Source: Anseongella ginsenosidimutans (lineage in GTDB: Bacteria; Bacteroidota; Bacteroidia; Sphingobacteriales; Sphingobacteriaceae). Taken from it: a stretch of DNA of 64,000 bases. The translations under genes were made by a program, and so were the position numbers. The stretch covers positions 3,410,001 through 3,474,000 of the forward strand of contig NZ_CP042432.1 of NCBI RefSeq assembly GCF_008033235.1, in the 5' to 3' direction. The notes below the pieces were generated by a model. That model saw only the letters and a list, made by a program, of their open reading frames with translations. It searched no databases and was not told the DNA's origin. Shown here piece by piece: positions 1 to 64,000 of the stretch. Every line of letters starts with the position of its first letter. Within the stretch, counting starts at the first letter, position 1.

Positions 1-869
1 ACAAAATCATAAATACCTTTGAACAGGCTGCTGAACGGCTCCAGCTGCAGGGCAACTCCGATGGCTACCATGGCAAAGCCCGCTGCAATGATGATCTTGT
101 ATTGACGTTTATACAAAAACCAGAATGTCAGGAAAGCAAAAATGGTAAAATAGGAAGTCGTCGAGAATGTCAGCAGCAAACATAGCAATAACAACCAGAT
201 ATCAAACCGGCGCTTCAGGGCGACCGCTAAGATCCAATACGGCATTACGGTGAATGTGAACATAGATGGCTCACCCGTATAGCCCTTCAGCCGCAGTAAA
301 GTAATTCCGCCCAGGTTCACCGTTTGGAAAAGAGAAGCAGACCGCTCATTGTGCCCCAGGGTTCTGTTCGACATAAAATCACCGTTATGCCCGGTAAACA
401 TATAATAAACAAATTCATACAGAGCGTAGAAACATAAAAGACGCAAGCCCCAATATGCGTACTCCAGTGTGGTCTGATCAGCAAAATATTTAACCAGGAT
501 ATAAATAAGGAAGCCTACTATCAGGTAAAGCGTTTGTGTAATATGGGACAACCGGTAAAACGTATCGAGGTAATCTGCCCGGTTGATCAGTACGAGGTCC
601 TCAGAAAGTTTCAGGCCGGAAACAAGGTTTGCCAACTGTGAACAAAAGCTCAGCGCAAGTATAATAGCGAAGAAAGCAAACAGCTCCTTTAAAATTAAGA
701 ACTTTACGTCTCCGAGCGGCAGAATGAGAATTATGCCGAAAAGAATGCTGCTTAGTACCGTAGCTATGGTAGTTCCCTGTATTGACGGAATTAACAGGAA
801 AGACGTTAAAGGGAAAAACAGCATGATGATGTTCAGAAACTTCGGGACGAAGGGATACTCTCTACACAT
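1..869 (-). CDS. O-antigen polymerase-like membrane protein (Wzy/EpsG type), partial
   Basis: This reading frame is open from an ATG at 867-869 to the window edge, so only the N-terminal 289 residues are seen. It begins MCREYPFVPKFLNIIMLFFP and is almost entirely hydrophobic stretches separated by short charged loops, with at least eight likely membrane segments. No enzyme motif is visible. It overlaps the 3' end of the wzc kinase part by 8 bases, so the two are co-transcribed and probably translationally coupled. A polytopic protein directly after wza-wzc in an exopolysaccharide cluster is usually the polymerase that joins lipid-linked repeat units in the inner membrane. That role is inferred from topology and position. 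A flippase is less likely, because a long loop lies in the middle of the protein (roughly residues 100-200), as in Wzy proteins. Confidence 0.6.
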   Translation of the reverse strand, partial: MCREYPFVPKFLNIIMLFFPLTSFLLIPSIQGTTIATVLSSILFGIILILPLGDVKFLILKELFAFFAIILALSFCSQLANLVSGLKLSEDLVLINRADYLDTFYRLSHITQTLYLIVGFLIYILVKYFADQTTLEYAYWGLRLLCFYALYEFVYYMFTGHNGDFMSNRTLGHNERSASLFQTVNLGGITLLRLKGYTGEPSMFTFTVMPYWILAVALKRRFDIWLLLLCLLLTFSTTSYFTIFAFLTFWFLYKRQYKIIIAAGFAMVAIGVALQLEPFSSLFKGIYDF

Positions 870-3158
870 AGCTATTTCCATATCCGATGTATCCTGCCCG
901 GGCGAGGTTAATGTCATTCACCACCAGGTAAAGATTACGGATTTTTGTCTTCCTTTTCAGTTCGTTCACGATCTCAATCTGCGATTTGTTCGTGTAGTTA
1001 TGCCTTGCCACGTACATGGTGATGTCCGCAAACTTTTCAATGATCAGCGCGTCGGAAACAAGGCCAACTGGCGGACTGTCAATAATAACATAGTCGAAAC
1101 GGCTGCGGAGGTAAGCGATCAGTTTGCCAAGTTTTTCACTCAGCAATAATTCCGAAGGATTCAAAGGCACCGGGCCTGAACTGACGATGAAACAGTTTTC
1201 GTTGAACAGGCTGGGTTTAATAATGCTTTGTACGTCGAGATCTTCATTAATATAATCAGTATAACCATGGTGATCATATTCAATCCCCATCATTCCGGAC
1301 AATTTGGGTTTCCTCAGATCAAGTTCTATGAAGACTACTTTTTTTCCGGCCAGCGCCAGCGAACTTCCAAGATTCCAGGTAAGGAACGTCTTCCCTTCTC
1401 CATGCGTACTGGAGGTAACCATAATTACATTGGAAGCGTTAAAATTAAGCACGAACTGCAAGTTGGTCCGGAGGCTGCGGAAGCTTTCGGCGATAAGCGA
1501 ATTGGATGCTTCGTGGATCACCAGGTTTGAAGAACCTGTATTACGCCCAATCTTGCCAATGATGGAAATATCGGTATACTTTTCTATGTCGAACTCGGAT
1601 TTTATCCTGGAATGCAGGAAATCTTTGGAATTGACATAGGTAAGCGGAACAATCAGGCCCATGACAAATGCCATGAAATAAATGATCCGCTTGGGGGCTT
1701 TACCGGCCAGCTGGTACTTTTCGCATTATCGATGATTCTTGACCCCGGCATATTTGAATTTTTTGCAATAGCCGCCTCTTCCCACCGCTGTAGCAGGTAC
1801 ATGTACAACTGCTGCTTGAGGTTCTGCTGACGGGCATAGTCAAGAAAAACACGTTCTTTACCCGGCACTTGCTGTATCTTGCTGTTAAATGCTGCATTCT
1901 CGCTGCCAAGTTCCCGGGTACTGAGCTGCAGTTCCTTTTTATAAGAAGTTATATTCTGAAGCAAGTTCGAACGAACTCCCTGGATCTGCTGATCCAGGTT
2001 CCTGATCACGGGATTTGCGTCGGTATAGGAAAGGCTTTTCTTTTCCCGTTCGAGCAGTAGCGAATTGTACTGAGCAAGAGAAGCCGCAAAGGAAGCATTC
2101 TGAATGCTAAGAGAACTGGGGATCACGCTCTTGTTATCCGGCTCGCCGAGATAACCTTCCAGCTGATTAATAATAGACAGCTGCGTCTGCGCCTCCTGGA
2201 GCTTGTTGTAGTAGTTGCTCGCGTTATCTATCAGCACCCTTGATTGTTCACTGATATCGGTAATTCGATTGCTGCTCCTGTAGTCTTCCAACTTTTCTTC
2301 CACTTCGCTCAGCTCGCCCGCCACGACATTCAGCCGGTTATTAATAAAAACCAGCATACTGTCGGCCATTCGCACCTTTTCCTTTATATTATTTTCCAGG
2401 TACTTATCCATGATATGCTGAAGGATCACTTCGCCCTTTTCCGGATGGGGGTATATCAGCGACATATCGACGGTTGTTACAGACTTGTCAGAAAACTGCA
2501 CGTTATAACTACTGGCAAGACGGCCTACTGCATCCTCATCGGAAATTATTTCCAGGCTGTAAACTGTCCCCGGCACGAGCGGAACATCCTTCTTTCTTTC
2601 CAGCAGCAGCTCATACTGAGGAAGTTTTACGGCACTTCCAAAACGAACGTCCTTTGTCAGTTCTTCCTCTTCGCTGCTTAACCGCCAGGTATTATTGCCG
2701 GTGATCTCGACGCGGTATGTTCTTTGATACAGGGAATCGACTGCAATATTCCGTATACCAGCCTGAAAAGGCGCTTCCCGGAAGATCTCATGCGAACCAA
2801 ACCCATACCCGGAAAACACGATTACGTTCAAATCCAGGTCTTGTACGACTTGCTTCATCAGGAACCTGGATTTTAAGATGACCTCCTCGTTTTTAATATT
2901 GCTTTTGCCGTCGGTAAGGGAGAACATCCCGATCTCAGAAGCAAAATTATTCATCGCCGACGTTCCCACGGGCGGCTGCTGGTCTTGCAGCAGCATAGTG
3001 CTTTCTATCATGTATTCTTTTGTGGCAAAAGAGGTATACGCGTATGCCAGCGAAAGAAATACAACCAGGCCGAGTATAAACAGGTACCAATGGGATTTAA
3101 TGTTTCGAAGCAGGCCTGCTATCCCCGAATTTCTGTCCGATCTTGTTACTGCGTTCAT
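862..3158 (-). CDS. Wzc-type polysaccharide co-polymerase / tyrosine autokinase, split by a frameshift
   Basis: Two overlapping frames together encode one exopolysaccharide tyrosine autokinase. The first (3158 to 1653, 501 aa) has a membrane segment near residues 25-45, the Wzz periplasmic domain, a coiled-coil stretch near 270-420 and ends at SRIIDNAKSTSWPVKP. The second frame resumes with PKRIIYFMAFVMGL, the second membrane segment, and then the kinase: Walker A SSTHGEGKT, Walker A' VFIELDLRKP, Walker B YVIIDSPP, and tyrosines at the C terminus (GYIGYGNSYV) that would be autophosphorylated. Adding one C to the five-C run (+ strand G5 at 1693-1697) joins the frames exactly at the expected PVKPPKR sequence. 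The protein controls chain length and export with Wza, which ends 2 bases upstream. It is either a real frameshift mutation or a homopolymer sequencing error; the latter is favoured. Confidence 0.85.
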
Positions 3159-3160
3159 TT

Positions 3161-3940
3161 TTAATTCCCCCCTAAAGAAGTATATCGTATTAAGAGTACG
3201 TATGCCGATACCAGTGTTGCAGCAAGCGTCAGGTATCGTGGAACAGTATTGTCTGAATTCAGCAGCCGTGTCCTGGACGGCTCCACATAGACAATATCAT
3301 TCTGCTTGAGGTAGAAATAGGGGGAATTAAGGATCCGCTTGTCGGTGATATCCATTCTTACAGCTACGTTTTCCCCTTCCGGATTCTTTCTGATCAGCAG
3401 AATGTTATTTCTTTTTCCGTAAACTGTCAGGTCTCCTGCGTACCCTAAGGCATCGATGATGGATACCCGTTCGTTCGGCATAACATAGGATGCGGGATTT
3501 TCCACCTCGCCCAGCACAGTCACGCGAAAATTGGTATAACGCACCTCAACTACCGGCGACCGGTAAAATTCTGAAGCCAGCTGCTGCAAGTATTCTTTCG
3601 CCTCGAAGGTGGACATGCCCGCCAGTTTCACCCTTCCCAGAACCGGAATTTCCACAAATCCCTCCTTATCCACGAGGTAACCTGAAGCAGGGGAAGGAGT
3701 CCGCGCATCGCCGTTCCGGCTATTGATCATAACGGCAGCCTGTGGATCTATCGTGTTGATATTGATCTCCAGGACGTCGTCAGGATGGATCACCGGCTCA
3801 ATATAGTCGGCAATATCTACCGGTACCGGCTTGCTATTTTCGGGAATGTTTTGAAAATAGGAAAGCTTTTTCGAAGATGCGCAGGAACTTAGCGCACTTA
3901 CTGCCAGCACGGTATAAAAATAAAGGCGTATCTTTTTCAT
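3161..3940 (-). CDS. Wza-type polysaccharide export lipoprotein
   Basis: A 259-residue outer-membrane polysaccharide export protein. The signal peptide ends in a lipobox (VSALSSC) with Cys20 as the lipidated residue. The Poly_export domain follows (about 45-135, with DYIEPVIHPDDVLEI and the VDKEGFVEIPVLGRVKLAG segment), then an SLBB domain (about 138-225, VTVLGEVENPASYVMPNERV). A C-terminal membrane helix (about 235-252) is typical of Bacteroidota members, where it replaces the amphipathic barrel helix of E. coli Wza. It forms the export channel for polysaccharide made by the neighbouring polymerase and controlled by Wzc. Its ATG overlaps the TGA of the upstream giant gene as ATGA, so the two are coupled. 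Confidence 0.9.
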   Translation of the reverse strand: MKKIRLYFYTVLAVSALSSCASSKKLSYFQNIPENSKPVPVDIADYIEPVIHPDDVLEININTIDPQAAVMINSRNGDARTPSPASGYLVDKEGFVEIPVLGRVKLAGMSTFEAKEYLQQLASEFYRSPVVEVRYTNFRVTVLGEVENPASYVMPNERVSIIDALGYAGDLTVYGKRNNILLIRKNPEGENVAVRMDITDKRILNSPYFYLKQNDIVYVEPSRTRLLNSDNTVPRYLTLAATLVSAYVLLIRYTSLGGN

Positions 3941-6900
3941 AAAACTATCAATATTGAATCATCATTTCCAGAGCGGCTCCCTGCCCGGATGATATAAATT
4001 CCGGTATTCAGAGCCACACCCGGTTGAAGGGTTGTCTCGACCGCGCCGTCCGCGCCGGAAGTTACTGACTGCGAGTATACTTCCCTGCCAAGAACGTCCC
4101 TGATCTCAATCGTTACTTCTTCGGACGGGCCAAAATGTTCCGCGCGGACACGAACCTCAGAACCGCTGTTCGGATTTGGATAAGCAGTTATTGTCGCCTG
4201 CTGGTTATCCTGACCTGGTTCCTCTACCTGAGGTTCTTCCGGTTCGGGTTCCGGGATGCCAGGAGGCAGTTCAGGCGCTTCACCTTCCGGCCGTACGTTT
4301 TCGATATAATAGATGTTATCCTGGTAGTCATAATTGGTAAAATCGGTACCCAGGTAATCGCCGCCCATGATGTAAGCATTTGGGATAGGATTCCCTTCGC
4401 TATCTATTGCTTTCCAGATACGGATCCCGATCTTGTCACCGGCATTCCGCTCCCTGTCCGTATAGGAGGTCCCGACCCTGATCCCAAAGGCTGAAGCAGG
4501 ATTAAATGTACCCCTGGCAAGTACGGTGGACGAACCGGACAGTCTTGGTAATACGGATTGTCCGTCAAGGGGATTATGCGTAAACAGCGTCTGGAAGGAA
4601 GCGCTGCCCTTGGCATACCACCTGAATGACTCAACGGAAGCACAGCATCCGTGGTAAGCGGCTAACTGGATTACCGAGACCGGCTTGGTTGCGTCGGCTC
4701 GCTCAAAAAATGGCGAAACAATCTCATCTGAGTTTGGCACAATCGTTTCCCCGTCGATGCTTCCGTCATGGGAATTGTAACCTGTCCTGGTTTTAAAATT
4801 AAAAGCATTGATCACTTGCTGTGCATAGGGTTCCCGGATGCCTTCGCCAGCGCGCTGCCAGAGACCGTGCAGCATGACTGTCTTCAGCGGCATCGTCGCA
4901 TCATTGGAGGAGATCTGCAGGACGTCATGGACGACACTGACCCGGCTGCTTACGTCCTCAGCTATGAATTCTATTGTTATCTCCGTAAAGGCTCCCGGCG
5001 CTAATGACACCGGGACCGTATTGGGCATAATTCTCCATCGGGCAGGCTGCGATAAGGAGAACTCACTTATGATAAGGGGCTCAGTGCCTTCGTTTGCGAT
5101 CCTTAGTTTTACCTTGTCGTGATTGGCATTGTAAGGCGTAAACGTACCGTTATCGTTCGTGCGCCGCCATGGGACCTGAATACGTGAAAAGACCAGGTGG
5201 TCCGCCGCCGGAAACAGATCCATGTTCTGAACGGTTATCCGGGCATCTGAAAGCACCGGCGCTTCCGTCGGACTGATTAATACGTAGTTGATCTTTGTGT
5301 TGTCGCCGCCCGAAGCATCCAGGGTAAGACGGCCGTCTTCCACCCGGACTATCACCGTTGCACGCCGGTATTTATCGCCGGAGTTCGGAACAAAGCCCGT
5401 AACAGCCGGAACACCTTCCACGTTTATTTGGTGAGTACTGTTAAAATAATCGGGATCCCCGGCGCTGATAGTAACACTGTACCAGCCAGAATCCATGGCA
5501 AATTCCCAGCTGCCGGGACTTTGCCCGCCAGTCGTCGCTTGCATATGAGCCAAGCTACGGAGCTGAAGAGAATCGGTTCCCGCACGGGTTCTCATGCTTG
5601 CGGTATGATCCTTTGGCTGCCCGGTTTGCGGATCTATCCAGCCAAAGCCCCTGCTTTCATTAAAGGGCAATCCCGAATCCGCCGTGTAGCCGGAAGGTAT
5701 AGCTGATCCTGCTTCCTGAAAATTGATCCTGGCTTGCTGTTCTGTCTCCGGTACATCCCCGGCCTTCAGCAAGGTAATACCGGCAGTTAAACCAGGAGTA
5801 TTATTCCAGTTGAACTCGATGACGTATAAGTTTCCGTTCACTGTATCTTCTACGATATCCAGGGGATTGGCAAAACCGGACATTCCTACTAAGCCGTGAT
5901 CACCGGACCCGGCGGTCGCCCTGATAATATCGAAAACGATGTCATTACCCTGTGCAGCGGAAGGATCGGGCACCATTGATCCTGGTTCCAGTACCATAAT
6001 ATCGCCGCCCCCACTGAACCTGCATACCAGGAGTTTTCCCTTTAGTGCGCCGTTGAACGTTTCACTTTTATACTCGATAACGCCGTTCGGCGATTTATTT
6101 GTTTCGAAATTAAAAGCAGGGCTTCGGTAATTGATATCCGGAACGACGCTCGCGGGGTAAAGCGGATTATCGACGTAGCCCCTGTTCGCTACGTATTCCC
6201 CTCTAAGTGGATTAGGATGGCCAAAATAACCAACTTCTTTTTCAGGATTTATCCGCAGCAGCCAGTCATTTTGCACCCTCACATCGGCCGTTCCGGGAAT
6301 CGCCGGTCCGCTGTAAAAACTACCGTCGGGCCGGCGGGTACCAGGTACCGAAGCAGGCGTGTTGCCGCCGCCTCCCGATCCGTTTACCGGAACATAGAGT
6401 TGTCCGTTCGTATGCCATAAAAGGTCGTACGCATTCCTCACTCCTGAAGCGTAGATTGTCAGCGGAGAAGCCGTACCGTAAGGATTATACGTACCGTCTG
6501 ACATCGTCATCGAGCCAGCCGGGGCGCCATTTATCACAGCCTGGTTGGCTGTCGTCTGGACATCAAGAGGCAAGGTAGCAGATGCCAGCTTTTGAAGGTC
6601 AAGCCGTAGCACCGCCGCCGCCAGCAGGCTTTCATTCCGCTGCCAGGAGGGATCATAGGCCCCCATCGAGCTATTCCCGCCCTGGGATATATACAATGCT
6701 CCGTCAGGACCGAAGGCAAGGCTGTTGGTCATATGGTCTTTTTTCGAACGGGGAAGATGAGTTACCATCAATTGTTCGTTCTGCAGATTGCTGCCGCTTA
6801 GCCGCGAAATATTCCCGCTGAAATCCGGGGCAAGATCAAGCCCTGCGTAAGAATGGGATATCCAAACCACCGGGTTCGCCGCCGTTGCCTGCGGGTCAAA

Positions 6901-8910
6901 AGCCAATCCGACAGCGGAGCGCACCCCATATTCATTAACCAGTGTGTTTATCACTTGCTGACCTGAAAGGGAGCCATCGGCATGGTTTACGGTATACCTT
7001 TCAATAACGCCGTCAAGGCGTAAAGCATATAGTTTTCCATCGGGGCCAAAGGCCAGGGAGGAATATTTTTTATTTTGCGTTTGTTGCAGGGAAATCTGCG
7101 TAAAGACCGCGTCCAGGTTATTGCCGGTATCAGGGGGCGTTCCCTCCGTAGCAAAGGTTGCCTCAAAGGGAATAAACGATGCTCCACTGTAAGATTTTAC
7201 TTCATCTGTTATCGTAAAGGTATAAACCGTATTGGGTTCGAGGCCATCAGCCGGTGTAAAACTTATTGCATCTCCCCCACCGGTACCTTGCGGCACCCCT
7301 GTTACCGGAACTTCTCCGGAAGCAGTAGATTTGGTCAGGAAGACGCTTGTACTGGTGATGGTAGAATTGTCCACCCCTCCCGGATATCCCGGAACCACCG
7401 GCACATGCAAGTGATTGGCGGCGATACTTACGGTGTTCAGGCTGACATCCGTAGCGCCGTCAGAAGGTGTGGAAGAGATCACGTAGGGCCTTTCCTCTTC
7501 CGGCGGCACGGACACCCGCATAATGCGCGCCGAATTGATCTTGGTATTGGTTCCGCCGTCGGCGGTAATCGTCAGGAATCCATCATTGACGTTAACTCTT
7601 ACGGTGGCCGACTTAAAACGGGTGATACTCCCCTCGGCGCCCGCCGGTGTAAATGCAGGAATGGCATTTACGCCTTCTACGTTCAGTGAATGGACTTCAG
7701 GACTGCTTCCCACATCGGCGTCACCCGCGGAAAGAGTTACATCATAAACGCCGTTCAACACCTGTATTTCCCAATATCCTTCCACCGGGGTGCCGTTGAA
7801 ATTACCTTGCACGTCATCTCCCTGCATATGCATCAGCGTGGCAAGGAGTACGTCCTGCGGTATGCCCCGGTTCCGGCCATTCCCGGCCGTACCACCGGTG
7901 GAAAGATCCAGCGGGCTCGCGTCAGAGCGCCTTTTCCAGCCAAAGGAAAGGCTGTCGCCCTGGTAAGCCCCCATACGGGGGCCGAATGGCTGTCCGTAAT
8001 CACGTAGCCATCCGGCAGGAGGAATCGTTTGCGGATCCTGGAAGTTAACCTTCACATCCCAAACCGGAAGCTGGGTGGCAAGCTGCCGGATCTCAAAATC
8101 ATCAAAACGGAAAGTGACGGGTGTAGTCCCGCTGCGATGGGTCGCATAAATGCCGGCAAACGCGGTACTAGCATGTAAGCCCATACCTGCCGTACTCAAC
8201 GCCGGCTGAGTGTAAACGGAACCAGCGTTGGTGTAATTGATCCCATCAATGGAGTAGAACCCTTCTGCAGTACTGGCCACCGGGTCAATCACCAGGCGCA
8301 GGCGAAGCAACTGATTTTGAAGGCCGTTGATAAACGGGGTAAGACGCTGGTCCGGATTCAGGGTACCAGCAATACCACTGGAAGCATCATTGATCTCCCT
8401 TCGCAGTTCTACCCGGTTTCCCCGGGCAACCAGTTTCAGGAAGGTCTTATCGTCCAGCCCGAACCAAATGCCTGCCTGTTGCGAAGCCGTCCCGTAAAAG
8501 GGGTTTACCAGGGTAACGTCAATTTGCAACTTCCTTTCGGAATCCACCTTGACGACCAGCACGTTCAACTGGTTATTATTTGTCAGGTAATCAATTCCCT
8601 TGTTTGTCAACAGGCTTAGACGGCCACTTCCAATCGTGAGCCTGGACGCTTCATACGCGGGCAAACTATTGTCAGAAGGGCTGCCATCTGCCGGCAGGCG
8701 TGTACCCGAATAAGGAATCACTCCCGTGAAGCCGGTACCCTGACCATTTGCATCCGTTAGCGTGCCGGCTACCGGACCTTCAAATGCCAGACTGAATGGC
8801 AATTCAACCGGTACGCTATCTTGCAACAAGGCTGAAGTTCCAGTCGTGCGCGCACTTCCGCTATAATGAAAGCAGGTACACGCTATCAAACAGAGTACAA
8901 ATAGTTTCAT
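3937..8910 (-). CDS. Giant secreted malectin / sugar-dehydrogenase-propeller protein with T9SS sorting domain
   Basis: A 1657-residue exported mosaic protein. After a signal peptide (MKLFVLCLIACTCFHYSGSA) come, at approximate positions: a concanavalin/LamG-like domain (35-275); a malectin-like domain (283-470) with the VKVNFQD start and GNGRNRG; an Ig-like Big_5 domain (475-590, STPSDGATDVSLNTVSI); a six-bladed propeller like PQQ-dependent sugar dehydrogenases (600-1075, SLAFGPDGKLYAL, GVRNAYDLLWHTNGQLYVP); a second malectin-like domain (1085-1235, ARINFQEAGSAIPSGY); a choice-of-anchor region (KLRIANEGTEPLIISEF); a Pro/Glu-rich linker; and a type A T9SS C-terminal signal (YPNPNSG to GIYIIRAGS). 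It would be surface-attached or released by the type IX system. Malectin and LamG modules bind carbohydrate, so it may hold or modify the polysaccharide of this cluster; that is inferred from position. Whether the propeller is enzymatic cannot be told. Confidence 0.85.
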   Translation of the reverse strand: MKLFVLCLIACTCFHYSGSARTTGTSALLQDSVPVELPFSLAFEGPVAGTLTDANGQGTGFTGVIPYSGTRLPADGSPSDNSLPAYEASRLTIGSGRLSLLTNKGIDYLTNNNQLNVLVVKVDSERKLQIDVTLVNPFYGTASQQAGIWFGLDDKTFLKLVARGNRVELRREINDASSGIAGTLNPDQRLTPFINGLQNQLLRLRLVIDPVASTAEGFYSIDGINYTNAGSVYTQPALSTAGMGLHASTAFAGIYATHRSGTTPVTFRFDDFEIRQLATQLPVWDVKVNFQDPQTIPPAGWLRDYGQPFGPRMGAYQGDSLSFGWKRRSDASPLDLSTGGTAGNGRNRGIPQDVLLATLMHMQGDDVQGNFNGTPVEGYWEIQVLNGVYDVTLSAGDADVGSSPEVHSLNVEGVNAIPAFTPAGAEGSITRFKSATVRVNVNDGFLTITADGGTNTKINSARIMRVSVPPEEERPYVISSTPSDGATDVSLNTVSIAANHLHVPVVPGYPGGVDNSTITSTSVFLTKSTASGEVPVTGVPQGTGGGDAISFTPADGLEPNTVYTFTITDEVKSYSGASFIPFEATFATEGTPPDTGNNLDAVFTQISLQQTQNKKYSSLAFGPDGKLYALRLDGVIERYTVNHADGSLSGQQVINTLVNEYGVRSAVGLAFDPQATAANPVVWISHSYAGLDLAPDFSGNISRLSGSNLQNEQLMVTHLPRSKKDHMTNSLAFGPDGALYISQGGNSSMGAYDPSWQRNESLLAAAVLRLDLQKLASATLPLDVQTTANQAVINGAPAGSMTMSDGTYNPYGTASPLTIYASGVRNAYDLLWHTNGQLYVPVNGSGGGGNTPASVPGTRRPDGSFYSGPAIPGTADVRVQNDWLLRINPEKEVGYFGHPNPLRGEYVANRGYVDNPLYPASVVPDINYRSPAFNFETNKSPNGVIEYKSETFNGALKGKLLVCRFSGGGDIMVLEPGSMVPDPSAAQGNDIVFDIIRATAGSGDHGLVGMSGFANPLDIVEDTVNGNLYVIEFNWNNTPGLTAGITLLKAGDVPETEQQARINFQEAGSAIPSGYTADSGLPFNESRGFGWIDPQTGQPKDHTASMRTRAGTDSLQLRSLAHMQATTGGQSPGSWEFAMDSGWYSVTISAGDPDYFNSTHQINVEGVPAVTGFVPNSGDKYRRATVIVRVEDGRLTLDASGGDNTKINYVLISPTEAPVLSDARITVQNMDLFPAADHLVFSRIQVPWRRTNDNGTFTPYNANHDKVKLRIANEGTEPLIISEFSLSQPARWRIMPNTVPVSLAPGAFTEITIEFIAEDVSSRVSVVHDVLQISSNDATMPLKTVMLHGLWQRAGEGIREPYAQQVINAFNFKTRTGYNSHDGSIDGETIVPNSDEIVSPFFERADATKPVSVIQLAAYHGCCASVESFRWYAKGSASFQTLFTHNPLDGQSVLPRLSGSSTVLARGTFNPASAFGIRVGTSYTDRERNAGDKIGIRIWKAIDSEGNPIPNAYIMGGDYLGTDFTNYDYQDNIYYIENVRPEGEAPELPPGIPEPEPEEPQVEEPGQDNQQATITAYPNPNSGSEVRVRAEHFGPSEEVTIEIRDVLGREVYSQSVTSGADGAVETTLQPGVALNTGIYIIRAGSRSGNDDSILIVL

Positions 8911-8941
8911 AACCCCAGGAATTAATTATCTAGGTATTAAG

Positions 8942-9685
8942 TTATTCTGTATAAAGGGCTTCTATTTCTTCGTAAGGAAGCCAGATATTGTAAAGACGTA
9001 CGTCATCCAGTTTACCTTTGTAATAAACGGTCTCAACGGCACCACCTTCTTCCGGTTTATGAAGGATTTTGCCCAGGTAAGCAGGGGTCGCATCATCCGG
9101 GAGTGCAGAAGCATCCACTGTATATTCCTTAGAGAGCTTTTTCTTACCATTAACGAAAATATCCACGATGCCGGAAGCATCGTCCCAGCGCAGCACCACA
9201 TTATACCACTGGTTAGCCTGAATAACAATATCCGTTTCTACGTTCCATTTTCCATTGCACATTGCTTCAATCCTCCCCTCTTCGCTATATCCTACGTAGT
9301 ACTTTCCAAAATAAGGATCGCTTTCTACGGACTTCTTTACGAAAAGCGGATTGTTCTCCTTACACAGGCAGGGGTAGATCCAGAAAGAGAGCGTACCTGC
9401 TTTTTCTTTGAGGCCAACGCTGATATCCATCCAGCCGCTGAACCCGTTAAAAAAGGCGGAAGAATTCTCTGTGCCTTTGCGGTCGGAAAGATAGGTGATC
9501 CCGTGCATGTCAAATTCCTGGCCCGATACGTCATCTACCCCGTTACCCGAGAACGGGAAATAGTGTATCAGGTTGCTACTGAAATCAGGTTTGTCATCTT
9601 CCAGCTTTTTGTCACATCCGGCAGCCAAAACCATTAATGCAGCAGCTGCAAGGGCTTTCATGGCCCGTTTTTTCAAAGAGATCAT
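8942..9685 (-). CDS. LamG/concanavalin-like domain lipoprotein
   Basis: A 247-residue lipoprotein with lipobox LAAGC (Cys24). The mature protein is one LamG-type laminin/concanavalin jelly roll, from HYFPFSGNGVDDVSG near residue 40 to the C-terminal LDDVRLYNIWLPYEEIEALY, the usual last strand of LamG_3 domains. These domains bind glycans or act as adhesive modules. It is the first gene of the minus-strand exopolysaccharide run and lies 31 bases upstream of the giant malectin protein. No catalytic residues are recognisable. A role in anchoring surface polysaccharide is plausible but inferred only from context. Confidence 0.75.
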   Translation of the reverse strand: MISLKKRAMKALAAAALMVLAAGCDKKLEDDKPDFSSNLIHYFPFSGNGVDDVSGQEFDMHGITYLSDRKGTENSSAFFNGFSGWMDISVGLKEKAGTLSFWIYPCLCKENNPLFVKKSVESDPYFGKYYVGYSEEGRIEAMCNGKWNVETDIVIQANQWYNVVLRWDDASGIVDIFVNGKKKLSKEYTVDASALPDDATPAYLGKILHKPEEGGAVETVYYKGKLDDVRLYNIWLPYEEIEALYTE

Positions 9686-10081
9686 AATTAATAGATTTTA
9701 TTATTTAACCATGGTATTTGACAGGCAAGCTCACAGCTTCGCCACTCCACTTACATCCCCTGTGTTCCCAGATAAATGTGTAGCCTCGTTCGCTGGTAAG
9801 AGCAGCAATATTACAACATAAACATAAAAAATTATTAATTTTTATAATTATGCGATATTTTATATATAATAATGAGAAATTCTGTGAAGGGTCGTGTATA
9901 GGTTCGTTTTCCTTGCTCACAAGCCCGCTGTTTTTCATATACCTCTTCTCAGATATTTACAATGAAATGCACATATGCCTGTGACCGTTAGCGGTTTATA
10001 GAAAATGTCTCTACCTTTCTATTGTTAAAAGATGCATTGATGCGCAATAATTACATATTTAAATAGGAGGTTACAAAACAT
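9686..10081. promoter_or_regulatory. Divergent intergenic region between the EPS cluster and upxY-like gene
   Basis: This is a 396-base gene-free stretch between two divergent transcription units. Its middle (about 9820-9880) is very AT-rich and likely holds promoter elements for one or both directions. The part next to the lipoprotein gene (9690-9800) has normal base composition and may be a long 5' leader of the EPS transcript. Near the plus-strand gene is an unusually complete Shine-Dalgarno sequence. I found no inverted repeats of the kind that flank invertible capsule promoters, and no convincing gene. Confidence 0.5.
10065..10070 (+). promoter_or_regulatory. Strong Shine-Dalgarno (AGGAGG) before upxY-like gene
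   Basis: AGGAGG lies 11 bases before the ATG at 10082. Full-length Shine-Dalgarno sequences are uncommon in Bacteroidota, so this suggests efficient translation of the regulator and supports the chosen start. Confidence 0.6.
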
Positions 10082-10597
10082 ATGACTGAATCAGTTACTA
10101 AAAGAAAATGGTATGTGGTCTACACCCGGTCCCGCTGGGAAAAAAAGGCCGATCAGCTTTTAAAAGAACAGGGCATCCGATCGTTCTGTCCCGTGGTTAA
10201 AACACAGCGGAAATGGGCAGACAGAAATAAAACTGTTGAGTTTCCCCTTTTCAGTTCTTATTTGTTCGTATATGCCGATTTGCGGGAGCAGGTTAATGTA
10301 AGGCAAACTGCAGGTATCGTAAATTTCGTTTACCACTGCGGCAAGCCGGCGGTGATCAGCGAAAACGAGATTGAACGGATCCATGATATCATCCAGTGTT
10401 ATCCGGATGTCGAAACAATGAGTTTGCCTGCTTTCCAGGTAGGTGACAAGGTTAAAATGAAGAATGGGGAATTGATGAACTGGAAAGGTGAAATTGTTGA
10501 AATTCACGGAAAATCCGTCGTCATGATCATTGAGCCACTGAACTGCGCGCTGGTGGCAAAAGTTAAAGTCCCCCGGGCGGCGCTTGCTATTCAATAA
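10082..10597 (+). CDS. UpxY-family NusG-like transcription antiterminator
   Basis: A 171-residue NusG paralogue. The NGN domain covers roughly residues 8-110 (KWYVVYTRSRWEKKADQLL, FPLFSSYLFVYADLRE, GIVNFVYHCGKPAVI) and a KOW domain follows (about 120-171, FQVGDKVKMKNGELMNWKGEI). UpxY proteins in Bacteroides load on RNA polymerase near the 5' leader of their own capsule operon and prevent early termination. Here the gene is not the first gene of the polysaccharide operon but sits head-to-head with it, 396 bases away, and is followed by a small HTH gene. Its target is therefore either the divergent minus-strand cluster or a locus elsewhere. The family call is firm; the target is inferred. Confidence 0.88.
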   Translation: MTESVTKRKWYVVYTRSRWEKKADQLLKEQGIRSFCPVVKTQRKWADRNKTVEFPLFSSYLFVYADLREQVNVRQTAGIVNFVYHCGKPAVISENEIERIHDIIQCYPDVETMSLPAFQVGDKVKMKNGELMNWKGEIVEIHGKSVVMIIEPLNCALVAKVKVPRAALAIQ

Positions 10598-10619
10598 CAT
10601 TTCAATTTATCAGATTATC

Positions 10620-10985
10620 ATGGATCTACATTATGGACAAATAGTTGAAAGGGTCATCAGGAGAAACGGTTACAGCATCAGCGAACTGTCGCGGTTAACC
10701 CATGTGAACAGAAGGTCGGTTTACAACTGGTTTAACCAGCAGCACCTGAAGCCGGAGATCATTTTCCGGATCGGCTGCGCATTGAAACACGACTTTTCCG
10801 TGGAATTTCCCCATCTTTTTTCCAAAGAAGACTTCAAATCAATTTATGATACAAGCGATGCGGAGAAAAGCCAGGAGGCGGCCGGTAACTCCGGCAATGA
10901 CAGCTGGAAAGATAAGTACATTCATTTGCTGGAGCAGTACAACAACCTCCTGTTGAATCACCTGAAAAAGAACCGGGAATTATAA
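10620..10985 (+). CDS. Small HTH (Xre/Cro-type) DNA-binding protein
   Basis: A 121-residue protein whose N-terminal half is a helix-turn-helix: residues 6-36 read QIVERVIRRNGYSISELSR followed by THVNRRSVYNWF, then a segment (FRIGCALKHDFSVEFP) like those of phage-type repressors. The C-terminal part is acidic and then ends in a short leucine-rich helix that could dimerise (HLLEQYNNLLLNHLKK). The ATG at 10620, 22 bases after the UpxY stop, is preferred over an upstream alternative start inside that gene because homology-like sequence begins here. In Bacteroides the slot after upxY is held by upxZ, an inhibitor of other UpxY proteins; this protein does not resemble UpxZ. It is probably a transcriptional partner in the same operon. 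Confidence 0.7.
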   Translation: MDLHYGQIVERVIRRNGYSISELSRLTHVNRRSVYNWFNQQHLKPEIIFRIGCALKHDFSVEFPHLFSKEDFKSIYDTSDAEKSQEAAGNSGNDSWKDKYIHLLEQYNNLLLNHLKKNREL

Positions 10986-11033
10986 CATTTACCGTATTGC
11001 TACGCTGGCAAAAAACGTTAAATTCGCAGGATT

Positions 11034-11645
11034 ATGAAAAAGATCCCCCTTTTGCTGATTGCGCTTTTTATGTGTTCCTTTACAGTAAAGGAACCCGTTT
11101 CCGCTCCTCCCCGGGATAAGCAGGACTTACTTGATTATTTCCAGGAAACCGGTAACCATCTGTTGAAAAGCATTGATGGGTTAAATAACCAACAGATGCA
11201 GTTTAAACCTGCGGAAGACAAATGGTCCATCAACCAGTGCCTGGAGCATATCATCCTGACGGAGAAATTGCTCTTCGGTATGGCAAAGAAAGTCATAGAA
11301 CAGCCTGCAAATCCGGAAAGAAAGAAGGAAATAAAAACCACCGATGAGGAGATCATTTCTATGATGACCGATCGTTCAAAGAAGGCCCAGGCGCCGGAAG
11401 CCGCTGTTCCGGGCGATACCTACGCCAGCACATCCGAGGCGGTGGCTGCTTTTAAAGAGCATAGGAAAGTGTTAACTGAATATATACGAAGCACACCGGA
11501 AAATCTGCGGGACCATGTGACCGACTCACCCATGGGTCCGGTAGACGCCTACCAGTTCCTGTTATTCACAGCCGCTCATTGTTCCAGGCACACCCTTCAG
11601 ATTGAAGAAGTAAAAGTTCAGCCGGCATATCCCTCAAGCGATTAA
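11034..11645 (+). CDS. Exported DinB-family protein
   Basis: A 203-residue protein with a signal peptide (MKKIPLLLIALFMCSFTVKE) and a DinB/YfiT four-helix-bundle domain from about residue 25 to 195. The three histidines that bind metal in this fold are recognisable: His in CLEHI near residue 70 and the pair in AAHCSRHTLQI near residue 185. DinB proteins in other bacteria include bacillithiol-dependent transferases, but the substrate of secreted Bacteroidota members is unknown. It stands alone, 48 bases after the HTH gene. Confidence 0.75.
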   Translation: MKKIPLLLIALFMCSFTVKEPVSAPPRDKQDLLDYFQETGNHLLKSIDGLNNQQMQFKPAEDKWSINQCLEHIILTEKLLFGMAKKVIEQPANPERKKEIKTTDEEIISMMTDRSKKAQAPEAAVPGDTYASTSEAVAAFKEHRKVLTEYIRSTPENLRDHVTDSPMGPVDAYQFLLFTAAHCSRHTLQIEEVKVQPAYPSSD

Positions 11646-11696
11646 CGCTCCTCTCCCAAACAGGTACGGGTTATCCGGATCACGAAAAAAAAAGAA

Positions 11697-12269
11697 TCAG
11701 GTCGTCAGCAGGCGGCCTTTTCTTTTTTCACCTATTTTCTTAAAATGGCTGGGGCTAAGCCCGGTTACCTTTTTGAATTGGGATGAAAGATGGGCGATGC
11801 TGCTGTAGTCCAGCTGGTAGGCTATTTCACTGAGGGAAAGTTCTCCGTACGCCAGCAATTCCTTTACCCGCTCAATTTTTTGAAGAATAATGTATCTTTC
11901 AATGGTAAGGTTTTCGGCGGTGGAAAACAAGCTGCTCAGGTAATTGTAATCATGGCCCAGCTTCCTGGCAAGGTAATCTGAATTATTTTCATGAGATTTC
12001 TTTTCCGGAATGCCGGTATTTACCATTTCTATAATGAGCGTTTTCAAGTGGGCCACCAGGCGCTGTTTGCTGTCTTCCAGCAGTTCAAACCCATTTTCTT
12101 CCAGGACGCCCCTGACGCGGCCCAGCTCTTCGTTGGTAAGCTCCCTGGTGAAACTGGTTTCACCAAGTTCCACTTCCTTCAGCGGCAACCCCAGCTTTTC
12201 CAACTCCTCCCTGACCACTTTTACACAGCGGGGACAGACCATGTTTTTAATGTATATTTTATCTGCCAT
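11697..12269 (-). CDS. AraC-family regulator with N-terminal HMA-like CPRC segment
   Basis: A 190-residue protein with two parts. Residues 1-65 look like a heavy-metal-associated fold (IYIKNMVCPRCVKVVREELE, then ELGRVRGVLEENGFEL); the metal-site motif is MVCPRC instead of the usual GMxCxxC. Residues 90-185 are a complete AraC DNA-binding domain with both helix-turn-helices (LSLSEIAYQLDYSSIAHLSSQ and FKKVTGLSPSHFKK). The short length means there is no classic cupin sensor, so the N-terminal domain is the candidate sensor, perhaps of a metal ion or of a thiol state. It is divergent from the FGE-like operon 80 bases away and may regulate it; that is inference. Confidence 0.75.
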   Translation of the reverse strand: MADKIYIKNMVCPRCVKVVREELEKLGLPLKEVELGETSFTRELTNEELGRVRGVLEENGFELLEDSKQRLVAHLKTLIIEMVNTGIPEKKSHENNSDYLARKLGHDYNYLSSLFSTAENLTIERYIILQKIERVKELLAYGELSLSEIAYQLDYSSIAHLSSQFKKVTGLSPSHFKKIGEKRKGRLLTT

Positions 12270-12348
12270 AATTCCCTGCTATATTATTGAATTATTTCGT
12301 ACATATACAAATTTTCATATCTTTAGCGACCATTTTGGAGCATTTCGT

Positions 12349-13353
12349 ATGTATTTGAAAAAACAACTAATAACAAGAACAGTTTTGCCGGCACTTTTGA
12401 TGGGCATCGGCAGTTTTTCATTGCGGGCTCAGGACCAGAAGCCCGAAGATTATGACCAGGAGATACCCGGAACGTCCCTTAATTTTAAGATGGTCGGTAT
12501 TCCGGCAGGAGAATTTACTATGGGAAGCCCGGAAAATGAAAAAGGCCGGCAGGAAGATGAAGGACCACAGCATACCGTCAAAATTGATCCTTTCTGGATG
12601 GGCCGGTACGAGGTTACCTGGGATGTTTACGAGTTGTTCGTTTATAAAAATTTTGAAGCCCGGAAGAGCGAATCACCTATCAGCGCCGAAGCGGATGCGG
12701 TAACGCGTCCTACCAAACCCTACCTGGATATGACGTTCGGTATGGGAAAAGAGGGACACCCGGCAATTAGCATGACCCAATACAATGCGCTCCAATTCTG
12801 CAAATGGCTGTACGCCAAAACCGGTGTATTTTATCGTCTGCCAACCGAAGCCGAATGGGAATATGCCTGCCGCGCGGGCGCTGAAACCAGCTATTCTTTC
12901 GGAGACGATCCCGCACAACTGGGCGAATACGCCTGGTTCGCCGCTAACAGCGATAGCAAAACGCATCCGGTAGGTTCCAAAAAACCGAACGCCTGGGGGC
13001 TTTACGATATGCATGGCAATGTGATGGAATGGACAATGGATCAGTACCTGCCGGAGTTTTATGCGGAGTTTAAAAAGAACAAGGCGGCCGATAACCCATT
13101 AGCCGCCCCGACCCAGCTTTATCCACGTACAGTCCGGGGAGGATCTTTCACCGACGAAGCCGCCGAATTACGTTCAGCCAACCGGATCCCTTCCCAGGCC
13201 GCCTGGAAGCGTATTGACCCCCAGGTGCCGAAAAGCAACTGGTGGTTCCCGGAAGCGCCTTTCCTGGGACTGCGCCTGGTTCGTCCCGCCGTTACCCCTT
13301 CAAAGGAAGAAATTGAAGCTTATTATAATGTGGAACCTATTGCCGATCTTTAG
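12349..13353 (+). CDS. Exported formylglycine-generating-enzyme-like (FGE/SUMF1) protein
   Basis: A 334-residue protein with signal peptide MYLKKQLITRTVLPALLMGI to about SLRAQ and one FGE-sulfatase domain (about 45-325): FKMVGIPAGEFTMGSPENEK, WMGRYEVTWDVYELF, AISMTQYNALQFCKWL, YRLPTEAEWEYACRAGAETSY, GLYDMHGNVMEW and the end FLGLRLVR. The ATG at 12349 is chosen because it directly precedes a signal peptide. No paired copper-site cysteines of true formylglycine generators are obvious, so it may be a C-type-lectin-fold protein with another role. It starts a three-gene operon with an oxidoreductase and a NIPSNAP protein. Confidence 0.85.
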   Translation: MYLKKQLITRTVLPALLMGIGSFSLRAQDQKPEDYDQEIPGTSLNFKMVGIPAGEFTMGSPENEKGRQEDEGPQHTVKIDPFWMGRYEVTWDVYELFVYKNFEARKSESPISAEADAVTRPTKPYLDMTFGMGKEGHPAISMTQYNALQFCKWLYAKTGVFYRLPTEAEWEYACRAGAETSYSFGDDPAQLGEYAWFAANSDSKTHPVGSKKPNAWGLYDMHGNVMEWTMDQYLPEFYAEFKKNKAADNPLAAPTQLYPRTVRGGSFTDEAAELRSANRIPSQAAWKRIDPQVPKSNWWFPEAPFLGLRLVRPAVTPSKEEIEAYYNVEPIADL

Positions 13354-13371
13354 AAATCTAAAACTTTATAC

Positions 13372-14712
13372 ATGGAAAAGAAAACAATAAAGCTGGAAAC
13401 AGTAAATGACAGGAGGGCATTCCTGAAAACTTCGGCAATGCTTGCCGGAGGGACCGTTTTAAGCACCCTTCCTTTTGCCGGAGGCGCGTACGCCGGAGCG
13501 GTGAACGATGAAATAAAAATCGCCCTGATCGGCTGCGGAGGCCGTGGCACGGGCGCAGCGGCACAGGCGCTCAGCACCAAGCATAACCTGAAGCTGGTAG
13601 CAATGGCAGATGCTTTCAGTAACCGCCTGGAAGACTGCCATAAAGCACTCTCTCAAAAATTCGGCAAGAAAGTGGACGTACCCGAGGACCGGAAATTTGT
13701 AGGCTTTGACGGGTATAAGAAAGCCATTGCCGAAGCCGATGTGCTGCTGATCGCAACCCCGCCGGGTTTCCGTCCTATTCACTTTGAAGAAGCCATCAAG
13801 AATAATAAGCACGTATTTATGGAAAAGCCGGTCGCTACCGATTCGCCGGGTATCCGTAAAGTACTTGCCACCGCAGAGGAAGCCAAACGTAAAAAGCTGA
13901 ACGTTGTGGTAGGCCTCCAGCGTCATTACCAGAACAGCTACCGGGAAACCATGAACCGGCTGCATGACGGCGCCATCGGCGATATCGTAGGCGGCCAGGT
14001 ATTCTGGAACAGCGGCGGCGTATGGGTTCGCCCAAGGGAAGCCGGTCAAACCGAAATGGAATACCAGATGAGGAACTGGTATTATTTTAACTGGCTCTGC
14101 GGCGACCATATTACCGAGCAACACGTTCATAATATCGACATTGCCAACTGGGCGAAAAGAGGCTACCCGGTAAAAGCAGAAGGAACCGGTGGCCGGCTGG
14201 TACGTACCGGCAAGGAACATGGCGAGATATTTGATCACCACGTGGTATTGTTTACCTACGAAGACGGAAGCATTATTCACAGTGAATGCCGGCATTTTGA
14301 AGGCTGTCATAACAGGGTAGACGAGTCCTTTCAGGGAACCAAGGGCCGGGCATTTTTGTCTGATGGAGGCAATACCGGGAAACTCTGGGACCTGAAAGGC
14401 AACGCCGTTTTTGATTATAAGGATAATAACGATCCCAATCCGTATCAGCAGGAACATGACGAGCTTTTTGCGGCTATTTCAGCCGGTGAATTCAAATTTG
14501 CCGATGCGGAAAACGCTGCACGCAGCACGATGACCTCTCTCCTGGGACGTGCCGCCACGTATTCAGGCCAGGTGGTCAGCTGGGACGATGCGATCAACTC
14601 TGAGATCAGCTTATTGCCGGACGCTTTTACCTGGGATACCAAGCCGAAAGTACTGCCGAACGAAGACGGTTATTATCCCCATGCTATTCCGGGACAAACG
14701 CAAGTGATCTGA
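13372..14712 (+). CDS. Tat-exported Gfo/Idh/MocA-family oxidoreductase
   Basis: A 446-residue NAD(P)-dependent sugar oxidoreductase. The N terminus carries a Tat-like signal (NDRRAFLKTSAMLAGG), so the protein is exported folded with its cofactor. The Rossmann domain starts at IKIALIGCGGRGTGAA (about residue 47), with the family EKPVATD motif near 153, which holds the catalytic lysine. The C-terminal sheet domain includes NWYYFNWLCGDHITEQHVHNID, where histidines typical of this family contact substrate. It is 18 bases after the FGE-like gene and 13 before the NIPSNAP gene. Substrate is unknown; secreted members are linked to carbohydrate degradation. Confidence 0.88.
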   Translation: MEKKTIKLETVNDRRAFLKTSAMLAGGTVLSTLPFAGGAYAGAVNDEIKIALIGCGGRGTGAAAQALSTKHNLKLVAMADAFSNRLEDCHKALSQKFGKKVDVPEDRKFVGFDGYKKAIAEADVLLIATPPGFRPIHFEEAIKNNKHVFMEKPVATDSPGIRKVLATAEEAKRKKLNVVVGLQRHYQNSYRETMNRLHDGAIGDIVGGQVFWNSGGVWVRPREAGQTEMEYQMRNWYYFNWLCGDHITEQHVHNIDIANWAKRGYPVKAEGTGGRLVRTGKEHGEIFDHHVVLFTYEDGSIIHSECRHFEGCHNRVDESFQGTKGRAFLSDGGNTGKLWDLKGNAVFDYKDNNDPNPYQQEHDELFAAISAGEFKFADAENAARSTMTSLLGRAATYSGQVVSWDDAINSEISLLPDAFTWDTKPKVLPNEDGYYPHAIPGQTQVI

Positions 14713-14725
14713 CCCGCAGATATAG

Positions 14726-15517
14726 ATGAAAAAAAGCAAATTTTCCCTGCTGCTGGCAGGCAGTCTTATTCTCCTGACCGTGACGGCTTTCCGGCTTTCG
14801 GCCGGTGAGCCGCCGCGGCAGGAATATTATGAGCTAAAGATCTATCATCTTGAAAACGCAGAACAGGAACAACGCATTGACCTGTTTCTGAAGGAAGCTT
14901 ATATTCCGGCGCTTCACAGGGCGGGAATAGCGCATGTGGGTGTGTTTAAACCCATTGAAAACACCAAAGACAAAAAGGTGTACGTTTTTATTCCCTACCG
15001 CAGCCTGGAGCAGATGGAAAGCCTGGAGGAAAAACTCGGGAAAGACAAAACCTATAACGTGAAGGGGAAAGATTACCTGGAAACTGCCTATGATAATCCC
15101 GCTTATCAACGAATGGAAAAGATCCTGCTGAAAGCCTTCGTAAAAATGCCGGAGATGGCACTTCCGCAATTGGATGCCCCTAAAAGCGAGCGGGTGTATG
15201 AACTCCGCAGCTACGAAAGCCCTTCGGAAAACCTTTATAAAAACAAGGTGAAGATGTTTAATGACGGAGATGAAGTGGGCATTTTCAGCCGTCTGGGTTT
15301 CAACGCGGTATTTTATGCCGAAGTACTGGCCGGAAGCCATATGCCTAACCTGATGTACATGACTACTTTTTCGGACAAAGAATCCCGCGACAAGCATTGG
15401 AAAGCCTTTGGCAGCGACCCGGCATGGAAAAAGCTTTCTTCTATGGAAGAATACCAGGATAACGTGTCCCATTCAGATATCCTGTTCCTGAGACCAGCTG
15501 ACTATTCGGACATTTAA
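14726..15517 (+). CDS. Exported NIPSNAP-family protein
   Basis: A 263-residue protein with a signal peptide (MKKSKFSLLLAGSLILLTVT to about FRLSAG) and two tandem NIPSNAP ferredoxin-like domains: the first starts at YYELKIYHLENAEQEQRID (about 33-135), the second at VYELRSYESPSENLYKNKV (about 156-258). NIPSNAP domains are found in many Bacteroidota and Planctomycetota glycan loci but have no established enzymatic activity there. It is the last gene of the FGE-like/Gfo-Idh-MocA operon. Confidence 0.82.
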   Translation: MKKSKFSLLLAGSLILLTVTAFRLSAGEPPRQEYYELKIYHLENAEQEQRIDLFLKEAYIPALHRAGIAHVGVFKPIENTKDKKVYVFIPYRSLEQMESLEEKLGKDKTYNVKGKDYLETAYDNPAYQRMEKILLKAFVKMPEMALPQLDAPKSERVYELRSYESPSENLYKNKVKMFNDGDEVGIFSRLGFNAVFYAEVLAGSHMPNLMYMTTFSDKESRDKHWKAFGSDPAWKKLSSMEEYQDNVSHSDILFLRPADYSDI

Positions 15518-15552
15518 TATCGTAAAACTTATCGATTTTCCGATCTTCCTCC

Positions 15553-15560
15553 TATTTTTG
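15553..15560 (+). promoter_or_regulatory. Candidate -7 element (TATTTTTG) for the mla operon
   Basis: The octamer fits the Bacteroidota -7 consensus TAnnTTTG and lies 44 bases before the mlaE start. No clear TTTG at -33 is present, so this is a partial match. Confidence 0.4.
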
Positions 15561-15603
15561 CAGCTCAGAAACCGTGTGGTTCTGAAACTGGCTACGTGAT
15601 TAA

Positions 15604-16383
15604 ATGGCGAAGAATGTGACCACCAGGCGGCTGGACCGCTTATTCCTTGAATTATTCGGTATTTATGCCTTTACGCTGAAGTTTTTCAGGGAGGCCTTCC
15701 TTCCTCCCTATGAACTGAAAGAGCTGATAAAGCAATGCTATCAGGTGGGCTATAAGTCCCTGCCCCTTATCTCGATGACCGGCTTTATCACCGGTATCGT
15801 GTTTACTAACCAATCCAGGCCTTCTCTGGCGGATTTCGGGGCAACATCCTGGCTTCCGGCATTGATCTCCATTGCCATTATCAGGGCGCTGGCCCCGCTG
15901 GTCACCGCATTGATCGCCGCCGGAAAGGTTGGATCCAATATTGGCGCCGAACTGGGTTCTATGAAGGTATCCGAACAAATAGATGCCATGGAAGTATCAG
16001 GCACCAATCCTTTTAAATTCCTGGTAGTATCGCGGGTGCTTGCCACCACTTTCATGATACCGGTACTAACTATGTACACCGCTTTCGTGGCGCTAATGGG
16101 CGCCTACCTGAACGTTCATCAGAATGAACTCACCAGCTTTGCCACCTATTTTAATGATATATTTGAAGCTATTTCGTTCCTGGATATATTTTCAACACTT
16201 ATAAAATCAATCGTATTCGGTTTTACCATTGGCATTACCTCCTGTTATACAGGTTATCATTCGTCCAAGGGAACCGAAGGAGTAGGAAAAGCAGCTAACT
16301 CCGCCGTGGTCGCATCCATGTTCCTGATCTTTATTGAGGAGATACTGGTGGTAACGATCGTCAATTACCTGCGCTTCTCGTGA
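15604..16383 (+). CDS. mlaE: MlaE-family ABC lipid transporter permease
   Basis: A 259-residue inner-membrane permease of the MlaE/DUF140 family. It has about five or six membrane segments and the family signature region LVTALIAAGKVGSNIGAELG SMK with VSEQIDAME (about 100-125). It is the membrane subunit of the Mla system, which moves phospholipids between the inner membrane and the outer-membrane side. The gene is followed by the ATPase (10-base gap) and the MCE substrate-binding protein (2-base gap), so the three form one transport complex. Confidence 0.93.
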   Translation: MAKNVTTRRLDRLFLELFGIYAFTLKFFREAFLPPYELKELIKQCYQVGYKSLPLISMTGFITGIVFTNQSRPSLADFGATSWLPALISIAIIRALAPLVTALIAAGKVGSNIGAELGSMKVSEQIDAMEVSGTNPFKFLVVSRVLATTFMIPVLTMYTAFVALMGAYLNVHQNELTSFATYFNDIFEAISFLDIFSTLIKSIVFGFTIGITSCYTGYHSSKGTEGVGKAANSAVVASMFLIFIEEILVVTIVNYLRFS

Positions 16384-16393
16384 TATATAAAAA

Positions 16394-17167
16394 ATGAAAA
16401 GAATCGCCTCTAAAATAGACCGGAACAAGGCCGTGATCTCCATCAGGGGGCTGGAAAAGTCTTTTGGGGACCTGGACGTACTCAAAAATATCAATATGGA
16501 CCTTCACCAGGGCGAGAACCTGGTAGTACTCGGTCGCTCAGGTACCGGAAAATCAGTACTGATCAAAATCATCTCCGGTTTATTAAAACCCGACACTGGG
16601 CAGGTAACCGTATTAGGCCGGGAGGTTGACCGGCTTAGCACCGCGGAGCTGAGGGAACTGCGGCAGAAGATCGGTTTTTCCTTCCAGCACAGCGCACTTT
16701 ATGACAGCATGACCGTGCGGGAAAACCTGGAGTTCCCCTTGGTAAGGAATATGCGCCACCTGAAGCGGAAACAAATCAAACAGGCCATAGAAGAAGTGCT
16801 GGAAGCAGTAGGATTGTCCCAGGCAATCAACCAGATGCCTTCCGAGCTTTCGGGCGGACAGAAAAAAAGGATTGGTATCGCGCGTACCCTGATCATGAAA
16901 CCGGAAATCATGCTGTATGACGAGCCCACGGCGGGCCTTGATCCAATTACCTGCACGGCTATCAATGCCCTGATCAACGAAGTACAGAAACGGTACAATA
17001 CCAGTTCCATCATTATTACGCATGACCTCACCTGCGCCAAGTCCACCGGCGACCGTATTGTTATGCTCCTGGACGGAAAATTCCAGCGTGAAGGAACATT
17101 TGAAGAAGTATTTGATACAACGGACGAAAGAGTAAAGCCCTTTTACGATTATAACTTTACAGAATAA
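16394..17167 (+). CDS. mlaF: MlaF-family ABC transporter ATP-binding protein
   Basis: A 257-residue ABC ATPase. Walker A is GRSGTGKS near residue 54, the Q-loop follows in FSFQHSALYD, the signature is ELSGGQKKRIGIARTL near residue 155 and Walker B is IMLYDEPTAGLDPIT, with the switch histidine in IIITHD. The FQHSALYDSMTV segment is characteristic of MlaF-type ATPases. It powers lipid transport by the MlaE permease encoded just upstream. Confidence 0.93.
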   Translation: MKRIASKIDRNKAVISIRGLEKSFGDLDVLKNINMDLHQGENLVVLGRSGTGKSVLIKIISGLLKPDTGQVTVLGREVDRLSTAELRELRQKIGFSFQHSALYDSMTVRENLEFPLVRNMRHLKRKQIKQAIEEVLEAVGLSQAINQMPSELSGGQKKRIGIARTLIMKPEIMLYDEPTAGLDPITCTAINALINEVQKRYNTSSIIITHDLTCAKSTGDRIVMLLDGKFQREGTFEEVFDTTDERVKPFYDYNFTE

Positions 17168-17169
17168 AG

Positions 17170-18141
17170 ATGAATAACGCAGATAAAAAACGCTCGGTAA
17201 TTGTAGGGATATTTGTTTTGCTTGGAGTCATTATCCTGGTAACCGGTATCCTTACCCTGGGAAGCCAGCAGAAAGCGTTTGTGAAAAGTATTACGCTCAC
17301 CTCGGTATTTGACAATGTGGAAGGACTGACCGCCGGCAATAATGTTTGGTTTTCAGGAGTAAAGATAGGAACGGTCAAGAAGATCAACTTTCACGGGAAC
17401 TCCCAGGTAGAGATAGAAATGGATATTGAGAGCGAAGTCCGGGAATATATTCGCAAAGACGCACTGGCAACCATCAGTTCAGACGGCTTTATCGGGAATA
17501 AGATCGTGGTGATCCACGGGGGAAGCCCGGCGGCGCCGCCTGTGGAAAACCAGGATGTATTGAAATCCGAAAGCCCCGCTGATATGATGGAAACCCTGCA
17601 GGTAAATAACCTGAACCTGGTAGCAATTACCAGCGACCTGAAAAAGATCACTTCGCAAATAGCCGGCGGACAAGGTACTGTAGGCGCCCTGCTGTCCGAC
17701 TCCTCGCTGGCCATGGATTTTCGCGCCATCGTTTCGAGCCTGAAAAATACTGCCAGCCAATCTGAAGCCGTTTCAAGGTCCCTTTCCCGGTTTACCGGCA
17801 AGCTCAACCAGGAAGGCACGCTTGTCAATGACCTGCTAAGCGACACTACGCTCTATAATAACCTCCAGTCCGCGGTTTCTCAGCTGGAAGCCGTCAGCGT
17901 ATCGGCCGCCGCTATTACCAAAAATCTTGAGGGAGTAAGCACCCGCCTGGAAAGCAATAATAATGCAATCGGCATGCTGCTGACGGACGAAAAAGTTGCG
18001 GGAACGTTGAAAAGCACGCTTGAAAACCTTGAAAGCAGCACGGAAAAACTTGACGAAAACATGGAAGCCCTCCGTCATAATTTCCTGTTCAGAAGGTATT
18101 TCAAAAACAAGTCAAAGGAAGAAGCCGCCGGGAATCAGTAA
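17170..18141 (+). CDS. mlaD: MlaD-family MCE-domain lipid-binding protein
   Basis: A 323-residue membrane-anchored protein: one N-terminal membrane helix (SVIVGIFVLLGVIILVTGIL), then an MCE domain (about 38-118, TLTSVFDNVEGLTAGNNVWF, VKIGTVKKI, then SSDGFIGNKIVVI), then a long helical tail (about 135-310) rich in serine and leucine that contains heptad repeats. In E. coli MlaD forms a hexameric lipid-carrying ring on MlaFE; the long coiled tail here resembles MCE proteins that build extended periplasmic tubes or needles. It is the third gene of the operon. Confidence 0.9.
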   Translation: MNNADKKRSVIVGIFVLLGVIILVTGILTLGSQQKAFVKSITLTSVFDNVEGLTAGNNVWFSGVKIGTVKKINFHGNSQVEIEMDIESEVREYIRKDALATISSDGFIGNKIVVIHGGSPAAPPVENQDVLKSESPADMMETLQVNNLNLVAITSDLKKITSQIAGGQGTVGALLSDSSLAMDFRAIVSSLKNTASQSEAVSRSLSRFTGKLNQEGTLVNDLLSDTTLYNNLQSAVSQLEAVSVSAAAITKNLEGVSTRLESNNNAIGMLLTDEKVAGTLKSTLENLESSTEKLDENMEALRHNFLFRRYFKNKSKEEAAGNQ

Positions 18142-18166
18142 TTCACCCTTTATTCCGCGCTAAGAT

Positions 18167-19012
18167 TTATTCAAAAACGACGGTTTTATTTCCCGATACA
18201 AATACCCTGTCCTGGAATACCAGCTGCAGGGCGCGGTTCAGTACTGCCTTTTCGATCCCTTTGCCGGCCACTACCATGTCTTTCACACTGAAATTATGAT
18301 TAACGGGCGTCGTCTGCTGTGCGATAATCGGCCCCTGGTCCAGGTCAGTCGTTACAAAATGGGCGGTGGCCCCGATGAGCTTTACACCTCGTTCAAAAGC
18401 CCTGCGATAAGGATGCGCTCCCATGAAGGCTGGTAAAAAAGAATGATGAATATTTATGATCCGTTCCCGGTAGCCTGCCACGAATTCCGGGGACAGGATG
18501 CGCATGAACTTGGCCAGCACCAGGTAATCCGGTTCGTATTGCCCGAGCGTTTCCAGGATGGATGCCTCAAATTCCTCCTGGTTTTGCCCTTCATGACTGA
18601 TATAATGAAAAGGGATCGAAAACTGTTCGGTAAAAGCCCTCAAATGATCGTGATTACCTATCACGCAGCAAACCGTAGCACCCAGGGTCTGAAAAAAATG
18701 CCGGGTAAGAATATCACCCAGGCAATGATACTCCCTGGTAACCAGCACGGCCACTTTTTTTTCCGGCCGCGGGTTCACCAGCACGTTCGCTCCTTGCGGC
18801 AAAGCCTCTTCCAGCTCCCTTAACAATTTATTTTCATCAGGCGCATCTATTCCTGCGCAAGCGATACGGGCAAAGAACTGCTGCTCGCCTTCATCCACGA
18901 ATTCACGCATTGCCGTAATATTCATATTGCAGGCTGCCAGCACATGAGCGATCTTTGATACAAGCCCAACCGCATCACGGCATTGTACCAAAATAAGTGT
19001 CTTGTGATCCAT
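18167..19012 (-). CDS. purU: Formyltetrahydrofolate deformylase
   Basis: A 281-residue PurU, which hydrolyses 10-formyl-THF to formate and THF and so balances one-carbon pools and feeds formate to purine synthesis. An N-terminal ACT domain (about 1-85, LILVQCRDAVGLVSKIAHVL) is followed by the formyltransferase fold (about 88-281) with CCVIGNHDHLR, the catalytic region INIHHSFLPAFMGAHPYRRA and GATAHFVTTDLDQGPII. Length and motif order match the family. It is convergent with mlaD, leaving a 25-base gap. Confidence 0.95.
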   Translation of the reverse strand: MDHKTLILVQCRDAVGLVSKIAHVLAACNMNITAMREFVDEGEQQFFARIACAGIDAPDENKLLRELEEALPQGANVLVNPRPEKKVAVLVTREYHCLGDILTRHFFQTLGATVCCVIGNHDHLRAFTEQFSIPFHYISHEGQNQEEFEASILETLGQYEPDYLVLAKFMRILSPEFVAGYRERIINIHHSFLPAFMGAHPYRRAFERGVKLIGATAHFVTTDLDQGPIIAQQTTPVNHNFSVKDMVVAGKGIEKAVLNRALQLVFQDRVFVSGNKTVVFE

Positions 19013-19062
19013 TTCTTTACTTAGGACCGCTAAAGTACATAATTTATACCGCTGTAACGATG

Positions 19063-19827
19063 TCAGCGCGGTTTTTTCAGCCAGTCGGCGAGCGCGGCTA
19101 TTTTATCGGTATTAATATAATCCACTCCCAGTTCAGTCATCAGTTCCCAGGCAAGGGGGGTATCCGGAACGGCCCAGAAGCGAAACGGCTTTCCCAGCTC
19201 ATGCGCGTTTTGCACCACCTTCCGGAGTTGTTCTTTCACCTGTCCGTCCATTGGTTGCTTCCCGTCCCAATCGGTATAATTCCGAAAGCTATCGCTGATA
19301 AGGCCCGTCTTTTCCAGCGCCGCTGCTGAATACTCTTCCCCGGGACGGCCGTCAAAGTAAATAAATGCCGGCGATTCCGCCCACTTCTCCGGATCCGGCC
19401 GGCTGCCGCTGATCACTACCTTTACTTCTGCTTCCTTCCCCGCTTCAGAGCCCGCAGTTATGCCGGGATACTGTGCCAGCTGTTTCTCCAATATGGGCAG
19501 CGTGCTGTCCGCGCCCGTTTTCAGATCAATCAGCAGCTGAAGTTTTCTGCCATTGCCCGATGAGGCTATTGGTTTTAAATAAAGTGCATTCAGGGTTCTG
19601 TCCTGCCGGATATCCGCTGCATCGTGGGCCACGAACAATTCTCCTTTCCGCAGGAAAACATCCGCTTCCACCGACCCAAAGCCCGCATGAAAAGCTTGTT
19701 CAAAAGGCATATCCTGCTCATAGTCGTTATGGGAATGTGCATTCGCCGCCGTATAATCGTTCTGAGTACCGCAGGCAGCCAGGAATAGAAAAGCCGGCAG
19801 GCCCGCATATAAAGTTGCTCTGATCAT
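19063..19827 (-). CDS. Secreted glycerophosphodiester phosphodiesterase-like lipoprotein (AIM6/PI-PLC-like)
   Basis: A 254-residue protein with a signal ending in a lipobox (FLFLAAC, about Cys19) and a TIM-barrel of the PLC-like phosphodiesterase superfamily. The AHSHNDYEQDMPFEQAFHAG segment, followed by SVEADVFLRKGELFVAHDA, gives the two catalytic-type histidines and the acidic metal ligands. The HSHNDY form is typical of the AIM6-like branch found in Bacteroidota, whose substrate is not well defined. It sits alone between purU and a divergent methyltransferase gene. Confidence 0.75.
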   Translation of the reverse strand: MIRATLYAGLPAFLFLAACGTQNDYTAANAHSHNDYEQDMPFEQAFHAGFGSVEADVFLRKGELFVAHDAADIRQDRTLNALYLKPIASSGNGRKLQLLIDLKTGADSTLPILEKQLAQYPGITAGSEAGKEAEVKVVISGSRPDPEKWAESPAFIYFDGRPGEEYSAAALEKTGLISDSFRNYTDWDGKQPMDGQVKEQLRKVVQNAHELGKPFRFWAVPDTPLAWELMTELGVDYINTDKIAALADWLKKPR

Positions 19828-19948
19828 AATACAAATTACCTCTTTCTATCCTGTAAATAATAAGAATTTGAAAAATTTAACGTTCTTCTCTAGTTTTAAT
19901 GTTGTTTTCGGATCGTTAAGGCCGGAGTGAAATAAACATGATAATTTT

Positions 19949-20698
19949 ATGGAAGTTAGTACATCTCTGAAGTCTTCTTATGACAACCAATATAATTCCG
20001 CAGACACGGAGTGGAGGCGAAAAAGCGCCGAACGTAAAGCCCGGAATGTAACGGAACTGGCGGCGGCAATAAAACCGTCCAAAGTGCTTGAAGTTGGCTG
20101 CGGAGAAGGCAGCATCCTTTACTGGCTGGATCAGTGGGGATTTTGCCCTGAACTTTATGCCGTGGATATCTCAGAAAGCGGAATCCGGCAAACCCGGGAG
20201 AAAAACATGAAAAGCCTTGCGGAAGCCCGGGTATTTGACGGCTATACCCTGCCCTACCCCGATAACTACTTTGACCTGGCCTACTGCGCCCATGTTATTG
20301 AACATGTTGAATTCCCGCGCAAGCTCATGCGGGAGATCATGCGGGTATCCAAATTTCAGCATTATGAAGTTCCCATTGACTTTTCCTTTTACGTGGACAG
20401 AAAAGCGGAACATTTCTTTGCTTACGGGCACCTGAATATCTATACTCCTTCCCTGTTCCGCTACCTGCTGATATCCGAGGGGCATAAAGTGCTAAAGGAA
20501 ATTTGCGGGCAGCATAACAAGGGCATTGTAAAGCTCCTTTTCAAAGACAACCCTAAAGGCCTGGCTATCTTTAAAGTAAAGGCGCTTATCCTGCGATGCG
20601 TTCCCTGGCTGCGAGGAATCAAACCGGATTTTTATGCGGTATTAACGGATAAGAGCGGCGAAACAGCAGAACGCGCTTTTGCCCGGGCGCTGGAATAA
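19949..20698 (+). CDS. Class I SAM-dependent methyltransferase
   Basis: A 249-residue soluble methyltransferase. Motif I is KVLEVGCGEGSILYWL (about 49-64), the acidic loop is LYAVDIS, and the motif-IV/post-II region is YFDLAYCAHVIEHVEFPRKL, as in Methyltransf_11/UbiE-like proteins. The C-terminal region is unusual for small-molecule methyltransferases, with a basic stretch VKALILRCVPWLRGIKP. Substrate is unknown; such genes often modify surface sugars. It stands between a GDPD-like gene and a decayed ATPase gene. Confidence 0.75.
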   Translation: MEVSTSLKSSYDNQYNSADTEWRRKSAERKARNVTELAAAIKPSKVLEVGCGEGSILYWLDQWGFCPELYAVDISESGIRQTREKNMKSLAEARVFDGYTLPYPDNYFDLAYCAHVIEHVEFPRKLMREIMRVSKFQHYEVPIDFSFYVDRKAEHFFAYGHLNIYTPSLFRYLLISEGHKVLKEICGQHNKGIVKLLFKDNPKGLAIFKVKALILRCVPWLRGIKPDFYAVLTDKSGETAERAFARALE

Positions 20699-20730
20699 TG
20701 ATACGCAAGAGCTTGCTCAAACGGTTAATA

Positions 20731-22052
20731 TCAAAAGGCGTTACCGTACCAATCACCAACGGCATATAAAGGAACGACAAGAATATTTTCATATTTCGCA
20801 AAATTCTCCATAGAAAACCTGCCCCCATAAGAAGATTTTTTCTCTTGTAGAAAAATGTGCATACTCTTCATAGCTCCTTTCTTTCCGGATTTCACTTCAA
20901 CTGGAACAACTTGTCCTGATCTTTGGACGACGTAGTCAACTTCAGCATTACTGTTTCTGGCTTCTCTTTGCCAGTAAAACAATGCCTCCTGCCTGTAACA
21001 GGAGGCCGCTTTCAGAAGCTCCAATCCTGTATATTGCTCTGCAATTGCTCTTTTGTTGACCGCTTCAAAATCAGTTTCGGAGATCAATTCGCCAATATTC
21101 AATTGAAGTAGTCTTTGAAATACGCCTGTATCAAGCAATAGCAATTTCTTATTCTTTGGATTAATTTCCGCTCCAAGAGGTATCCCATTTGCCGCAGTAT
21201 GGGTGACGGAAATAACCAGGCCGCCCATAGATAATAGCTCAACTGCCTCCTTGATTTGTTTATAGCTCGACTCTGTCGCGCCCTTTGAATAAATAAACTT
21301 TCCACCCGACTGTTGTATTACTGAATCGAATACTTCCGCAATCCGTAGAAAAGGTACTGCCTTTTATATTTTGCAAAGTCTGCTTTTAACGAAGTTATCA
21401 AGTCATCCAGTGCCCTTCCGCAAGCAATCAGGTCTTTACTTTTTAAATAAACCTTTATCACCTCCGGCATCCCGCCCAACACCAGGAAACGTTTAAAATG
21501 ATCCAACAATTTTGCATGAACAGGTTCGGGTAAAGGCCTGTCAGCGCTTGCTTTTAGTTTCAGGGAAAGCAAACCATTCTCGCCAGCTGCGCGCAGATAC
21601 TCATTAAAAGACAGCGGATAAACAAAAACAGACCGTACGCGGCCTACACCAAAAGAGGGTACTTCCTCCAACGCAAACTCAAGCAATGAACCCGCAGCTA
21701 CTATATGTAGTTCGGGATATTTCTCATAAAAAAAAACGAAGCGCCGAGATAGCAGGAATGCAAACCTGGATTTCATCCAAAAAGATCAGCGTTTTACCTG
21801 GTATGATAGGAATGTTATACAACGCAGAAAGCGTTTCACAAATTTCAAACGGATCAAGGTCGCCTTCGAATATCTTATGAACTTGTCGTTGTTCTTCAAA
21901 GTTAATCTCCAGGAAATGGTCAAATTCCTTTGCAAGATTCCTTACAGATGTGGATTTCCCTACTGGCGGGCGCCCCGTAACAATAAAGGTTTCCCTTTCT
22001 TTTCTTGCCGCCAGGCGCTTAGTTCCTTGTCGATATCTCGGCTTATATACAT
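20731..22052 (-). pseudogene. AAA-family ATPase with DUF4143 domain, disrupted by three frameshifts
   Basis: Joining three frames gives a protein of about 440 residues, the normal length for DUF4143 AAA ATPases. From the ATG at 22052: MYISRDIDKELSAWRQEK, then RGARQ-VGKS (Walker A) broken by a missing G near 21961-21966; then TLIFLDEIQ (Walker B) and ISALRFF broken by an extra base in an A9 run (21728-21736); then PELHIVAAGSLLEFAL, ALDDLITSLKADFAKYK, broken by a missing base near the T4 run at 21362-21365; then the DUF4143 C-terminal nuclease-like part NAEVDYVVQRSGQVVPVEVKSG. Three separate lesions, one inside Walker A and not in a long homopolymer, point to a real pseudogene. This family is common in Bacteroidota and its role is unknown. 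Confidence 0.8.
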
Positions 22053-22053
22053 A

Positions 22054-22101
22054 TTGCTATTTTCCAAGGCAAAAATATCCATAAATTGCTATTTTCCAAG
22101 G
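22054..22101. repeat. Paired 16-bp direct repeats upstream of the DUF4143 ATPase gene
   Basis: The 16-mer TTGCTATTTTCCAAGG occurs at 22054-22069 and again at 22086-22101, a spacing of exactly 32 bases or three helical turns, immediately upstream of the ATPase ATG. Read in the gene's direction it is CCTTGGAAAATAGCAA. Two perfect copies on the same helix face suggest an operator bound by a dimer or by the ATPase protein itself; this is inference. Confidence 0.7.
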
Positions 22102-22170
22102 TTATAAAAACAAAAACTTACCAGTTGGCGCGAGGCAGCCGGATTTTCGATTAAAATGGAAGTGCAAAGT

Positions 22171-22785
22171 TTAAGGCTGCTTTTTCAGTTTATCCTTGAA
22201 GACCTTCTCGAATTTTTCCATTTTCGGCTTAATTACCAGCCGGCAATAAGGCTGGTCGCCATTATTCCTGTAGTAATCCTGGTGATAATTCTCCGCCTCG
22301 TAAAACACCGTGAGGGGACTTATTTCGGTGATAACAGGGTTGTTAAAAGCGCCCGATTCGTTCAGCTTCCTTTTATATTCTTCGGCCAGGCGTTTTTGTT
22401 CTTCGTTATGATAAAAGATGGCGGAACGATATTGGGTGCCAACATCCGCCCCCTGCCTGTTAAGCGTCGTCGGATCATGGGTTTGCCAGAAGACTTCCAG
22501 CAATTCCTCAAAACTGATCACCTCCGGATTGAACAGGATCCTCGCCACTTCCGCATGGCCGGTCACGCCGGTGCAAACTTCCTCGTAACTCGGGTTGGGA
22601 ACATGGCCTCCGGTGTAACCCGAACTGACCTTTTCCACCCCTTCCAGGTTTTGGAAAATAGCCTCAACGCACCAAAAACAGCCGGCTCCGAAGGTTGCGG
22701 TATCCATATTATTAGGTTTAGCGGATTGCCCAAACGCGGTTGAGCAAAACAGGAATAAAACGAAAAGACTTAAACATGTTCTCAT
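22171..22785 (-). CDS. msrA: Exported peptide-methionine (S)-S-oxide reductase
   Basis: A 204-residue MsrA with a signal peptide (MRTCLSLFVLFLFCSTAFGQ). The catalytic motif GAGCFWCVEAIF lies near residues 32-43, with the nucleophile Cys in GCFWC, followed by GVEKVSSGYTGG, YEEVCTGVTGHAEVARI, DPTTLNRQGADVGTQYRSAIF and YHQDYY, all conserved in the family. It repairs oxidised methionine in the periplasm. ATG 22785 is preferred over an in-frame TTG five codons upstream because it starts the signal peptide. Confidence 0.93.
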   Translation of the reverse strand: MRTCLSLFVLFLFCSTAFGQSAKPNNMDTATFGAGCFWCVEAIFQNLEGVEKVSSGYTGGHVPNPSYEEVCTGVTGHAEVARILFNPEVISFEELLEVFWQTHDPTTLNRQGADVGTQYRSAIFYHNEEQKRLAEEYKRKLNESGAFNNPVITEISPLTVFYEAENYHQDYYRNNGDQPYCRLVIKPKMEKFEKVFKDKLKKQP

Positions 22786-22848
22786 TGAATGTGATAACAA
22801 CTACACATACAAATATGTTTATATTTACCCGTATTTACGGATCAAACC

Positions 22849-23844
22849 ATGCAAAAAAGAAGAGAGTTTATTAAGAGGTCTATGCTGGGAGCCGCTGCAA
22901 TCGGCGTAGGCCCGGCGGTTAACAGTTCCCTGGCAGGTATTTCGCCCGGAAACGGCTCCGCGGTGAACCCAAACAAACCCATTGTCATCTCCACCTGGAA
23001 TTTCGGGATCGCCGCGAACGAGGCGGCCTGGAAAGTGCTGAGCAGAAAGGGAAGGGCGCTGGATGCGGTAGAACAAGGCGTACATGTCCCTGAAGCTGAT
23101 GCGTCCAACAATTCGGTTGGCCTTGGAGGCTACCCGGACCGCGACGGCCATGTAACCCTTGATTCTTGCATCATGGATGAAAAAGGCAATTGCGGGTCCG
23201 TTGCCTTCCTGGAACACATCGTACACCCCGTGTCGGTTGCCCGGAAAGTGATGGAGGAAACACCGCATGTGATGCTTGTTGGAGAAGGCGCCCTGCAGTT
23301 TGCCCTTGCACAGGGATTCGAAAAAACAAACCTGCTTACTCCTGAGGCGGAAAAAGCCTGGAAAAACTGGCTAAAGGAGAAAAAATATGAACCGGTGATC
23401 AATATTGAGAATCATGACACCATTAGTATGCTGGCCATCGATGCAGCCGGAGATATGTCGGGCGCCTGCACCACCAGCGGGCTGGCATTTAAAATGCACG
23501 GGCGGGTAGGCGATTCGCCTATCATCGGGGCCGCCTTATTTGTGGACAATGAAGTCGGGGGCGCCTGCGCTACCGGACATGGTGAGTTCGTCATGAAAAC
23601 GCTCGGGAGTTTTCTTGTGGTAGAACTTATGCGGCAAGGGTTAAGCCCGGAAGCAGCCTGCAAAACGGCAGTAGAGCGCATCGTAAAGAAATATCCTAAT
23701 TACCGGGAGATACAGGTTGGCTACCTGGCCATGAACAAGAAAGGAGAATACGGCTCCTATTCTATTCATAAAGGTTTTAGCTATGCGGTACACGATGGCT
23801 CCGGCAACCGGCTTATCAGCTCCGGCCACCATATACAAGAATAG
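22849..23844 (+). CDS. Tat-exported N4-(beta-N-acetylglucosaminyl)-L-asparaginase (Ntn hydrolase)
   Basis: A 331-residue asparaginase-2/glycosylasparaginase precursor. The N-terminal QKRREFIKRSMLGAAAIG is a Tat-type signal. The proenzyme cleavage site and nucleophile lie in ENHDTISMLAIDAAGDMSGA: cleavage before the Thr of HDT would free the N-terminal nucleophile of the small subunit. Substrate-binding motifs GRVGDSPIIGAALFVDN and GACATGHGE follow. It removes the GlcNAc-Asn link of N-glycopeptides outside the cytoplasm, which fits a glycan-degrading lifestyle. Confidence 0.9.
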   Translation: MQKRREFIKRSMLGAAAIGVGPAVNSSLAGISPGNGSAVNPNKPIVISTWNFGIAANEAAWKVLSRKGRALDAVEQGVHVPEADASNNSVGLGGYPDRDGHVTLDSCIMDEKGNCGSVAFLEHIVHPVSVARKVMEETPHVMLVGEGALQFALAQGFEKTNLLTPEAEKAWKNWLKEKKYEPVINIENHDTISMLAIDAAGDMSGACTTSGLAFKMHGRVGDSPIIGAALFVDNEVGGACATGHGEFVMKTLGSFLVVELMRQGLSPEAACKTAVERIVKKYPNYREIQVGYLAMNKKGEYGSYSIHKGFSYAVHDGSGNRLISSGHHIQE

Positions 23845-23904
23845 GGCCCGGTATCATGCCCCTGCCCCTGGTATCGTATCGGCGCAACGGTATAGCCTAC
23901 ACTT

Positions 23905-24615
23905 CTAGTTTACCGGCTTGATGCTTCCCGCGCCCGAAACGTTTTCGTTTATAACCCCGGGGTTCCCGCGGTACTGCACGGAGCTGGCGCCGCTGGCTTG
24001 TGCATTCAGTTCGTTTAGAACATGAATATTGCATTCGGCGGCGCCGCTTACATGAATATCATATTTTCCGGCAACCAGCTCCAAAGCATTGAGTTCTCCT
24101 GCACCTGAAATGGTGACCTCGTGTTCGCCCGTTTTTCCCCGATAGGCAATTTCTCCTGCGCCGGAGAGTTCTGTTCTTATCTTGTTCGCTTGCATATCCA
24201 GCCTGGCTTCTACTGCTCCTGAAACATCCAGTTCAAATTCATCGGCGGCAAAGCGGTTGGTCATTTCTACCTCAACGGCTCCCGAAGCGGTAAGGCTGGT
24301 TAATTCGGGCAGGCTGATGGCGATGACTACTTCTTCGCAAATATTCTCATCCGAGTAGATCCGCAATCGTCCGTTATCCACTTCCGTTTTAATAAGAGGA
24401 AGCAAGTTTTCGTGGGTATGAATGCTAAAGGAACTAGCAGAATCACGGGTCAGCAATAGTTTGTAAGACCCGCCGAGGTCGATCCTTGAAAATGCAGCAA
24501 GGTCTCTGTTTTCGGTAGTCTCTTGCCCATTGCCTTCTATGCAATCGTCCATGCAGGAATTGAATACCGTCATCGCCAGGGCCGCGGCGAGGAAAAATAT
24601 AAATAACCTGTTCAT
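23905..24615 (-). CDS. GIN-domain (DUF2807) lipoprotein
   Basis: A 236-residue protein from ATG 24615, which begins a signal peptide with lipobox (MTVFNSC, about Cys19). The mature part is a head-GIN/DUF2807 right-handed beta-helix with the typical repeated pattern of GAxE-V motifs: LTASGAVEVEMTN, LDVSGAVEARLDM, TELSGAGEIAYRG, VTISGAGELNALE, IHVSGAAECNIHV and ENVSGAGSIKPVN. These repeats stack as rungs of the helix. Function is unknown. An upstream in-frame start would add 29 residues without a signal and is rejected. Confidence 0.88.
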   Translation of the reverse strand: MNRLFIFFLAAALAMTVFNSCMDDCIEGNGQETTENRDLAAFSRIDLGGSYKLLLTRDSASSFSIHTHENLLPLIKTEVDNGRLRIYSDENICEEVVIAISLPELTSLTASGAVEVEMTNRFAADEFELDVSGAVEARLDMQANKIRTELSGAGEIAYRGKTGEHEVTISGAGELNALELVAGKYDIHVSGAAECNIHVLNELNAQASGASSVQYRGNPGVINENVSGAGSIKPVN

Positions 24616-24662
24616 AGTGTTTAAAATTTGATGGAAGTTAAGGATTTCCTCCGGATTCCAGC

Positions 24663-24693
24663 AAAAAAGGCGCCCCGGAAGAGACGCCCTTTT
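24663..24693 (-). terminator. Bulged hairpin between the two GIN-type genes
   Basis: AAAAGGCG at 24665-24672 pairs with CGCCCTTTT at 24685-24693 with one bulged C, and is followed by T-rich sequence on the minus strand. It lies just after the 24715 gene and probably ends or attenuates its transcript before the lipoprotein gene. Confidence 0.5.
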
Positions 24694-24714
24694 CTTACGC
24701 AAAAATTATGATCT

Positions 24715-25116
24715 TTACTGTTCCCTGATTACCCGGACATTTCCGAATTTATTGAGATTATTGATATCTTTCAAGGTGACCCATAGCGTAATACGCCTTT
24801 TAACCTGGTCGGAGGTGTAAATATTCAGCGTATTGTCCACAATAAAATGTTTTACTTCCGGAACCAGGTTTTCATCGCCTTCCACTACGATCTTTTGCTC
24901 GTCTCCCTGTTTAAGGTAAACCTTAAAGTTTCCGTTTACCTTCACCAGCTGGTAACCTGAAACCTTCATTTCCTTGCGGATCACATCCGGAGCTTTGGTA
25001 ATCCCGGCAGTCATTTCAATAGCGGGGCCGGTTTCATTGGCAAGTGCAACTCCGGATGTGAAGAGCATGGCGGCGGCTACCATAGCCACGTTCATTTTGT
25101 TGGTTAAACTTTTCAT
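24715..25116 (-). CDS. Small exported GIN-like protein
   Basis: A 133-residue protein with a signal peptide (MNVAMVAAAMLFTSGVALA within the first 27 residues). The mature part has the start of a GIN-type strand pattern: YQLVKVNGNFKVYLKQGDEQ, then IVVEGDENLVPEVKHFIVDN and LNIYTSDQVKRRITLWVT. These are the first rungs seen in DUF2807 proteins, but the repeated GA motifs are absent, so this looks like a truncated or single-unit relative of the downstream gene, 100 bases away. Function unknown. Confidence 0.75.
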   Translation of the reverse strand: MKSLTNKMNVAMVAAAMLFTSGVALANETGPAIEMTAGITKAPDVIRKEMKVSGYQLVKVNGNFKVYLKQGDEQKIVVEGDENLVPEVKHFIVDNTLNIYTSDQVKRRITLWVTLKDINNLNKFGNVRVIREQ

Positions 25117-25260
25117 GTTGTGTGTGATTTTGTGTGTGATTAATAATGTTTTTTTGTTTGAACCGTTCGACTACAAAATTGCATCAGAAGGTTACACAAT
25201 CACGAAAAATAACTGCAAAGAAAACGATACGCGCGGGTAAAATGCCCGTTACTAACGGTG

Positions 25261-27171
25261 TTAGGTGGCCAGGTAGAGACGATCTTCATCTTCGTTTTTT
25301 AAGAGCTGGCCGTCATCCAGTAATGTCCTTATTACAAAAAGCAGCTTTATTTCCGGAAATTCGGTCAGTTGTTCTAACAATTCCTGCCGGGAAAGCGCTT
25401 TTTTTTGTAAAACAGCCTCAATTGCCGCCTTTATGGCCACAAATTCCGCCTCCGTTACATCCCGCCGGTTCAGTTTAAGGCAATAGTCACAAATCCCGCA
25501 GTTTTCAGCAGCGGATTCCTTAAAGTAGGACAGCAGCATTTTGCTTCTGCACCTGCCGGTTTCGCCGGCATATTCAAGCACAGCATGGATATTCTCCAGA
25601 TGCCGGTTTTTCCTTTCTCTCAGAAATACGGTGTCCAGGTAAAGATTCCCGGCGTCCGCTCTTGAAGACAAATAAGTGACCTGAGGTTTATCTGTTTTGG
25701 GAATATAGGAAACAACGCCTCGTTTTGCCAGCCACGGCAGCGTCCGCTGAAACTCCTCCTGTAACATGCCCGCCCTGCGCGCAATTAATTTTTCATCAAA
25801 GGGAACATAGAAGTCGAATACGCCTCCGCAAGACCGGAGGATGGCCTTCAATACAGCATCGTAATCCGCATGCGCCACCTGGAACTTGTAAAGCGCCTCC
25901 TTATCAAGCAGCAGCTTTATCCTGGAAGGAAGAAAAACGCCTTCGGAAAAACTGAGGTAATTGTCTTTCTCCAGGAAGCGGAACGCGTTTAATACTTTCA
26001 TCGCGTAAAAATCATAGCGCCGGCAAAACTCCCCTATGTCAAAATCAAAGCTTAAACCTTCTCCCGCGCCGGTTGCGAGTTGAAAGTAATTTCCAAGTGC
26101 CTGGTAAATATTCCGGATCTCTTCCAGCGCCGGGTAACTGATATCGACATTCTCCAGCAGCTTCCTTTCATCCGCGGGGCTATGCAAAAGTACGGCGTAG
26201 GACTTTTTCCCGTCGCGCCCGGCCCGGCCTGCTTCCTGGTAATAGGCTTCCAGGCTTTCCGGAAGGTCCATGTGTACCACCAGCCGGACGTCCGGTTTGT
26301 CAATGCCCATTCCGAAGGCGTTGGTAGCCACCATTACCCGTGTTTTAGCCTGAATCCAGCTATCCTGCGCTGCTTCCCGTTTTCTCATCGGCATTCCCGC
26401 GTGGTAAAAAGCCGCCGGTACCCGGTGTTTACGTAAGAAAGCCGCAATTTCTTCCGTCTGCCGCCGATTTCTCGCATAGACGATCCCACTTCCCTCCTGC
26501 CGCCTTAATATTTTCAGCAGCCGTTCCTGCTTGCCTTCTTCCGGCAGAACCAGGTAGGCAAGGTTTTCCCTCGCGAAACTTTTCCGCAGTACGCGACCAT
26601 TCCTGAACCGCAGCTGCTTCTGGATATCTTCTTCCACTTCCCCGGTTGCCGTAGCCGTCAGCGCCAGCACGGGCACTTCCCGCAGCAGCTCGCGAAGGCC
26701 GGCAATTTCCAGGTAAGCCGGGCGAAAATCATAGCCCCAATGCGAAATGCAATGAGCTTCGTCCACGGCAAGCAGGTTCACCTTCATGCGGCTGATACGC
26801 TCCCTGGCAAGGGCTGTCTTCAGCCGTTCGGGTGAAAGGTAAAGAAACTTATAGGGTCCGTAAATACAATTATCAAACACAGCGTCGATTTCCCTGGCGT
26901 GCATGCCTGAAAAAACAGCCGCCGCTTTTATACCTTTCCGGCGAAGTTGTTCTACCTGGTCCTTCATCAGCGCGATCAGAGGGGTTACCACTATGCAAAT
27001 TCCCTCACGGGCCAGGGCCGGAACCTGGTAACATAGCGACTTACCGCCGCCTGTGGGCATCAGCGCAAGCGTATCGGTTCCTTCCAGCACGGAATGGATA
27101 ATTTCCTCCTGCAGCGGCCGGAAAGCGTTAAAGCCCCAATAAGTTTTCAGAATATCCGCTATGTTTTCCAT
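25261..27171 (-). CDS. recQ: RecQ-family ATP-dependent DNA helicase
   Basis: A 636-residue superfamily-2 helicase. Helicase motifs appear in order: Q motif AFRPLQEEII, motif I MPTGGGKSLCYQVPAL (about 38-53), motif II DEAHCISHWGYDFRP, motif III LTATAT, motifs V-VI NAFGMGIDKPDVRLVVH and YYQEAGRAGRDG. The RecQ zinc site shows as CRSKMLLSYF and CGICDYC. The C-terminal HRDC domain is not evident, and the last hundred residues end with a winged-helix-like part. Two of four zinc cysteines are close together as usual. It unwinds forked DNA in recombination and repair. Confidence 0.93.
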   Translation of the reverse strand: MENIADILKTYWGFNAFRPLQEEIIHSVLEGTDTLALMPTGGGKSLCYQVPALAREGICIVVTPLIALMKDQVEQLRRKGIKAAAVFSGMHAREIDAVFDNCIYGPYKFLYLSPERLKTALARERISRMKVNLLAVDEAHCISHWGYDFRPAYLEIAGLRELLREVPVLALTATATGEVEEDIQKQLRFRNGRVLRKSFARENLAYLVLPEEGKQERLLKILRRQEGSGIVYARNRRQTEEIAAFLRKHRVPAAFYHAGMPMRKREAAQDSWIQAKTRVMVATNAFGMGIDKPDVRLVVHMDLPESLEAYYQEAGRAGRDGKKSYAVLLHSPADERKLLENVDISYPALEEIRNIYQALGNYFQLATGAGEGLSFDFDIGEFCRRYDFYAMKVLNAFRFLEKDNYLSFSEGVFLPSRIKLLLDKEALYKFQVAHADYDAVLKAILRSCGGVFDFYVPFDEKLIARRAGMLQEEFQRTLPWLAKRGVVSYIPKTDKPQVTYLSSRADAGNLYLDTVFLRERKNRHLENIHAVLEYAGETGRCRSKMLLSYFKESAAENCGICDYCLKLNRRDVTEAEFVAIKAAIEAVLQKKALSRQELLEQLTEFPEIKLLFVIRTLLDDGQLLKNEDEDRLYLAT

Positions 27172-27235
27172 ATTGCCCCCGGTGGAACTTACAATTTGCT
27201 AAAATAAAAGTATTTTCGGCACAAAGATCCTTGAG

Positions 27236-30200
27236 ATGAAGAAAACAATGCTACTTCCGGGTATAGCCTGCCTCTTGCTAATGGCCGGCCCGGCCCTTTC
27301 GCAGCAATCAACGGCAACCTCCGTGGAAAAAGAAGAATGGGACGTCAATAGCCCTCCCGGACCTTCTGAAACGCATACGTTCAACCTTGAAGAAGGCACC
27401 TGGATGAACCTTGATGTCAGCCCGGACGGCAAACAGATCGTTTTCGACTTGCTGGGCGATATCTACATAATGCCGCTGAGCGGCGGAAACGCGAAGCTGT
27501 TACGGGGAGGCCTGGCTTATGAAGTCCAGCCGCGGTTCAGCCCGGACGGTTCCCGTATTTCTTTCACAAGCGATGCCGGGGGCGCAGACAATATCTGGGT
27601 CATGAACAGCGATGGTTCGGAGTCCAGGCAGGTTACGAAAGAGGATTTCCGGCTGCTTAACAATGCCGTCTGGACGCCGGACGGAAATTACCTGGTTGCC
27701 CGCAAGCATTTTACCAGCACCCGCTCCCTTGGGGCGGGAGAAATGTGGATGTATCATTTCAGCGGCGGCGAGGGTTTGCAGCTGACAAAACGAAAAAATG
27801 ATCAGCAGGACGCCGGAGAGCCCTTTGTATCGCCCGACGGAAAATTCCTGTATTGGAGCGAAGACGTAAGCGAAGGTCCTTTTTTTGAATACAATAAGGA
27901 TCCGAATACCGAAATTTACGCGATCAAAAGGCTGAACCTGGCAACCGGCGACATAGAAAAAGTCACAGGCGGGCCCGGAGGAGCCGTACGGCCTGCCATT
28001 TCCCCTGATGGAAAATGGCTTGCTTTCGTAAAAAGAGTGCGTTCCCAAAGTGTGCTGTATGTACACGATCTCCAAACCGGCCAAGAATTCCCGGTATATG
28101 CGCCAATGAGCAAAGATCAGCAGGAAGCCTGGGCCATTTTCGGCCCTTACTGCAATTTTGACTGGCTTCCCGATAATAAAACCATCGTATTCTATGCGAA
28201 AGGGAAGATTCGCAAAGTCCATATTGAAAGCCATGCCGCTGAGATCATTCCCTTCCGGGTAAGCGCACAGCACAGCATTACGGAAGCCCTTCATTTTGAG
28301 AACCAGGTGTTCAGCCCCCGCTTCGAAGCTAAAATGATACGGCAGGTGGTTACTTCTCCGGACGGAAAAACAATTGCTTTTAATGCAGCTGGTTATATTT
28401 ATACCAAACGGCTTCCCAACGGAAAGCCGGAAAGAATTTCGGACGGAAAGGATTTTGAATATGAACCCGCTTATAGCCCGGACGGGAAGCAACTGGTGTA
28501 TGTCACCTGGAACGACTCGCTGAAATCCGCCATTGTAAAAATAGATCTGGGTACCGGGAAGGCCACTCGTCTGACTACAGAAAAGGGATACTACAGCAGC
28601 CCGGCATTTTCTCCCGACGGAAAGCTTATCGTGTACGAAAAGTCGGGAGGGAATATCTTCCAGGGTTATAGCTTTGGTAAGAACGCGGGGCTCTATCTCA
28701 TGAACGCAGACGGAGGCACACCACGGAAGATCATTGACCACGGCAGCAGCCCGGAATTCAACGTGCATAGCAACCGGGTCTATTTTCTTATCCGGGAAAA
28801 CGGTAAGAAAACTTATAAAAGTATCGATCTGAACGGAGGCTATGAGCGAACGCATTTTACGTCCGGCTATGCCACAAAGTTTGCCCTGAGCCCGGACAAC
28901 AAATGGGTGGCTTTTACCGAGTTGTTCAATGTTTATGTAGCGGCCTTCCCTCATACCGGCGGGGCCGTGGACCTGTCGGGAAAAACAAGCGCCCTGCCGG
29001 TGTTCAAACTAAGCAGGGATGCTGGAACCAGCCTCCACTGGTCCGGCGACAGTAAAAAGATACACTGGGTGCTGGGGCCTGAATACTTCAGCAGGGAATT
29101 AAATGAATCATTCACGTTTTTGCCGGGGGCGCCTGAAGAGCTTTCTCCGCCGGCCGCCGAAGGCCTTCGCATTGGCCTGGAACTGGAAACCGATGTTCCT
29201 TCGGGAAGGATCGCCTTTAAAAACGCCCGTATCATTACTATGAAAGGGGATGAAGTCATTGAAAACGGCACGTTGATAATCAATGAAAATAAAATTGAGG
29301 CCGTTGGCCCCGCCGAAAACGTAGCGATTCCCGCGGGTGCGAAAGTCTATGACGCCGCCGGAAAAACGATCATGCCTGGCATTGTCGACGTCCATGCCCA
29401 CCTTCCCTCAGGCGCGGATGGAAAGTCAACGCATACTTTCTGGCCCTATTATGTTAACCTGGCTTTCGGCGTAACCACTACGCATGACCCTTCCAACAAT
29501 ACCGAAATGGTATTCACCCAGTCAGAAATGGTAAAAAGCGGCCGGCTGACCGGCCCGCGGATCTATTCAACCGGCACGATACTCTACGGCGCCGAAGGCG
29601 ATTTCAAGGCCGTGGTCAACTCCCTGGACGATGCCCGCTCCCATCTCCGGCGCTTAAAGGCCATAGGAGCATTCTCCGTAAAGAGCTATAATCAGCCGCG
29701 GAGGAGCCAGCGGCAGCAAATTGTCACCGCTGCACGGGAGCTGGAAATGCAGGTAGTACCCGAGGGAGGTTCCACGTTTACTCACAACATGAGCATGATC
29801 CTTGACGGCCATACCGGTGTAGAGCATAATATACCGGTTTCCGATGTGTACCAGGATGTTTACCAGCTGTGGAACGCCAGCAATACGGCCTACACCCCTA
29901 CCCTTATCGTTGCCTATGGTTCACAGTCCGGCGAGAATTACTGGTATGACCGTACCCGCGTTTGGGAAAATGAACGCCTGTTGAATTTCACTCCAAGGTC
30001 AGTAGTTGATCCCCGTTCAATCCGCCGCCCCCGCGCCCCCGATGAAGAATACGGGCATTTTCAGAATTCACGGGTATGCAAAGTACTGAGCGACGGCGGC
30101 ACAAAGATAAACCTGGGCGCGCATGGCCAGCTTCAGGGCCTCGGCGCTCACTGGGAATTATGGATGCTGGCGCAGGGTGGTATGTCACCGCTGGAAGCTA

Positions 30201-30517
30201 TCCGCTGCGCGACCATTAACGGTGCAGCTTACCTGGGTATGGATAAGGAAATCGGTTCGCTGGAAGAAGGCAAACTGGCCGATCTGCTGGTACTTGACAA
30301 GAATCCCCTGGAGGATATTCATAACAGCACCAGTATCAGTAAAGTCATGCTGAACGGGCGCCTGTACGATGCCGCCACCATGAACCAAACAGGAAACCAC
30401 GAGCAGGCAAGGAAGCCCTTTTACTGGGAACGGGAAGGATACGCCAATCCTTATGACTGGCATGCATTAAGCCACAGCCTGGGGCAGTTCCAATGTGCGG
30501 GCTGCGGCCTGCAATAA
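27236..30517 (+). CDS. Exported PD40 propeller-amidohydrolase fusion
   Basis: A 1093-residue periplasmic protein. After a signal peptide (MKKTMLLPGIACLLLMAGPA) come two TolB-like propellers (about 50-640) built from repeats such as DVSPDGKQIVFDL, FSPDGSRISFTSDA, ISPDGKWLAFVKR and FSPDGKLIVYEKS. An amidohydrolase barrel follows (about 655-1060), starting FKNARIITMKGDEVI, with the first metal motif IMPGIVDVHAHLP and later GVTTTHDPS, then LEEGKLADLLVLDKNPLED. This architecture is widespread in Bacteroidota and is related to imidazolonepropionase-like or peptidase-like amidohydrolases. The true substrate is not known. It is divergent from recQ by 64 bases. Confidence 0.88.
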   Translation: MKKTMLLPGIACLLLMAGPALSQQSTATSVEKEEWDVNSPPGPSETHTFNLEEGTWMNLDVSPDGKQIVFDLLGDIYIMPLSGGNAKLLRGGLAYEVQPRFSPDGSRISFTSDAGGADNIWVMNSDGSESRQVTKEDFRLLNNAVWTPDGNYLVARKHFTSTRSLGAGEMWMYHFSGGEGLQLTKRKNDQQDAGEPFVSPDGKFLYWSEDVSEGPFFEYNKDPNTEIYAIKRLNLATGDIEKVTGGPGGAVRPAISPDGKWLAFVKRVRSQSVLYVHDLQTGQEFPVYAPMSKDQQEAWAIFGPYCNFDWLPDNKTIVFYAKGKIRKVHIESHAAEIIPFRVSAQHSITEALHFENQVFSPRFEAKMIRQVVTSPDGKTIAFNAAGYIYTKRLPNGKPERISDGKDFEYEPAYSPDGKQLVYVTWNDSLKSAIVKIDLGTGKATRLTTEKGYYSSPAFSPDGKLIVYEKSGGNIFQGYSFGKNAGLYLMNADGGTPRKIIDHGSSPEFNVHSNRVYFLIRENGKKTYKSIDLNGGYERTHFTSGYATKFALSPDNKWVAFTELFNVYVAAFPHTGGAVDLSGKTSALPVFKLSRDAGTSLHWSGDSKKIHWVLGPEYFSRELNESFTFLPGAPEELSPPAAEGLRIGLELETDVPSGRIAFKNARIITMKGDEVIENGTLIINENKIEAVGPAENVAIPAGAKVYDAAGKTIMPGIVDVHAHLPSGADGKSTHTFWPYYVNLAFGVTTTHDPSNNTEMVFTQSEMVKSGRLTGPRIYSTGTILYGAEGDFKAVVNSLDDARSHLRRLKAIGAFSVKSYNQPRRSQRQQIVTAARELEMQVVPEGGSTFTHNMSMILDGHTGVEHNIPVSDVYQDVYQLWNASNTAYTPTLIVAYGSQSGENYWYDRTRVWENERLLNFTPRSVVDPRSIRRPRAPDEEYGHFQNSRVCKVLSDGGTKINLGAHGQLQGLGAHWELWMLAQGGMSPLEAIRCATINGAAYLGMDKEIGSLEEGKLADLLVLDKNPLEDIHNSTSISKVMLNGRLYDAATMNQTGNHEQARKPFYWEREGYANPYDWHALSHSLGQFQCAGCGLQ

Positions 30518-30602
30518 TCCGGCTGCCAGCCAGCCGGGAACCGGGATACCAGCCTGGCCGTTATTTCCAACACGGCGGTCAGGCAGACGTGACAGTCAGG
30601 CA

Positions 30603-30651
30603 TGACGGTCAGGAGGGTGTGACGGTCAGGAGGGTGTGACGGTCAGGAGGG
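30603..30651. repeat. Three tandem 17-bp repeats overlapping the 3' end of proA
   Basis: Units of TGTGACGGTCAGGAGGG occur at 30618-30634 and 30635-30651, with a near-copy at 30603-30617 and weaker relatives back to about 30575 (GCGGTCAGGCAGACG, TGACAGTCAGGCA). The last unit contains the proA stop codon. It fills the gap between the convergent amidohydrolase and proA genes. Purpose unknown; no hairpin is formed by one unit alone. Confidence 0.75.
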
Positions 30652-31893
30652 CCGAACCTGCCCGTGTCCCCGGACAAGCCACTTGTAGCTGCACAGTTCA
30701 TCCAGGCCCATGGGGCCGCGGGCATGGAGTTTCTGGGTGCTGATACCTATTTCCGCTCCAAGCCCGAACTGGGCGCCGTCGGTAAAGGCGGTGGAAGCGT
30801 TGGCATAAACCGCGGCCGCGTCCACCGACCTGAGGAAGCGTTCAATATGTTCAGGATTATCGGATAAGATAGCTTCGCTGTGCTTTGAACTGTAATTAGC
30901 GATATGGTCAAGGGCGCCCTCCAGGCTGTCAACAGTTTTAACCGCCATTTTGAGCGAAAGGAACTCGGTCCCAAAATGCCCGGTTTCCGCCGGTTTGAGC
31001 AAATTTCCGGGATATCTTCCTTCCAGTTCGCCGTAGGCCTGTTCATCAGCGTAAAGGACCACTTCCTTTTCTGCCAGCGGCTGAAGCAGATCCGGGAGAT
31101 TCGAAAGGCGGTTACGATGAACCAGCAGGCAATCCAATGAATTGCAGACACTCGGACGGCGGGTTTTCGCGTTCATAATAATAGCAGCTCCCGCTTCTAC
31201 GTCGGCGCTTTCGTCAAAATAAGTATGTACAATGCCGGCCCCTGTTTCAATGACGGGTACTTTGGCCTGCTGCCGGACATAGTTGATCAGCTGCTGGCTC
31301 CCGCGGGGGATTACTACATCCACATAGCCTACCGCGTTCAGAAGAGCTTCTGTGGCTTCGCGCTCTGCCGGAAGCAGGGTGGCGACGCGGGGGTCAATGC
31401 CATGACGTTCCAGTACCTCATGGATCACGGAAATTATGGCCAGGTTGGAGGCTGCCGCATCGCTTCCTCCCTTTAGAACGGCCACATTCCCCGTTTTAAA
31501 GCAAAGCGCGAACACGTCAAAAGTCACGTTGGGCCGGGCTTCGTAAACGATTCCCACCACGCCCAGGGGAACGCTTACTTTGGAAACCCGTAAACCATTT
31601 GAAAGCGACTTTTCAGACAATACCCTGCCCAGCGGATTGGGTAGCGCCGCCACGTTAAGAATATCGGCCGCAATATCACTGATGCGGGAAGGGCTTAGTT
31701 TCAGACGGTCGTAACGGGGATCTTCCGGATCCATCCTATCCAGGTCTTTCCGGTTTTCCTCCAATAAAAAATCCGTTTTATCGCGCGCGGCTCCGGCAAG
31801 ATCTTTCAACACCTGGTTGATTGTTCCGGCTTCCTGGGCCGCCAAACTGCGGGATGCCCTGCGGGCTTCTTCCAAAAATAATTTATATTCCAT
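30643..31893 (-). CDS. proA: Glutamate-5-semialdehyde dehydrogenase (gamma-glutamyl phosphate reductase)
   Basis: A 416-residue ProA, second step of proline synthesis, reducing gamma-glutamyl phosphate with NADPH. Family landmarks are [32 protein letters not shown], the region [13 protein letters not shown], and the catalytic cysteine in [14 protein letters not shown]. The C terminus is [17 protein letters not shown] 31893 is used; an in-frame TTG four codons upstream is less likely. proB ends 23 bases upstream, so proB-proA are one operon. Confidence 0.95.
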
Positions 31894-31916
31894 AACGTGT
31901 TCCAAACCTGCAAGGT

Positions 31917-33002
31917 CTAAATTTCGGTATTTAAAAACAAATAATCGTAATGCACCAGGGGCTTTTGCTTTTTCTGACCTACGCGCTCCCTGGCTTTTTC
32001 CGAATTATATTCCGCAATCCCCAGACCGATCAGTTGTTCCTTTTCATCCAGGAGCCTGATCACTTCGCCCTTCTGAAACTCATCCCTGACAGCAATGATC
32101 CCTACTGGCAGCAGGCTGCTGGCCCGGGCCGAGGTCAATGCGGCTTTCGCACCTTCGTTGATCAGCACGGTGCCTTTGGCTGTATGCCCCGCATGGGCAA
32201 TCCATTTCTTTTTTCCGGACGCGCTTTTTTTGGGAGTAAACCGGGTATGTTTTACCTCATTATTGAGGATACGCAGCAGGATATCGTCAGTAGTGCCGTT
32301 GGCAATATGTACGGTGATACCCAGGCCGGCAGCCTTACGGGCAATACCCGTTTTCGTTATCATCCCGCCGCGACCGAACTGCGATCGCCTGGCGGAGATA
32401 AAAGGTAAAAAAACGGGCGAAGAATCACTTACTTCTTCAATCAGTTCCGCATCCCCGTCTCCCGGATCACCCTTGAAAATACCATCCACATTACTGAGCA
32501 GGATCAGGGCCTGCGCATTCAGCATGGAAGCGATAAGCCCCGCCAATTCATCATTGTCGGTAAACATAAGCTCCGTAACGGAAATAACATCGTTCTCGTT
32601 CACCACCGGCACTACCTTATGCTGCAGCAGGATCTCGAAACAATTTTTCATATGGAGATAATGCAGGCGGTCCCTGAAATCTTCCTTGGTAACCAGCACT
32701 TGCGAACACAAGGTCTGGTGCCGGTCGAAAAATCGCGCAAAGGCATTGATCAGATGCACCTGTCCGGTGGAAGCCAGCAATTGCCTCGCCGCAACAGTAT
32801 CATACTTCTTCGAAACGCTGATAAGGCTTCTCCCGAAAGCTACCGCCCCGGAGGAAACCAGGATCACTTCCAGCCCCGCCTCCCGCAGCCTGGCTACCTG
32901 GCTGACGAGCTGCTCCATTCTTTCCTGGTCAGGTAAACCGTCCTTCCGGGTAAGCACATTCGACCCGACCTTAACAATTATTCGTTTATAGGGTAACTGC
33001 AT
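31917..33002 (-). CDS. proB: Glutamate 5-kinase
   Basis: A 361-residue ProB, first step of proline synthesis. The amino-acid kinase domain (about 1-255) shows [53 protein letters not shown] and [20 protein letters not shown]-terminal PUA domain (about 265-350, [20 protein letters not shown]) is present, as in feedback-regulated forms. ATG 33002 is chosen over an upstream in-frame TTG. It is divergent from the L,D-transpeptidase gene. Confidence 0.95.
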
Positions 33003-33104
33003 GGGTTCATTCAATTCGGTAAAAATACAAAATTATCATTCCCTTCGCCCATTTCCCTTTCTGGCATGGAATTTTCCATTTTAATTGTACAAACTCGTTT
33101 TTAC

Positions 33105-34673
33105 ATGAAAAATACGCATAGTTATTTCACGATATTTCTTCTGCTGGCCGTATCCTTTACCTCGTGCCGGAAAAGCGAACAGGATATCGGTACCGTCCTT
33201 TTTCGTGAGTTCCGTAATCCTGTTTTGAAGGAAACGGGCCCCGCCGAAATAGCTCCCTACCTGGAACGGATGCTCCGGGAGAAAAAATTAAAGCATGGGA
33301 AATTAATTGCCGCTTTTTACCAGGGGCGTGGCTATTCTCCCGTGCTTTTAAAAAAATATTTACCCGGTGAGGGGCTCGGGACACTCATCGGATACCTGGA
33401 AAAGGCAGGGGAACACGGCCTTAACCCTGCGCTCTTTCAACCCGGACAGATTCGCCGGCTGCAGGACAGCCTTAGCAACGAAGAAAGCGTTTCCACCCCG
33501 GAAGCGGCCGCCCCGCTGGTGGCGGAACTGGAACTCCAGGTAGCCGCTTCCCTGGCAGCCTATGGAAACGCCCTGCAATTCGGTTTTACTAACCCTGCGG
33601 ATATCTTCCCCCGCTACTATATTGAAACAACACGCCCGGACAGTACTTCCCTTACAAAGATGTTCGCGGCCAGCGACCTGGAAGCCCTTCTCGACAGCAT
33701 TCAGCCTACCGGAAACGCATACAAGGCCCTGCAGGATGCCCTCGCTGGAAGCGGTACGGGTAAAACGCACCTTGCGGGCGCTGGCGACAATAAAGAAACG
33801 GAGAACACCGACACTCCCGGGACAGCGGCCAGCGATCATTCTGCACCGGCGGATAAGGATAGTTCGGGAGCCGGAGAAGTGAGGCGGCGCGCGCTCCTGG
33901 CCAACCTCGAGCGCCTTCGCTGGAAAAACAAGCCGGAGAAAGAGAAATATGTGCTGGTGAATATCGCCGATTTCCGCCTTCACGTCGTGGAAAACGGCGT
34001 ACCCGGGCTAAATATGAAGGTTTGCGTCGGGGAGCCTGCGAAGCGCTGGCAAACGCCCCAGTTAAACAGCCTGATTGAAAGGGTGCAGGTAAATCCAATA
34101 TGGCATATTCCTGAAAGTATTGCCTCGAATGAGATCATTGAAAAAGCGGCAGCGGACCCTTATTACCTGGAGAACAGCAATATTGATGTTTATAAAAACG
34201 GGGAAATAGTAGCGGACTCCCGCGAGATCGATTGGGAGTCCGTTTCGCAAGAAGACCTGCCATACAGCTTTAAGCAGCGGCCGGGAAGTCAGAACGCGCT
34301 GGGAAAGATCAAATTCCTGTTTGATAACCAAAGCAGCGTGTACCTGCACGATACTCCTGCAAAAGCGGCTTTTGACCAGGACATGCGCGCGGTAAGTCAT
34401 GGCTGCGTACGGGTAGAAAAACCGCTCGAACTTGCCCATGCCTTATTCGGGAACGGCAATAAGTTCGAAATGATTAAAACCGAAATGGGTAGGGATAATC
34501 CGGAAGCCAGGAATATTGAATTATCGCAGCAGGTGCCCGTTTACCTGGTCTATGCCACCTGCTGGCTGGACAACGAAGGAAACATTCAATACCGCCCGGA
34601 CGTTTACGGACTGGACAAAATTGTCGTCAGCCATTTGCAGGCAGAAGATAACGGGCCGCCGCCTTCACGTTAA
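33105..34673 (+). CDS. YcbB-type L,D-transpeptidase lipoprotein
   Basis: A 522-residue murein L,D-transpeptidase. A lipoprotein signal (FLLLAVSFTSC) is followed by an N-terminal domain of the YcbB scaffold type (about 60-190, IGYLEKAGEHGLNPALFQ), a disordered, charged linker rich in Thr, Ala and Asp (about 225-265) and the YkuD catalytic domain (about 280-440): VLVNIADFRLHVVENG, NPIWHIPESIASNEI, and the active-site motif SHGCVRVEKPLELA with the catalytic Cys. It would make 3-3 peptidoglycan cross-links. ATG 33105 is preferred because it begins the signal peptide; an upstream start adds 13 residues. Confidence 0.88.
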   Translation: MKNTHSYFTIFLLLAVSFTSCRKSEQDIGTVLFREFRNPVLKETGPAEIAPYLERMLREKKLKHGKLIAAFYQGRGYSPVLLKKYLPGEGLGTLIGYLEKAGEHGLNPALFQPGQIRRLQDSLSNEESVSTPEAAAPLVAELELQVAASLAAYGNALQFGFTNPADIFPRYYIETTRPDSTSLTKMFAASDLEALLDSIQPTGNAYKALQDALAGSGTGKTHLAGAGDNKETENTDTPGTAASDHSAPADKDSSGAGEVRRRALLANLERLRWKNKPEKEKYVLVNIADFRLHVVENGVPGLNMKVCVGEPAKRWQTPQLNSLIERVQVNPIWHIPESIASNEIIEKAAADPYYLENSNIDVYKNGEIVADSREIDWESVSQEDLPYSFKQRPGSQNALGKIKFLFDNQSSVYLHDTPAKAAFDQDMRAVSHGCVRVEKPLELAHALFGNGNKFEMIKTEMGRDNPEARNIELSQQVPVYLVYATCWLDNEGNIQYRPDVYGLDKIVVSHLQAEDNGPPPSR

Positions 34674-35534
34674 GGTAATCGGATTTGTATTTCTCCCCGG
34701 GGCCATTGATAAACAACACCGTTTTTTCCTTGATATGATCGATGATTTCGTCGCACAAGGGCTCTGGTACCGCAGGGCATCCGAAACTCCGTCCCAGCCG
34801 GCCTACCCGGTTAATAAATGCCTGGCTCACATAATCGGCGCCGTGCAGCACAATAGCCCGTTTGCGGGCATTGGAATTAAAACCGGGATCCATCCCGTCC
34901 AGGCGAAGAGAACGTCCATGCTTTCCGTAATAGACTTCGCCGGTTAAGTAGAATCCGAGACTGCTCTGATGGGATGATTCGGTGTTAGAGAAACTGGACG
35001 CCATATTGCCCCCGCTTTTCTTTCCATGCGCTACCAGGCTGCGGAATAACAATTCTTTGTTATCAAGGTCTATGATCCACAATCGTTTTTCCCGGCTGGA
35101 TTTGGTAAAGTCAACAATGCTCAGCACTTCCTTCCCGGGCGCTAATTTCCCGGCGGCTTTCAGGTTATAAAAACCAGTAAGGGCTTTCTTGAATATCTCC
35201 GGCTGAAGGCCTTTGCCGGCAAGATCAAGCTCATTGTAAAGGTCTCCGACGTAATCCGTATAAGCCGCTTCATAGGAAAGTGCGGTTGCAGGCAGCGCAG
35301 TTTCCAACGCTTCGCCCACGGCTGGGATATTAGGTTTCCCTGATGCACCCGCCGGAACTGCCGGCCCGGAGGGGCTGATCTTAGAATTTACTTCAGTTAT
35401 TTTTGAAACGCCAGACTTAGCCGCTTCTGATTTAGCCGTTTCAGGCTGAGCCGCCGGTGTCGTTTTCCAGGCGCTAACCGCCCCTGCCAGGAGTACGGAC
35501 GCACCCAGGCTATATAAAAATTCCTCTTCATCAT
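34627..35534 (-). CDS. YkuD_2-type murein L,D-transpeptidase catalytic domain protein, 5' frameshift
   Basis: A roughly 300-residue secreted protein with the YkuD_2 fold: LWIIDLDNKELLFRSLVAHG, SLGFYLTGEVYYGKHG, AIVLHGADYVS and the catalytic motif GRSFGCPAVP. In the uncorrected frame the only start is a GTG at 35544 giving an acidic N terminus (MRDNDEEEF) before a hydrophobic stretch. Adding one T to the T5 run (+ strand A5, 35516-35520) lets translation start at tandem ATGs (35534) as MMKRNFLYSLGASVLLAG, a perfect signal peptide. The corrected form is therefore favoured. The 3' end overlaps the convergent YcbB-type gene by 47 bases. Confidence 0.82.
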
Positions 35535-35650
35535 TATCCCTCACTCATTAAAGTTTGTGCGTATTTCCAGGTTCTTCTGCAAGGCAGAACTACTGTAGCA
35601 AAGGTATGGAAAATGTTTTAAAAATCAAAACACCCCTACTCCCTGCGCTT

Positions 35651-36190
35651 TCATTGTTCCGGAACAGTCCATAAATAAATCCTGGTACCGTTTACCGTGC
35701 GGGTTTCGTCGGGCTCCCAGTCGCCCATATCAAATGCATGGGAAACGATGCGGGTTCCGGGCTTCAGCTGCTTGAGCAGAATAGGCCGCAGCTTCATATT
35801 AATGGTTGACAGTAAATACAAGGTAACCACAGATGCTTCGCTGAAGTCTGATTCAAAGAGATCGGCCTGGATAAATTCCACCTTATCTTCCACATCAGCC
35901 TCCCGGGCATTTGCCTTGGCTTCGCTGATCCTTTCCGGGTCAATGTCTATTCCTTTCCCGGTTGCACCGTATTGTTTGGCGGCAGTAATCACGATGCGGC
36001 CGTCACCGCAACCAAGGTCGTAAACCACATCGTTTTCAGTTACTCCGGCCAGCTCCAGCATGGCATCTACCACTTCCTGGCTGGTAGGCACATAAGGAAC
36101 GTCCAGCTGCGGGGAGTCCTGTGCATAGCAAGCGCCGGTTACACCTAAAAGAAGCAGGAAGGTCTTCCAGGAACTTTTTACTGTTTTCAT
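35651..36190 (-). CDS. Exported class I SAM-dependent methyltransferase
   Basis: A 179-residue protein with a clear signal peptide (SWKTFLLLLGVTGACYAQ) in front of a complete methyltransferase fold: PTSQEVVDAMLELAGV, motif I VVYDLGCGDGRIVITAA (about 56-72), GIDIDPERISEAKANA and LLSTINMKLRPILLKQL. SAM is not thought to be present in the periplasm, so an exported methyltransferase is odd, although this family with a signal peptide is recurrent in many bacteria. Substrate unknown. It sits alone between an L,D-transpeptidase and an APC permease. Confidence 0.78.
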   Translation of the reverse strand: MKTVKSSWKTFLLLLGVTGACYAQDSPQLDVPYVPTSQEVVDAMLELAGVTENDVVYDLGCGDGRIVITAAKQYGATGKGIDIDPERISEAKANAREADVEDKVEFIQADLFESDFSEASVVTLYLLSTINMKLRPILLKQLKPGTRIVSHAFDMGDWEPDETRTVNGTRIYLWTVPEQ

Positions 36191-36232
36191 AATACTACAA
36201 AGTTTGAGTACAATTTATTCTAATGACAACGC

Positions 36233-37615
36233 TCACTCAGCAGGAATTATTCTTCTTCCGGGTACCCAAAAATTGAGCAAAATTCCGCAAACCAGCACAC
36301 CCACCCCTACCAGCGCTCCCAGGCCGGTATACGCCAGGCTGGAATACAGCAGCCACGCGCTGGTGATGCAAAAGATAAGAGGAACAATGGGGTAAAGCGG
36401 CACCCTGAAGGGGCGCTTCACGTCGGGCTCTTTTTTTCTTAAAACAAAGACCGACAGGCCGGTCATCAGGAAGAAAAACCAAAAAACCGGGGCTGTATAT
36501 TCCACGATAGTTTCAAACCCCTTACGGGTAATAAAGCCCAGTCCTACCAGGGCAAGCGAAACGAGCCCTTGTACCAGGAAGGCATTTACCGGCCCGGATG
36601 CTTTCCGGTCCCAGACGCCAAGTATCTTAAACGCCTGAAAGTCTTTTCCCAGGGCATAATTGGTTCTCGCACCGGTAAAAATGGACGCATTGGCCGAAGT
36701 TAAGGCAGAAACAGCGACCAAAATGCCTATGATGACCACGCCGGCTTCGCCGAAAGCCCGGCGCATTACTTCTCCCGCCACGGCTTCGGAAGAAGCTACA
36801 CCGTTAATTCCCAATGAATGAATGTAGGCCATGTTAACAAGCAGGTAAATGGCGGTGATGATCAGAATGCCTCCTATTAATACTTTTACCATCGTCTTTT
36901 TACCGCGGCGCAATTCCGCCGAGACATAGGCCGCTTCATTCCAGCCACCGAATGTGAGCAATACAAATACCATAGCCAGCCCAAAGGAAGATGAAGTTCC
37001 GGAAGACGGGGAAAGGAGCCCGGAACCTCCTTCATCGCCGGCGGAAATTTCAGGTGCAAAGAATAAGCCGGCTGCAGCAACCAGCAGCACACCCAATACT
37101 TCAGCGGCCGTGAGCATTTTTTGCGTAAGGGTACCTGTTTTCAAGCCCAGAATATTGATGGTCGTCAGGAGAATGACGGCTGCGGCCGCGTAGATCACAG
37201 ATGAAAAGGGGCCAAGGTCGATTACCTGCGAAAAAAAATCTCCGAAAATAAAAGCCAGCAGCGCAATGGAACCAGTCTGGATCACGCTCATCCTTGCCCA
37301 GGCGAACAAAAAGGCCAGCCGCTTTCCAAAAGCTCTTGAAAGAAAATGGTAATCGCCGCCGGCGTGCGGAAAAGCGGTAGTCAATTCGGCATAACAGAAA
37401 GCGCCGTTTAATGAAATAAGCCCTCCCAGGATCCAGGCAGCCAGGAACATGGTACTGTCTCCTGTATTGGCTGCTACCAGCGAAGGCGTACGGAAAATAC
37501 CAGCGCCGATTACAATCCCTACGATGAGTGCTAGGGCATCCGTTGTTCGAAGATATCTGGCGGGCCCGGCCGGCCCGGAATCCCGCGGCGAGCCCGCAGG
37601 CGTTTCCAGCTTCAT
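36233..37615 (-). CDS. APC-family amino acid permease
   Basis: A 460-residue inner-membrane transporter with about 12 membrane segments. The first helix contains the APC signature ALIVGIVIGAGIFRTPSLVA (about 29-48), where the broken helix binds the amino acid, followed by YAELTTAFPHAGGDYHFLSRAFG. The family is broad (LAT/CAT type exchangers). Substrate cannot be told. The final 25 residues (LVCGILLNFWVPGRRIIPAE) end in a basic tail. Confidence 0.88.
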   Translation of the reverse strand: MKLETPAGSPRDSGPAGPARYLRTTDALALIVGIVIGAGIFRTPSLVAANTGDSTMFLAAWILGGLISLNGAFCYAELTTAFPHAGGDYHFLSRAFGKRLAFLFAWARMSVIQTGSIALLAFIFGDFFSQVIDLGPFSSVIYAAAAVILLTTINILGLKTGTLTQKMLTAAEVLGVLLVAAAGLFFAPEISAGDEGGSGLLSPSSGTSSSFGLAMVFVLLTFGGWNEAAYVSAELRRGKKTMVKVLIGGILIITAIYLLVNMAYIHSLGINGVASSEAVAGEVMRRAFGEAGVVIIGILVAVSALTSANASIFTGARTNYALGKDFQAFKILGVWDRKASGPVNAFLVQGLVSLALVGLGFITRKGFETIVEYTAPVFWFFFLMTGLSVFVLRKKEPDVKRPFRVPLYPIVPLIFCITSAWLLYSSLAYTGLGALVGVGVLVCGILLNFWVPGRRIIPAE

Positions 37616-37680
37616 AATAGCCTTTATTCCATTGGAAACGATATATCCTCTTAATTATTGTCGGGAAACGTCCCTATTGA

Positions 37681-39709
<2,029 letters not shown>

Positions 39710-39810
39710 GGGATATTTTTTTTGGGAAAACCAAAAGGAATTATCATTTTTACTATATTGGCAGATCGATTTGGAGAGGATTACTTACATAAACTATAAC
39801 CTTAGAATTA

Positions 39811-41048
39811 ATGAACGAAAACATTAACAAGGGTGCATTATTTAACGGAAGTTGCTTTGCACTGATTACGACCGCTTTCACGTTTAGCATCCGGGCAGGG
39901 ATCTTGCCCCAGCTTGGCAATGAATTCGGGCTGACCGCCGAACAGCTCGGGTTTATTAACTCCATGTGGTTTCTGGGATTCCCTATTTCAATGATCATCG
40001 GGGGACTCGTTTACCACTCCTTCGGCGCGAAAAACATTATGCGGGTGGCCTTCATCGCCCATACTATCGGTATTATAATGACTATTTATGCAGGGGGTAT
40101 ACAGGACTGCTCATCTCAACACTTTTCATTGGCTTTGGGAACGGGTGTACGGAAGCTGCCTGTAATCCCATGATCGCGGACATGTATTCCGGCGTAAAAA
40201 TGGATAAAATGCTGAACCGCTTCCATATGTGGTTCCCGGGGGGTATCGTTGTTGGTTCGCTTATTTCAAAATTCATGACTGATTTTGACATGAGCTGGCA
40301 GGCTCAAATGTGGGTAACCATGATCCCAACCATCATTTATGCAATCCTTTTCTACGGAAAGGCTTTCCCGAAACCACACGTAGAAGGAGTAACTTCTCTT
40401 TCTAAAAACCTCAGGGCGATGCTAACGCCCACTTTTATATTTCTGTTTGTTTGCATGTCCCTCACAGCAATTTCGGAATTCGGCCCTCAGCAATGGGTAG
40501 GCCTTATTATGGCGAACAGCGGAGCCAGCCCCATGCTCATCCTGGCACTGGTAACAGGGTTGATGGCCGTAGGGCGTTTCTTTGCCGGGCCGGTTGTCAA
40601 AGCCCTGGGACAAACGGGCGTACTTTTAGGAGGCGCAATTTTCGCAACTATCGGTATTTACCTGTTTAGCACCGTTACGGGCCCAATGGCTTATGTCGCG
40701 GCGGTGATTTTCGCCATCGGCGTTTGTTATTTCTGGCCAACCATGGTAGGTGCCGCAGCGCAGCGGGTTCCTTTGAGCGGCGCATTGGGAATGTCTATTA
40801 TTGGCGGCGTGGGCATGTTTTCAACTGCCATCTGGCAACCCGTTATCGGCGGATGGATTGATAGCGCCACCGCAGAAAAAGCCGCCGCGGGACTTTCAGG
40901 CAGCACGTTGGAACTGGCAGCAGGCCAGGACACACTTGCTAAAATGGTTACCTTCCCGGCAATTCTGATTGTGCTATTTATCATTTTCTTCTTCTGGCAG
41001 AAAAATGTTAAGCCAGCTGAAACGCCCGAAGTAGCGCCAGTGCATTAA
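39811..41048 (+). CDS. MFS permease (FHS sugar-permease-like), split by a frameshift
   Basis: Two frames encode one 12-helix major facilitator permease of about 412 residues. The first frame gives MNENINKGALFNGSCFALIT to HTIGIIMTIYAGG, where the second continues with YTGLLISTLFIGFGNGCTEA, then MLNRFHMWFPGGIVVGSL and the C-terminal half. Adding one G to the G5 run (40093-40097) joins them exactly as AGGYTGLL. The GNGCTEAACNP and FHMWFPGG motifs resemble the FHS/fucose-permease branch, so a sugar is the likely substrate. Without correction the protein stops after 120 residues. A strong terminator follows. Confidence 0.82.
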
Positions 41049-41092
41049 ACCTTGAAATTGAAATAGTCGCACGCTAAATATTTAGTGGCTAT

Positions 41093-41139
41093 AAACGATA
41101 AAAGGCCGCCTGATGAAATCGGGCGGCCTTTTATCGTTT
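41093..41139 (+). terminator. Rho-independent terminator after the MFS gene
   Basis: AAACGATAAAAGGCCGCC (41093-41110) pairs perfectly with GGGCGGCCTTTTATCGTTT (41121-41139) across a 10-base loop, an 18-bp stem. The symmetrical A and T tracts let it stop transcription from either side. It excludes the overlapping small frame at 41085-41288 as a gene. Confidence 0.85.
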
Positions 41140-41365
41140 GCATTCAATTCCGGGAAAGCGATCTCTCGCCCGACTTTAATGTGCAATGGTTCATTGCCGG
41201 GTACGGGCTTGATCTTGCTTTGGGTCTTGCTTCCGCTTTAAGACGTAGTGGGGCTCGCTTTGATCCATCATCAGCTGTTACCACATAGGGCATTCACAAC
41301 TCCATATCCGTCTACTTATGAAATTCGGGCATCTATCTTGATATCTTTTCCAATTTTCCGGTAAT

Positions 41366-41397
41366 TAAAAAGCCTCCCCGGTATTACGAGGAGGCTT
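41366..41397 (-). terminator. Terminator of the tRNA-Leu transcript
   Basis: On the minus strand AAGCCTCC (41390-41397) pairs with GGAGGCTT (41370-41377) and is followed by a run of T. It lies just after the tRNA 3' end. Confidence 0.75.
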
Positions 41398-41398
41398 G

Positions 41399-41482
41399 TA
41401 CCCAGGGCCGGGCTCGAACCGGCACGGGTGTTACCCCATTGGTGTTTGAGACCAACGCGTCTACCAATTCCGCCACCTGGGC
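41399..41482 (-). tRNA. tRNA-Leu (anticodon CAA)
   Basis: Read on the minus strand the sequence starts GCCCAGGTGGCGGAATTGG and folds as a class II tRNA. The acceptor arm GCCCAGG pairs with CCTGGGT; the D-arm contains GGTAGACGC; the anticodon stem TTGGT/ACCAA closes the loop CTCAAAC with anticodon CAA; a long variable arm (TGGGGTAACACCC) is present; and the T-arm is CCGGTTCGAGCCCGG. The long variable arm and the CAA anticodon (UUG codon) identify leucine. CCA is not encoded. The first pair is G-T, which is slightly unusual. Confidence 0.95.
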
Positions 41483-41623
41483 AGGAGGCTCGAAGAATTT
41501 AACGTTAAGAACAAGGCTTGACCTTGGTTGCGCTGAGGCCTGATTTCTTCAGGCCTGGATTCTTCCGGCTGCAAACATAGAAAAACCGGTTCGTTTTATC
41601 AAGGTTATTCTACCTGTGAACCG
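41483..41623. other. Intergenic region between tRNA-Leu and rseP with two hairpins
   Basis: This 141-base gap holds a perfect inverted repeat AGGCCTGA-TTTCT-TCAGGCCT (41536-41556) without a T-run, and nearer rseP an imperfect one followed by T on the minus strand (AACGGTTC near 41618-41625 and GAACCGGTTTTT near 41581-41593) that probably terminates the rseP transcript. No gene is seen. Confidence 0.5.
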
Positions 41624-42946
41624 TTAATTCTTGACAATATTCAATATATCATTTCCAAACACAAAGACCATCAGGGCCAGTAAGATCACAAAACCTACGA
41701 TCTGGGCTTTTTCAAGGAACTTATCGCTCAGAGGTTCCCCTTTCACCATTTCAACGAGCAGGAACATGGCATGACCTCCGTCCAGCGCCGGGATAGGTAA
41801 AATGTTCATGAAGGCAAGGACAAGGGAAAGCAGGCCCACCAGGGTCCAGAAATTCAGCCCGTCAAACTCTCCTCCGAATTGCTGCGCAATGCCAATGGGG
41901 CCGGACAGCGTCTTTTGAGGATCAAGGTCGCCTTTAAACAGCTTTCCGAAGCTGCGTACCTGCAATGCCAGGGTATTGAACGAACGGCTGATACTTTTCG
42001 GCAACGCTTCAAAAAAGCCGTATTGGATGGTTTTCGTTTCCAGGCCCAGGGGTTTGGAATAAAAGCCGAGCGTTCCTTCCGTGTCGGTGGCGGCAGTAAG
42101 CTGCGTCGTATCGGCTCCCCGAAGCACGGTAAGCTGTACCTCCTCGCTTTTCCGGGCGGCGAGCGCCTCCTGCAGCTGGTCAAAATAGCTGATCTGCTTA
42201 CCGTCAACAGCCAGGATACGATCATCCGGCTGCAAACCGGCTTTATCGGCCGGGCTTCCGGGCACCACGTCCCTTATTAAAAATTCAAACCGGGGATCAA
42301 TAAAGCTATCGCGCCCCCCTTCCGCCAGGCTGTTCAGGAAATCCGGGGGAATAGTAATTTCGAGCTCTTCGCTCCCGCGCTGAACGGTCAGTACGGTATT
42401 TCCCAGGAGTACATCAGGGCTTAGCAGGTCATCGAAGCGTTCTAATGGTTCTCCGTTAATGGCAAGTACCTTGTCCCCTGTTTGCAGGCCAATTCCCTGC
42501 GCTACGTCATAGGCAACGATCCCGTGTTTTACTTCGCTCGCGGGCAGATAAGTTTCCCCGTACTTTAATGTCAGCATCCAGAATACGGCTATTCCGAGTA
42601 CCACATTCACAAAAACGCCGGCAAGCATGACGATCAGCCGTTGCCAGGCCGGCTTAGACCGGAATTCCCAGGGCTGCGGCGGTTTACTTAATTGCTCGGT
42701 ATCCATTGATTCATCAATCATACCGGAGATCTTTACGTATCCGCCAAGAGGAAGCCAACCGATCCCGTATTCACAATCTCCCTTCCGGAACTTCAAAAGC
42801 TTAATGCCCCAGGCGTCAAAAAAGAGATAGAATTTTTCTACTTTAATTCCAAATGCGCGGGCGGCCACAAAGTGTCCCGCCTCATGCAGGACAATCAGTA
42901 TGGAAAGGGCCGCAATCATCTGGGCCGCCATTATTAATCCATCCAT
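41624..42946 (-). CDS. rseP: RIP-family site-2 metalloprotease
   Basis: A 440-residue intramembrane zinc protease. The HEAGH motif lies near residue 21 in VLHEAGHFVAARAFGI; two PDZ domains fill the periplasmic part (about 115-205, 210-295, e.g. VVPGSPADKAGLQPDDRILAV); the second metal motif is MNILPIPALDGGHAMFLLVE near residue 388. It cuts anti-sigma factors and leftover signal peptides in the membrane. It is the last of a minus-strand run beginning with two glycosyltransferases, and dxr lies 20 bases upstream. Confidence 0.93.
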   Translation of the reverse strand: MDGLIMAAQMIAALSILIVLHEAGHFVAARAFGIKVEKFYLFFDAWGIKLLKFRKGDCEYGIGWLPLGGYVKISGMIDESMDTEQLSKPPQPWEFRSKPAWQRLIVMLAGVFVNVVLGIAVFWMLTLKYGETYLPASEVKHGIVAYDVAQGIGLQTGDKVLAINGEPLERFDDLLSPDVLLGNTVLTVQRGSEELEITIPPDFLNSLAEGGRDSFIDPRFEFLIRDVVPGSPADKAGLQPDDRILAVDGKQISYFDQLQEALAARKSEEVQLTVLRGADTTQLTAATDTEGTLGFYSKPLGLETKTIQYGFFEALPKSISRSFNTLALQVRSFGKLFKGDLDPQKTLSGPIGIAQQFGGEFDGLNFWTLVGLLSLVLAFMNILPIPALDGGHAMFLLVEMVKGEPLSDKFLEKAQIVGFVILLALMVFVFGNDILNIVKN

Positions 42947-42966
42947 TCGCTATTCTTTATCAATGT

Positions 42967-44133
42967 TTAGTATACTACTTTGGAAATAGCCAGCAAAGAT
43001 AAGGCTAATTGACGGGTTTCCCCATCCGTTAAGACATAATCTTCGTAACTTGGTTGTGGCAGAAAATCAACCTTTTGCATGCAGGCAGCTATGATATCCG
43101 GCATTTGCAGAAAGCCTATCCGGTCTTCCAGAAAGGCCTGTACTACCACTTCATTGGCGGCATTCAGGATGCAAGGCATATTCCCTCCTTTTTCAAGGGC
43201 TTCATAAGCCAGGTCAAGATTCCGGAAGGTTTCCCGGTCGGGCTTTTCAAAACTAAGCTCCCCGAATCGTGAAAAATCAAGGCGCGGAAAGTCGTTCTTT
43301 ACCCGTTCAGGATAAGCAAGGGCATATTGTATGGGCAGTTTCATATCCGGAAGCCCCATTTGGGCTTTCATGGATCCGTCTTCAAACTGGGCAATCGAAT
43401 GGACGACAGACTGCGGATGTACCAGCACTTCTATTTGCCGCGCCTCCAGGTCAAACAGCCATTTGGCTTCGATCACCTCCAGCCCTTTGTTCATCAGGCT
43501 GGCGGAGTCAATGGTGATCTTCGCCCCCATTGACCAGTTTGGATGCTTTAGCGCCTGCTCATGGGTAACGGCTGCCAGTTCTTTCGACTTTTTTCCACGA
43601 AAAGGGCCTCCTGAGGCTGTCAGATAAATTTTCTCCAGCCGGTTTCCCTCCTCGCCGGCCAGGCACTGGAAAATGGCGGAATGCTCCGAATCAACCGGAA
43701 GCAAGGCAACGTGGCGCCTGCTAATCTCCCGGGTGATCAAATCCCCGGCCACTACGAGCGTTTCCTTATTAGCCAGGGCGATATCTTTTCCTGACCTTAT
43801 CGCCGCCAGCGTGGGCTGCAATCCGCAATAGCCTACCAGGGCTGTCAGCACTAAATCGATGCCCGGCACGCTCACGGCCTCGCACAAGCCGGCATTGCCT
43901 GCGTATACCGTGATCCCCGTACCTTCCATGCCGTCCCTGAGTGCCTGGTAACAGGATTCGTCGGCAATGGCTACCGCGTCAGGGCGGAATACCCTGGCCA
44001 ACTCTACCAGTTTTGTAACATTTGATCCCGCGGTCAGCAGGGATGCCCTGAACCGGCCGGGATTCGCTTCAATCACCTCCAGCGCCTGCCTTCCCACGGA
44101 GCCGGTTGCTCCCAATATCGCAATTCTTTTCAT
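42967..44133 (-). CDS. dxr: 1-deoxy-D-xylulose 5-phosphate reductoisomerase
   Basis: A 388-residue Dxr, second step of the MEP isoprenoid pathway. NADPH binding starts at IAILGATGSVGRQALEVI; LANKETLVVAGDLI, LLPVDSEHSAIFQCL, LTASGGPFRGK and the metal/substrate loop WSMGAKITIDSASLMNKGLEVIE are all in place. It is followed by rseP, a common pairing since isoprenoid and protease genes often share this operon in Bacteroidota. Its start ATG shares one base with the stop of the GH3-type gene. Confidence 0.95.
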   Translation of the reverse strand: MKRIAILGATGSVGRQALEVIEANPGRFRASLLTAGSNVTKLVELARVFRPDAVAIADESCYQALRDGMEGTGITVYAGNAGLCEAVSVPGIDLVLTALVGYCGLQPTLAAIRSGKDIALANKETLVVAGDLITREISRRHVALLPVDSEHSAIFQCLAGEEGNRLEKIYLTASGGPFRGKKSKELAAVTHEQALKHPNWSMGAKITIDSASLMNKGLEVIEAKWLFDLEARQIEVLVHPQSVVHSIAQFEDGSMKAQMGLPDMKLPIQYALAYPERVKNDFPRLDFSRFGELSFEKPDRETFRNLDLAYEALEKGGNMPCILNAANEVVVQAFLEDRIGFLQMPDIIAACMQKVDFLPQPSYEDYVLTDGETRQLALSLLAISKVVY

Positions 44134-45629
44134 TAACAGTATTCCATCAGCTTTTCTGCAATTTCCCGGTCATTGGAAAGGCGGGGAACCTTATGCTGCC
44201 CGCCCAGCCGGCCCTGGGATTTCATATAATCGATAAACGTCCCTTTTTTCAGAGGGCGGATCCTGAGGGGCTGCAAGATCTTTCCCTTTATCAGGTCGAA
44301 GTAATATACGTTTTTCTGCTGCAAAGCCTCGTCTACCTGCAGCCTGAATTTTTCAATATCAGCCGGAATGGATTCAAACTCAATGAACCATTCGTGATAA
44401 GGAAGTTCGCCGGCTGAAGTCTGCACCTGCGGAGCTACGGTAAACTCAGTGATCCCTATCTGTTCCCGGGAAGCTACCGTCATCAGCGCATCTTCCACCT
44501 CTTCCGCAATTACATGTTCCCCGAAAGCTGAAATAAAATGCTTGATGCGCCCGGTAACCACCAGCCTGTAGGGGTTTCTGGAGACAAACCGTACCGTATC
44601 TCCTATGCTATAGCCCCATAAACCAGCATTGGTATTCAGCACAAGGACATAATTCTTATCCAGGCTTACCTCTTCGAGGGAAAGGCGGGCCGGTTTTTCA
44701 TTAAAATATTCTTCGGCCGGAATGAATTCATAAAAAATGCCCGCATCCAGGTTCAGCAGCATTCCGCTATCCTTTTGCGAATCCTGGAAGGCAATGAAGC
44801 CCTCGGAAGCCGGATAGGTTTCAATGGCGTCGACTTTTTTGCCGATACTTTGCTCCAGTTTCAGGCGGTAGGGTTCAAAATTCACCCCTCCATAAACAAA
44901 AAGGCTGAAGCCCGGGAAAATGTCCTTGATCTTCTTTCCCCCGCTTCGCGCCGAAAGGCGGTCGAAATACATTTGCACCCAGGGGGGAATGCCCGAGATA
45001 AGAGTCATGTTTTCCGGCAGTGTTTCTTCTACAATCGCGTCCACCTTTTGTTCCCAGTCCTCCATGCAGTTAACCTCGTAGGAAGGCATCCTGTTCTGCT
45101 GAAGATAGGCCGGAACATGGTGAGCTACTATTCCGGATAGGCGCCCCACCTTCATGCCGTTTTTTTCTGAAAGCACGGGGCTTCCCTGTAGAAAGATCAT
45201 TTTTCCATCCACGAAATCCGAATTCCCTGTCTCATAAATATACAGCAACAGTGCATTCCTGGCAGCCCGGATATGATGCGGCATGGAGGCATGGCTGATG
45301 GGAATATATTTGATCCCCGAAGTAGTTCCGGATGTCTTTGCCAGATACAGGGGTTTATCTTTCCAGAGGACGTCTGCCTCGCCGGCCACTACCCGGTCTA
45401 TGTATGGGCGCAAGCCTTCATAGTCGCGGACAGGTACCTGCCGCCTGAAATCCTCGTAGTTGCCGATAGTTGAAAAACCGTGGTCCTTTCCGAAAGCCGT
45501 ATTCCTTGCGCCTTCCAGCAGGCGCCGAAAGGTGGCTTTCTGCATGCTTGCGGCCCCGGAATCCCATTTCTTTATCTTTTTAGCTACTATTGAAGCGTAA
45601 ACTTTACTTAAAGCGGGTTTCATTCCCAT
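44133..45629 (-). CDS. GH3-family acyl-adenylate/amide synthetase-like protein
   Basis: A 498-residue protein of the GH3 auxin-responsive family, an ANL-type adenylate-forming fold best known from plants where it joins amino acids to hormones. Landmarks are ATFRRLLEGARNTAFGKDHG, LAKTSGTTSGIKYIPIS (the nucleotide-binding Ser/Thr loop), FVYGGVNFEPYRLK, YPASEGFIAFQD and the C-terminal RIKHFISAFGEHVIAEEVEDA. Bacterial members are common in Bacteroidota but their substrate is unknown. It overlaps dxr by one base and lies 48 bases after a glycosyltransferase. Confidence 0.87.
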   Translation of the reverse strand: MGMKPALSKVYASIVAKKIKKWDSGAASMQKATFRRLLEGARNTAFGKDHGFSTIGNYEDFRRQVPVRDYEGLRPYIDRVVAGEADVLWKDKPLYLAKTSGTTSGIKYIPISHASMPHHIRAARNALLLYIYETGNSDFVDGKMIFLQGSPVLSEKNGMKVGRLSGIVAHHVPAYLQQNRMPSYEVNCMEDWEQKVDAIVEETLPENMTLISGIPPWVQMYFDRLSARSGGKKIKDIFPGFSLFVYGGVNFEPYRLKLEQSIGKKVDAIETYPASEGFIAFQDSQKDSGMLLNLDAGIFYEFIPAEEYFNEKPARLSLEEVSLDKNYVLVLNTNAGLWGYSIGDTVRFVSRNPYRLVVTGRIKHFISAFGEHVIAEEVEDALMTVASREQIGITEFTVAPQVQTSAGELPYHEWFIEFESIPADIEKFRLQVDEALQQKNVYYFDLIKGKILQPLRIRPLKKGTFIDYMKSQGRLGGQHKVPRLSNDREIAEKLMEYC

Positions 45630-45677
45630 GTTGCAAATATAACAATTACGGCGTTTGACCGGCGCGCGGGCTTGAGG

Positions 45678-46799
45678 TTAGCACAGGTCTTCAATGCGGG
45701 AGAGGAAATAGTTCCAGGAAAATTTTTCTTTTTCGCCGCGGATATTGGTGATAAATTTTTCTTCGGCGCCGGAAGTAAAAAAATCGTGAATGGCATCGGC
45801 AATGGCTCCTATATGCGGACGCGTTACATAACCTACCTTTTCATGGGGGACCATTTCCGCCAGCCCGCCCACGTTTGTTACGATCATGGGTTTATCATAG
45901 TGATACGCAATCTGGGTGATGCCGCTTTGCGTGGCATTTTTGTAGGGCTGGACCACCACGTCGGCCGCGCAAAAGTATTTGTTCACGTCAGCATCGGGAA
46001 TAAAGTGTGTATGAAGATCCAGGTAAGGTCTTATTTCCAGCAAATCGATGAGATGTTCGTAGGGCTTTTCATCAACATAATACTCTCCTGCCACGATCAG
46101 GCGTACCTTTAGTTCCCGGAAACGTTTTTCCGAAAAAGCTTCCAGCAGCCAGTCCAGGCCTTTATATTCCCTGATAAAACCAAAGAAAAGAATATACGGG
46201 GCGTCCGGATCCATATGCAGGGCCTTTCTCGCGGCGGCCCGTTCCAGCGGCGGGCCGTAAATATCATAAATAGGGTGCGGGGAATATACCCTCGGCTTTT
46301 TCCGGTCGAACCGGTCCAGCTCCTTTAATACCGAGCGGGACATTACCAGGAAGCCGTCTACGTGCTTTACAAAATATTTGGTGAGCAGGTGGTCCCCTAT
46401 CCGGCGTTCGTGAGGCACAATATTGTCTACGATGGAAATGATCCGGGTATGGCCGTTCCCCCGTACGATCTTGCAAATGGTGCCAAGTGAAGGGGCCATC
46501 AGCGGCAGCCAGTACCGGACGATCAGCAGGTCCGGCTTTTCCCGGCGTATACGCTTCCCGGCCTTTGCCCAGCTCAGCGGGTCCACCGTATTCACAATCC
46601 GTATGATCTCCAGGTCGGAAGGCGGAGGCGATTGCGAAAGCTGGGTCTTTCCCGGAAAAAAGAGGGAAGGATATTGCATGGAAAACGTGTACAGCTTAAC
46701 GTCATGACCTGCTTTGCTATACTGTCTTGCAAGGCGTTCATTAAAAGCAGCCAGCCCGCCGCGGTAAGGATATGCCGGTCCCAGGATAACAATCTTCAT
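45678..46799 (-). CDS. Glycosyltransferase family 4 / group 1
   Basis: A 373-residue GT-B glycosyltransferase. The N-terminal domain starts IVILGPAYPYRGGLAAFNERL, typical for binding an acceptor, and the C-terminal domain has PYILFFGFIREYKGLDWLLEA and the donor-binding loop CAADVVVQPYKNATQSGITQIAY with the conserved acidic position replaced by Gln-Ser-Gly-like residues. It overlaps the GT2 gene by four bases (ATGA-type), so the two enzymes act together on a surface glycan or glycolipid. Confidence 0.85.
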   Translation of the reverse strand: MKIVILGPAYPYRGGLAAFNERLARQYSKAGHDVKLYTFSMQYPSLFFPGKTQLSQSPPPSDLEIIRIVNTVDPLSWAKAGKRIRREKPDLLIVRYWLPLMAPSLGTICKIVRGNGHTRIISIVDNIVPHERRIGDHLLTKYFVKHVDGFLVMSRSVLKELDRFDRKKPRVYSPHPIYDIYGPPLERAAARKALHMDPDAPYILFFGFIREYKGLDWLLEAFSEKRFRELKVRLIVAGEYYVDEKPYEHLIDLLEIRPYLDLHTHFIPDADVNKYFCAADVVVQPYKNATQSGITQIAYHYDKPMIVTNVGGLAEMVPHEKVGYVTRPHIGAIADAIHDFFTSGAEEKFITNIRGEKEKFSWNYFLSRIEDLC

Positions 46800-47770
46800 G
46801 AAACAGCGGCTGAATAAAACCCGACCTTATCTGCTACCTGGTAATTATTCCGGTCTTCTGAATTTCTGGAAAGCATTTCAGCCAGGAAGCCAGTCATAAA
46901 TAACTGCACACCCACCACAATGGCGATAAGGGCCAGGAAAAAAAGAGGTTGATCCGTCACATTCCTGTAGGGAAGATCATTTGAAATGGCCACCAGCTTT
47001 TCAACGATCAGCCAAACGGCTACCGCAAAGCCAAAAAAGAAGGCCAGCACGCCAAGTGTTCCGAAAAAATGCATAGGCCGCTTGGAAAACTTGCCCACGA
47101 AAAAAATAGACAGCAGATCCAGAAAGCCTTTGATGAAACGGCTCATCCCGAATTTGGTAGTTCCGTATTTCCGGGGCCGGTGCGCTACTACCTGCTCTCC
47201 TATCCGCCTGAAGCCTGCCCATTTTGCCAGTACCGGGATATACCGGTGCATCTCTCCGTACACTTCAATATTCTTTACCACTTCTCTGCGATAAGCTTTC
47301 AGGCCGCAATTAAAGTCATGCAGCCTGATTCCCGACATCTTGCGTGTAACGGCGTTGAATAGTTTGGTAGGAATGGTTTTGCTCAGCGGATCATAGCGCC
47401 TTTTTTTCCAGCCGGAGACAATGTCGTAGCGCTCCTCGGTAATCTTCTTGTATAATTCGGGAATTTCGTCGGGACTGTCCTGCAGGTCGGCGTCCATGGT
47501 GATGATCACCCGGGCGTCAGCAGCGCGAAATCCGACGTCCAGGGCCGCGGATTTTCCGTAATTGCGCCGGAAGCGAATGGCGCGGACGTTCGGGTTCCTT
47601 TCCCGGAGCCCAAGAATAACTTCCCATGAATTGTCCTTACTTCCGTCGTCGATCAGGAGCAGTTCATAGCTGAACCCATGTTCATCCATTACTTTGCTTA
47701 TCCAAGATTCCAGTTCGGGAAGCGACTCCTCTTCATCCAATAAGGGAACGATAACTGCAATATCCTTCAT
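46796..47770 (-). CDS. Glycosyltransferase family 2 (dolichol-phosphate mannosyltransferase-like)
   Basis: A 324-residue GT2 with the DPM1-type catalytic domain: AVIVPLLDEEESLPELESW, YELLLIDDGSKDNSWEVI, AALDVGFRAADARVIITMDADLQDSPDEIP (the DADLQD metal motif near residue 95) and DIVSGWKKRRYDPLSKTIPT. Two C-terminal membrane helices (about 230-255 and 270-295) place it in the membrane like ArnC and GtrB, which transfer a sugar to undecaprenyl phosphate. It is the first gene of the run towards rseP. Confidence 0.88.
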   Translation of the reverse strand: MKDIAVIVPLLDEEESLPELESWISKVMDEHGFSYELLLIDDGSKDNSWEVILGLRERNPNVRAIRFRRNYGKSAALDVGFRAADARVIITMDADLQDSPDEIPELYKKITEERYDIVSGWKKRRYDPLSKTIPTKLFNAVTRKMSGIRLHDFNCGLKAYRREVVKNIEVYGEMHRYIPVLAKWAGFRRIGEQVVAHRPRKYGTTKFGMSRFIKGFLDLLSIFFVGKFSKRPMHFFGTLGVLAFFFGFAVAVWLIVEKLVAISNDLPYRNVTDQPLFFLALIAIVVGVQLFMTGFLAEMLSRNSEDRNNYQVADKVGFYSAAVS

Positions 47771-47783
47771 TCAGCGCAATATA

Positions 47784-47818
47784 AAAAATCCCAAAAGCAA
47801 AAATACGCTTTTGGGATC
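47784..47818 (-). terminator. Terminator between DUF4199 gene and glycosyltransferase
   Basis: ATCCCAAAAGC (47789-47799) pairs perfectly with GCTTTTGGGAT (47808-47818); on the minus strand it is followed by TTTTTTAT. It separates the pyrC-DUF4199 operon from the glycosyltransferase operon. Confidence 0.85.
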
Positions 47819-47842
47819 TGATAATGGTATCCGGCAATATAC

Positions 47843-48397
47843 TTATTCCCGTTCCTCTATAAAAAGCGGTTTATTTCTTTTCAAAATAGCTGCAATGACC
47901 AGGGAAATAATAAAACCGAAAAAGGTCATCATCGGCAGGGTAACCATGGCCATAAAACCTGGATTCACGAATTTCAGGGACATGTCAATTTGTTCGTCAG
48001 ACATCCCTTTTTCATACATTCCTTCCTCCTGTAAACGTTTCAGTTCCTCCAATGCCCCGGGGTCGATCACGCCGTAAAAAAGGAGAATAAATGCCGATAA
48101 TAATATTCCGGCAAAAAGGGAGATAAGCACGCCTGTTCCCAAACCCCTTCCGAAGCTGATGTATCCGCCAAGCTCTTTATCACGGTGGTGCCTCACCCCG
48201 AAGAAAATGCCCAGGGCAAGCAAAATATAAGACAACCATTGGATGGCTGCATTCTGCATCATGCCGGCGTAATAGCTAATGAGGCTTAGCAGAATCATTA
48301 CTGCGCCAGCAATGAGGCCCCACTTCAGGGCGATCTTAACCGGCGTGACGTTTGGCCGGGGATTTTGAATTGCCTGGGAATCGCTTATTGTTTCCAT
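47843..48397 (-). CDS. DUF4199 membrane protein
   Basis: A 184-residue membrane protein with four predicted helices (about 24-45, 52-68, 90-110, 148-172), the typical DUF4199 layout with ALKWGLIAGAVMILLSLISY, LGIFFGVRHHRDKELGGYISFG and a cytoplasmic charged loop (LEELKRLQEEGMYEKGMSDE). Function unknown. Its start overlaps the upstream gene by 13 bases, and it is the last gene of the BatA-pyrC-hypothetical operon, a linkage seen in other Sphingobacteriales. Confidence 0.85.
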   Translation of the reverse strand: METISDSQAIQNPRPNVTPVKIALKWGLIAGAVMILLSLISYYAGMMQNAAIQWLSYILLALGIFFGVRHHRDKELGGYISFGRGLGTGVLISLFAGILLSAFILLFYGVIDPGALEELKRLQEEGMYEKGMSDEQIDMSLKFVNPGFMAMVTLPMMTFFGFIISLVIAAILKRNKPLFIEERE

Positions 48398-49104
48398 AAA
48401 CTTAAACCGTTATGATAAGCAAGTATAGCAAAAAGCACGGGGCTATCAAATATCTTATTATGGCTATGCTTAAAAAATTCCTGGAGACTGGCCTGCGAAG
48501 GATCGGTATCGTAAAAGAAACTCATCAGGGGGTAAAAGATCTCTTTGATCTCTGCTTCTTCTCTAACCGCCGCCGCCGCCCTGGAAATTTCCTCGTAGGA
48601 ACTTTCCATTAGCATCTGCCCGGCAATTACCTCTTCATATACCTCGTGTTCATCCTGGAATTCTTCTTCTTCAACGAGTAAAAATTCCTTTAGAAAATCG
48701 TCCAGGCTAGGGTCAATATCGTTTTCCTGGCATTCCCTCAGGTAGAGGATAATGTTCAGCAATTCCGTTCCGCGGTCGACGGTCTCATCCTCTATCGCTT
48801 CCCATTCCGGCGTTTCAAGGTAATTTTCACCAAAGCCTTCCGCATCCTGGGAAAAGAAATTTATCAGCAGCAGGTCAAAAAGTATTTCCTGTTGGTGGCT
48901 GAAAATGCTTTGACTTTCAAAAAGCTCGTCAAATGCGCGAAGCTTTACCAGGAAATCCGTCTTCATATTAAAGACTTCTTCCAGCTGCCTGTAAAAAGTC
49001 TGCAATTCGGGACCAGGCTGAATAGCTTCTTCCAGCTTCCCGGCCTTTCCGGCGGCGATTCCCGTGATCACGCCCCGCAAAGCGGCTTCAATTTTCTTAT
49101 CCAT
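48385..49104 (-). CDS. Acidic helical protein of unknown function
   Basis: A 239-residue soluble protein that I do not recognise. It is strongly acidic, almost wholly helical by composition, and has no signal peptide or membrane helix. Segments such as FLKEFLLVEEEEFQDEHEVYE and IKEIFYPLMSFFYD suggest a bundle of amphipathic helices. It lies between pyrC (37 bases upstream) and DUF4199 (13-base overlap), so it is probably co-expressed with both. It may be a cytoplasmic partner of the DUF4199 membrane protein; this is inference from linkage only. Confidence 0.65.
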   Translation of the reverse strand: MDKKIEAALRGVITGIAAGKAGKLEEAIQPGPELQTFYRQLEEVFNMKTDFLVKLRAFDELFESQSIFSHQQEILFDLLLINFFSQDAEGFGENYLETPEWEAIEDETVDRGTELLNIILYLRECQENDIDPSLDDFLKEFLLVEEEEFQDEHEVYEEVIAGQMLMESSYEEISRAAAAVREEAEIKEIFYPLMSFFYDTDPSQASLQEFFKHSHNKIFDSPVLFAILAYHNGLSLWKQ

Positions 49105-49141
49105 AATTATACGTTCTACTGATAAAACCTGCTACTTAATA

Positions 49142-50398
49142 TTAACGAAAGACAGCAAGAACCTTGCCTTTCAATCGCTGCCCAATGAAGGGCGAATTCT
49201 TTCCTTTAGACCGCATATCGCGCTTTTCCAGTACCCATTCCCTGGCAGGGTCAAAGAGGGTAATGTTGGCGGGTGCCTTTTGCCGGATAACGGGAACTTC
49301 CAGACCAAGTATCTTCCGGGGATTGACCGCCAGCTTTTCTATGGCTTTTTCTACCGAAAAGCTTTTTCCCATCGCCATGTTGAAGATGGCATAGGCGGTT
49401 TCAAGCGCGCTGATGCCAAAGGCTGCGGCTTCGAATTCCAGTTCTTTGAACTCGCTTTCATGCGGCGTATGCTGGGAACAAACCGCATCTATGGTACCGT
49501 CCTTTAATCCTTCCTGCAAAGCCTTGATATCGGCCAGGCTCCTCAGCGGTGGCTTCACTTTATAATTACTGTCGAAACCGGCCAGCAGGGAATCATCAAG
49601 CAAGAGATGATGAGCAGCTACGTCCGCCGTTATTTTCAACCCTTTTTTCCGGGCCGCCCGTATTAATTCCACTGCGCCTGCCGTGGAGACCGTCGTAAAA
49701 TGCAGGCGCGTGTCATTATAGGCTGCCAGGGAAATATCGCGGGCGATCATTACTTCTTCCGCAAGAGCGGGAATCCCCTTCATACCCAGCATTGTGCTGA
49801 CAACTCCTTCGTTTACCCCGGCATTGCCAGCTATTCCGCTATCTTCCGCATAAGAAATGATCAGGCCATCAAAACCCTTGGCGTACATCTGCGCCCGCAT
49901 CATAAGGCCGGTGTCTTTCACCGGACGATTTCCGTCGGAAAATGCCACCGCCCCTGAAAGATGCATATCGTACATTTCCGCCATATCCTTACCTTCACGG
50001 CGGTAACTGATGCAGCCAATGGGGTGGACATCCACGGACAGCCCCCTGGCCCTGCTCTTCACGTAATCAATCTCCGACTTGGAATGCAGCGGCGGGTTGG
50101 TATTCGGCATTAAGGCAATACCGGTAAATCCCCCGGCTGCAGCTGCGGCGGTCCCGGTAGTGAAGTCTTCCTTGGTTTCCAGGCCCGGATCTCCGATATT
50201 AGCATGCATGTCAAACCATCCCGGCGAAACGAAGCAGCCTTTAGCATCAATTTTCTCCGCACCGGCGGCACGGATCTTTTCATTCAGCCGTACAATGATC
50301 CCATCTTCAATCAGGATATCCCTTATTTTCCCCTTATCGGGCGATGCAGGATCGGCAATGATTGCGGACTGAATCAAAAATTTATTCATATGCATCAT
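49142..50398 (-). CDS. pyrC: Dihydroorotase
   Basis: A 418-residue class I-type dihydroorotase/amidohydrolase. It has GWFDMHANIGDPGLETKED, where the usual DxHxH first metal site is DMHAN, so the second His is replaced by Asn; and VCSQHTPHESEFKELEFEA in place of the usual late metal aspartate region (SDHAPH becomes SQHTPH). The missing second His and the Q-for-D change resemble the inactive PyrC' branch that acts as a structural partner of aspartate transcarbamoylase, so catalytic activity is doubtful. Its start overlaps the BatA-type stop by four bases. The call as pyrC-like is firm, activity is not. Confidence 0.85.
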   Translation of the reverse strand: MMHMNKFLIQSAIIADPASPDKGKIRDILIEDGIIVRLNEKIRAAGAEKIDAKGCFVSPGWFDMHANIGDPGLETKEDFTTGTAAAAAGGFTGIALMPNTNPPLHSKSEIDYVKSRARGLSVDVHPIGCISYRREGKDMAEMYDMHLSGAVAFSDGNRPVKDTGLMMRAQMYAKGFDGLIISYAEDSGIAGNAGVNEGVVSTMLGMKGIPALAEEVMIARDISLAAYNDTRLHFTTVSTAGAVELIRAARKKGLKITADVAAHHLLLDDSLLAGFDSNYKVKPPLRSLADIKALQEGLKDGTIDAVCSQHTPHESEFKELEFEAAAFGISALETAYAIFNMAMGKSFSVEKAIEKLAVNPRKILGLEVPVIRQKAPANITLFDPAREWVLEKRDMRSKGKNSPFIGQRLKGKVLAVFR

Positions 50399-52433
50399 AT
50401 TTTAGGCGTCGCAGGCCATATTCTTATCAGTATAATCTCTGCCGCCAAAAAGACCAGCGCCAAAACTACACAGTATTTCCATAATTGTATTCCGAAATTT
50501 TCAACGGCTACCAGGCGTTCCAGCGAACCTCCCCCCGAACTTATCACGGAACCGGCCTCCCCATAGCCTTCCAGCTCGGCATCACTAAAATATGCCAGGT
50601 CAGATTCTGTTTTGGCATTATTAAAAGCAAAAACTGCAAGTTCTTCGTCGTGGGGCCCACTAAGGATATAATTTCCCGGCTCCCGAACCTGGTCCGAAAC
50701 GAATACTTCTGAACCCGAGTCCCGGTTCCGGATGGAAGGGATCATTTCAAAATCATCCTTCCTGATACGGTAGTTATTCCTTTCTGACAACTCCAGGCTA
50801 CCCGCCTGCACCGACTGGTCTTCGCCAATCGTATAGTAAAGAGGATAGTTCTGCATGCTGAGAAGGGCCACCCGGTAAAGCAGGGGAACGAAGAGCGCAT
50901 GCCGCGGAAAATTGGACACCCTTTCATTCAGCGGCACTGCGGAAAGGTAAACTGCCCCCTTACCGGAAGCATACCGTGCCATGAGGTCGTCATTGCCCCG
51001 CATTGTCAACAGGCTTTCTTTGCTTGTGCGGCTGCTGTTGTTCAGCCGCAGGTATTGCTGCACACGGGGCAGGTCCGGATTGCGGGGCATGCGTTCAAAT
51101 ACATTCCGGAAAATATCCTGTTCCAGGTTCAGCCGGACTACCTGGTTAGGCTGCCTGGAAATACTGTCATAAGTATCGGCATGCACCTGGGCAAGAAAAT
51201 CATTATAACCGGGCAATCCCCCGGAAAGCGGCGGGAATACGAGGAGGTCTCCTCCCTGTTCCACGAATTCTTTCAACCGGCCGGCAAGACCCGAAGAGAT
51301 AGCGGAAAGCCCGCTGAGAATGACCAGGTTGTTTTCGGGGATCAGCCCGTAATCAATGCCGCTTTCGCTGTTGATGGTCAATTCAATGAATTCGTCCTCG
51401 CCGAAAAGCGTCTCCAGGTAATTCCCTGCGGCTGCGCTCCTGATCAGCAATACGTTTATCCGGGGTGCAACGCGATAGGAAAAATAAAAGCGGTCGTCAA
51501 AGATGATCGGGTGATCTGTAATGGCCAGTTCTCCCCGCTTCCATCCTGCCTCTTCCGGACGAAAGATGAGCGTATCGTTCAGGCCGGTACGCGCGGGCAG
51601 GGAGATATCTCCTATTGCTTCCTGCCTGCCATTTACCAGCAGCTTCAGGGGAACATTTTCTACTGATCTATCCGAATAATTACGCAGCCTTACTACCAGT
51701 TCCTCCAGGTTTCCTGCCTGGTGGGCAGGAGAAATGAACCAGGCGCTGTCAATGGAAACATTGGCCATTTCCGCCCCCTGACCATCACCATAGAAAGATG
51801 AAGTGTACTGTCGGGGATCTGAGCCTCCGCGGGTATAAAGTTCTTCTGGAAGTCAGAGATGATATAAACCCGCCGGGCGCTGCCAGGTTCCTCTTCAAAA
51901 CTATCGGTAATGCGCAGCAGCACCTGGTCAAGCGTACGTACCGGCGGAGCAAGGCTTATTTCCTCCAGCAGGTCAAAAAATTCGCCCCGGCTTACCCACC
52001 TGTGATGCTCCCCCTTAAAATCGTTGGTCACTAGTTGAAACCGGGTATCCAGCGGATAACCCGACGCAATCTGCGTTGCCTTCTGCAGAGCCTGGTCGAG
52101 CAGCGTCCCTTCCGTTCCAGGCCCGCCCATGCTATAGGAATTATCAATATAGATCCCCACCATGTTGCCTTCGCTCACCGCTTTTTCTTCTCCGGAGGGA
52201 ATATACGGCCGGGCAAATGCAAGCACCAGGAAAACCAGTGTAAGTACACGCGCGGCGAGAATAAGCCAGTGTTTGATCTTTGACCGGGAATCGGTTTCCT
52301 GCCTGATCTCCTGGAGGAACTTCACATTGGTAAAACGTAAGCGCTTGAACCTCCGAAAATTAAATAAATGGATCAGTACCGGAACTGCTGCCGCGGCCAG
52401 GGCGATAAGAAAGGTAGGGAACAGGAAACTCAT
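50395..52433 (-). CDS. BatA-domain (aerotolerance regulator N-terminal) membrane protein, split by a frameshift
   Basis: Two frames join into one protein of about 680 residues. The N-terminal frame has the BatA signature MSFLFPTFLIALAAAAVPVL, IHLFNFRRFKRLRFTNVKFL and a vWA-like domain with the MIDAS-like MVGIYIDNSYSMGG. It ends after HLSMVMVRG in the wrong frame; the next frame continues EMANVSIDSAWFISP and contains the ThuA/glutamine-amidotransferase-like part (LVILSGLSAISSGLAGRLKE) and a C-terminal membrane helix (YCVVLALVFLAAEIILI). Adding one G to the G5 run (+ strand C5, 51774-51778) restores VRGAEMANVS. It is the first gene of the operon with pyrC. Function of these proteins is not established. 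Confidence 0.82.
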
Positions 52434-52486
52434 TAAAGACCAAAAATAACTATTTCCCCCGTAAACGGCAATGGCATCGGATTTCT

Positions 52487-52494
52487 TATATTTG
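52487..52494 (+). promoter_or_regulatory. Candidate -7 element (TATATTTG) for lpdA
   Basis: A perfect TAnnTTTG octamer 27 bases before the lpdA ATG; no clear -33 TTTG at the usual distance. Confidence 0.5.
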
Positions 52495-52520
52495 CGGGGA
52501 AATCACTTTATTCTGGATAT

Positions 52521-53909
52521 ATGAACTACGATGTAATTATTATAGGAAGCGGTCCAGGCGGGTATGTAACCGCCATTCGTTCGGCCCAGCTGGGTCTGAA
52601 AACCGCCATTGTGGAAGTTGAAAACCTTGGGGGGATTTGCCTGAACTGGGGCTGTATTCCCACGAAAGCTCTTTTGAAAAGCGCCCAGGTATTTGAATAC
52701 ATTAAGCACGCTTCCGATTACGGTATCAAGGTAAACGAGGAGGAAGCCGATTTTCCTGCGGTTATTAAACGCAGCCGCACCGTCGCCGACGGAATGACCA
52801 AAGGCGTGCAGTTTCTCATGAAAAAAAACAAGATCGACGTAATCATGGGCTTTGGGAAACTGAAAAAAGGGAACAAGGTAGAAGTGAAGGATGATAAAGG
52901 AAAGACTACCGAATACGAAGCTTCGCATATCATCCTGGCTACCGGCGCCCGCTCAAGGGAACTTCCCAACCTGAAACAGGACGGGAAAAAGATCATCGGC
53001 TACCGGCAGGCCCTGGCGCTCGAAAAACTTCCCCAATCCATGGTAGTAGTTGGATCCGGGGCCATTGGCGTTGAATTTGCTTATTTCTACAATTCGCTGG
53101 GCACCAAGGTCACCATTGTGGAATACCTGGATAATATCGTTCCGGTAGAAGATGAAGACGTATCCAAAACCCTGGCTAAAAGCTTTAAGAAGGCCGGGAT
53201 TGAGATCATGACCGGTTCGGAAGTAACCAAAGTGGACACCTCAGGCGAAGGCTGCAAGGTAGAAGTAAAAACCAAAAGCGGCAGCCAGACCCTGGAAGCC
53301 GAAATCGTACTTTCCGCCGTTGGCGTCAGCGCCAACCTCGAGAATATAGGACTTGAGGAAGTTGGGGTTAAAACCGAAAAAGGCCGGGTGGCCGTAGATG
53401 AATATTACCAGACAACTGTAAAAGGAGTATACGCCATCGGAGATATCGTTCCCGGCCCGGCTTTGGCCCACGTAGCTTCGGCTGAAGGGATCATCTGCGT
53501 AGAAAAAATAGCCGGAGAAAATCCCGCTCCGCTTGACTATAACAACATACCGGGATGTACTTATTGCCAGCCGGAGATCGCCTCTGTGGGTTATACCGAA
53601 AAAGCGGCAAGGGAAGCCGGGTATGAGATCAAGGTAGGCAAATTCCCCTTCTCCGCCTCCGGGAAAGCCAAGGCCGCCGGACACGCGGACGGTTTTGTGA
53701 AGGTAATCTTTGACGCCAAATACGGCGAATGGCTGGGAGCGCATATGATCGGCTCCAACGTGACAGAAATGATCGCCGAAGTAGTGGTAGCCCGCAAGCT
53801 GGAAACCACCGGGCATGAGATCGTCAAGTCGGTACACCCCCATCCTACGATGAGTGAAGCTACGATGGAAGCGGCGGCGGATGCTTATGGGGAGGTGATT
53901 CACCTATAG
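52521..53909 (+). CDS. lpdA: Dihydrolipoyl dehydrogenase (E3)
   Basis: A 462-residue flavoprotein. FAD binding starts at YDVIIIGSGPGGYVTAIRSA, the redox-active disulfide is in GGICLNWGCIPTKALLKSA, NAD binding is MVVVGSGAIGVEFAYFYNSLG, the second FAD motif is GVYAIGDIVPGPALAHVA, and the C-terminal base is in HPHPTMSEATMEAA. It reoxidises lipoyl groups of the 2-oxoacid dehydrogenase complexes and the glycine cleavage system. It contains intact G6 and A8 runs in frame, a useful control for the homopolymer frameshifts elsewhere. Confidence 0.96.
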   Translation: MNYDVIIIGSGPGGYVTAIRSAQLGLKTAIVEVENLGGICLNWGCIPTKALLKSAQVFEYIKHASDYGIKVNEEEADFPAVIKRSRTVADGMTKGVQFLMKKNKIDVIMGFGKLKKGNKVEVKDDKGKTTEYEASHIILATGARSRELPNLKQDGKKIIGYRQALALEKLPQSMVVVGSGAIGVEFAYFYNSLGTKVTIVEYLDNIVPVEDEDVSKTLAKSFKKAGIEIMTGSEVTKVDTSGEGCKVEVKTKSGSQTLEAEIVLSAVGVSANLENIGLEEVGVKTEKGRVAVDEYYQTTVKGVYAIGDIVPGPALAHVASAEGIICVEKIAGENPAPLDYNNIPGCTYCQPEIASVGYTEKAAREAGYEIKVGKFPFSASGKAKAAGHADGFVKVIFDAKYGEWLGAHMIGSNVTEMIAEVVVARKLETTGHEIVKSVHPHPTMSEATMEAAADAYGEVIHL

Positions 53910-53912
53910 TTT

Positions 53913-54340
53913 GTTGCTTCGCAACGGTTTAAGGTTTAAGGTTCAAAGTTCAAGGTTTAGGTTGCTTTGCAATGGTTTTTAGTTTGAAGTTTATAGTTTT
54001 TAGCTTGAAGCTTTTGTTGCTTCGCAACAGTTTTAGTGCTTCGCAACGGTTTAAGGTTTAAAGTTCAAGGTTTAGGTTGCTTTGCCATAGTTTTAGTTGC
54101 TTTGGAACGGTTTAAGGTTGCTTTGCAACGCGGTTTAAAGTTGGATGCTTTAGTTTATAGTGTTGACGGGGAAGGTTTATGATGCGGCTATGTCTGGGGG
54201 CCAGCGATAAGCCAAAACTATGACTACGAACTGAACTGAAAACTATAAACTAAAAGCTGGAAACTATAAATTAAAAGTTGGAAACTATAAACCAAAAACC
54301 GGAAACTATAAACCAAAAACTGGAAGCTATAAACTAAAAT
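53913..54340. repeat. Intergenic mini-hairpin / AT-rich repeat array 1 (after lpdA)
   Basis: The 462-base gap between lpdA and the nucleotidyltransferase gene is repetitive. The left part holds seven copies of a 12-13 base mini-hairpin (GTTGCTTCGCAAC at 53913 and 54016; variants at 53961, 54036, 54076, 54096, 54117), several keeping the 5-bp stem around a TTC or TTT loop. Between them run GGTTTAAGGTTTAAGGTTC-type segments. The right part holds AAACTATAAAC repeats in the opposite sense. The two halves can pair as a large imperfect inverted repeat. No coding capacity is credible. Confidence 0.85.
54239..54340. repeat. 21-bp tandem repeats (AAACTATAAACyAAAAryTGG)
   Basis: Five near-identical units follow one another at exactly 21-base spacing, two helical turns, at the right end of array 1. 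Read on the minus strand, a short frame through them gives a false VYSFQF-repeat peptide, which is not a gene. Confidence 0.85.
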
Positions 54341-54371
54341 AGTTCGAGTTATTAAAAGAATAGGTAAAACA

Positions 54372-55280
54372 ATGACAGAAAAACCCACATTATTGATTTT
54401 GGCGGCCGGAATGGGCAGCCGGTATGGAGGCATTAAGCAGTTGGATGAGTTTGGCCCTAACGGGGAAACCATTATCGACTATTCCTTATACGATGCGATA
54501 AAGGCCGGCTTTGGGCGCATTGTTTTTATTGTTCGAAAGGATATAAAAGAAGCTGCCCGCGAGTTGTTTGAGCCGAAGCTGGCCGGGAGGATCGAAGTGG
54601 ATTTCGCCCTGCAGGAGCTGGATTCCTTCGTACCCAAGGAGTTGGGTGCAGTAGAGCGCAGTAAGCCCTGGGGTACAGCGCATGCTGTCCTTTGTGCAAA
54701 GGATCATATCAAAACACCGTTTGCCGTGATCAACGCGGATGATTTTTACGGATACGATGCCTTTGAAAAGTCGGCGCACTTTCTTTCGACCAATCCCGAT
54801 CCTAATACCCATGCGGTAGTGGGTTACCGGCTGGAGAACACCTTGTCCGACTTCGGAACGGTATCACGCGGCGTTTGCGAAGCCAATGCACAGGGAGAAC
54901 TGGTCGATATCAATGAACGCACCAAGGTTGGTCGTGAAAACGGGAGTATTTATTATCAGGACAACGAAGGTAATAAGGTAGAACTTGCGCCCTCTACTCC
55001 AGTTTCGATGAACTTCTGGGCTTTCAAGCCGACAATTTTTGACCAGAGCCTGAAATTGTTTGAAGCTTATGCCAGGGAAAACATGAATTCGCCTAAGGCG
55101 GAATTCTTTATTCCCATCGTCGTGAGTCATATTACTGCTAACGGCCCGGGTAAGGTAAAGGTATTCGAAAGCGACGCCAAATGGTTCGGAGTTACCTACC
55201 AGGAGGATAAACCGGTTGTAAAAGAATCATTGAGAAAACTCATTGCCGAAGGGAAATATCCTGAAAAGCTATGGGCCTGA
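54372..55280 (+). CDS. Sugar-phosphate nucleotidyltransferase family protein
   Basis: A 302-residue Rossmann-type NTP transferase. The nucleotide-binding signature LILAAGMGSRYGGIKQLDEF lies at residues 8-27 and the metal aspartate at VINADDFYG near residue 118; the active-site region FPGL-like segment is VSMNFWAFKPTIFDQ. It overlaps the following kinase gene by 10 bases. The pair probably converts a free sugar to its 1-phosphate and then to an NDP-sugar. The exact sugar is not evident. Confidence 0.82.
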   Translation: MTEKPTLLILAAGMGSRYGGIKQLDEFGPNGETIIDYSLYDAIKAGFGRIVFIVRKDIKEAARELFEPKLAGRIEVDFALQELDSFVPKELGAVERSKPWGTAHAVLCAKDHIKTPFAVINADDFYGYDAFEKSAHFLSTNPDPNTHAVVGYRLENTLSDFGTVSRGVCEANAQGELVDINERTKVGRENGSIYYQDNEGNKVELAPSTPVSMNFWAFKPTIFDQSLKLFEAYARENMNSPKAEFFIPIVVSHITANGPGKVKVFESDAKWFGVTYQEDKPVVKESLRKLIAEGKYPEKLWA

Positions 55281-56353
55281 ACCAGGTTTTAGATGGTTTC
55301 GGGCTGGAGGATGCAAGCTGGGAATGCGTTGAATTCGGCTCCGGCCACATTAACAATACGTACCGGCTAACCCGGAAACAAACGGGGGAAAACCTGCTTC
55401 TGCAGCGCATCAACCATTTCGTATTTAAGGAGCCGGAAGCGATTGCGGGCAATATGCGGATAGCTGCCGATCACCTTGAAGCAACGGATCCTGATTACCT
55501 GTTCCTGAACGCAGTAAAAACAAAAGAAGGAAAAGACCTTTGGTATGATGAAGAGGGTTTTCCATGGCGCATCCTACCCTTCATTGACAATGCTTACAGC
55601 ATGGATGAAGTGGGGGAAGCCGGACAAGCCCGCTCGGCCGCCCGCCAGTTTGCGATACTGACCAGGAAACTCGCGGGTTTGGACGCTTCGTTGCTAAAGC
55701 CGACTATTCCTGATTTTCATAACCTGGAGCTGCGGTACCGGCAGTTCAGGGAAGCCCTCGAAACGGCCGGCGAAAACCGAAAAAAAGAGGCTTCCGGCGA
55801 GATTGGACAATGCAGTAACCGGGCGCACCTGGCCGAAGAATACAGCCGGCTGATCGTTCATCCCGGCTGCAAGCTCCGCATCATGCATCATGACACCAAG
55901 ATCAATAATGTCTTGTTTGACGTTGAAAGCGGGGAAGCCAAATGCCCGATTGACCTGGATACCCTTATGCCCGGCTATATTTTTTCAGATTTGGGAGACA
56001 TGGTCCGCACCTATGTGTCGCCAGTTTCGGAAGAAGAAACAGACTTGTCCAAAGTAGCCGTCCGGGACGAATTTTATGAAGCGCTGTATGATGGCTATCT
56101 TTCCGAAATGGCCGCAGAACTCAGCGATTTCGAAAAGCAGCATCTTTCTTTTTCCGGGAAAATGCTGCTATATATGCAGGCCCTTCGTTTCTTAACCGAT
56201 TACCTGCAGGGTGATGTTTATTATAAGATCCATTACCCGGGACAGAATCTTGACCGCAGCCGCAATCAACTTAAACTATTACTTGAGCTGGAAAAGAAAG
56301 AAGTAAGTCATATACAGCTTATTGAACGTTTGCTGAAGAAATATAGGGAATAA
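55271..56353 (+). CDS. APH-family sugar kinase (NahK-like)
   Basis: A 360-residue phosphotransferase of the aminoglycoside/choline kinase fold. N-lobe residues include FGSGHINNTYRLTRK and LLLQRINHFVFKEP; the catalytic loop is IMHHDTKINNVLFD with catalytic Asp, and the metal motif is PIDLDTLMPGYIFSDLGDMVR. These match N-acetylhexosamine 1-kinases (NahK), which phosphorylate GlcNAc/GalNAc at C1. The gene overlaps the nucleotidyltransferase gene, which supports a sugar-salvage pair. The 3' end overlaps the convergent LacZ-like gene by 35 bases. Confidence 0.82.
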   Translation: MGLNQVLDGFGLEDASWECVEFGSGHINNTYRLTRKQTGENLLLQRINHFVFKEPEAIAGNMRIAADHLEATDPDYLFLNAVKTKEGKDLWYDEEGFPWRILPFIDNAYSMDEVGEAGQARSAARQFAILTRKLAGLDASLLKPTIPDFHNLELRYRQFREALETAGENRKKEASGEIGQCSNRAHLAEEYSRLIVHPGCKLRIMHHDTKINNVLFDVESGEAKCPIDLDTLMPGYIFSDLGDMVRTYVSPVSEEETDLSKVAVRDEFYEALYDGYLSEMAAELSDFEKQHLSFSGKMLLYMQALRFLTDYLQGDVYYKIHYPGQNLDRSRNQLKLLLELEKKEVSHIQLIERLLKKYRE

Positions 56354-58814
56354 TACGGTAGGTGAAATTCCGGGATTTAAATGGAAGCGCCTGCTGAGCC
56401 AGGTCTACGCTAAGCAGTACCGGGCCGTCACCGGCGCCTTCCCGCGCAGCGGTTAAATTAAGCAACTGGTTTTCTTTCCGGATAAGCAGCCCATAGCCAT
56501 CTTCCCGGCTAAGCCGGACCCAGCGGACATCTCTTTTATCACTTCCCGTATTCGCGCTGATAGGCCCGGAATAAATGCCTATTTCATTTTGCGCAGCCGG
56601 CTCCCTTCCATACCATTCCATCTCCCGGTAATCACCGGGTAACCTGAAGCTGGTACCGAACCCCGGCATGAGCGGATAATCTCCCTGCATCCTTACAAAA
56701 ACATTTTCTACCAGTATCGCCCCGCGGCCGTCCACCCGGAACTTCTGAAACAGCCTGGCATCTCCACCAAGAAGCACCTTCGTAAAGGAAATATAATAAT
56801 TCCCGTTCACATCTTCCGTGACCTTATAATCGATAATATTGCCCTTATCCGCAGCTTCATTCCAAAGTGTATGGCTTTCCTTCAGGGAGTCCTGCGGAAC
56901 CAGCAGCTTCCGGAAATTCAGCTCGGGGCCTTCATTCATAAGTTCCCTTCCCTTATAACTATAACGGCTGATCTGACCCTTCCCCTTGTCAAAAACGATC
57001 CGGAAATCATAGCCGTTCAATACGATGGATCCCGGATCATCGGTCACGTCAATCATTCCCTTATCCACCTGGTATTCTTCTTCGTAATGATAAGGACCTA
57101 ACCGGAACTGGCGGGAAGCAACGGTAAAATCAGGCGGAACCAGGGAGTCGCCTGTTTTGGTTTTCAGCCGGAGATTAAGAAAATAATCATTTCCTTCATA
57201 GAACCGCATTTTATACCCCAGGGAAAGCCCGGTTTCCTGCCCGGATGCTACCGGAAGTTGCTCCACACGGCCTTCTTCCGCTTTCTTCCCGTTGCGGAGT
57301 ATCTCCCATTGCAGGTAATAACCAGAGAGGTCGCGGAATGCAAAGTGGTTCCGTACCCCGATAGTCCCCTTCAGAAAATCAGCCAGCAAGAGGTCCACCA
57401 CCGGCTTCCCGGCTTCGGGAAGACGCTCCTTTTGCGAAAGGGAAATGATGGAAGGATTATTCTTATTTCCGTGGACGCGCTTATCCAGCACATATACCCC
57501 ATACAGATTGCATAGCCTGTACCAGGAGGGATAAGTAAAGTAAGAAGAAGCATAAACAGCGTTGAAATTTCCCTGTTTGATCTCACGGATATCCTGCATC
57601 AACTGCTCCCTGTCCATTGAAAAGAGCGGTCTGGGGCCGGGTTTGAATACCCGGAGCGGTACAGGCACGCCGTTCACATGCAGCATTTCTTCTTCGACCT
57701 CAACTGTCCTGAAACCAACCTGCTGGGATACTACCTCAAGTACCTGGCCCGCGCCGTCAAGCAATGTGATATTCAGCCGGTAGCAATAAGGTGTTTCATG
57801 TGACCAGGGCTTTACGTCATCGACCGTTCCCTCGAAATGAAAAGCCATGCGGTCGCCCCCGCGAATTTTATAGGTATTATCTTTCCTGAAGTCTATTATT
57901 TCATTTCCTTCATCGTCCACAAGTTGTGCGTTTACAGTTGCCTCGGAATAGATCGGCTCGCGGAGTACGCCCCAAAAACGTTCTTTCACCGAATCCATCC
58001 GGTTCTCTACCCGGATATCCAATTCCAGCAAGCCTTTCCGCCTATTTTTGTCAAGGCTCCCGGTAAGGCCAATGCCTTGAAAATGCATTTCAGGCCGGGA
58101 ATAAAGCATTCCTTTTACCATACCGGACAGCAAGTCCTGCACCAGGGTTGTTCCCGCGCCGACCCCCTGCCCCCGGCCCAGCGCGAGTTCCAGGGCCAGT
58201 AAATTCTCTCCCGGCTGCAGGAAAGGCGTGATATTGAATTCCGCTTTCGGCGAACCCGCCGCTGTCTGTCCTACCCGATGTCCGTTTACCCAAATGGCAG
58301 TCGCTGTATGCATGCCTGGAGAAATAAACAGTTGCTTTTCGGCCCAAATTTCGTCCAGATTGATCTTCTTCCGGAATAAAATAACTTCCGCGCGCTCATC
58401 CCGGCTTGCAGCGGCGGTGGAACGGTCTTTATTGCCCGCGGCGCCGATGGCCTTGTTTTCACTTGTCCGGATTTCTCCGTTTTCAGTTGCCCGGGATTCT
58501 CCGGGAATCTTCACCGTTTCCCACGAAGCATCGTCAAACTCCGGGGTATAGAAACCGGGGGAAAAACGCTTTGCATCGGTTGAAAACTTCCAGGGGCCTT
58601 CCAGGGAAATAGTTCGTTCGGAAGCAGCCGGATTAGCCGCAATTGCTTTATCAAGGCTTTCATAGGGAAAGTACCATGTTCCGGGCCCGTCAGGAGCCTG
58701 TTCCGTTTCCGCGTTCCCGCTGTTTTCCCTGCTAAGAACCTGTCCCTTCAGGTTAAACTGGAAGACAATGAGTGCGCAGAAAACGAATAATTTCAAGGTT
58801 ACTTTATCAGGCAT
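56319..58814 (-). CDS. Secreted LacZ-type GH2 protein lacking the catalytic TIM barrel (pseudoenzyme)
   Basis: An 831-residue protein with a signal peptide (LKLFVFCALIVFQFNLKG). It follows LacZ order: a sugar-binding jelly roll (about 65-250, ending in ALELALGRG), an Ig-like domain (255-375), a vestigial barrel (380-480), an Ig-like domain (485-590) and the Bgal_small C-terminal domain (600-825). In the barrel region it keeps the MDREQLMQDIREIKQGNFNA and WYRLCNLYGVYVLD segments, then ends at NNPSIISLSQKERL where LacZ has SLGNE, and resumes at the next domain. The ANIE/GNE acid-base and nucleophile motifs are absent. About 200 residues are missing compared with LacZ. The protein stays in frame, so a non-catalytic sugar-binding role is plausible. 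Confidence 0.85.
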   Translation of the reverse strand: MPDKVTLKLFVFCALIVFQFNLKGQVLSRENSGNAETEQAPDGPGTWYFPYESLDKAIAANPAASERTISLEGPWKFSTDAKRFSPGFYTPEFDDASWETVKIPGESRATENGEIRTSENKAIGAAGNKDRSTAAASRDERAEVILFRKKINLDEIWAEKQLFISPGMHTATAIWVNGHRVGQTAAGSPKAEFNITPFLQPGENLLALELALGRGQGVGAGTTLVQDLLSGMVKGMLYSRPEMHFQGIGLTGSLDKNRRKGLLELDIRVENRMDSVKERFWGVLREPIYSEATVNAQLVDDEGNEIIDFRKDNTYKIRGGDRMAFHFEGTVDDVKPWSHETPYCYRLNITLLDGAGQVLEVVSQQVGFRTVEVEEEMLHVNGVPVPLRVFKPGPRPLFSMDREQLMQDIREIKQGNFNAVYASSYFTYPSWYRLCNLYGVYVLDKRVHGNKNNPSIISLSQKERLPEAGKPVVDLLLADFLKGTIGVRNHFAFRDLSGYYLQWEILRNGKKAEEGRVEQLPVASGQETGLSLGYKMRFYEGNDYFLNLRLKTKTGDSLVPPDFTVASRQFRLGPYHYEEEYQVDKGMIDVTDDPGSIVLNGYDFRIVFDKGKGQISRYSYKGRELMNEGPELNFRKLLVPQDSLKESHTLWNEAADKGNIIDYKVTEDVNGNYYISFTKVLLGGDARLFQKFRVDGRGAILVENVFVRMQGDYPLMPGFGTSFRLPGDYREMEWYGREPAAQNEIGIYSGPISANTGSDKRDVRWVRLSREDGYGLLIRKENQLLNLTAAREGAGDGPVLLSVDLAQQALPFKSRNFTYRIIPYISSANVQ

Positions 58815-58845
58815 GTGTTAATAACGTCGGGAAAAGGCTTTTTAC

Positions 58846-58853
58846 TATATTTG
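58846..58853 (+). promoter_or_regulatory. Candidate -7 element (TATATTTG) for the agmatinase gene
   Basis: A perfect TAnnTTTG octamer 21 bases before the ATG at 58874; no clear -33 TTTG. Confidence 0.5.
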
Positions 58854-58873
58854 CCGCTGAAATTATAATAAAA

Positions 58874-59773
58874 ATGGCAAAAGCGCTTAGCCCGCAAAAC
58901 TTTTTGGGTATTGAAGAACAGGAAATGTGCAGTTATGATGCCTCCGGGATCGTCATTCAGTCGCTCCCCTACGAATACACTTCTTCCTATCTTTCAGGCT
59001 CTGCCGCCGGTCCGGCTGCTATCCTGGAAGCTTCTCATTATGTGGAGTTCTACGACGAAGAACTGGACAAGGAAATTTACCGGGAAACCGGGATTGCCAC
59101 CCTGGAACCCCTGGATTTCGCGGGAAAGACCGATGAAGCGGCTATTTCACTGATCGAAAATGCAACTTCTTCCCTGCTGGAAGACGGCAAGTTCGTGGTT
59201 TCTCTGGGTGCGGAACATACAGTAACTTACGGGATCGTTAAGGCATTTGCCCGTAAATTCGACGATCTTACCGTGCTGCAATTAGATGCCCATTCCGACC
59301 TTAGGGAGGCCTACCAGGGAAACCCTTATTCTCATGCGTCAGTAATGAAGCGGGTGTATGACCTGGGACTCAATATCTGCCAGGCTGGCATCCGCGCGCA
59401 ATGCCGCGAAGAAGCCGAACTGATCCGTTCATCCGAACGTATCCATACGGCGTATGCATGGAAACTGCAATCGGATGAACGCTGGATGGATAATCTGATA
59501 AAAAACTGCACCGGAAACGTCTATATAACCATAGACGCCGACGGTTTTGACCCTTCCGTCATGCCTGCTGTAGGAACCGCCGAACCCGGCGGCCTGGGCT
59601 GGTACGAGGCCCTTCAGCTGCTCAGGAAAGTATGCGCGGCCAAAAACGTTGTGGGCTTCGACATTGTGGAATGCGCCCCTGCCGAAGGCAATATCCTCAC
59701 TCAATTCAACCTGGCAAAACTGGCGTATAAGCTGATGGGCTACAAGACGTCCTTTAGCCAGGAAAAATCGTAA
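58874..59773 (+). CDS. speB: Agmatinase / arginase-family ureohydrolase
   Basis: A 299-residue binuclear manganese ureohydrolase. Metal ligands are visible in SLGAEHTVTYG, LQLDAHSDLR, and ITIDADGFDPSVMP; the loop YSHASVMKRV also fits. The product would be putrescine if agmatine is the substrate, feeding polyamine synthesis. The ATG at 58874, preceded by a -7 element, is chosen over an upstream start inside the LacZ-like promoter region. It is divergent from the LacZ-like gene and 24 bases before ychF. Confidence 0.9.
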   Translation: MAKALSPQNFLGIEEQEMCSYDASGIVIQSLPYEYTSSYLSGSAAGPAAILEASHYVEFYDEELDKEIYRETGIATLEPLDFAGKTDEAAISLIENATSSLLEDGKFVVSLGAEHTVTYGIVKAFARKFDDLTVLQLDAHSDLREAYQGNPYSHASVMKRVYDLGLNICQAGIRAQCREEAELIRSSERIHTAYAWKLQSDERWMDNLIKNCTGNVYITIDADGFDPSVMPAVGTAEPGGLGWYEALQLLRKVCAAKNVVGFDIVECAPAEGNILTQFNLAKLAYKLMGYKTSFSQEKS

Positions 59774-59797
59774 ACTAACACTTGACAATAAAATAAA

Positions 59798-60895
59798 ATG
59801 GCACTTCAATGCGGTATTGTGGGGCTTCCGAATGTCGGCAAGTCTACCTTGTTTAATTCTCTGTCCAATGCCAGGGCACAGGCAGCCAATTTTCCTTTCT
59901 GTACCATAGAACCTAACATCGGCACGATTACCGTCCCCGATGAGAGGCTGACAAAACTTGCAGAACTGGTAAAACCCCAACGTATCGTTCCTACTACGAT
60001 TGAGATTGTAGATATTGCCGGTTTGGTAAAAGGCGCCAGCAAGGGTGAAGGCCTTGGAAACCAATTCCTGGGAAATATACGCGGTACCGATGCGATTATT
60101 CATGTACTCCGCTGCTTCGACGATGATAATGTAGTCCATGTGGACGGTTCCGTAGATCCGCTGCGCGACAAGGAGATCATTGATACCGAATTGCAGTTAA
60201 AAGACCTGGAAACCATAGAAAAAAAGCTGCAGAAAGTAAATAAGGCTGCTAAAACAGGCGACAAAGAAGCCAGGAAGACCGAAGACGTACTTAGCATCTA
60301 TAAAAGCCACCTTTCTTCGGGAAAGCCGGCCCGTACCGCCCCCGTGGAAGAAAACGACCAGGAACATATTGCCGACCTCTACCTGCTCACCAGTAAGCCC
60401 GTTCTGTACCTTTGTAATGTGGACGAAAAATCGGTAAAAAACGGGAACCGGCATGTAGAAGCTGTAAAGGAGGCCATCCGGGATGAAAATGCCGAATTAC
60501 TCATGATCAGTGCTGCGATCGAAGCCGACATCGCCGAACTGGAAACCTACGAGGACAAGCAACTCTTCCTGGAAGACCTCGGACTGGACCAGCCCGGGGT
60601 GAACAAGCTGATCGTTTCCGCCTACCGCCTCCTTAACCTGATCACGTATTTCACCGCGGGCGTACAGGAAGTGCGCGCCTGGACCATCACCCGAGGCACA
60701 ACCGCTCCCGGGGCCGCCGGCGTAATCCATACCGATTTTGAAAAAGGCTTTATCCGGGCCGAAGTGATCCACTACGAAGATTATATCGCCTATGGCTCAG
60801 AAAGCGCCTGTAAAGACGCCGGCAAACTAAACGTAGAAGGCAAAACATACGTCGTGCAGGACGGCGACGTCATGCATTTCAGGTTTAATGTGTAG
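59798..60895 (+). CDS. ychF: Ribosome-associated GTPase/ATPase YchF (OLA1)
   Basis: A 365-residue YchF. The G domain starts CGIVGLPNVGKSTLFNSL with the G2-G3 region ASKGEGLGNQFLGNIRGTDA and VDIAGLVKGAS; the G4 segment is the YchF-type LYLCNVDEKS, which prefers ATP; a coiled-coil insert (about 125-205) and C-terminal TGS domain (about 280-363, FTAGVQEVRAWTITRGTTAP) complete it. It is a translation- and stress-related regulator. Confidence 0.95.
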   Translation: MALQCGIVGLPNVGKSTLFNSLSNARAQAANFPFCTIEPNIGTITVPDERLTKLAELVKPQRIVPTTIEIVDIAGLVKGASKGEGLGNQFLGNIRGTDAIIHVLRCFDDDNVVHVDGSVDPLRDKEIIDTELQLKDLETIEKKLQKVNKAAKTGDKEARKTEDVLSIYKSHLSSGKPARTAPVEENDQEHIADLYLLTSKPVLYLCNVDEKSVKNGNRHVEAVKEAIRDENAELLMISAAIEADIAELETYEDKQLFLEDLGLDQPGVNKLIVSAYRLLNLITYFTAGVQEVRAWTITRGTTAPGAAGVIHTDFEKGFIRAEVIHYEDYIAYGSESACKDAGKLNVEGKTYVVQDGDVMHFRFNV

Positions 60896-60905
60896 GTCAG
60901 TTCCT

Positions 60906-60937
60906 TTTGCTTTTATAAAAAAACAACCCTATATTTG
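60906..60937 (+). promoter_or_regulatory. Bacteroidota-type promoter for rpmH
   Basis: TTTG at 60906-60909 and TATATTTG at 60930-60937 are 20 bases apart, an exact fit to the -33 TTTG / -7 TAnnTTTG consensus, 37 bases before the rpmH start. Confidence 0.75.
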
Positions 60938-60974
60938 CACCTCATTTTTCAGGGCATATAGTATATAGACAATC

Positions 60975-61133
60975 ATGAAAAGAACATACCAGCCGTCGAA
61001 TCGCAAGAGAAGGAACAAGCATGGCTTCAAACTAAGAATGGCAACTGCCAACGGACGTAAGATCCTTGCCGCACGCCGTGCCAAGGGCAGAAAACGACTG
61101 TCTGTTTCAGATGAGCGCCGCCACAAGGCTTAG
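60975..61133 (+). CDS. rpmH: 50S ribosomal protein L34
   Basis: A 52-residue L34, too short for most gene finders' ORF lists. It starts [20 protein letters not shown], then [20 protein letters not shown] and ends [12 protein letters not shown], all matching the family. Usually rnpA follows within a short gap; here a 569-base repeat array separates them, and the first mini-hairpin begins on the last base of the rpmH stop codon. Confidence 0.97.
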
Positions 61134-61700
61134 TTGCTTCGCAACGGTTTAAAGTTTAAAGTTTCAAGCTTCAGTTGCTTCGCAACAGTTTAAAGTTTCA
61201 GGTTTAAAGTTTCAAGCTTCAGTTGCTTCGCAACAGTTTAAAGTTTCAGGTTGCTTCGCAACAGTTAAAGTTCAAAGTTTCAAACTGCTTCGCAGAGTTC
61301 AAAGTTTCAAATTTCATATTGCTTCGGGGAATTAATGTTCTATTTTAGATAAAGGTTCCGCTTTCAGACAAGGTTTCAATTTCAAGAAAAAGCTTCAATT
61401 GGATAGGAGCCGCCAGCTCACAAACCCCCCTCTTTAAGCCTAGAACTTTGACCCTCAAACTAAAACCACGACACCTTAAACTAGAACCTTTGAACCTCGA
61501 ACCAAAAACTTTGAACTTTGAACTTTGAAACCTTGAACTTCAAACTAAAAACTAGAAACTAAAAACTTTAAACTTTAAGCTTTAAGCTTTGAACCTCGAA
61601 CCAAAAACTTTGAACTTTGAACTTTGAAACCTTGAACTTCAAACTAAAAACTAGAAACTTTGAACCTTGAACTTTGAACCTTAAACCCTGAACTTTATTT
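61133..61700. repeat. Intergenic mini-hairpin / AT-rich repeat array 2 (between rpmH and rnpA)
   Basis: A 569-base insertion-like array. The left part has four perfect GTTGCTTCGCAAC mini-hairpins (61133, 61174, 61222, 61250), one compensated variant CTGCTTCGCAG (61285-61295) and a decayed one near 61319, mixed with GTTTAAAGTTTCAAG segments. The middle (61320-61430) is less regular. The right part (61440-61700) is packed with CTTTGAAC, AAACTTTGAAC and AAACTAAAAACT segments, the reverse complement of the left motifs. The whole can fold as a large imperfect inverted repeat. No gene is seen. Confidence 0.88.
61488..61659. repeat. 73-bp perfect direct repeat inside array 2
   Basis: The block starting CTTTGAACCTCGAACC is identical at 61488-61560 and 61587-61659, offset by 99 bases, with a 26-base AT-rich spacer. 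Perfect identity over 73 bases implies a recent duplication or gene-conversion event in the array. Confidence 0.85.
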
Positions 61701-61702
61701 AA

Positions 61703-62098
61703 GTGAGCAGTTTTAAAAAAGAAGAACGTTTATGCAGCAGGGCGTTGATACTCCGGCTGGTCAATAAAGGTTCTTCTTTTCTTTTATACCCTTTTCGCGT
61801 TACCAGCCTTTCTACCGAGCTTCCTGTTGCTGGTTTCCCGGCGCAGGTGATGATTACCGTTTCACGGCGGCGCTTTAAAAGAGCCGTTGACCGAAACCGG
61901 ATAAAGCGCCGGGTCCGAGAAGCCTACCGAAAAAACAAATCAGCGCATCTCTATGATTATTTAGATAACAGCGGACGTTCTCTCATCTTAATGCTTTCTT
62001 ATGTGGGGAAAGAGGTTCTGTCTTCGCCTGAGATTGAAAAAAAACTTATATTGGCGCTAAAACGCTTGCAACAGGAATATGATCAAAAAAGCGCTTAA
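61703..62098 (+). CDS. rnpA: Ribonuclease P protein component
   Basis: A 131-residue RnpA starting with GTG (61703): [20 protein letters not shown], then [19 protein letters not shown] and the RNR signature [22 protein letters not shown] near residues 52-73. It binds the catalytic RNA to process tRNA 5' ends. The only close start is GTG. The gene directly overlaps yidD by 20 bases. Confidence 0.95.
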
Positions 62099-62303
62099 TT
62101 CGCTTCTGATCGGCTTTATCCGTGCTTACCAACTCCTTCTTTCCCCTTTATTGGGCGGGTCCTGCCGGTTCACTCCAACCTGCTCCCAGTACGGGATTGA
62201 GGCGATCCGGAAACACGGGCCCTTTAAAGGGCTTTGGCTCACGATTAAGCGGATTGGCCGGTGTCATCCCTGGGGCGGGCATGGAGAAGACCCTGTACCC
62301 TGA
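62079..62303 (+). CDS. yidD: Membrane protein insertion efficiency factor YidD
   Basis: A 74-residue YidD with an amphipathic N-terminal helix ([20 protein letters not shown]) and the family motif [25 protein letters not shown] and [14 protein letters not shown]. The usual order rpmH-rnpA-yidD-yidC is kept except that yidC is not seen next; a protease gene follows 44 bases later. Confidence 0.93.
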
Positions 62304-62347
62304 CTATCCGCCCGTCCGGGGCCTGAACATGACAAAAAAATGATCCG

Positions 62348-64000
62348 ATGAACATCAAAAAGAACCTGCTGATCCGTTTTTTCCTGCCAGCCATACTCCT
62401 GCCGGTTGCCGGAGGCTTTGCGGCTTTTACCCTGCTTCCGGACCTCTTTGAAATTCGCAAGAATAAGGAGATACTTTCAACACTCTTCGAAGAAGTAAAT
62501 CTGGAGTACGTGGATGAGGTATCGCCTTCGCGGCTCATGCGCACCAGTGTAGAAGCTATGCTATCTTCCCTCGACCCCTACACGGTTTATTTTTCCGAAT
62601 CGGAAGTGAGCGATGCCCGTATGGAAAACGCCGTGGCTTTCGGGGGGATCGGCGCTTCCCTGCATCAAAAGGAAGACTTCGTCGCCATTGGGACAGTTCA
62701 TGAAAACGGAGCCGCTCAGGCGGCCGGGTTGCTTCCCGGCGACCTTATTGTTGCAATCAATGGGAGAAACGCCAAAGGGCGAACGGTGGAACAGGTAGAA
62801 GCTTTCCTCAACGGTCAGGCGGGCGCCGCCATCCGCCTGACCCTGACCAGGAACGGACAGCAAGTGGAAAAGACCCTTTCCAGGAAAGAGGCTTCCAGAA
62901 GCAACCTTGCCTGGCACGGAATGATTGATGAAAATACCGGTTATATTAAGTTATCACATTTTGGCCCGGGAACGGCCGGCGAATTCGGAAAAGCCCTTAC
63001 GGAACTCAAAACGAAATCGCTTGAAAACCTGGTGATCGACCTCCGGGATAACCCGGGCGGTATTCTGCAGGAAGCGGTTGGCCTCTGCAACCTTTTCGTG
63101 GAAAAAGGTCAGCTGATTGTCAGCACAAAGGGGAAAAACCCGGCGAACAACCGCTCGTTTTCCACCATGGCCGAGGCGATTGATACAAACATTGCCATCA
63201 GCGTACTGCTTAACAGCCGCTCTGCTTCCGCTTCGGAAATTGTTGCCGGCGCCTTCCAGGACCTGGACAGGGCCGTGATCGTGGGCCAGCGCTCCTTTGG
63301 AAAGGGGCTGGTGCAGGTAAACAAACCGCTTCCCTATAATGCACAGCTGAAAGTTACGATTGCCAAATATTATATTCCCAGCGGGCGCTGTATCCAGGCC
63401 CTTGATTATACCCACCGGAACCCGGATGGCAGCGTGGGAAAAGTTCCGGATTCTTTGGTGAGCGACTTTAAAACAAGGAACGGCAGGCTGGTCCGGGATG
63501 GAGGAGGAATATTACCTGATATAGTTGTTGACAGGCCTTCGGCGCCCGCCGTCGTGCAATCCCTCCTTGACAAAGGGCTTATTTTTGATTACGCGACTCT
63601 TTACAGGCAGCGCCATGACAGCATTGCCCGGCCCCGCGACTTTGAACTTACCGAAAAAGATTATAAGGATTTCACGGATTTCCTTTCCGGCAAGGACTAT
63701 TCCTATACGACGGAAAGCGAGCGCTTGCTTGAAAAGTACCGGGAAACCGCGGTTACCGAGGATTATTTTGACGCTCTTGAAGATGATTTTGATTCCATGC
63801 GGCAGCAGCTGGCCGGCGCCAAGAAATATGACCTGCAGCACCACCGGGAAGAGATCAAGAATCTGCTCGAAGAAGAAATAGCAGCGCGTTATTATTATCA
63901 AAGCGGGCGCCTCCAGGCATCCTTTCCGGAAGACAGGGAATTGCAGCAAGCGCTGAAGGTTTTAGATAATCCGGCCAGCTATTCAGAAGTACTGACCGTA
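62348..64000 (+). CDS. S41-family C-terminal processing peptidase, partial
   Basis: Open from ATG 62348 through the window edge (551 residues so far). A signal/anchor helix (LLIRFFLPAILLPVAGG) is followed by the N-terminal part SSLDPYTVYFSESEV, a PDZ domain (about 95-175, VHENGAAQAAGLLPGDLIVAI), the S41 catalytic domain (about 195-370) with NLVIDLRDNPGGILQEAVGL, the nucleophile Ser in NSRSASASEIVAGAF and the lysine in GQRSFGKGLVQV. A C-terminal charged region of unknown fold continues past the end. It trims C termini of periplasmic proteins. Confidence 0.93.
   Translation, partial: MNIKKNLLIRFFLPAILLPVAGGFAAFTLLPDLFEIRKNKEILSTLFEEVNLEYVDEVSPSRLMRTSVEAMLSSLDPYTVYFSESEVSDARMENAVAFGGIGASLHQKEDFVAIGTVHENGAAQAAGLLPGDLIVAINGRNAKGRTVEQVEAFLNGQAGAAIRLTLTRNGQQVEKTLSRKEASRSNLAWHGMIDENTGYIKLSHFGPGTAGEFGKALTELKTKSLENLVIDLRDNPGGILQEAVGLCNLFVEKGQLIVSTKGKNPANNRSFSTMAEAIDTNIAISVLLNSRSASASEIVAGAFQDLDRAVIVGQRSFGKGLVQVNKPLPYNAQLKVTIAKYYIPSGRCIQALDYTHRNPDGSVGKVPDSLVSDFKTRNGRLVRDGGGILPDIVVDRPSAPAVVQSLLDKGLIFDYATLYRQRHDSIARPRDFELTEKDYKDFTDFLSGKDYSYTTESERLLEKYRETAVTEDYFDALEDDFDSMRQQLAGAKKYDLQHHREEIKNLLEEEIAARYYYQSGRLQASFPEDRELQQALKVLDNPASYSEVLTV

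Follow-up and report, generated by a model that had tools for sequence, protein, structure and literature searches.

The analysed window, a 64,000-nucleotide stretch of the Anseongella ginsenosidimutans genome, contains an open reading frame whose product descends from a LacZ-type GH2 β-galactosidase and has lost most of the catalytic barrel. The protein is a pseudoenzyme of long standing, confined to one genus in the genomes sampled and maintained by purifying selection. Our preferred reading, which we consider probable, is that of an exported LacZ-type GH2 protein in which β-galactosidase activity has been permanently lost and whose β domains have been turned over to putative non-catalytic binding.

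The gene (56319-58814, minus strand) begins with ATG and runs as one uninterrupted reading frame of 831 codons for amino acids (Table 1). Pfam searches gave matches above the cut-off to four families, Glyco_hydro_2_N (residues 70-209), Glyco_hydro_2 (291-369), LacZ_4 (487-572) and Bgal_small_N (601-785), in the order found in LacZ. Domains 1, 2, 4 and 5 thus lie in a single frame, in agreement with the first-pass annotation, which had described in-frame β domains on both sides of the barrel. The best PDB matches are LacZ β-galactosidases, in two blocks flanking the barrel; for Thermotoga 6s6z, significant similarity covers residues 66-446 and 465-740. The domain order 1, 2, (3), 4, 5 is common to the protein and the LacZ-type GH2 enzymes (E. 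coli LacZ; Bacteroides 3bga; Thermotoga 6s6z and 6sd0). Neither Pfam nor a profile of 17 LacZs revealed the complete (β/α)8 barrel of a LacZ-type enzyme: the Pfam barrel model is matched only at positions 32-78 of 302 (residues 399-445), and the highest-scoring NCBIfam LacZ model reaches 292 bits, below the 999 set as the cut-off for a full-length LacZ. Read by eye, the N-terminus MPDKVTLKLFVFCALIVFQFNLKGQ resembles a type I signal peptide, which makes the earlier description of the protein as secreted plausible and suggests that it is exported.

Table 1. Features of the LacZ-derived gene (positions in the window; residues of the 831-aa product).
Feature	Position	Strand	Basis
LacZ-derived pseudoenzyme gene, whole ORF (831 aa)	56319..58814	-	ORF, Pfam, PDB and LacZ-profile comparisons
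Putative N-terminal signal peptide without lipobox Cys, residues 1-25	58740..58814	-	Read from sequence; similar N-terminus in orthologue
Domain 1, jelly roll (GH2 N-terminal domain), residues about 64-210	58185..58625	-	Pfam, LacZ alignment
Domain 2, Ig-like, residues about 245-369	57708..58082	-	Pfam, LacZ profile
Enlarged domain-2 loop NRMDSVKERFWGVLREPIYS, residues 271-290	57945..58004	-	Orthologue and LacZ alignments
Barrel remnant, residues about 376-475	57390..57689	-	Pfam, profile, shuffle test; secondary structure from low-confidence model
Relic of LacZ strand β4, residues 445-460, running up to the former LGNE position	57435..57482	-	Profile scans against shuffles
Domain 4 (LacZ_4), residues about 480-574	57093..57377	-	Pfam, alignments
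Domain 5 (Bgal_small_N), residues about 590-790	56445..57047	-	Pfam, alignments

Alignment of the protein and its congeneric orthologue with 16 LacZ-type proteins of Bacteroidota relatives and E. coli LacZ showed how much of the barrel is left. The profile of these 17 LacZs aligns with residues 21-445 and its model then jumps from position 428 to 638, during which the protein moves only from residue 445 to 476, so that about 30 residues stand for some 210 profile positions. The main point of the first-pass annotation, a shortened LacZ barrel at 57375-57671 (exactly residues 382-480), is therefore upheld, with about 100 residues in place of a barrel of roughly 290. The remnant comprises β1-α1-β2-α2-β3 and a relic of β4: residues 445-460, KRVHGNKNNPSIISLS (RKGRANPNHPSVVRLP in the orthologue), match LacZ 442-457, RMVQRDRNHPSVIIWS, and in ungapped profile scans none of 300 residue-order shuffles reached the observed score at each of five window lengths. 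Judging by these scans, the approximately 30 residues between 445 and 476 are no random linker and contain what reads as a degenerate β4 strand. ANIE and the helix after it (about LacZ 415-441) are missing, and so is the rest of the barrel immediately beyond Glu461 up to the start of domain 4, including the nucleophile strand. The ANIE segment had been read as DKRVHG; because KRVHGNKNNPSIISLS and RKGRANPNHPSVVRLP match LacZ 442-457, that reading is a misalignment, and ANIE is deleted. The LGNE segment and the nucleophile strand had both been thought gone, which is correct for the strand but too simple for the LGNE segment, whose position reads QKER in the window protein and ADEP in the orthologue.

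Loss of the active site is extensive. In E. coli LacZ numbering, H357 is replaced by F, H391 by S, N460 by E and E461 by R (window) or P (orthologue), and E416, H418, Y503, E537, H540, W568, F601, N604 and W999 have no counterpart. Both proteins have thereby lost the acid/base Glu461 and the nucleophile Glu537, together with the metal and substrate residues H357, H391, E416, H418, Y503, H540, W568 and W999; every LacZ compared retains the catalytic and metal-site positions intact. E463, displaced by a single position from the former acid/base site, is kept in both proteins. Unlike LacZ, then, the protein is without the catalytic, metal and galactose-binding residues of the barrel, and the loss extends past it: in domain 5 the ENYxDR, PYxRPQE and W999 loops are all deleted, and in domain 1 the loop with N102 is degenerate and the D201 loop is degraded, and lost in the orthologue. 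Near-invariant LacZ columns are kept in domain 4 (7/7), domain 2 (8/12), domain 1 (13/34), domain 5 (10/22) and the barrel (15/65), a pattern that points to a fold preserved and an active site abandoned. PDB comparison, alignment and profile show a protein that is homologous to an enzyme yet lacks its catalytic residues, the hallmark of a pseudoenzyme.

From six alignment rows AlphaFold gave a weak model of the whole protein (mean pLDDT 58.5, pTM 0.36), with a well-predicted stretch in domain 5 (about 90 pLDDT at residues 591-630). The low-confidence remnant is predicted to form helices at 402-414 and 429-438 and strands at 441-444 and 456-458, which fits the first β-α units of the barrel; this model and one of the remnant and domain 4 only (pLDDT 47) are too weak to settle the fold of the remnant. 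In a Foldseek search of the PDB the top matches are all LacZ, with low TM-scores that reflect the poorly modelled domain arrangement.

The first-pass annotation had proposed a search for orthologues with the same shortened barrel, and had named full barrels in close relatives as evidence against it. The one other Anseongella genome examined carries the short form: an orthologue of 840 aa (59% identity) with an identical junction and a matching locus, which shares agmatinase and YchF on one side and an APH-type kinase and a nucleotidyltransferase on the other. In this two-sequence comparison, identity is 76% in domain 4, 73% in domain 5, 51% in domain 2 and 46% in domain 1; the neighbouring genes, at 80-92%, are more constrained than the pseudoenzyme gene. 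Differences at the three codon positions are 0.32/0.20/0.56. Gene-wide dN is 0.31 and dS about 1.9-2.1, and the resulting dN/dS of about 0.15, approximate since dS is saturated, lies below 1, the value that had been suggested as a check on function. We mainly used the gene-wide ratio because saturation defeated NG86 in domains 1 and 2 and YN00 in every gene. The short form is under purifying selection, which is strongest in domains 4 and 5 (dN 0.16-0.18). In a tree, the two Anseongella proteins form one clade (100/100) whose stem is 2.06 changes per site long and whose tips measure 0.31 and 0.39, and the long stem therefore places loss of the enzyme well before the two species split.

Within the sample, the short form is restricted to the genus Anseongella. 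In samples of 401 family genomes and 396 phylum genomes, a junction profile spanning residues 330-620 runs through without a break only in the two Anseongella genomes and only in the source genome, respectively; every other match listed is interrupted at the barrel, and almost all of these lie in frames of about 1030-1230 aa. The profile found no independent barrel-less relatives in these two samples, although it is a poor detector of independently made deletions. Among the Bgal_small_N proteins of 198 class genomes none matches it in both size and architecture, and the source genome has no second Bgal_small_N protein and so no full-length LacZ. A different kind of truncation occurs in another Sphingobacteriaceae genome (1052-3706 of L069), whose LacZ of 885 aa has an intact barrel and a shortened C-terminus. 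No barrel-less LacZ pseudoenzyme was found in the open-access literature.

On these comparisons, the protein most likely has a non-catalytic binding role. The barrel has been cut to its first three β-α units and a strand-4 relic, and the catalytic glutamates, Mg-site residues and active-site loops of domains 1 and 5 are lost or replaced; the β-sandwich domains would fold around the short remnant, and the protein would act as a non-catalytic binder in the periplasm or at the cell surface. Binding may occur through domains 4 and 5 and the conserved domain-2 loop, with a glycan or a protein partner as candidate ligand. The loop NRMDSVKERFWGVLREPIYS, which includes FWGVLREPIYS, is identical to the orthologue at 19 of 20 residues, its equivalent in the nearest LacZs is shorter and dissimilar, and we regard it as a candidate functional surface. 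That the ligand is a sugar is something we infer: the active-site pocket in which LacZ binds galactose no longer exists, so a sugar could bind only elsewhere on the β domains, and no glycan-binding-site motif was identified in the protein. We propose tentatively, at slightly less than an even chance, that it represents a new non-enzymatic secreted family, so far of one genus, in which a five-domain β-galactosidase minus most of its barrel uses its β domains as a binding scaffold round a β-α remnant.

A decaying pseudogene, or a normal lacZ affected by recent deletion or misassembly and open by chance, might also be considered, given the large internal deletions, a rate of evolution above that of the neighbours, the lack of a paralogue and a functional context that is not clear. 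This is very unlikely: the source genome is a single complete contig of 4.32 Mb, the congener genome, an independent one, has this deletion too, at 59% identity, which led us to reject misassembly or recent deletion, and neutral simulation over 0.3 to 1.2 changes per site predicts 18-35 stop codons where none is observed. The intact frame, the shared junction and locus, the dN/dS of about 0.15 and the change or absence of all tested barrel active-site residues support a pseudoenzyme rather than a decayed gene, as the first-pass annotation had concluded. It is improbable, to a somewhat lesser degree, that the protein is an enzyme acting on a different substrate through a new active site on the remnant or domain 5, built from other carboxylates or histidines. 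In its favour, a large number of charged residues do not differ between the two proteins, domains 4 and 5 are under the strongest selection, and E463 persists beside the former acid/base; against this, invariance between two sequences singles out no site, Pfam and NCBIfam recognised no motif of another enzyme family, and the nucleophile strand is absent.

A more serious competitor to glycan binding, itself a sub-case of the binding role, is that the protein serves as a structural or regulatory subunit whose partner is a second secreted protein, such as another glycoside hydrolase, and not a sugar. The high conservation of the enlarged domain-2 loop favours it, as does the fact that LacZ β domains make tetramer interfaces in known structures, but the neighbours tested include no co-located glycoside hydrolase or SusC/SusD genes, and we consider this version rather unlikely. 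Under the broader reading of a non-catalytic binder, the protein resembles pseudo-glycosidases such as the chitinase-like lectins, the xylanase inhibitor XIP-I (GH18) and 4F2hc (GH13), which likewise lost catalytic residues and were retained by selection, some as binders. In known pseudo-glycosidases the barrel usually persists and a few residues are lost, and these examples retain the whole TIM barrel, whereas here the barrel is dismantled and the accessory β domains are conserved. In the split LacL/LacM β-galactosidase the Bgal_small domain can be a separate unit, and LacL, with a full barrel, pairs with LacM; in the present protein, by contrast, the β domains are on one chain, and the genome encodes no LacZ-type five-domain partner. 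Selection kept this protein after most of the barrel had gone, which makes it a natural test of how much of a TIM barrel can be removed with the domains around it still folding and working. Automated annotation of such a protein as 'beta-galactosidase' would be wrong.

The gene stands alone among general or housekeeping genes, and its context therefore gives no hint of a substrate; a promoter and terminator scan gave nothing above chance bearing on it. Its 3' end shares 35 bp with that of the convergent APH-family kinase gene (56319-56353), and a similar overlap occurs in the congener (8492-8523 of L031). The kinase gene, APH-type and sugar kinase-like, itself overlaps a nucleotidyltransferase gene by 10 bp (54372-56353, plus strand), a pair that is kept in the congener and may be a sugar-1-phosphate kinase and pyrophosphorylase salvage pair; the kinase has matches of 34-46% identity in many relatives. 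The sole Rfam match within the window is a tRNA-Leu (caa) at 41398-41482 on the minus strand.
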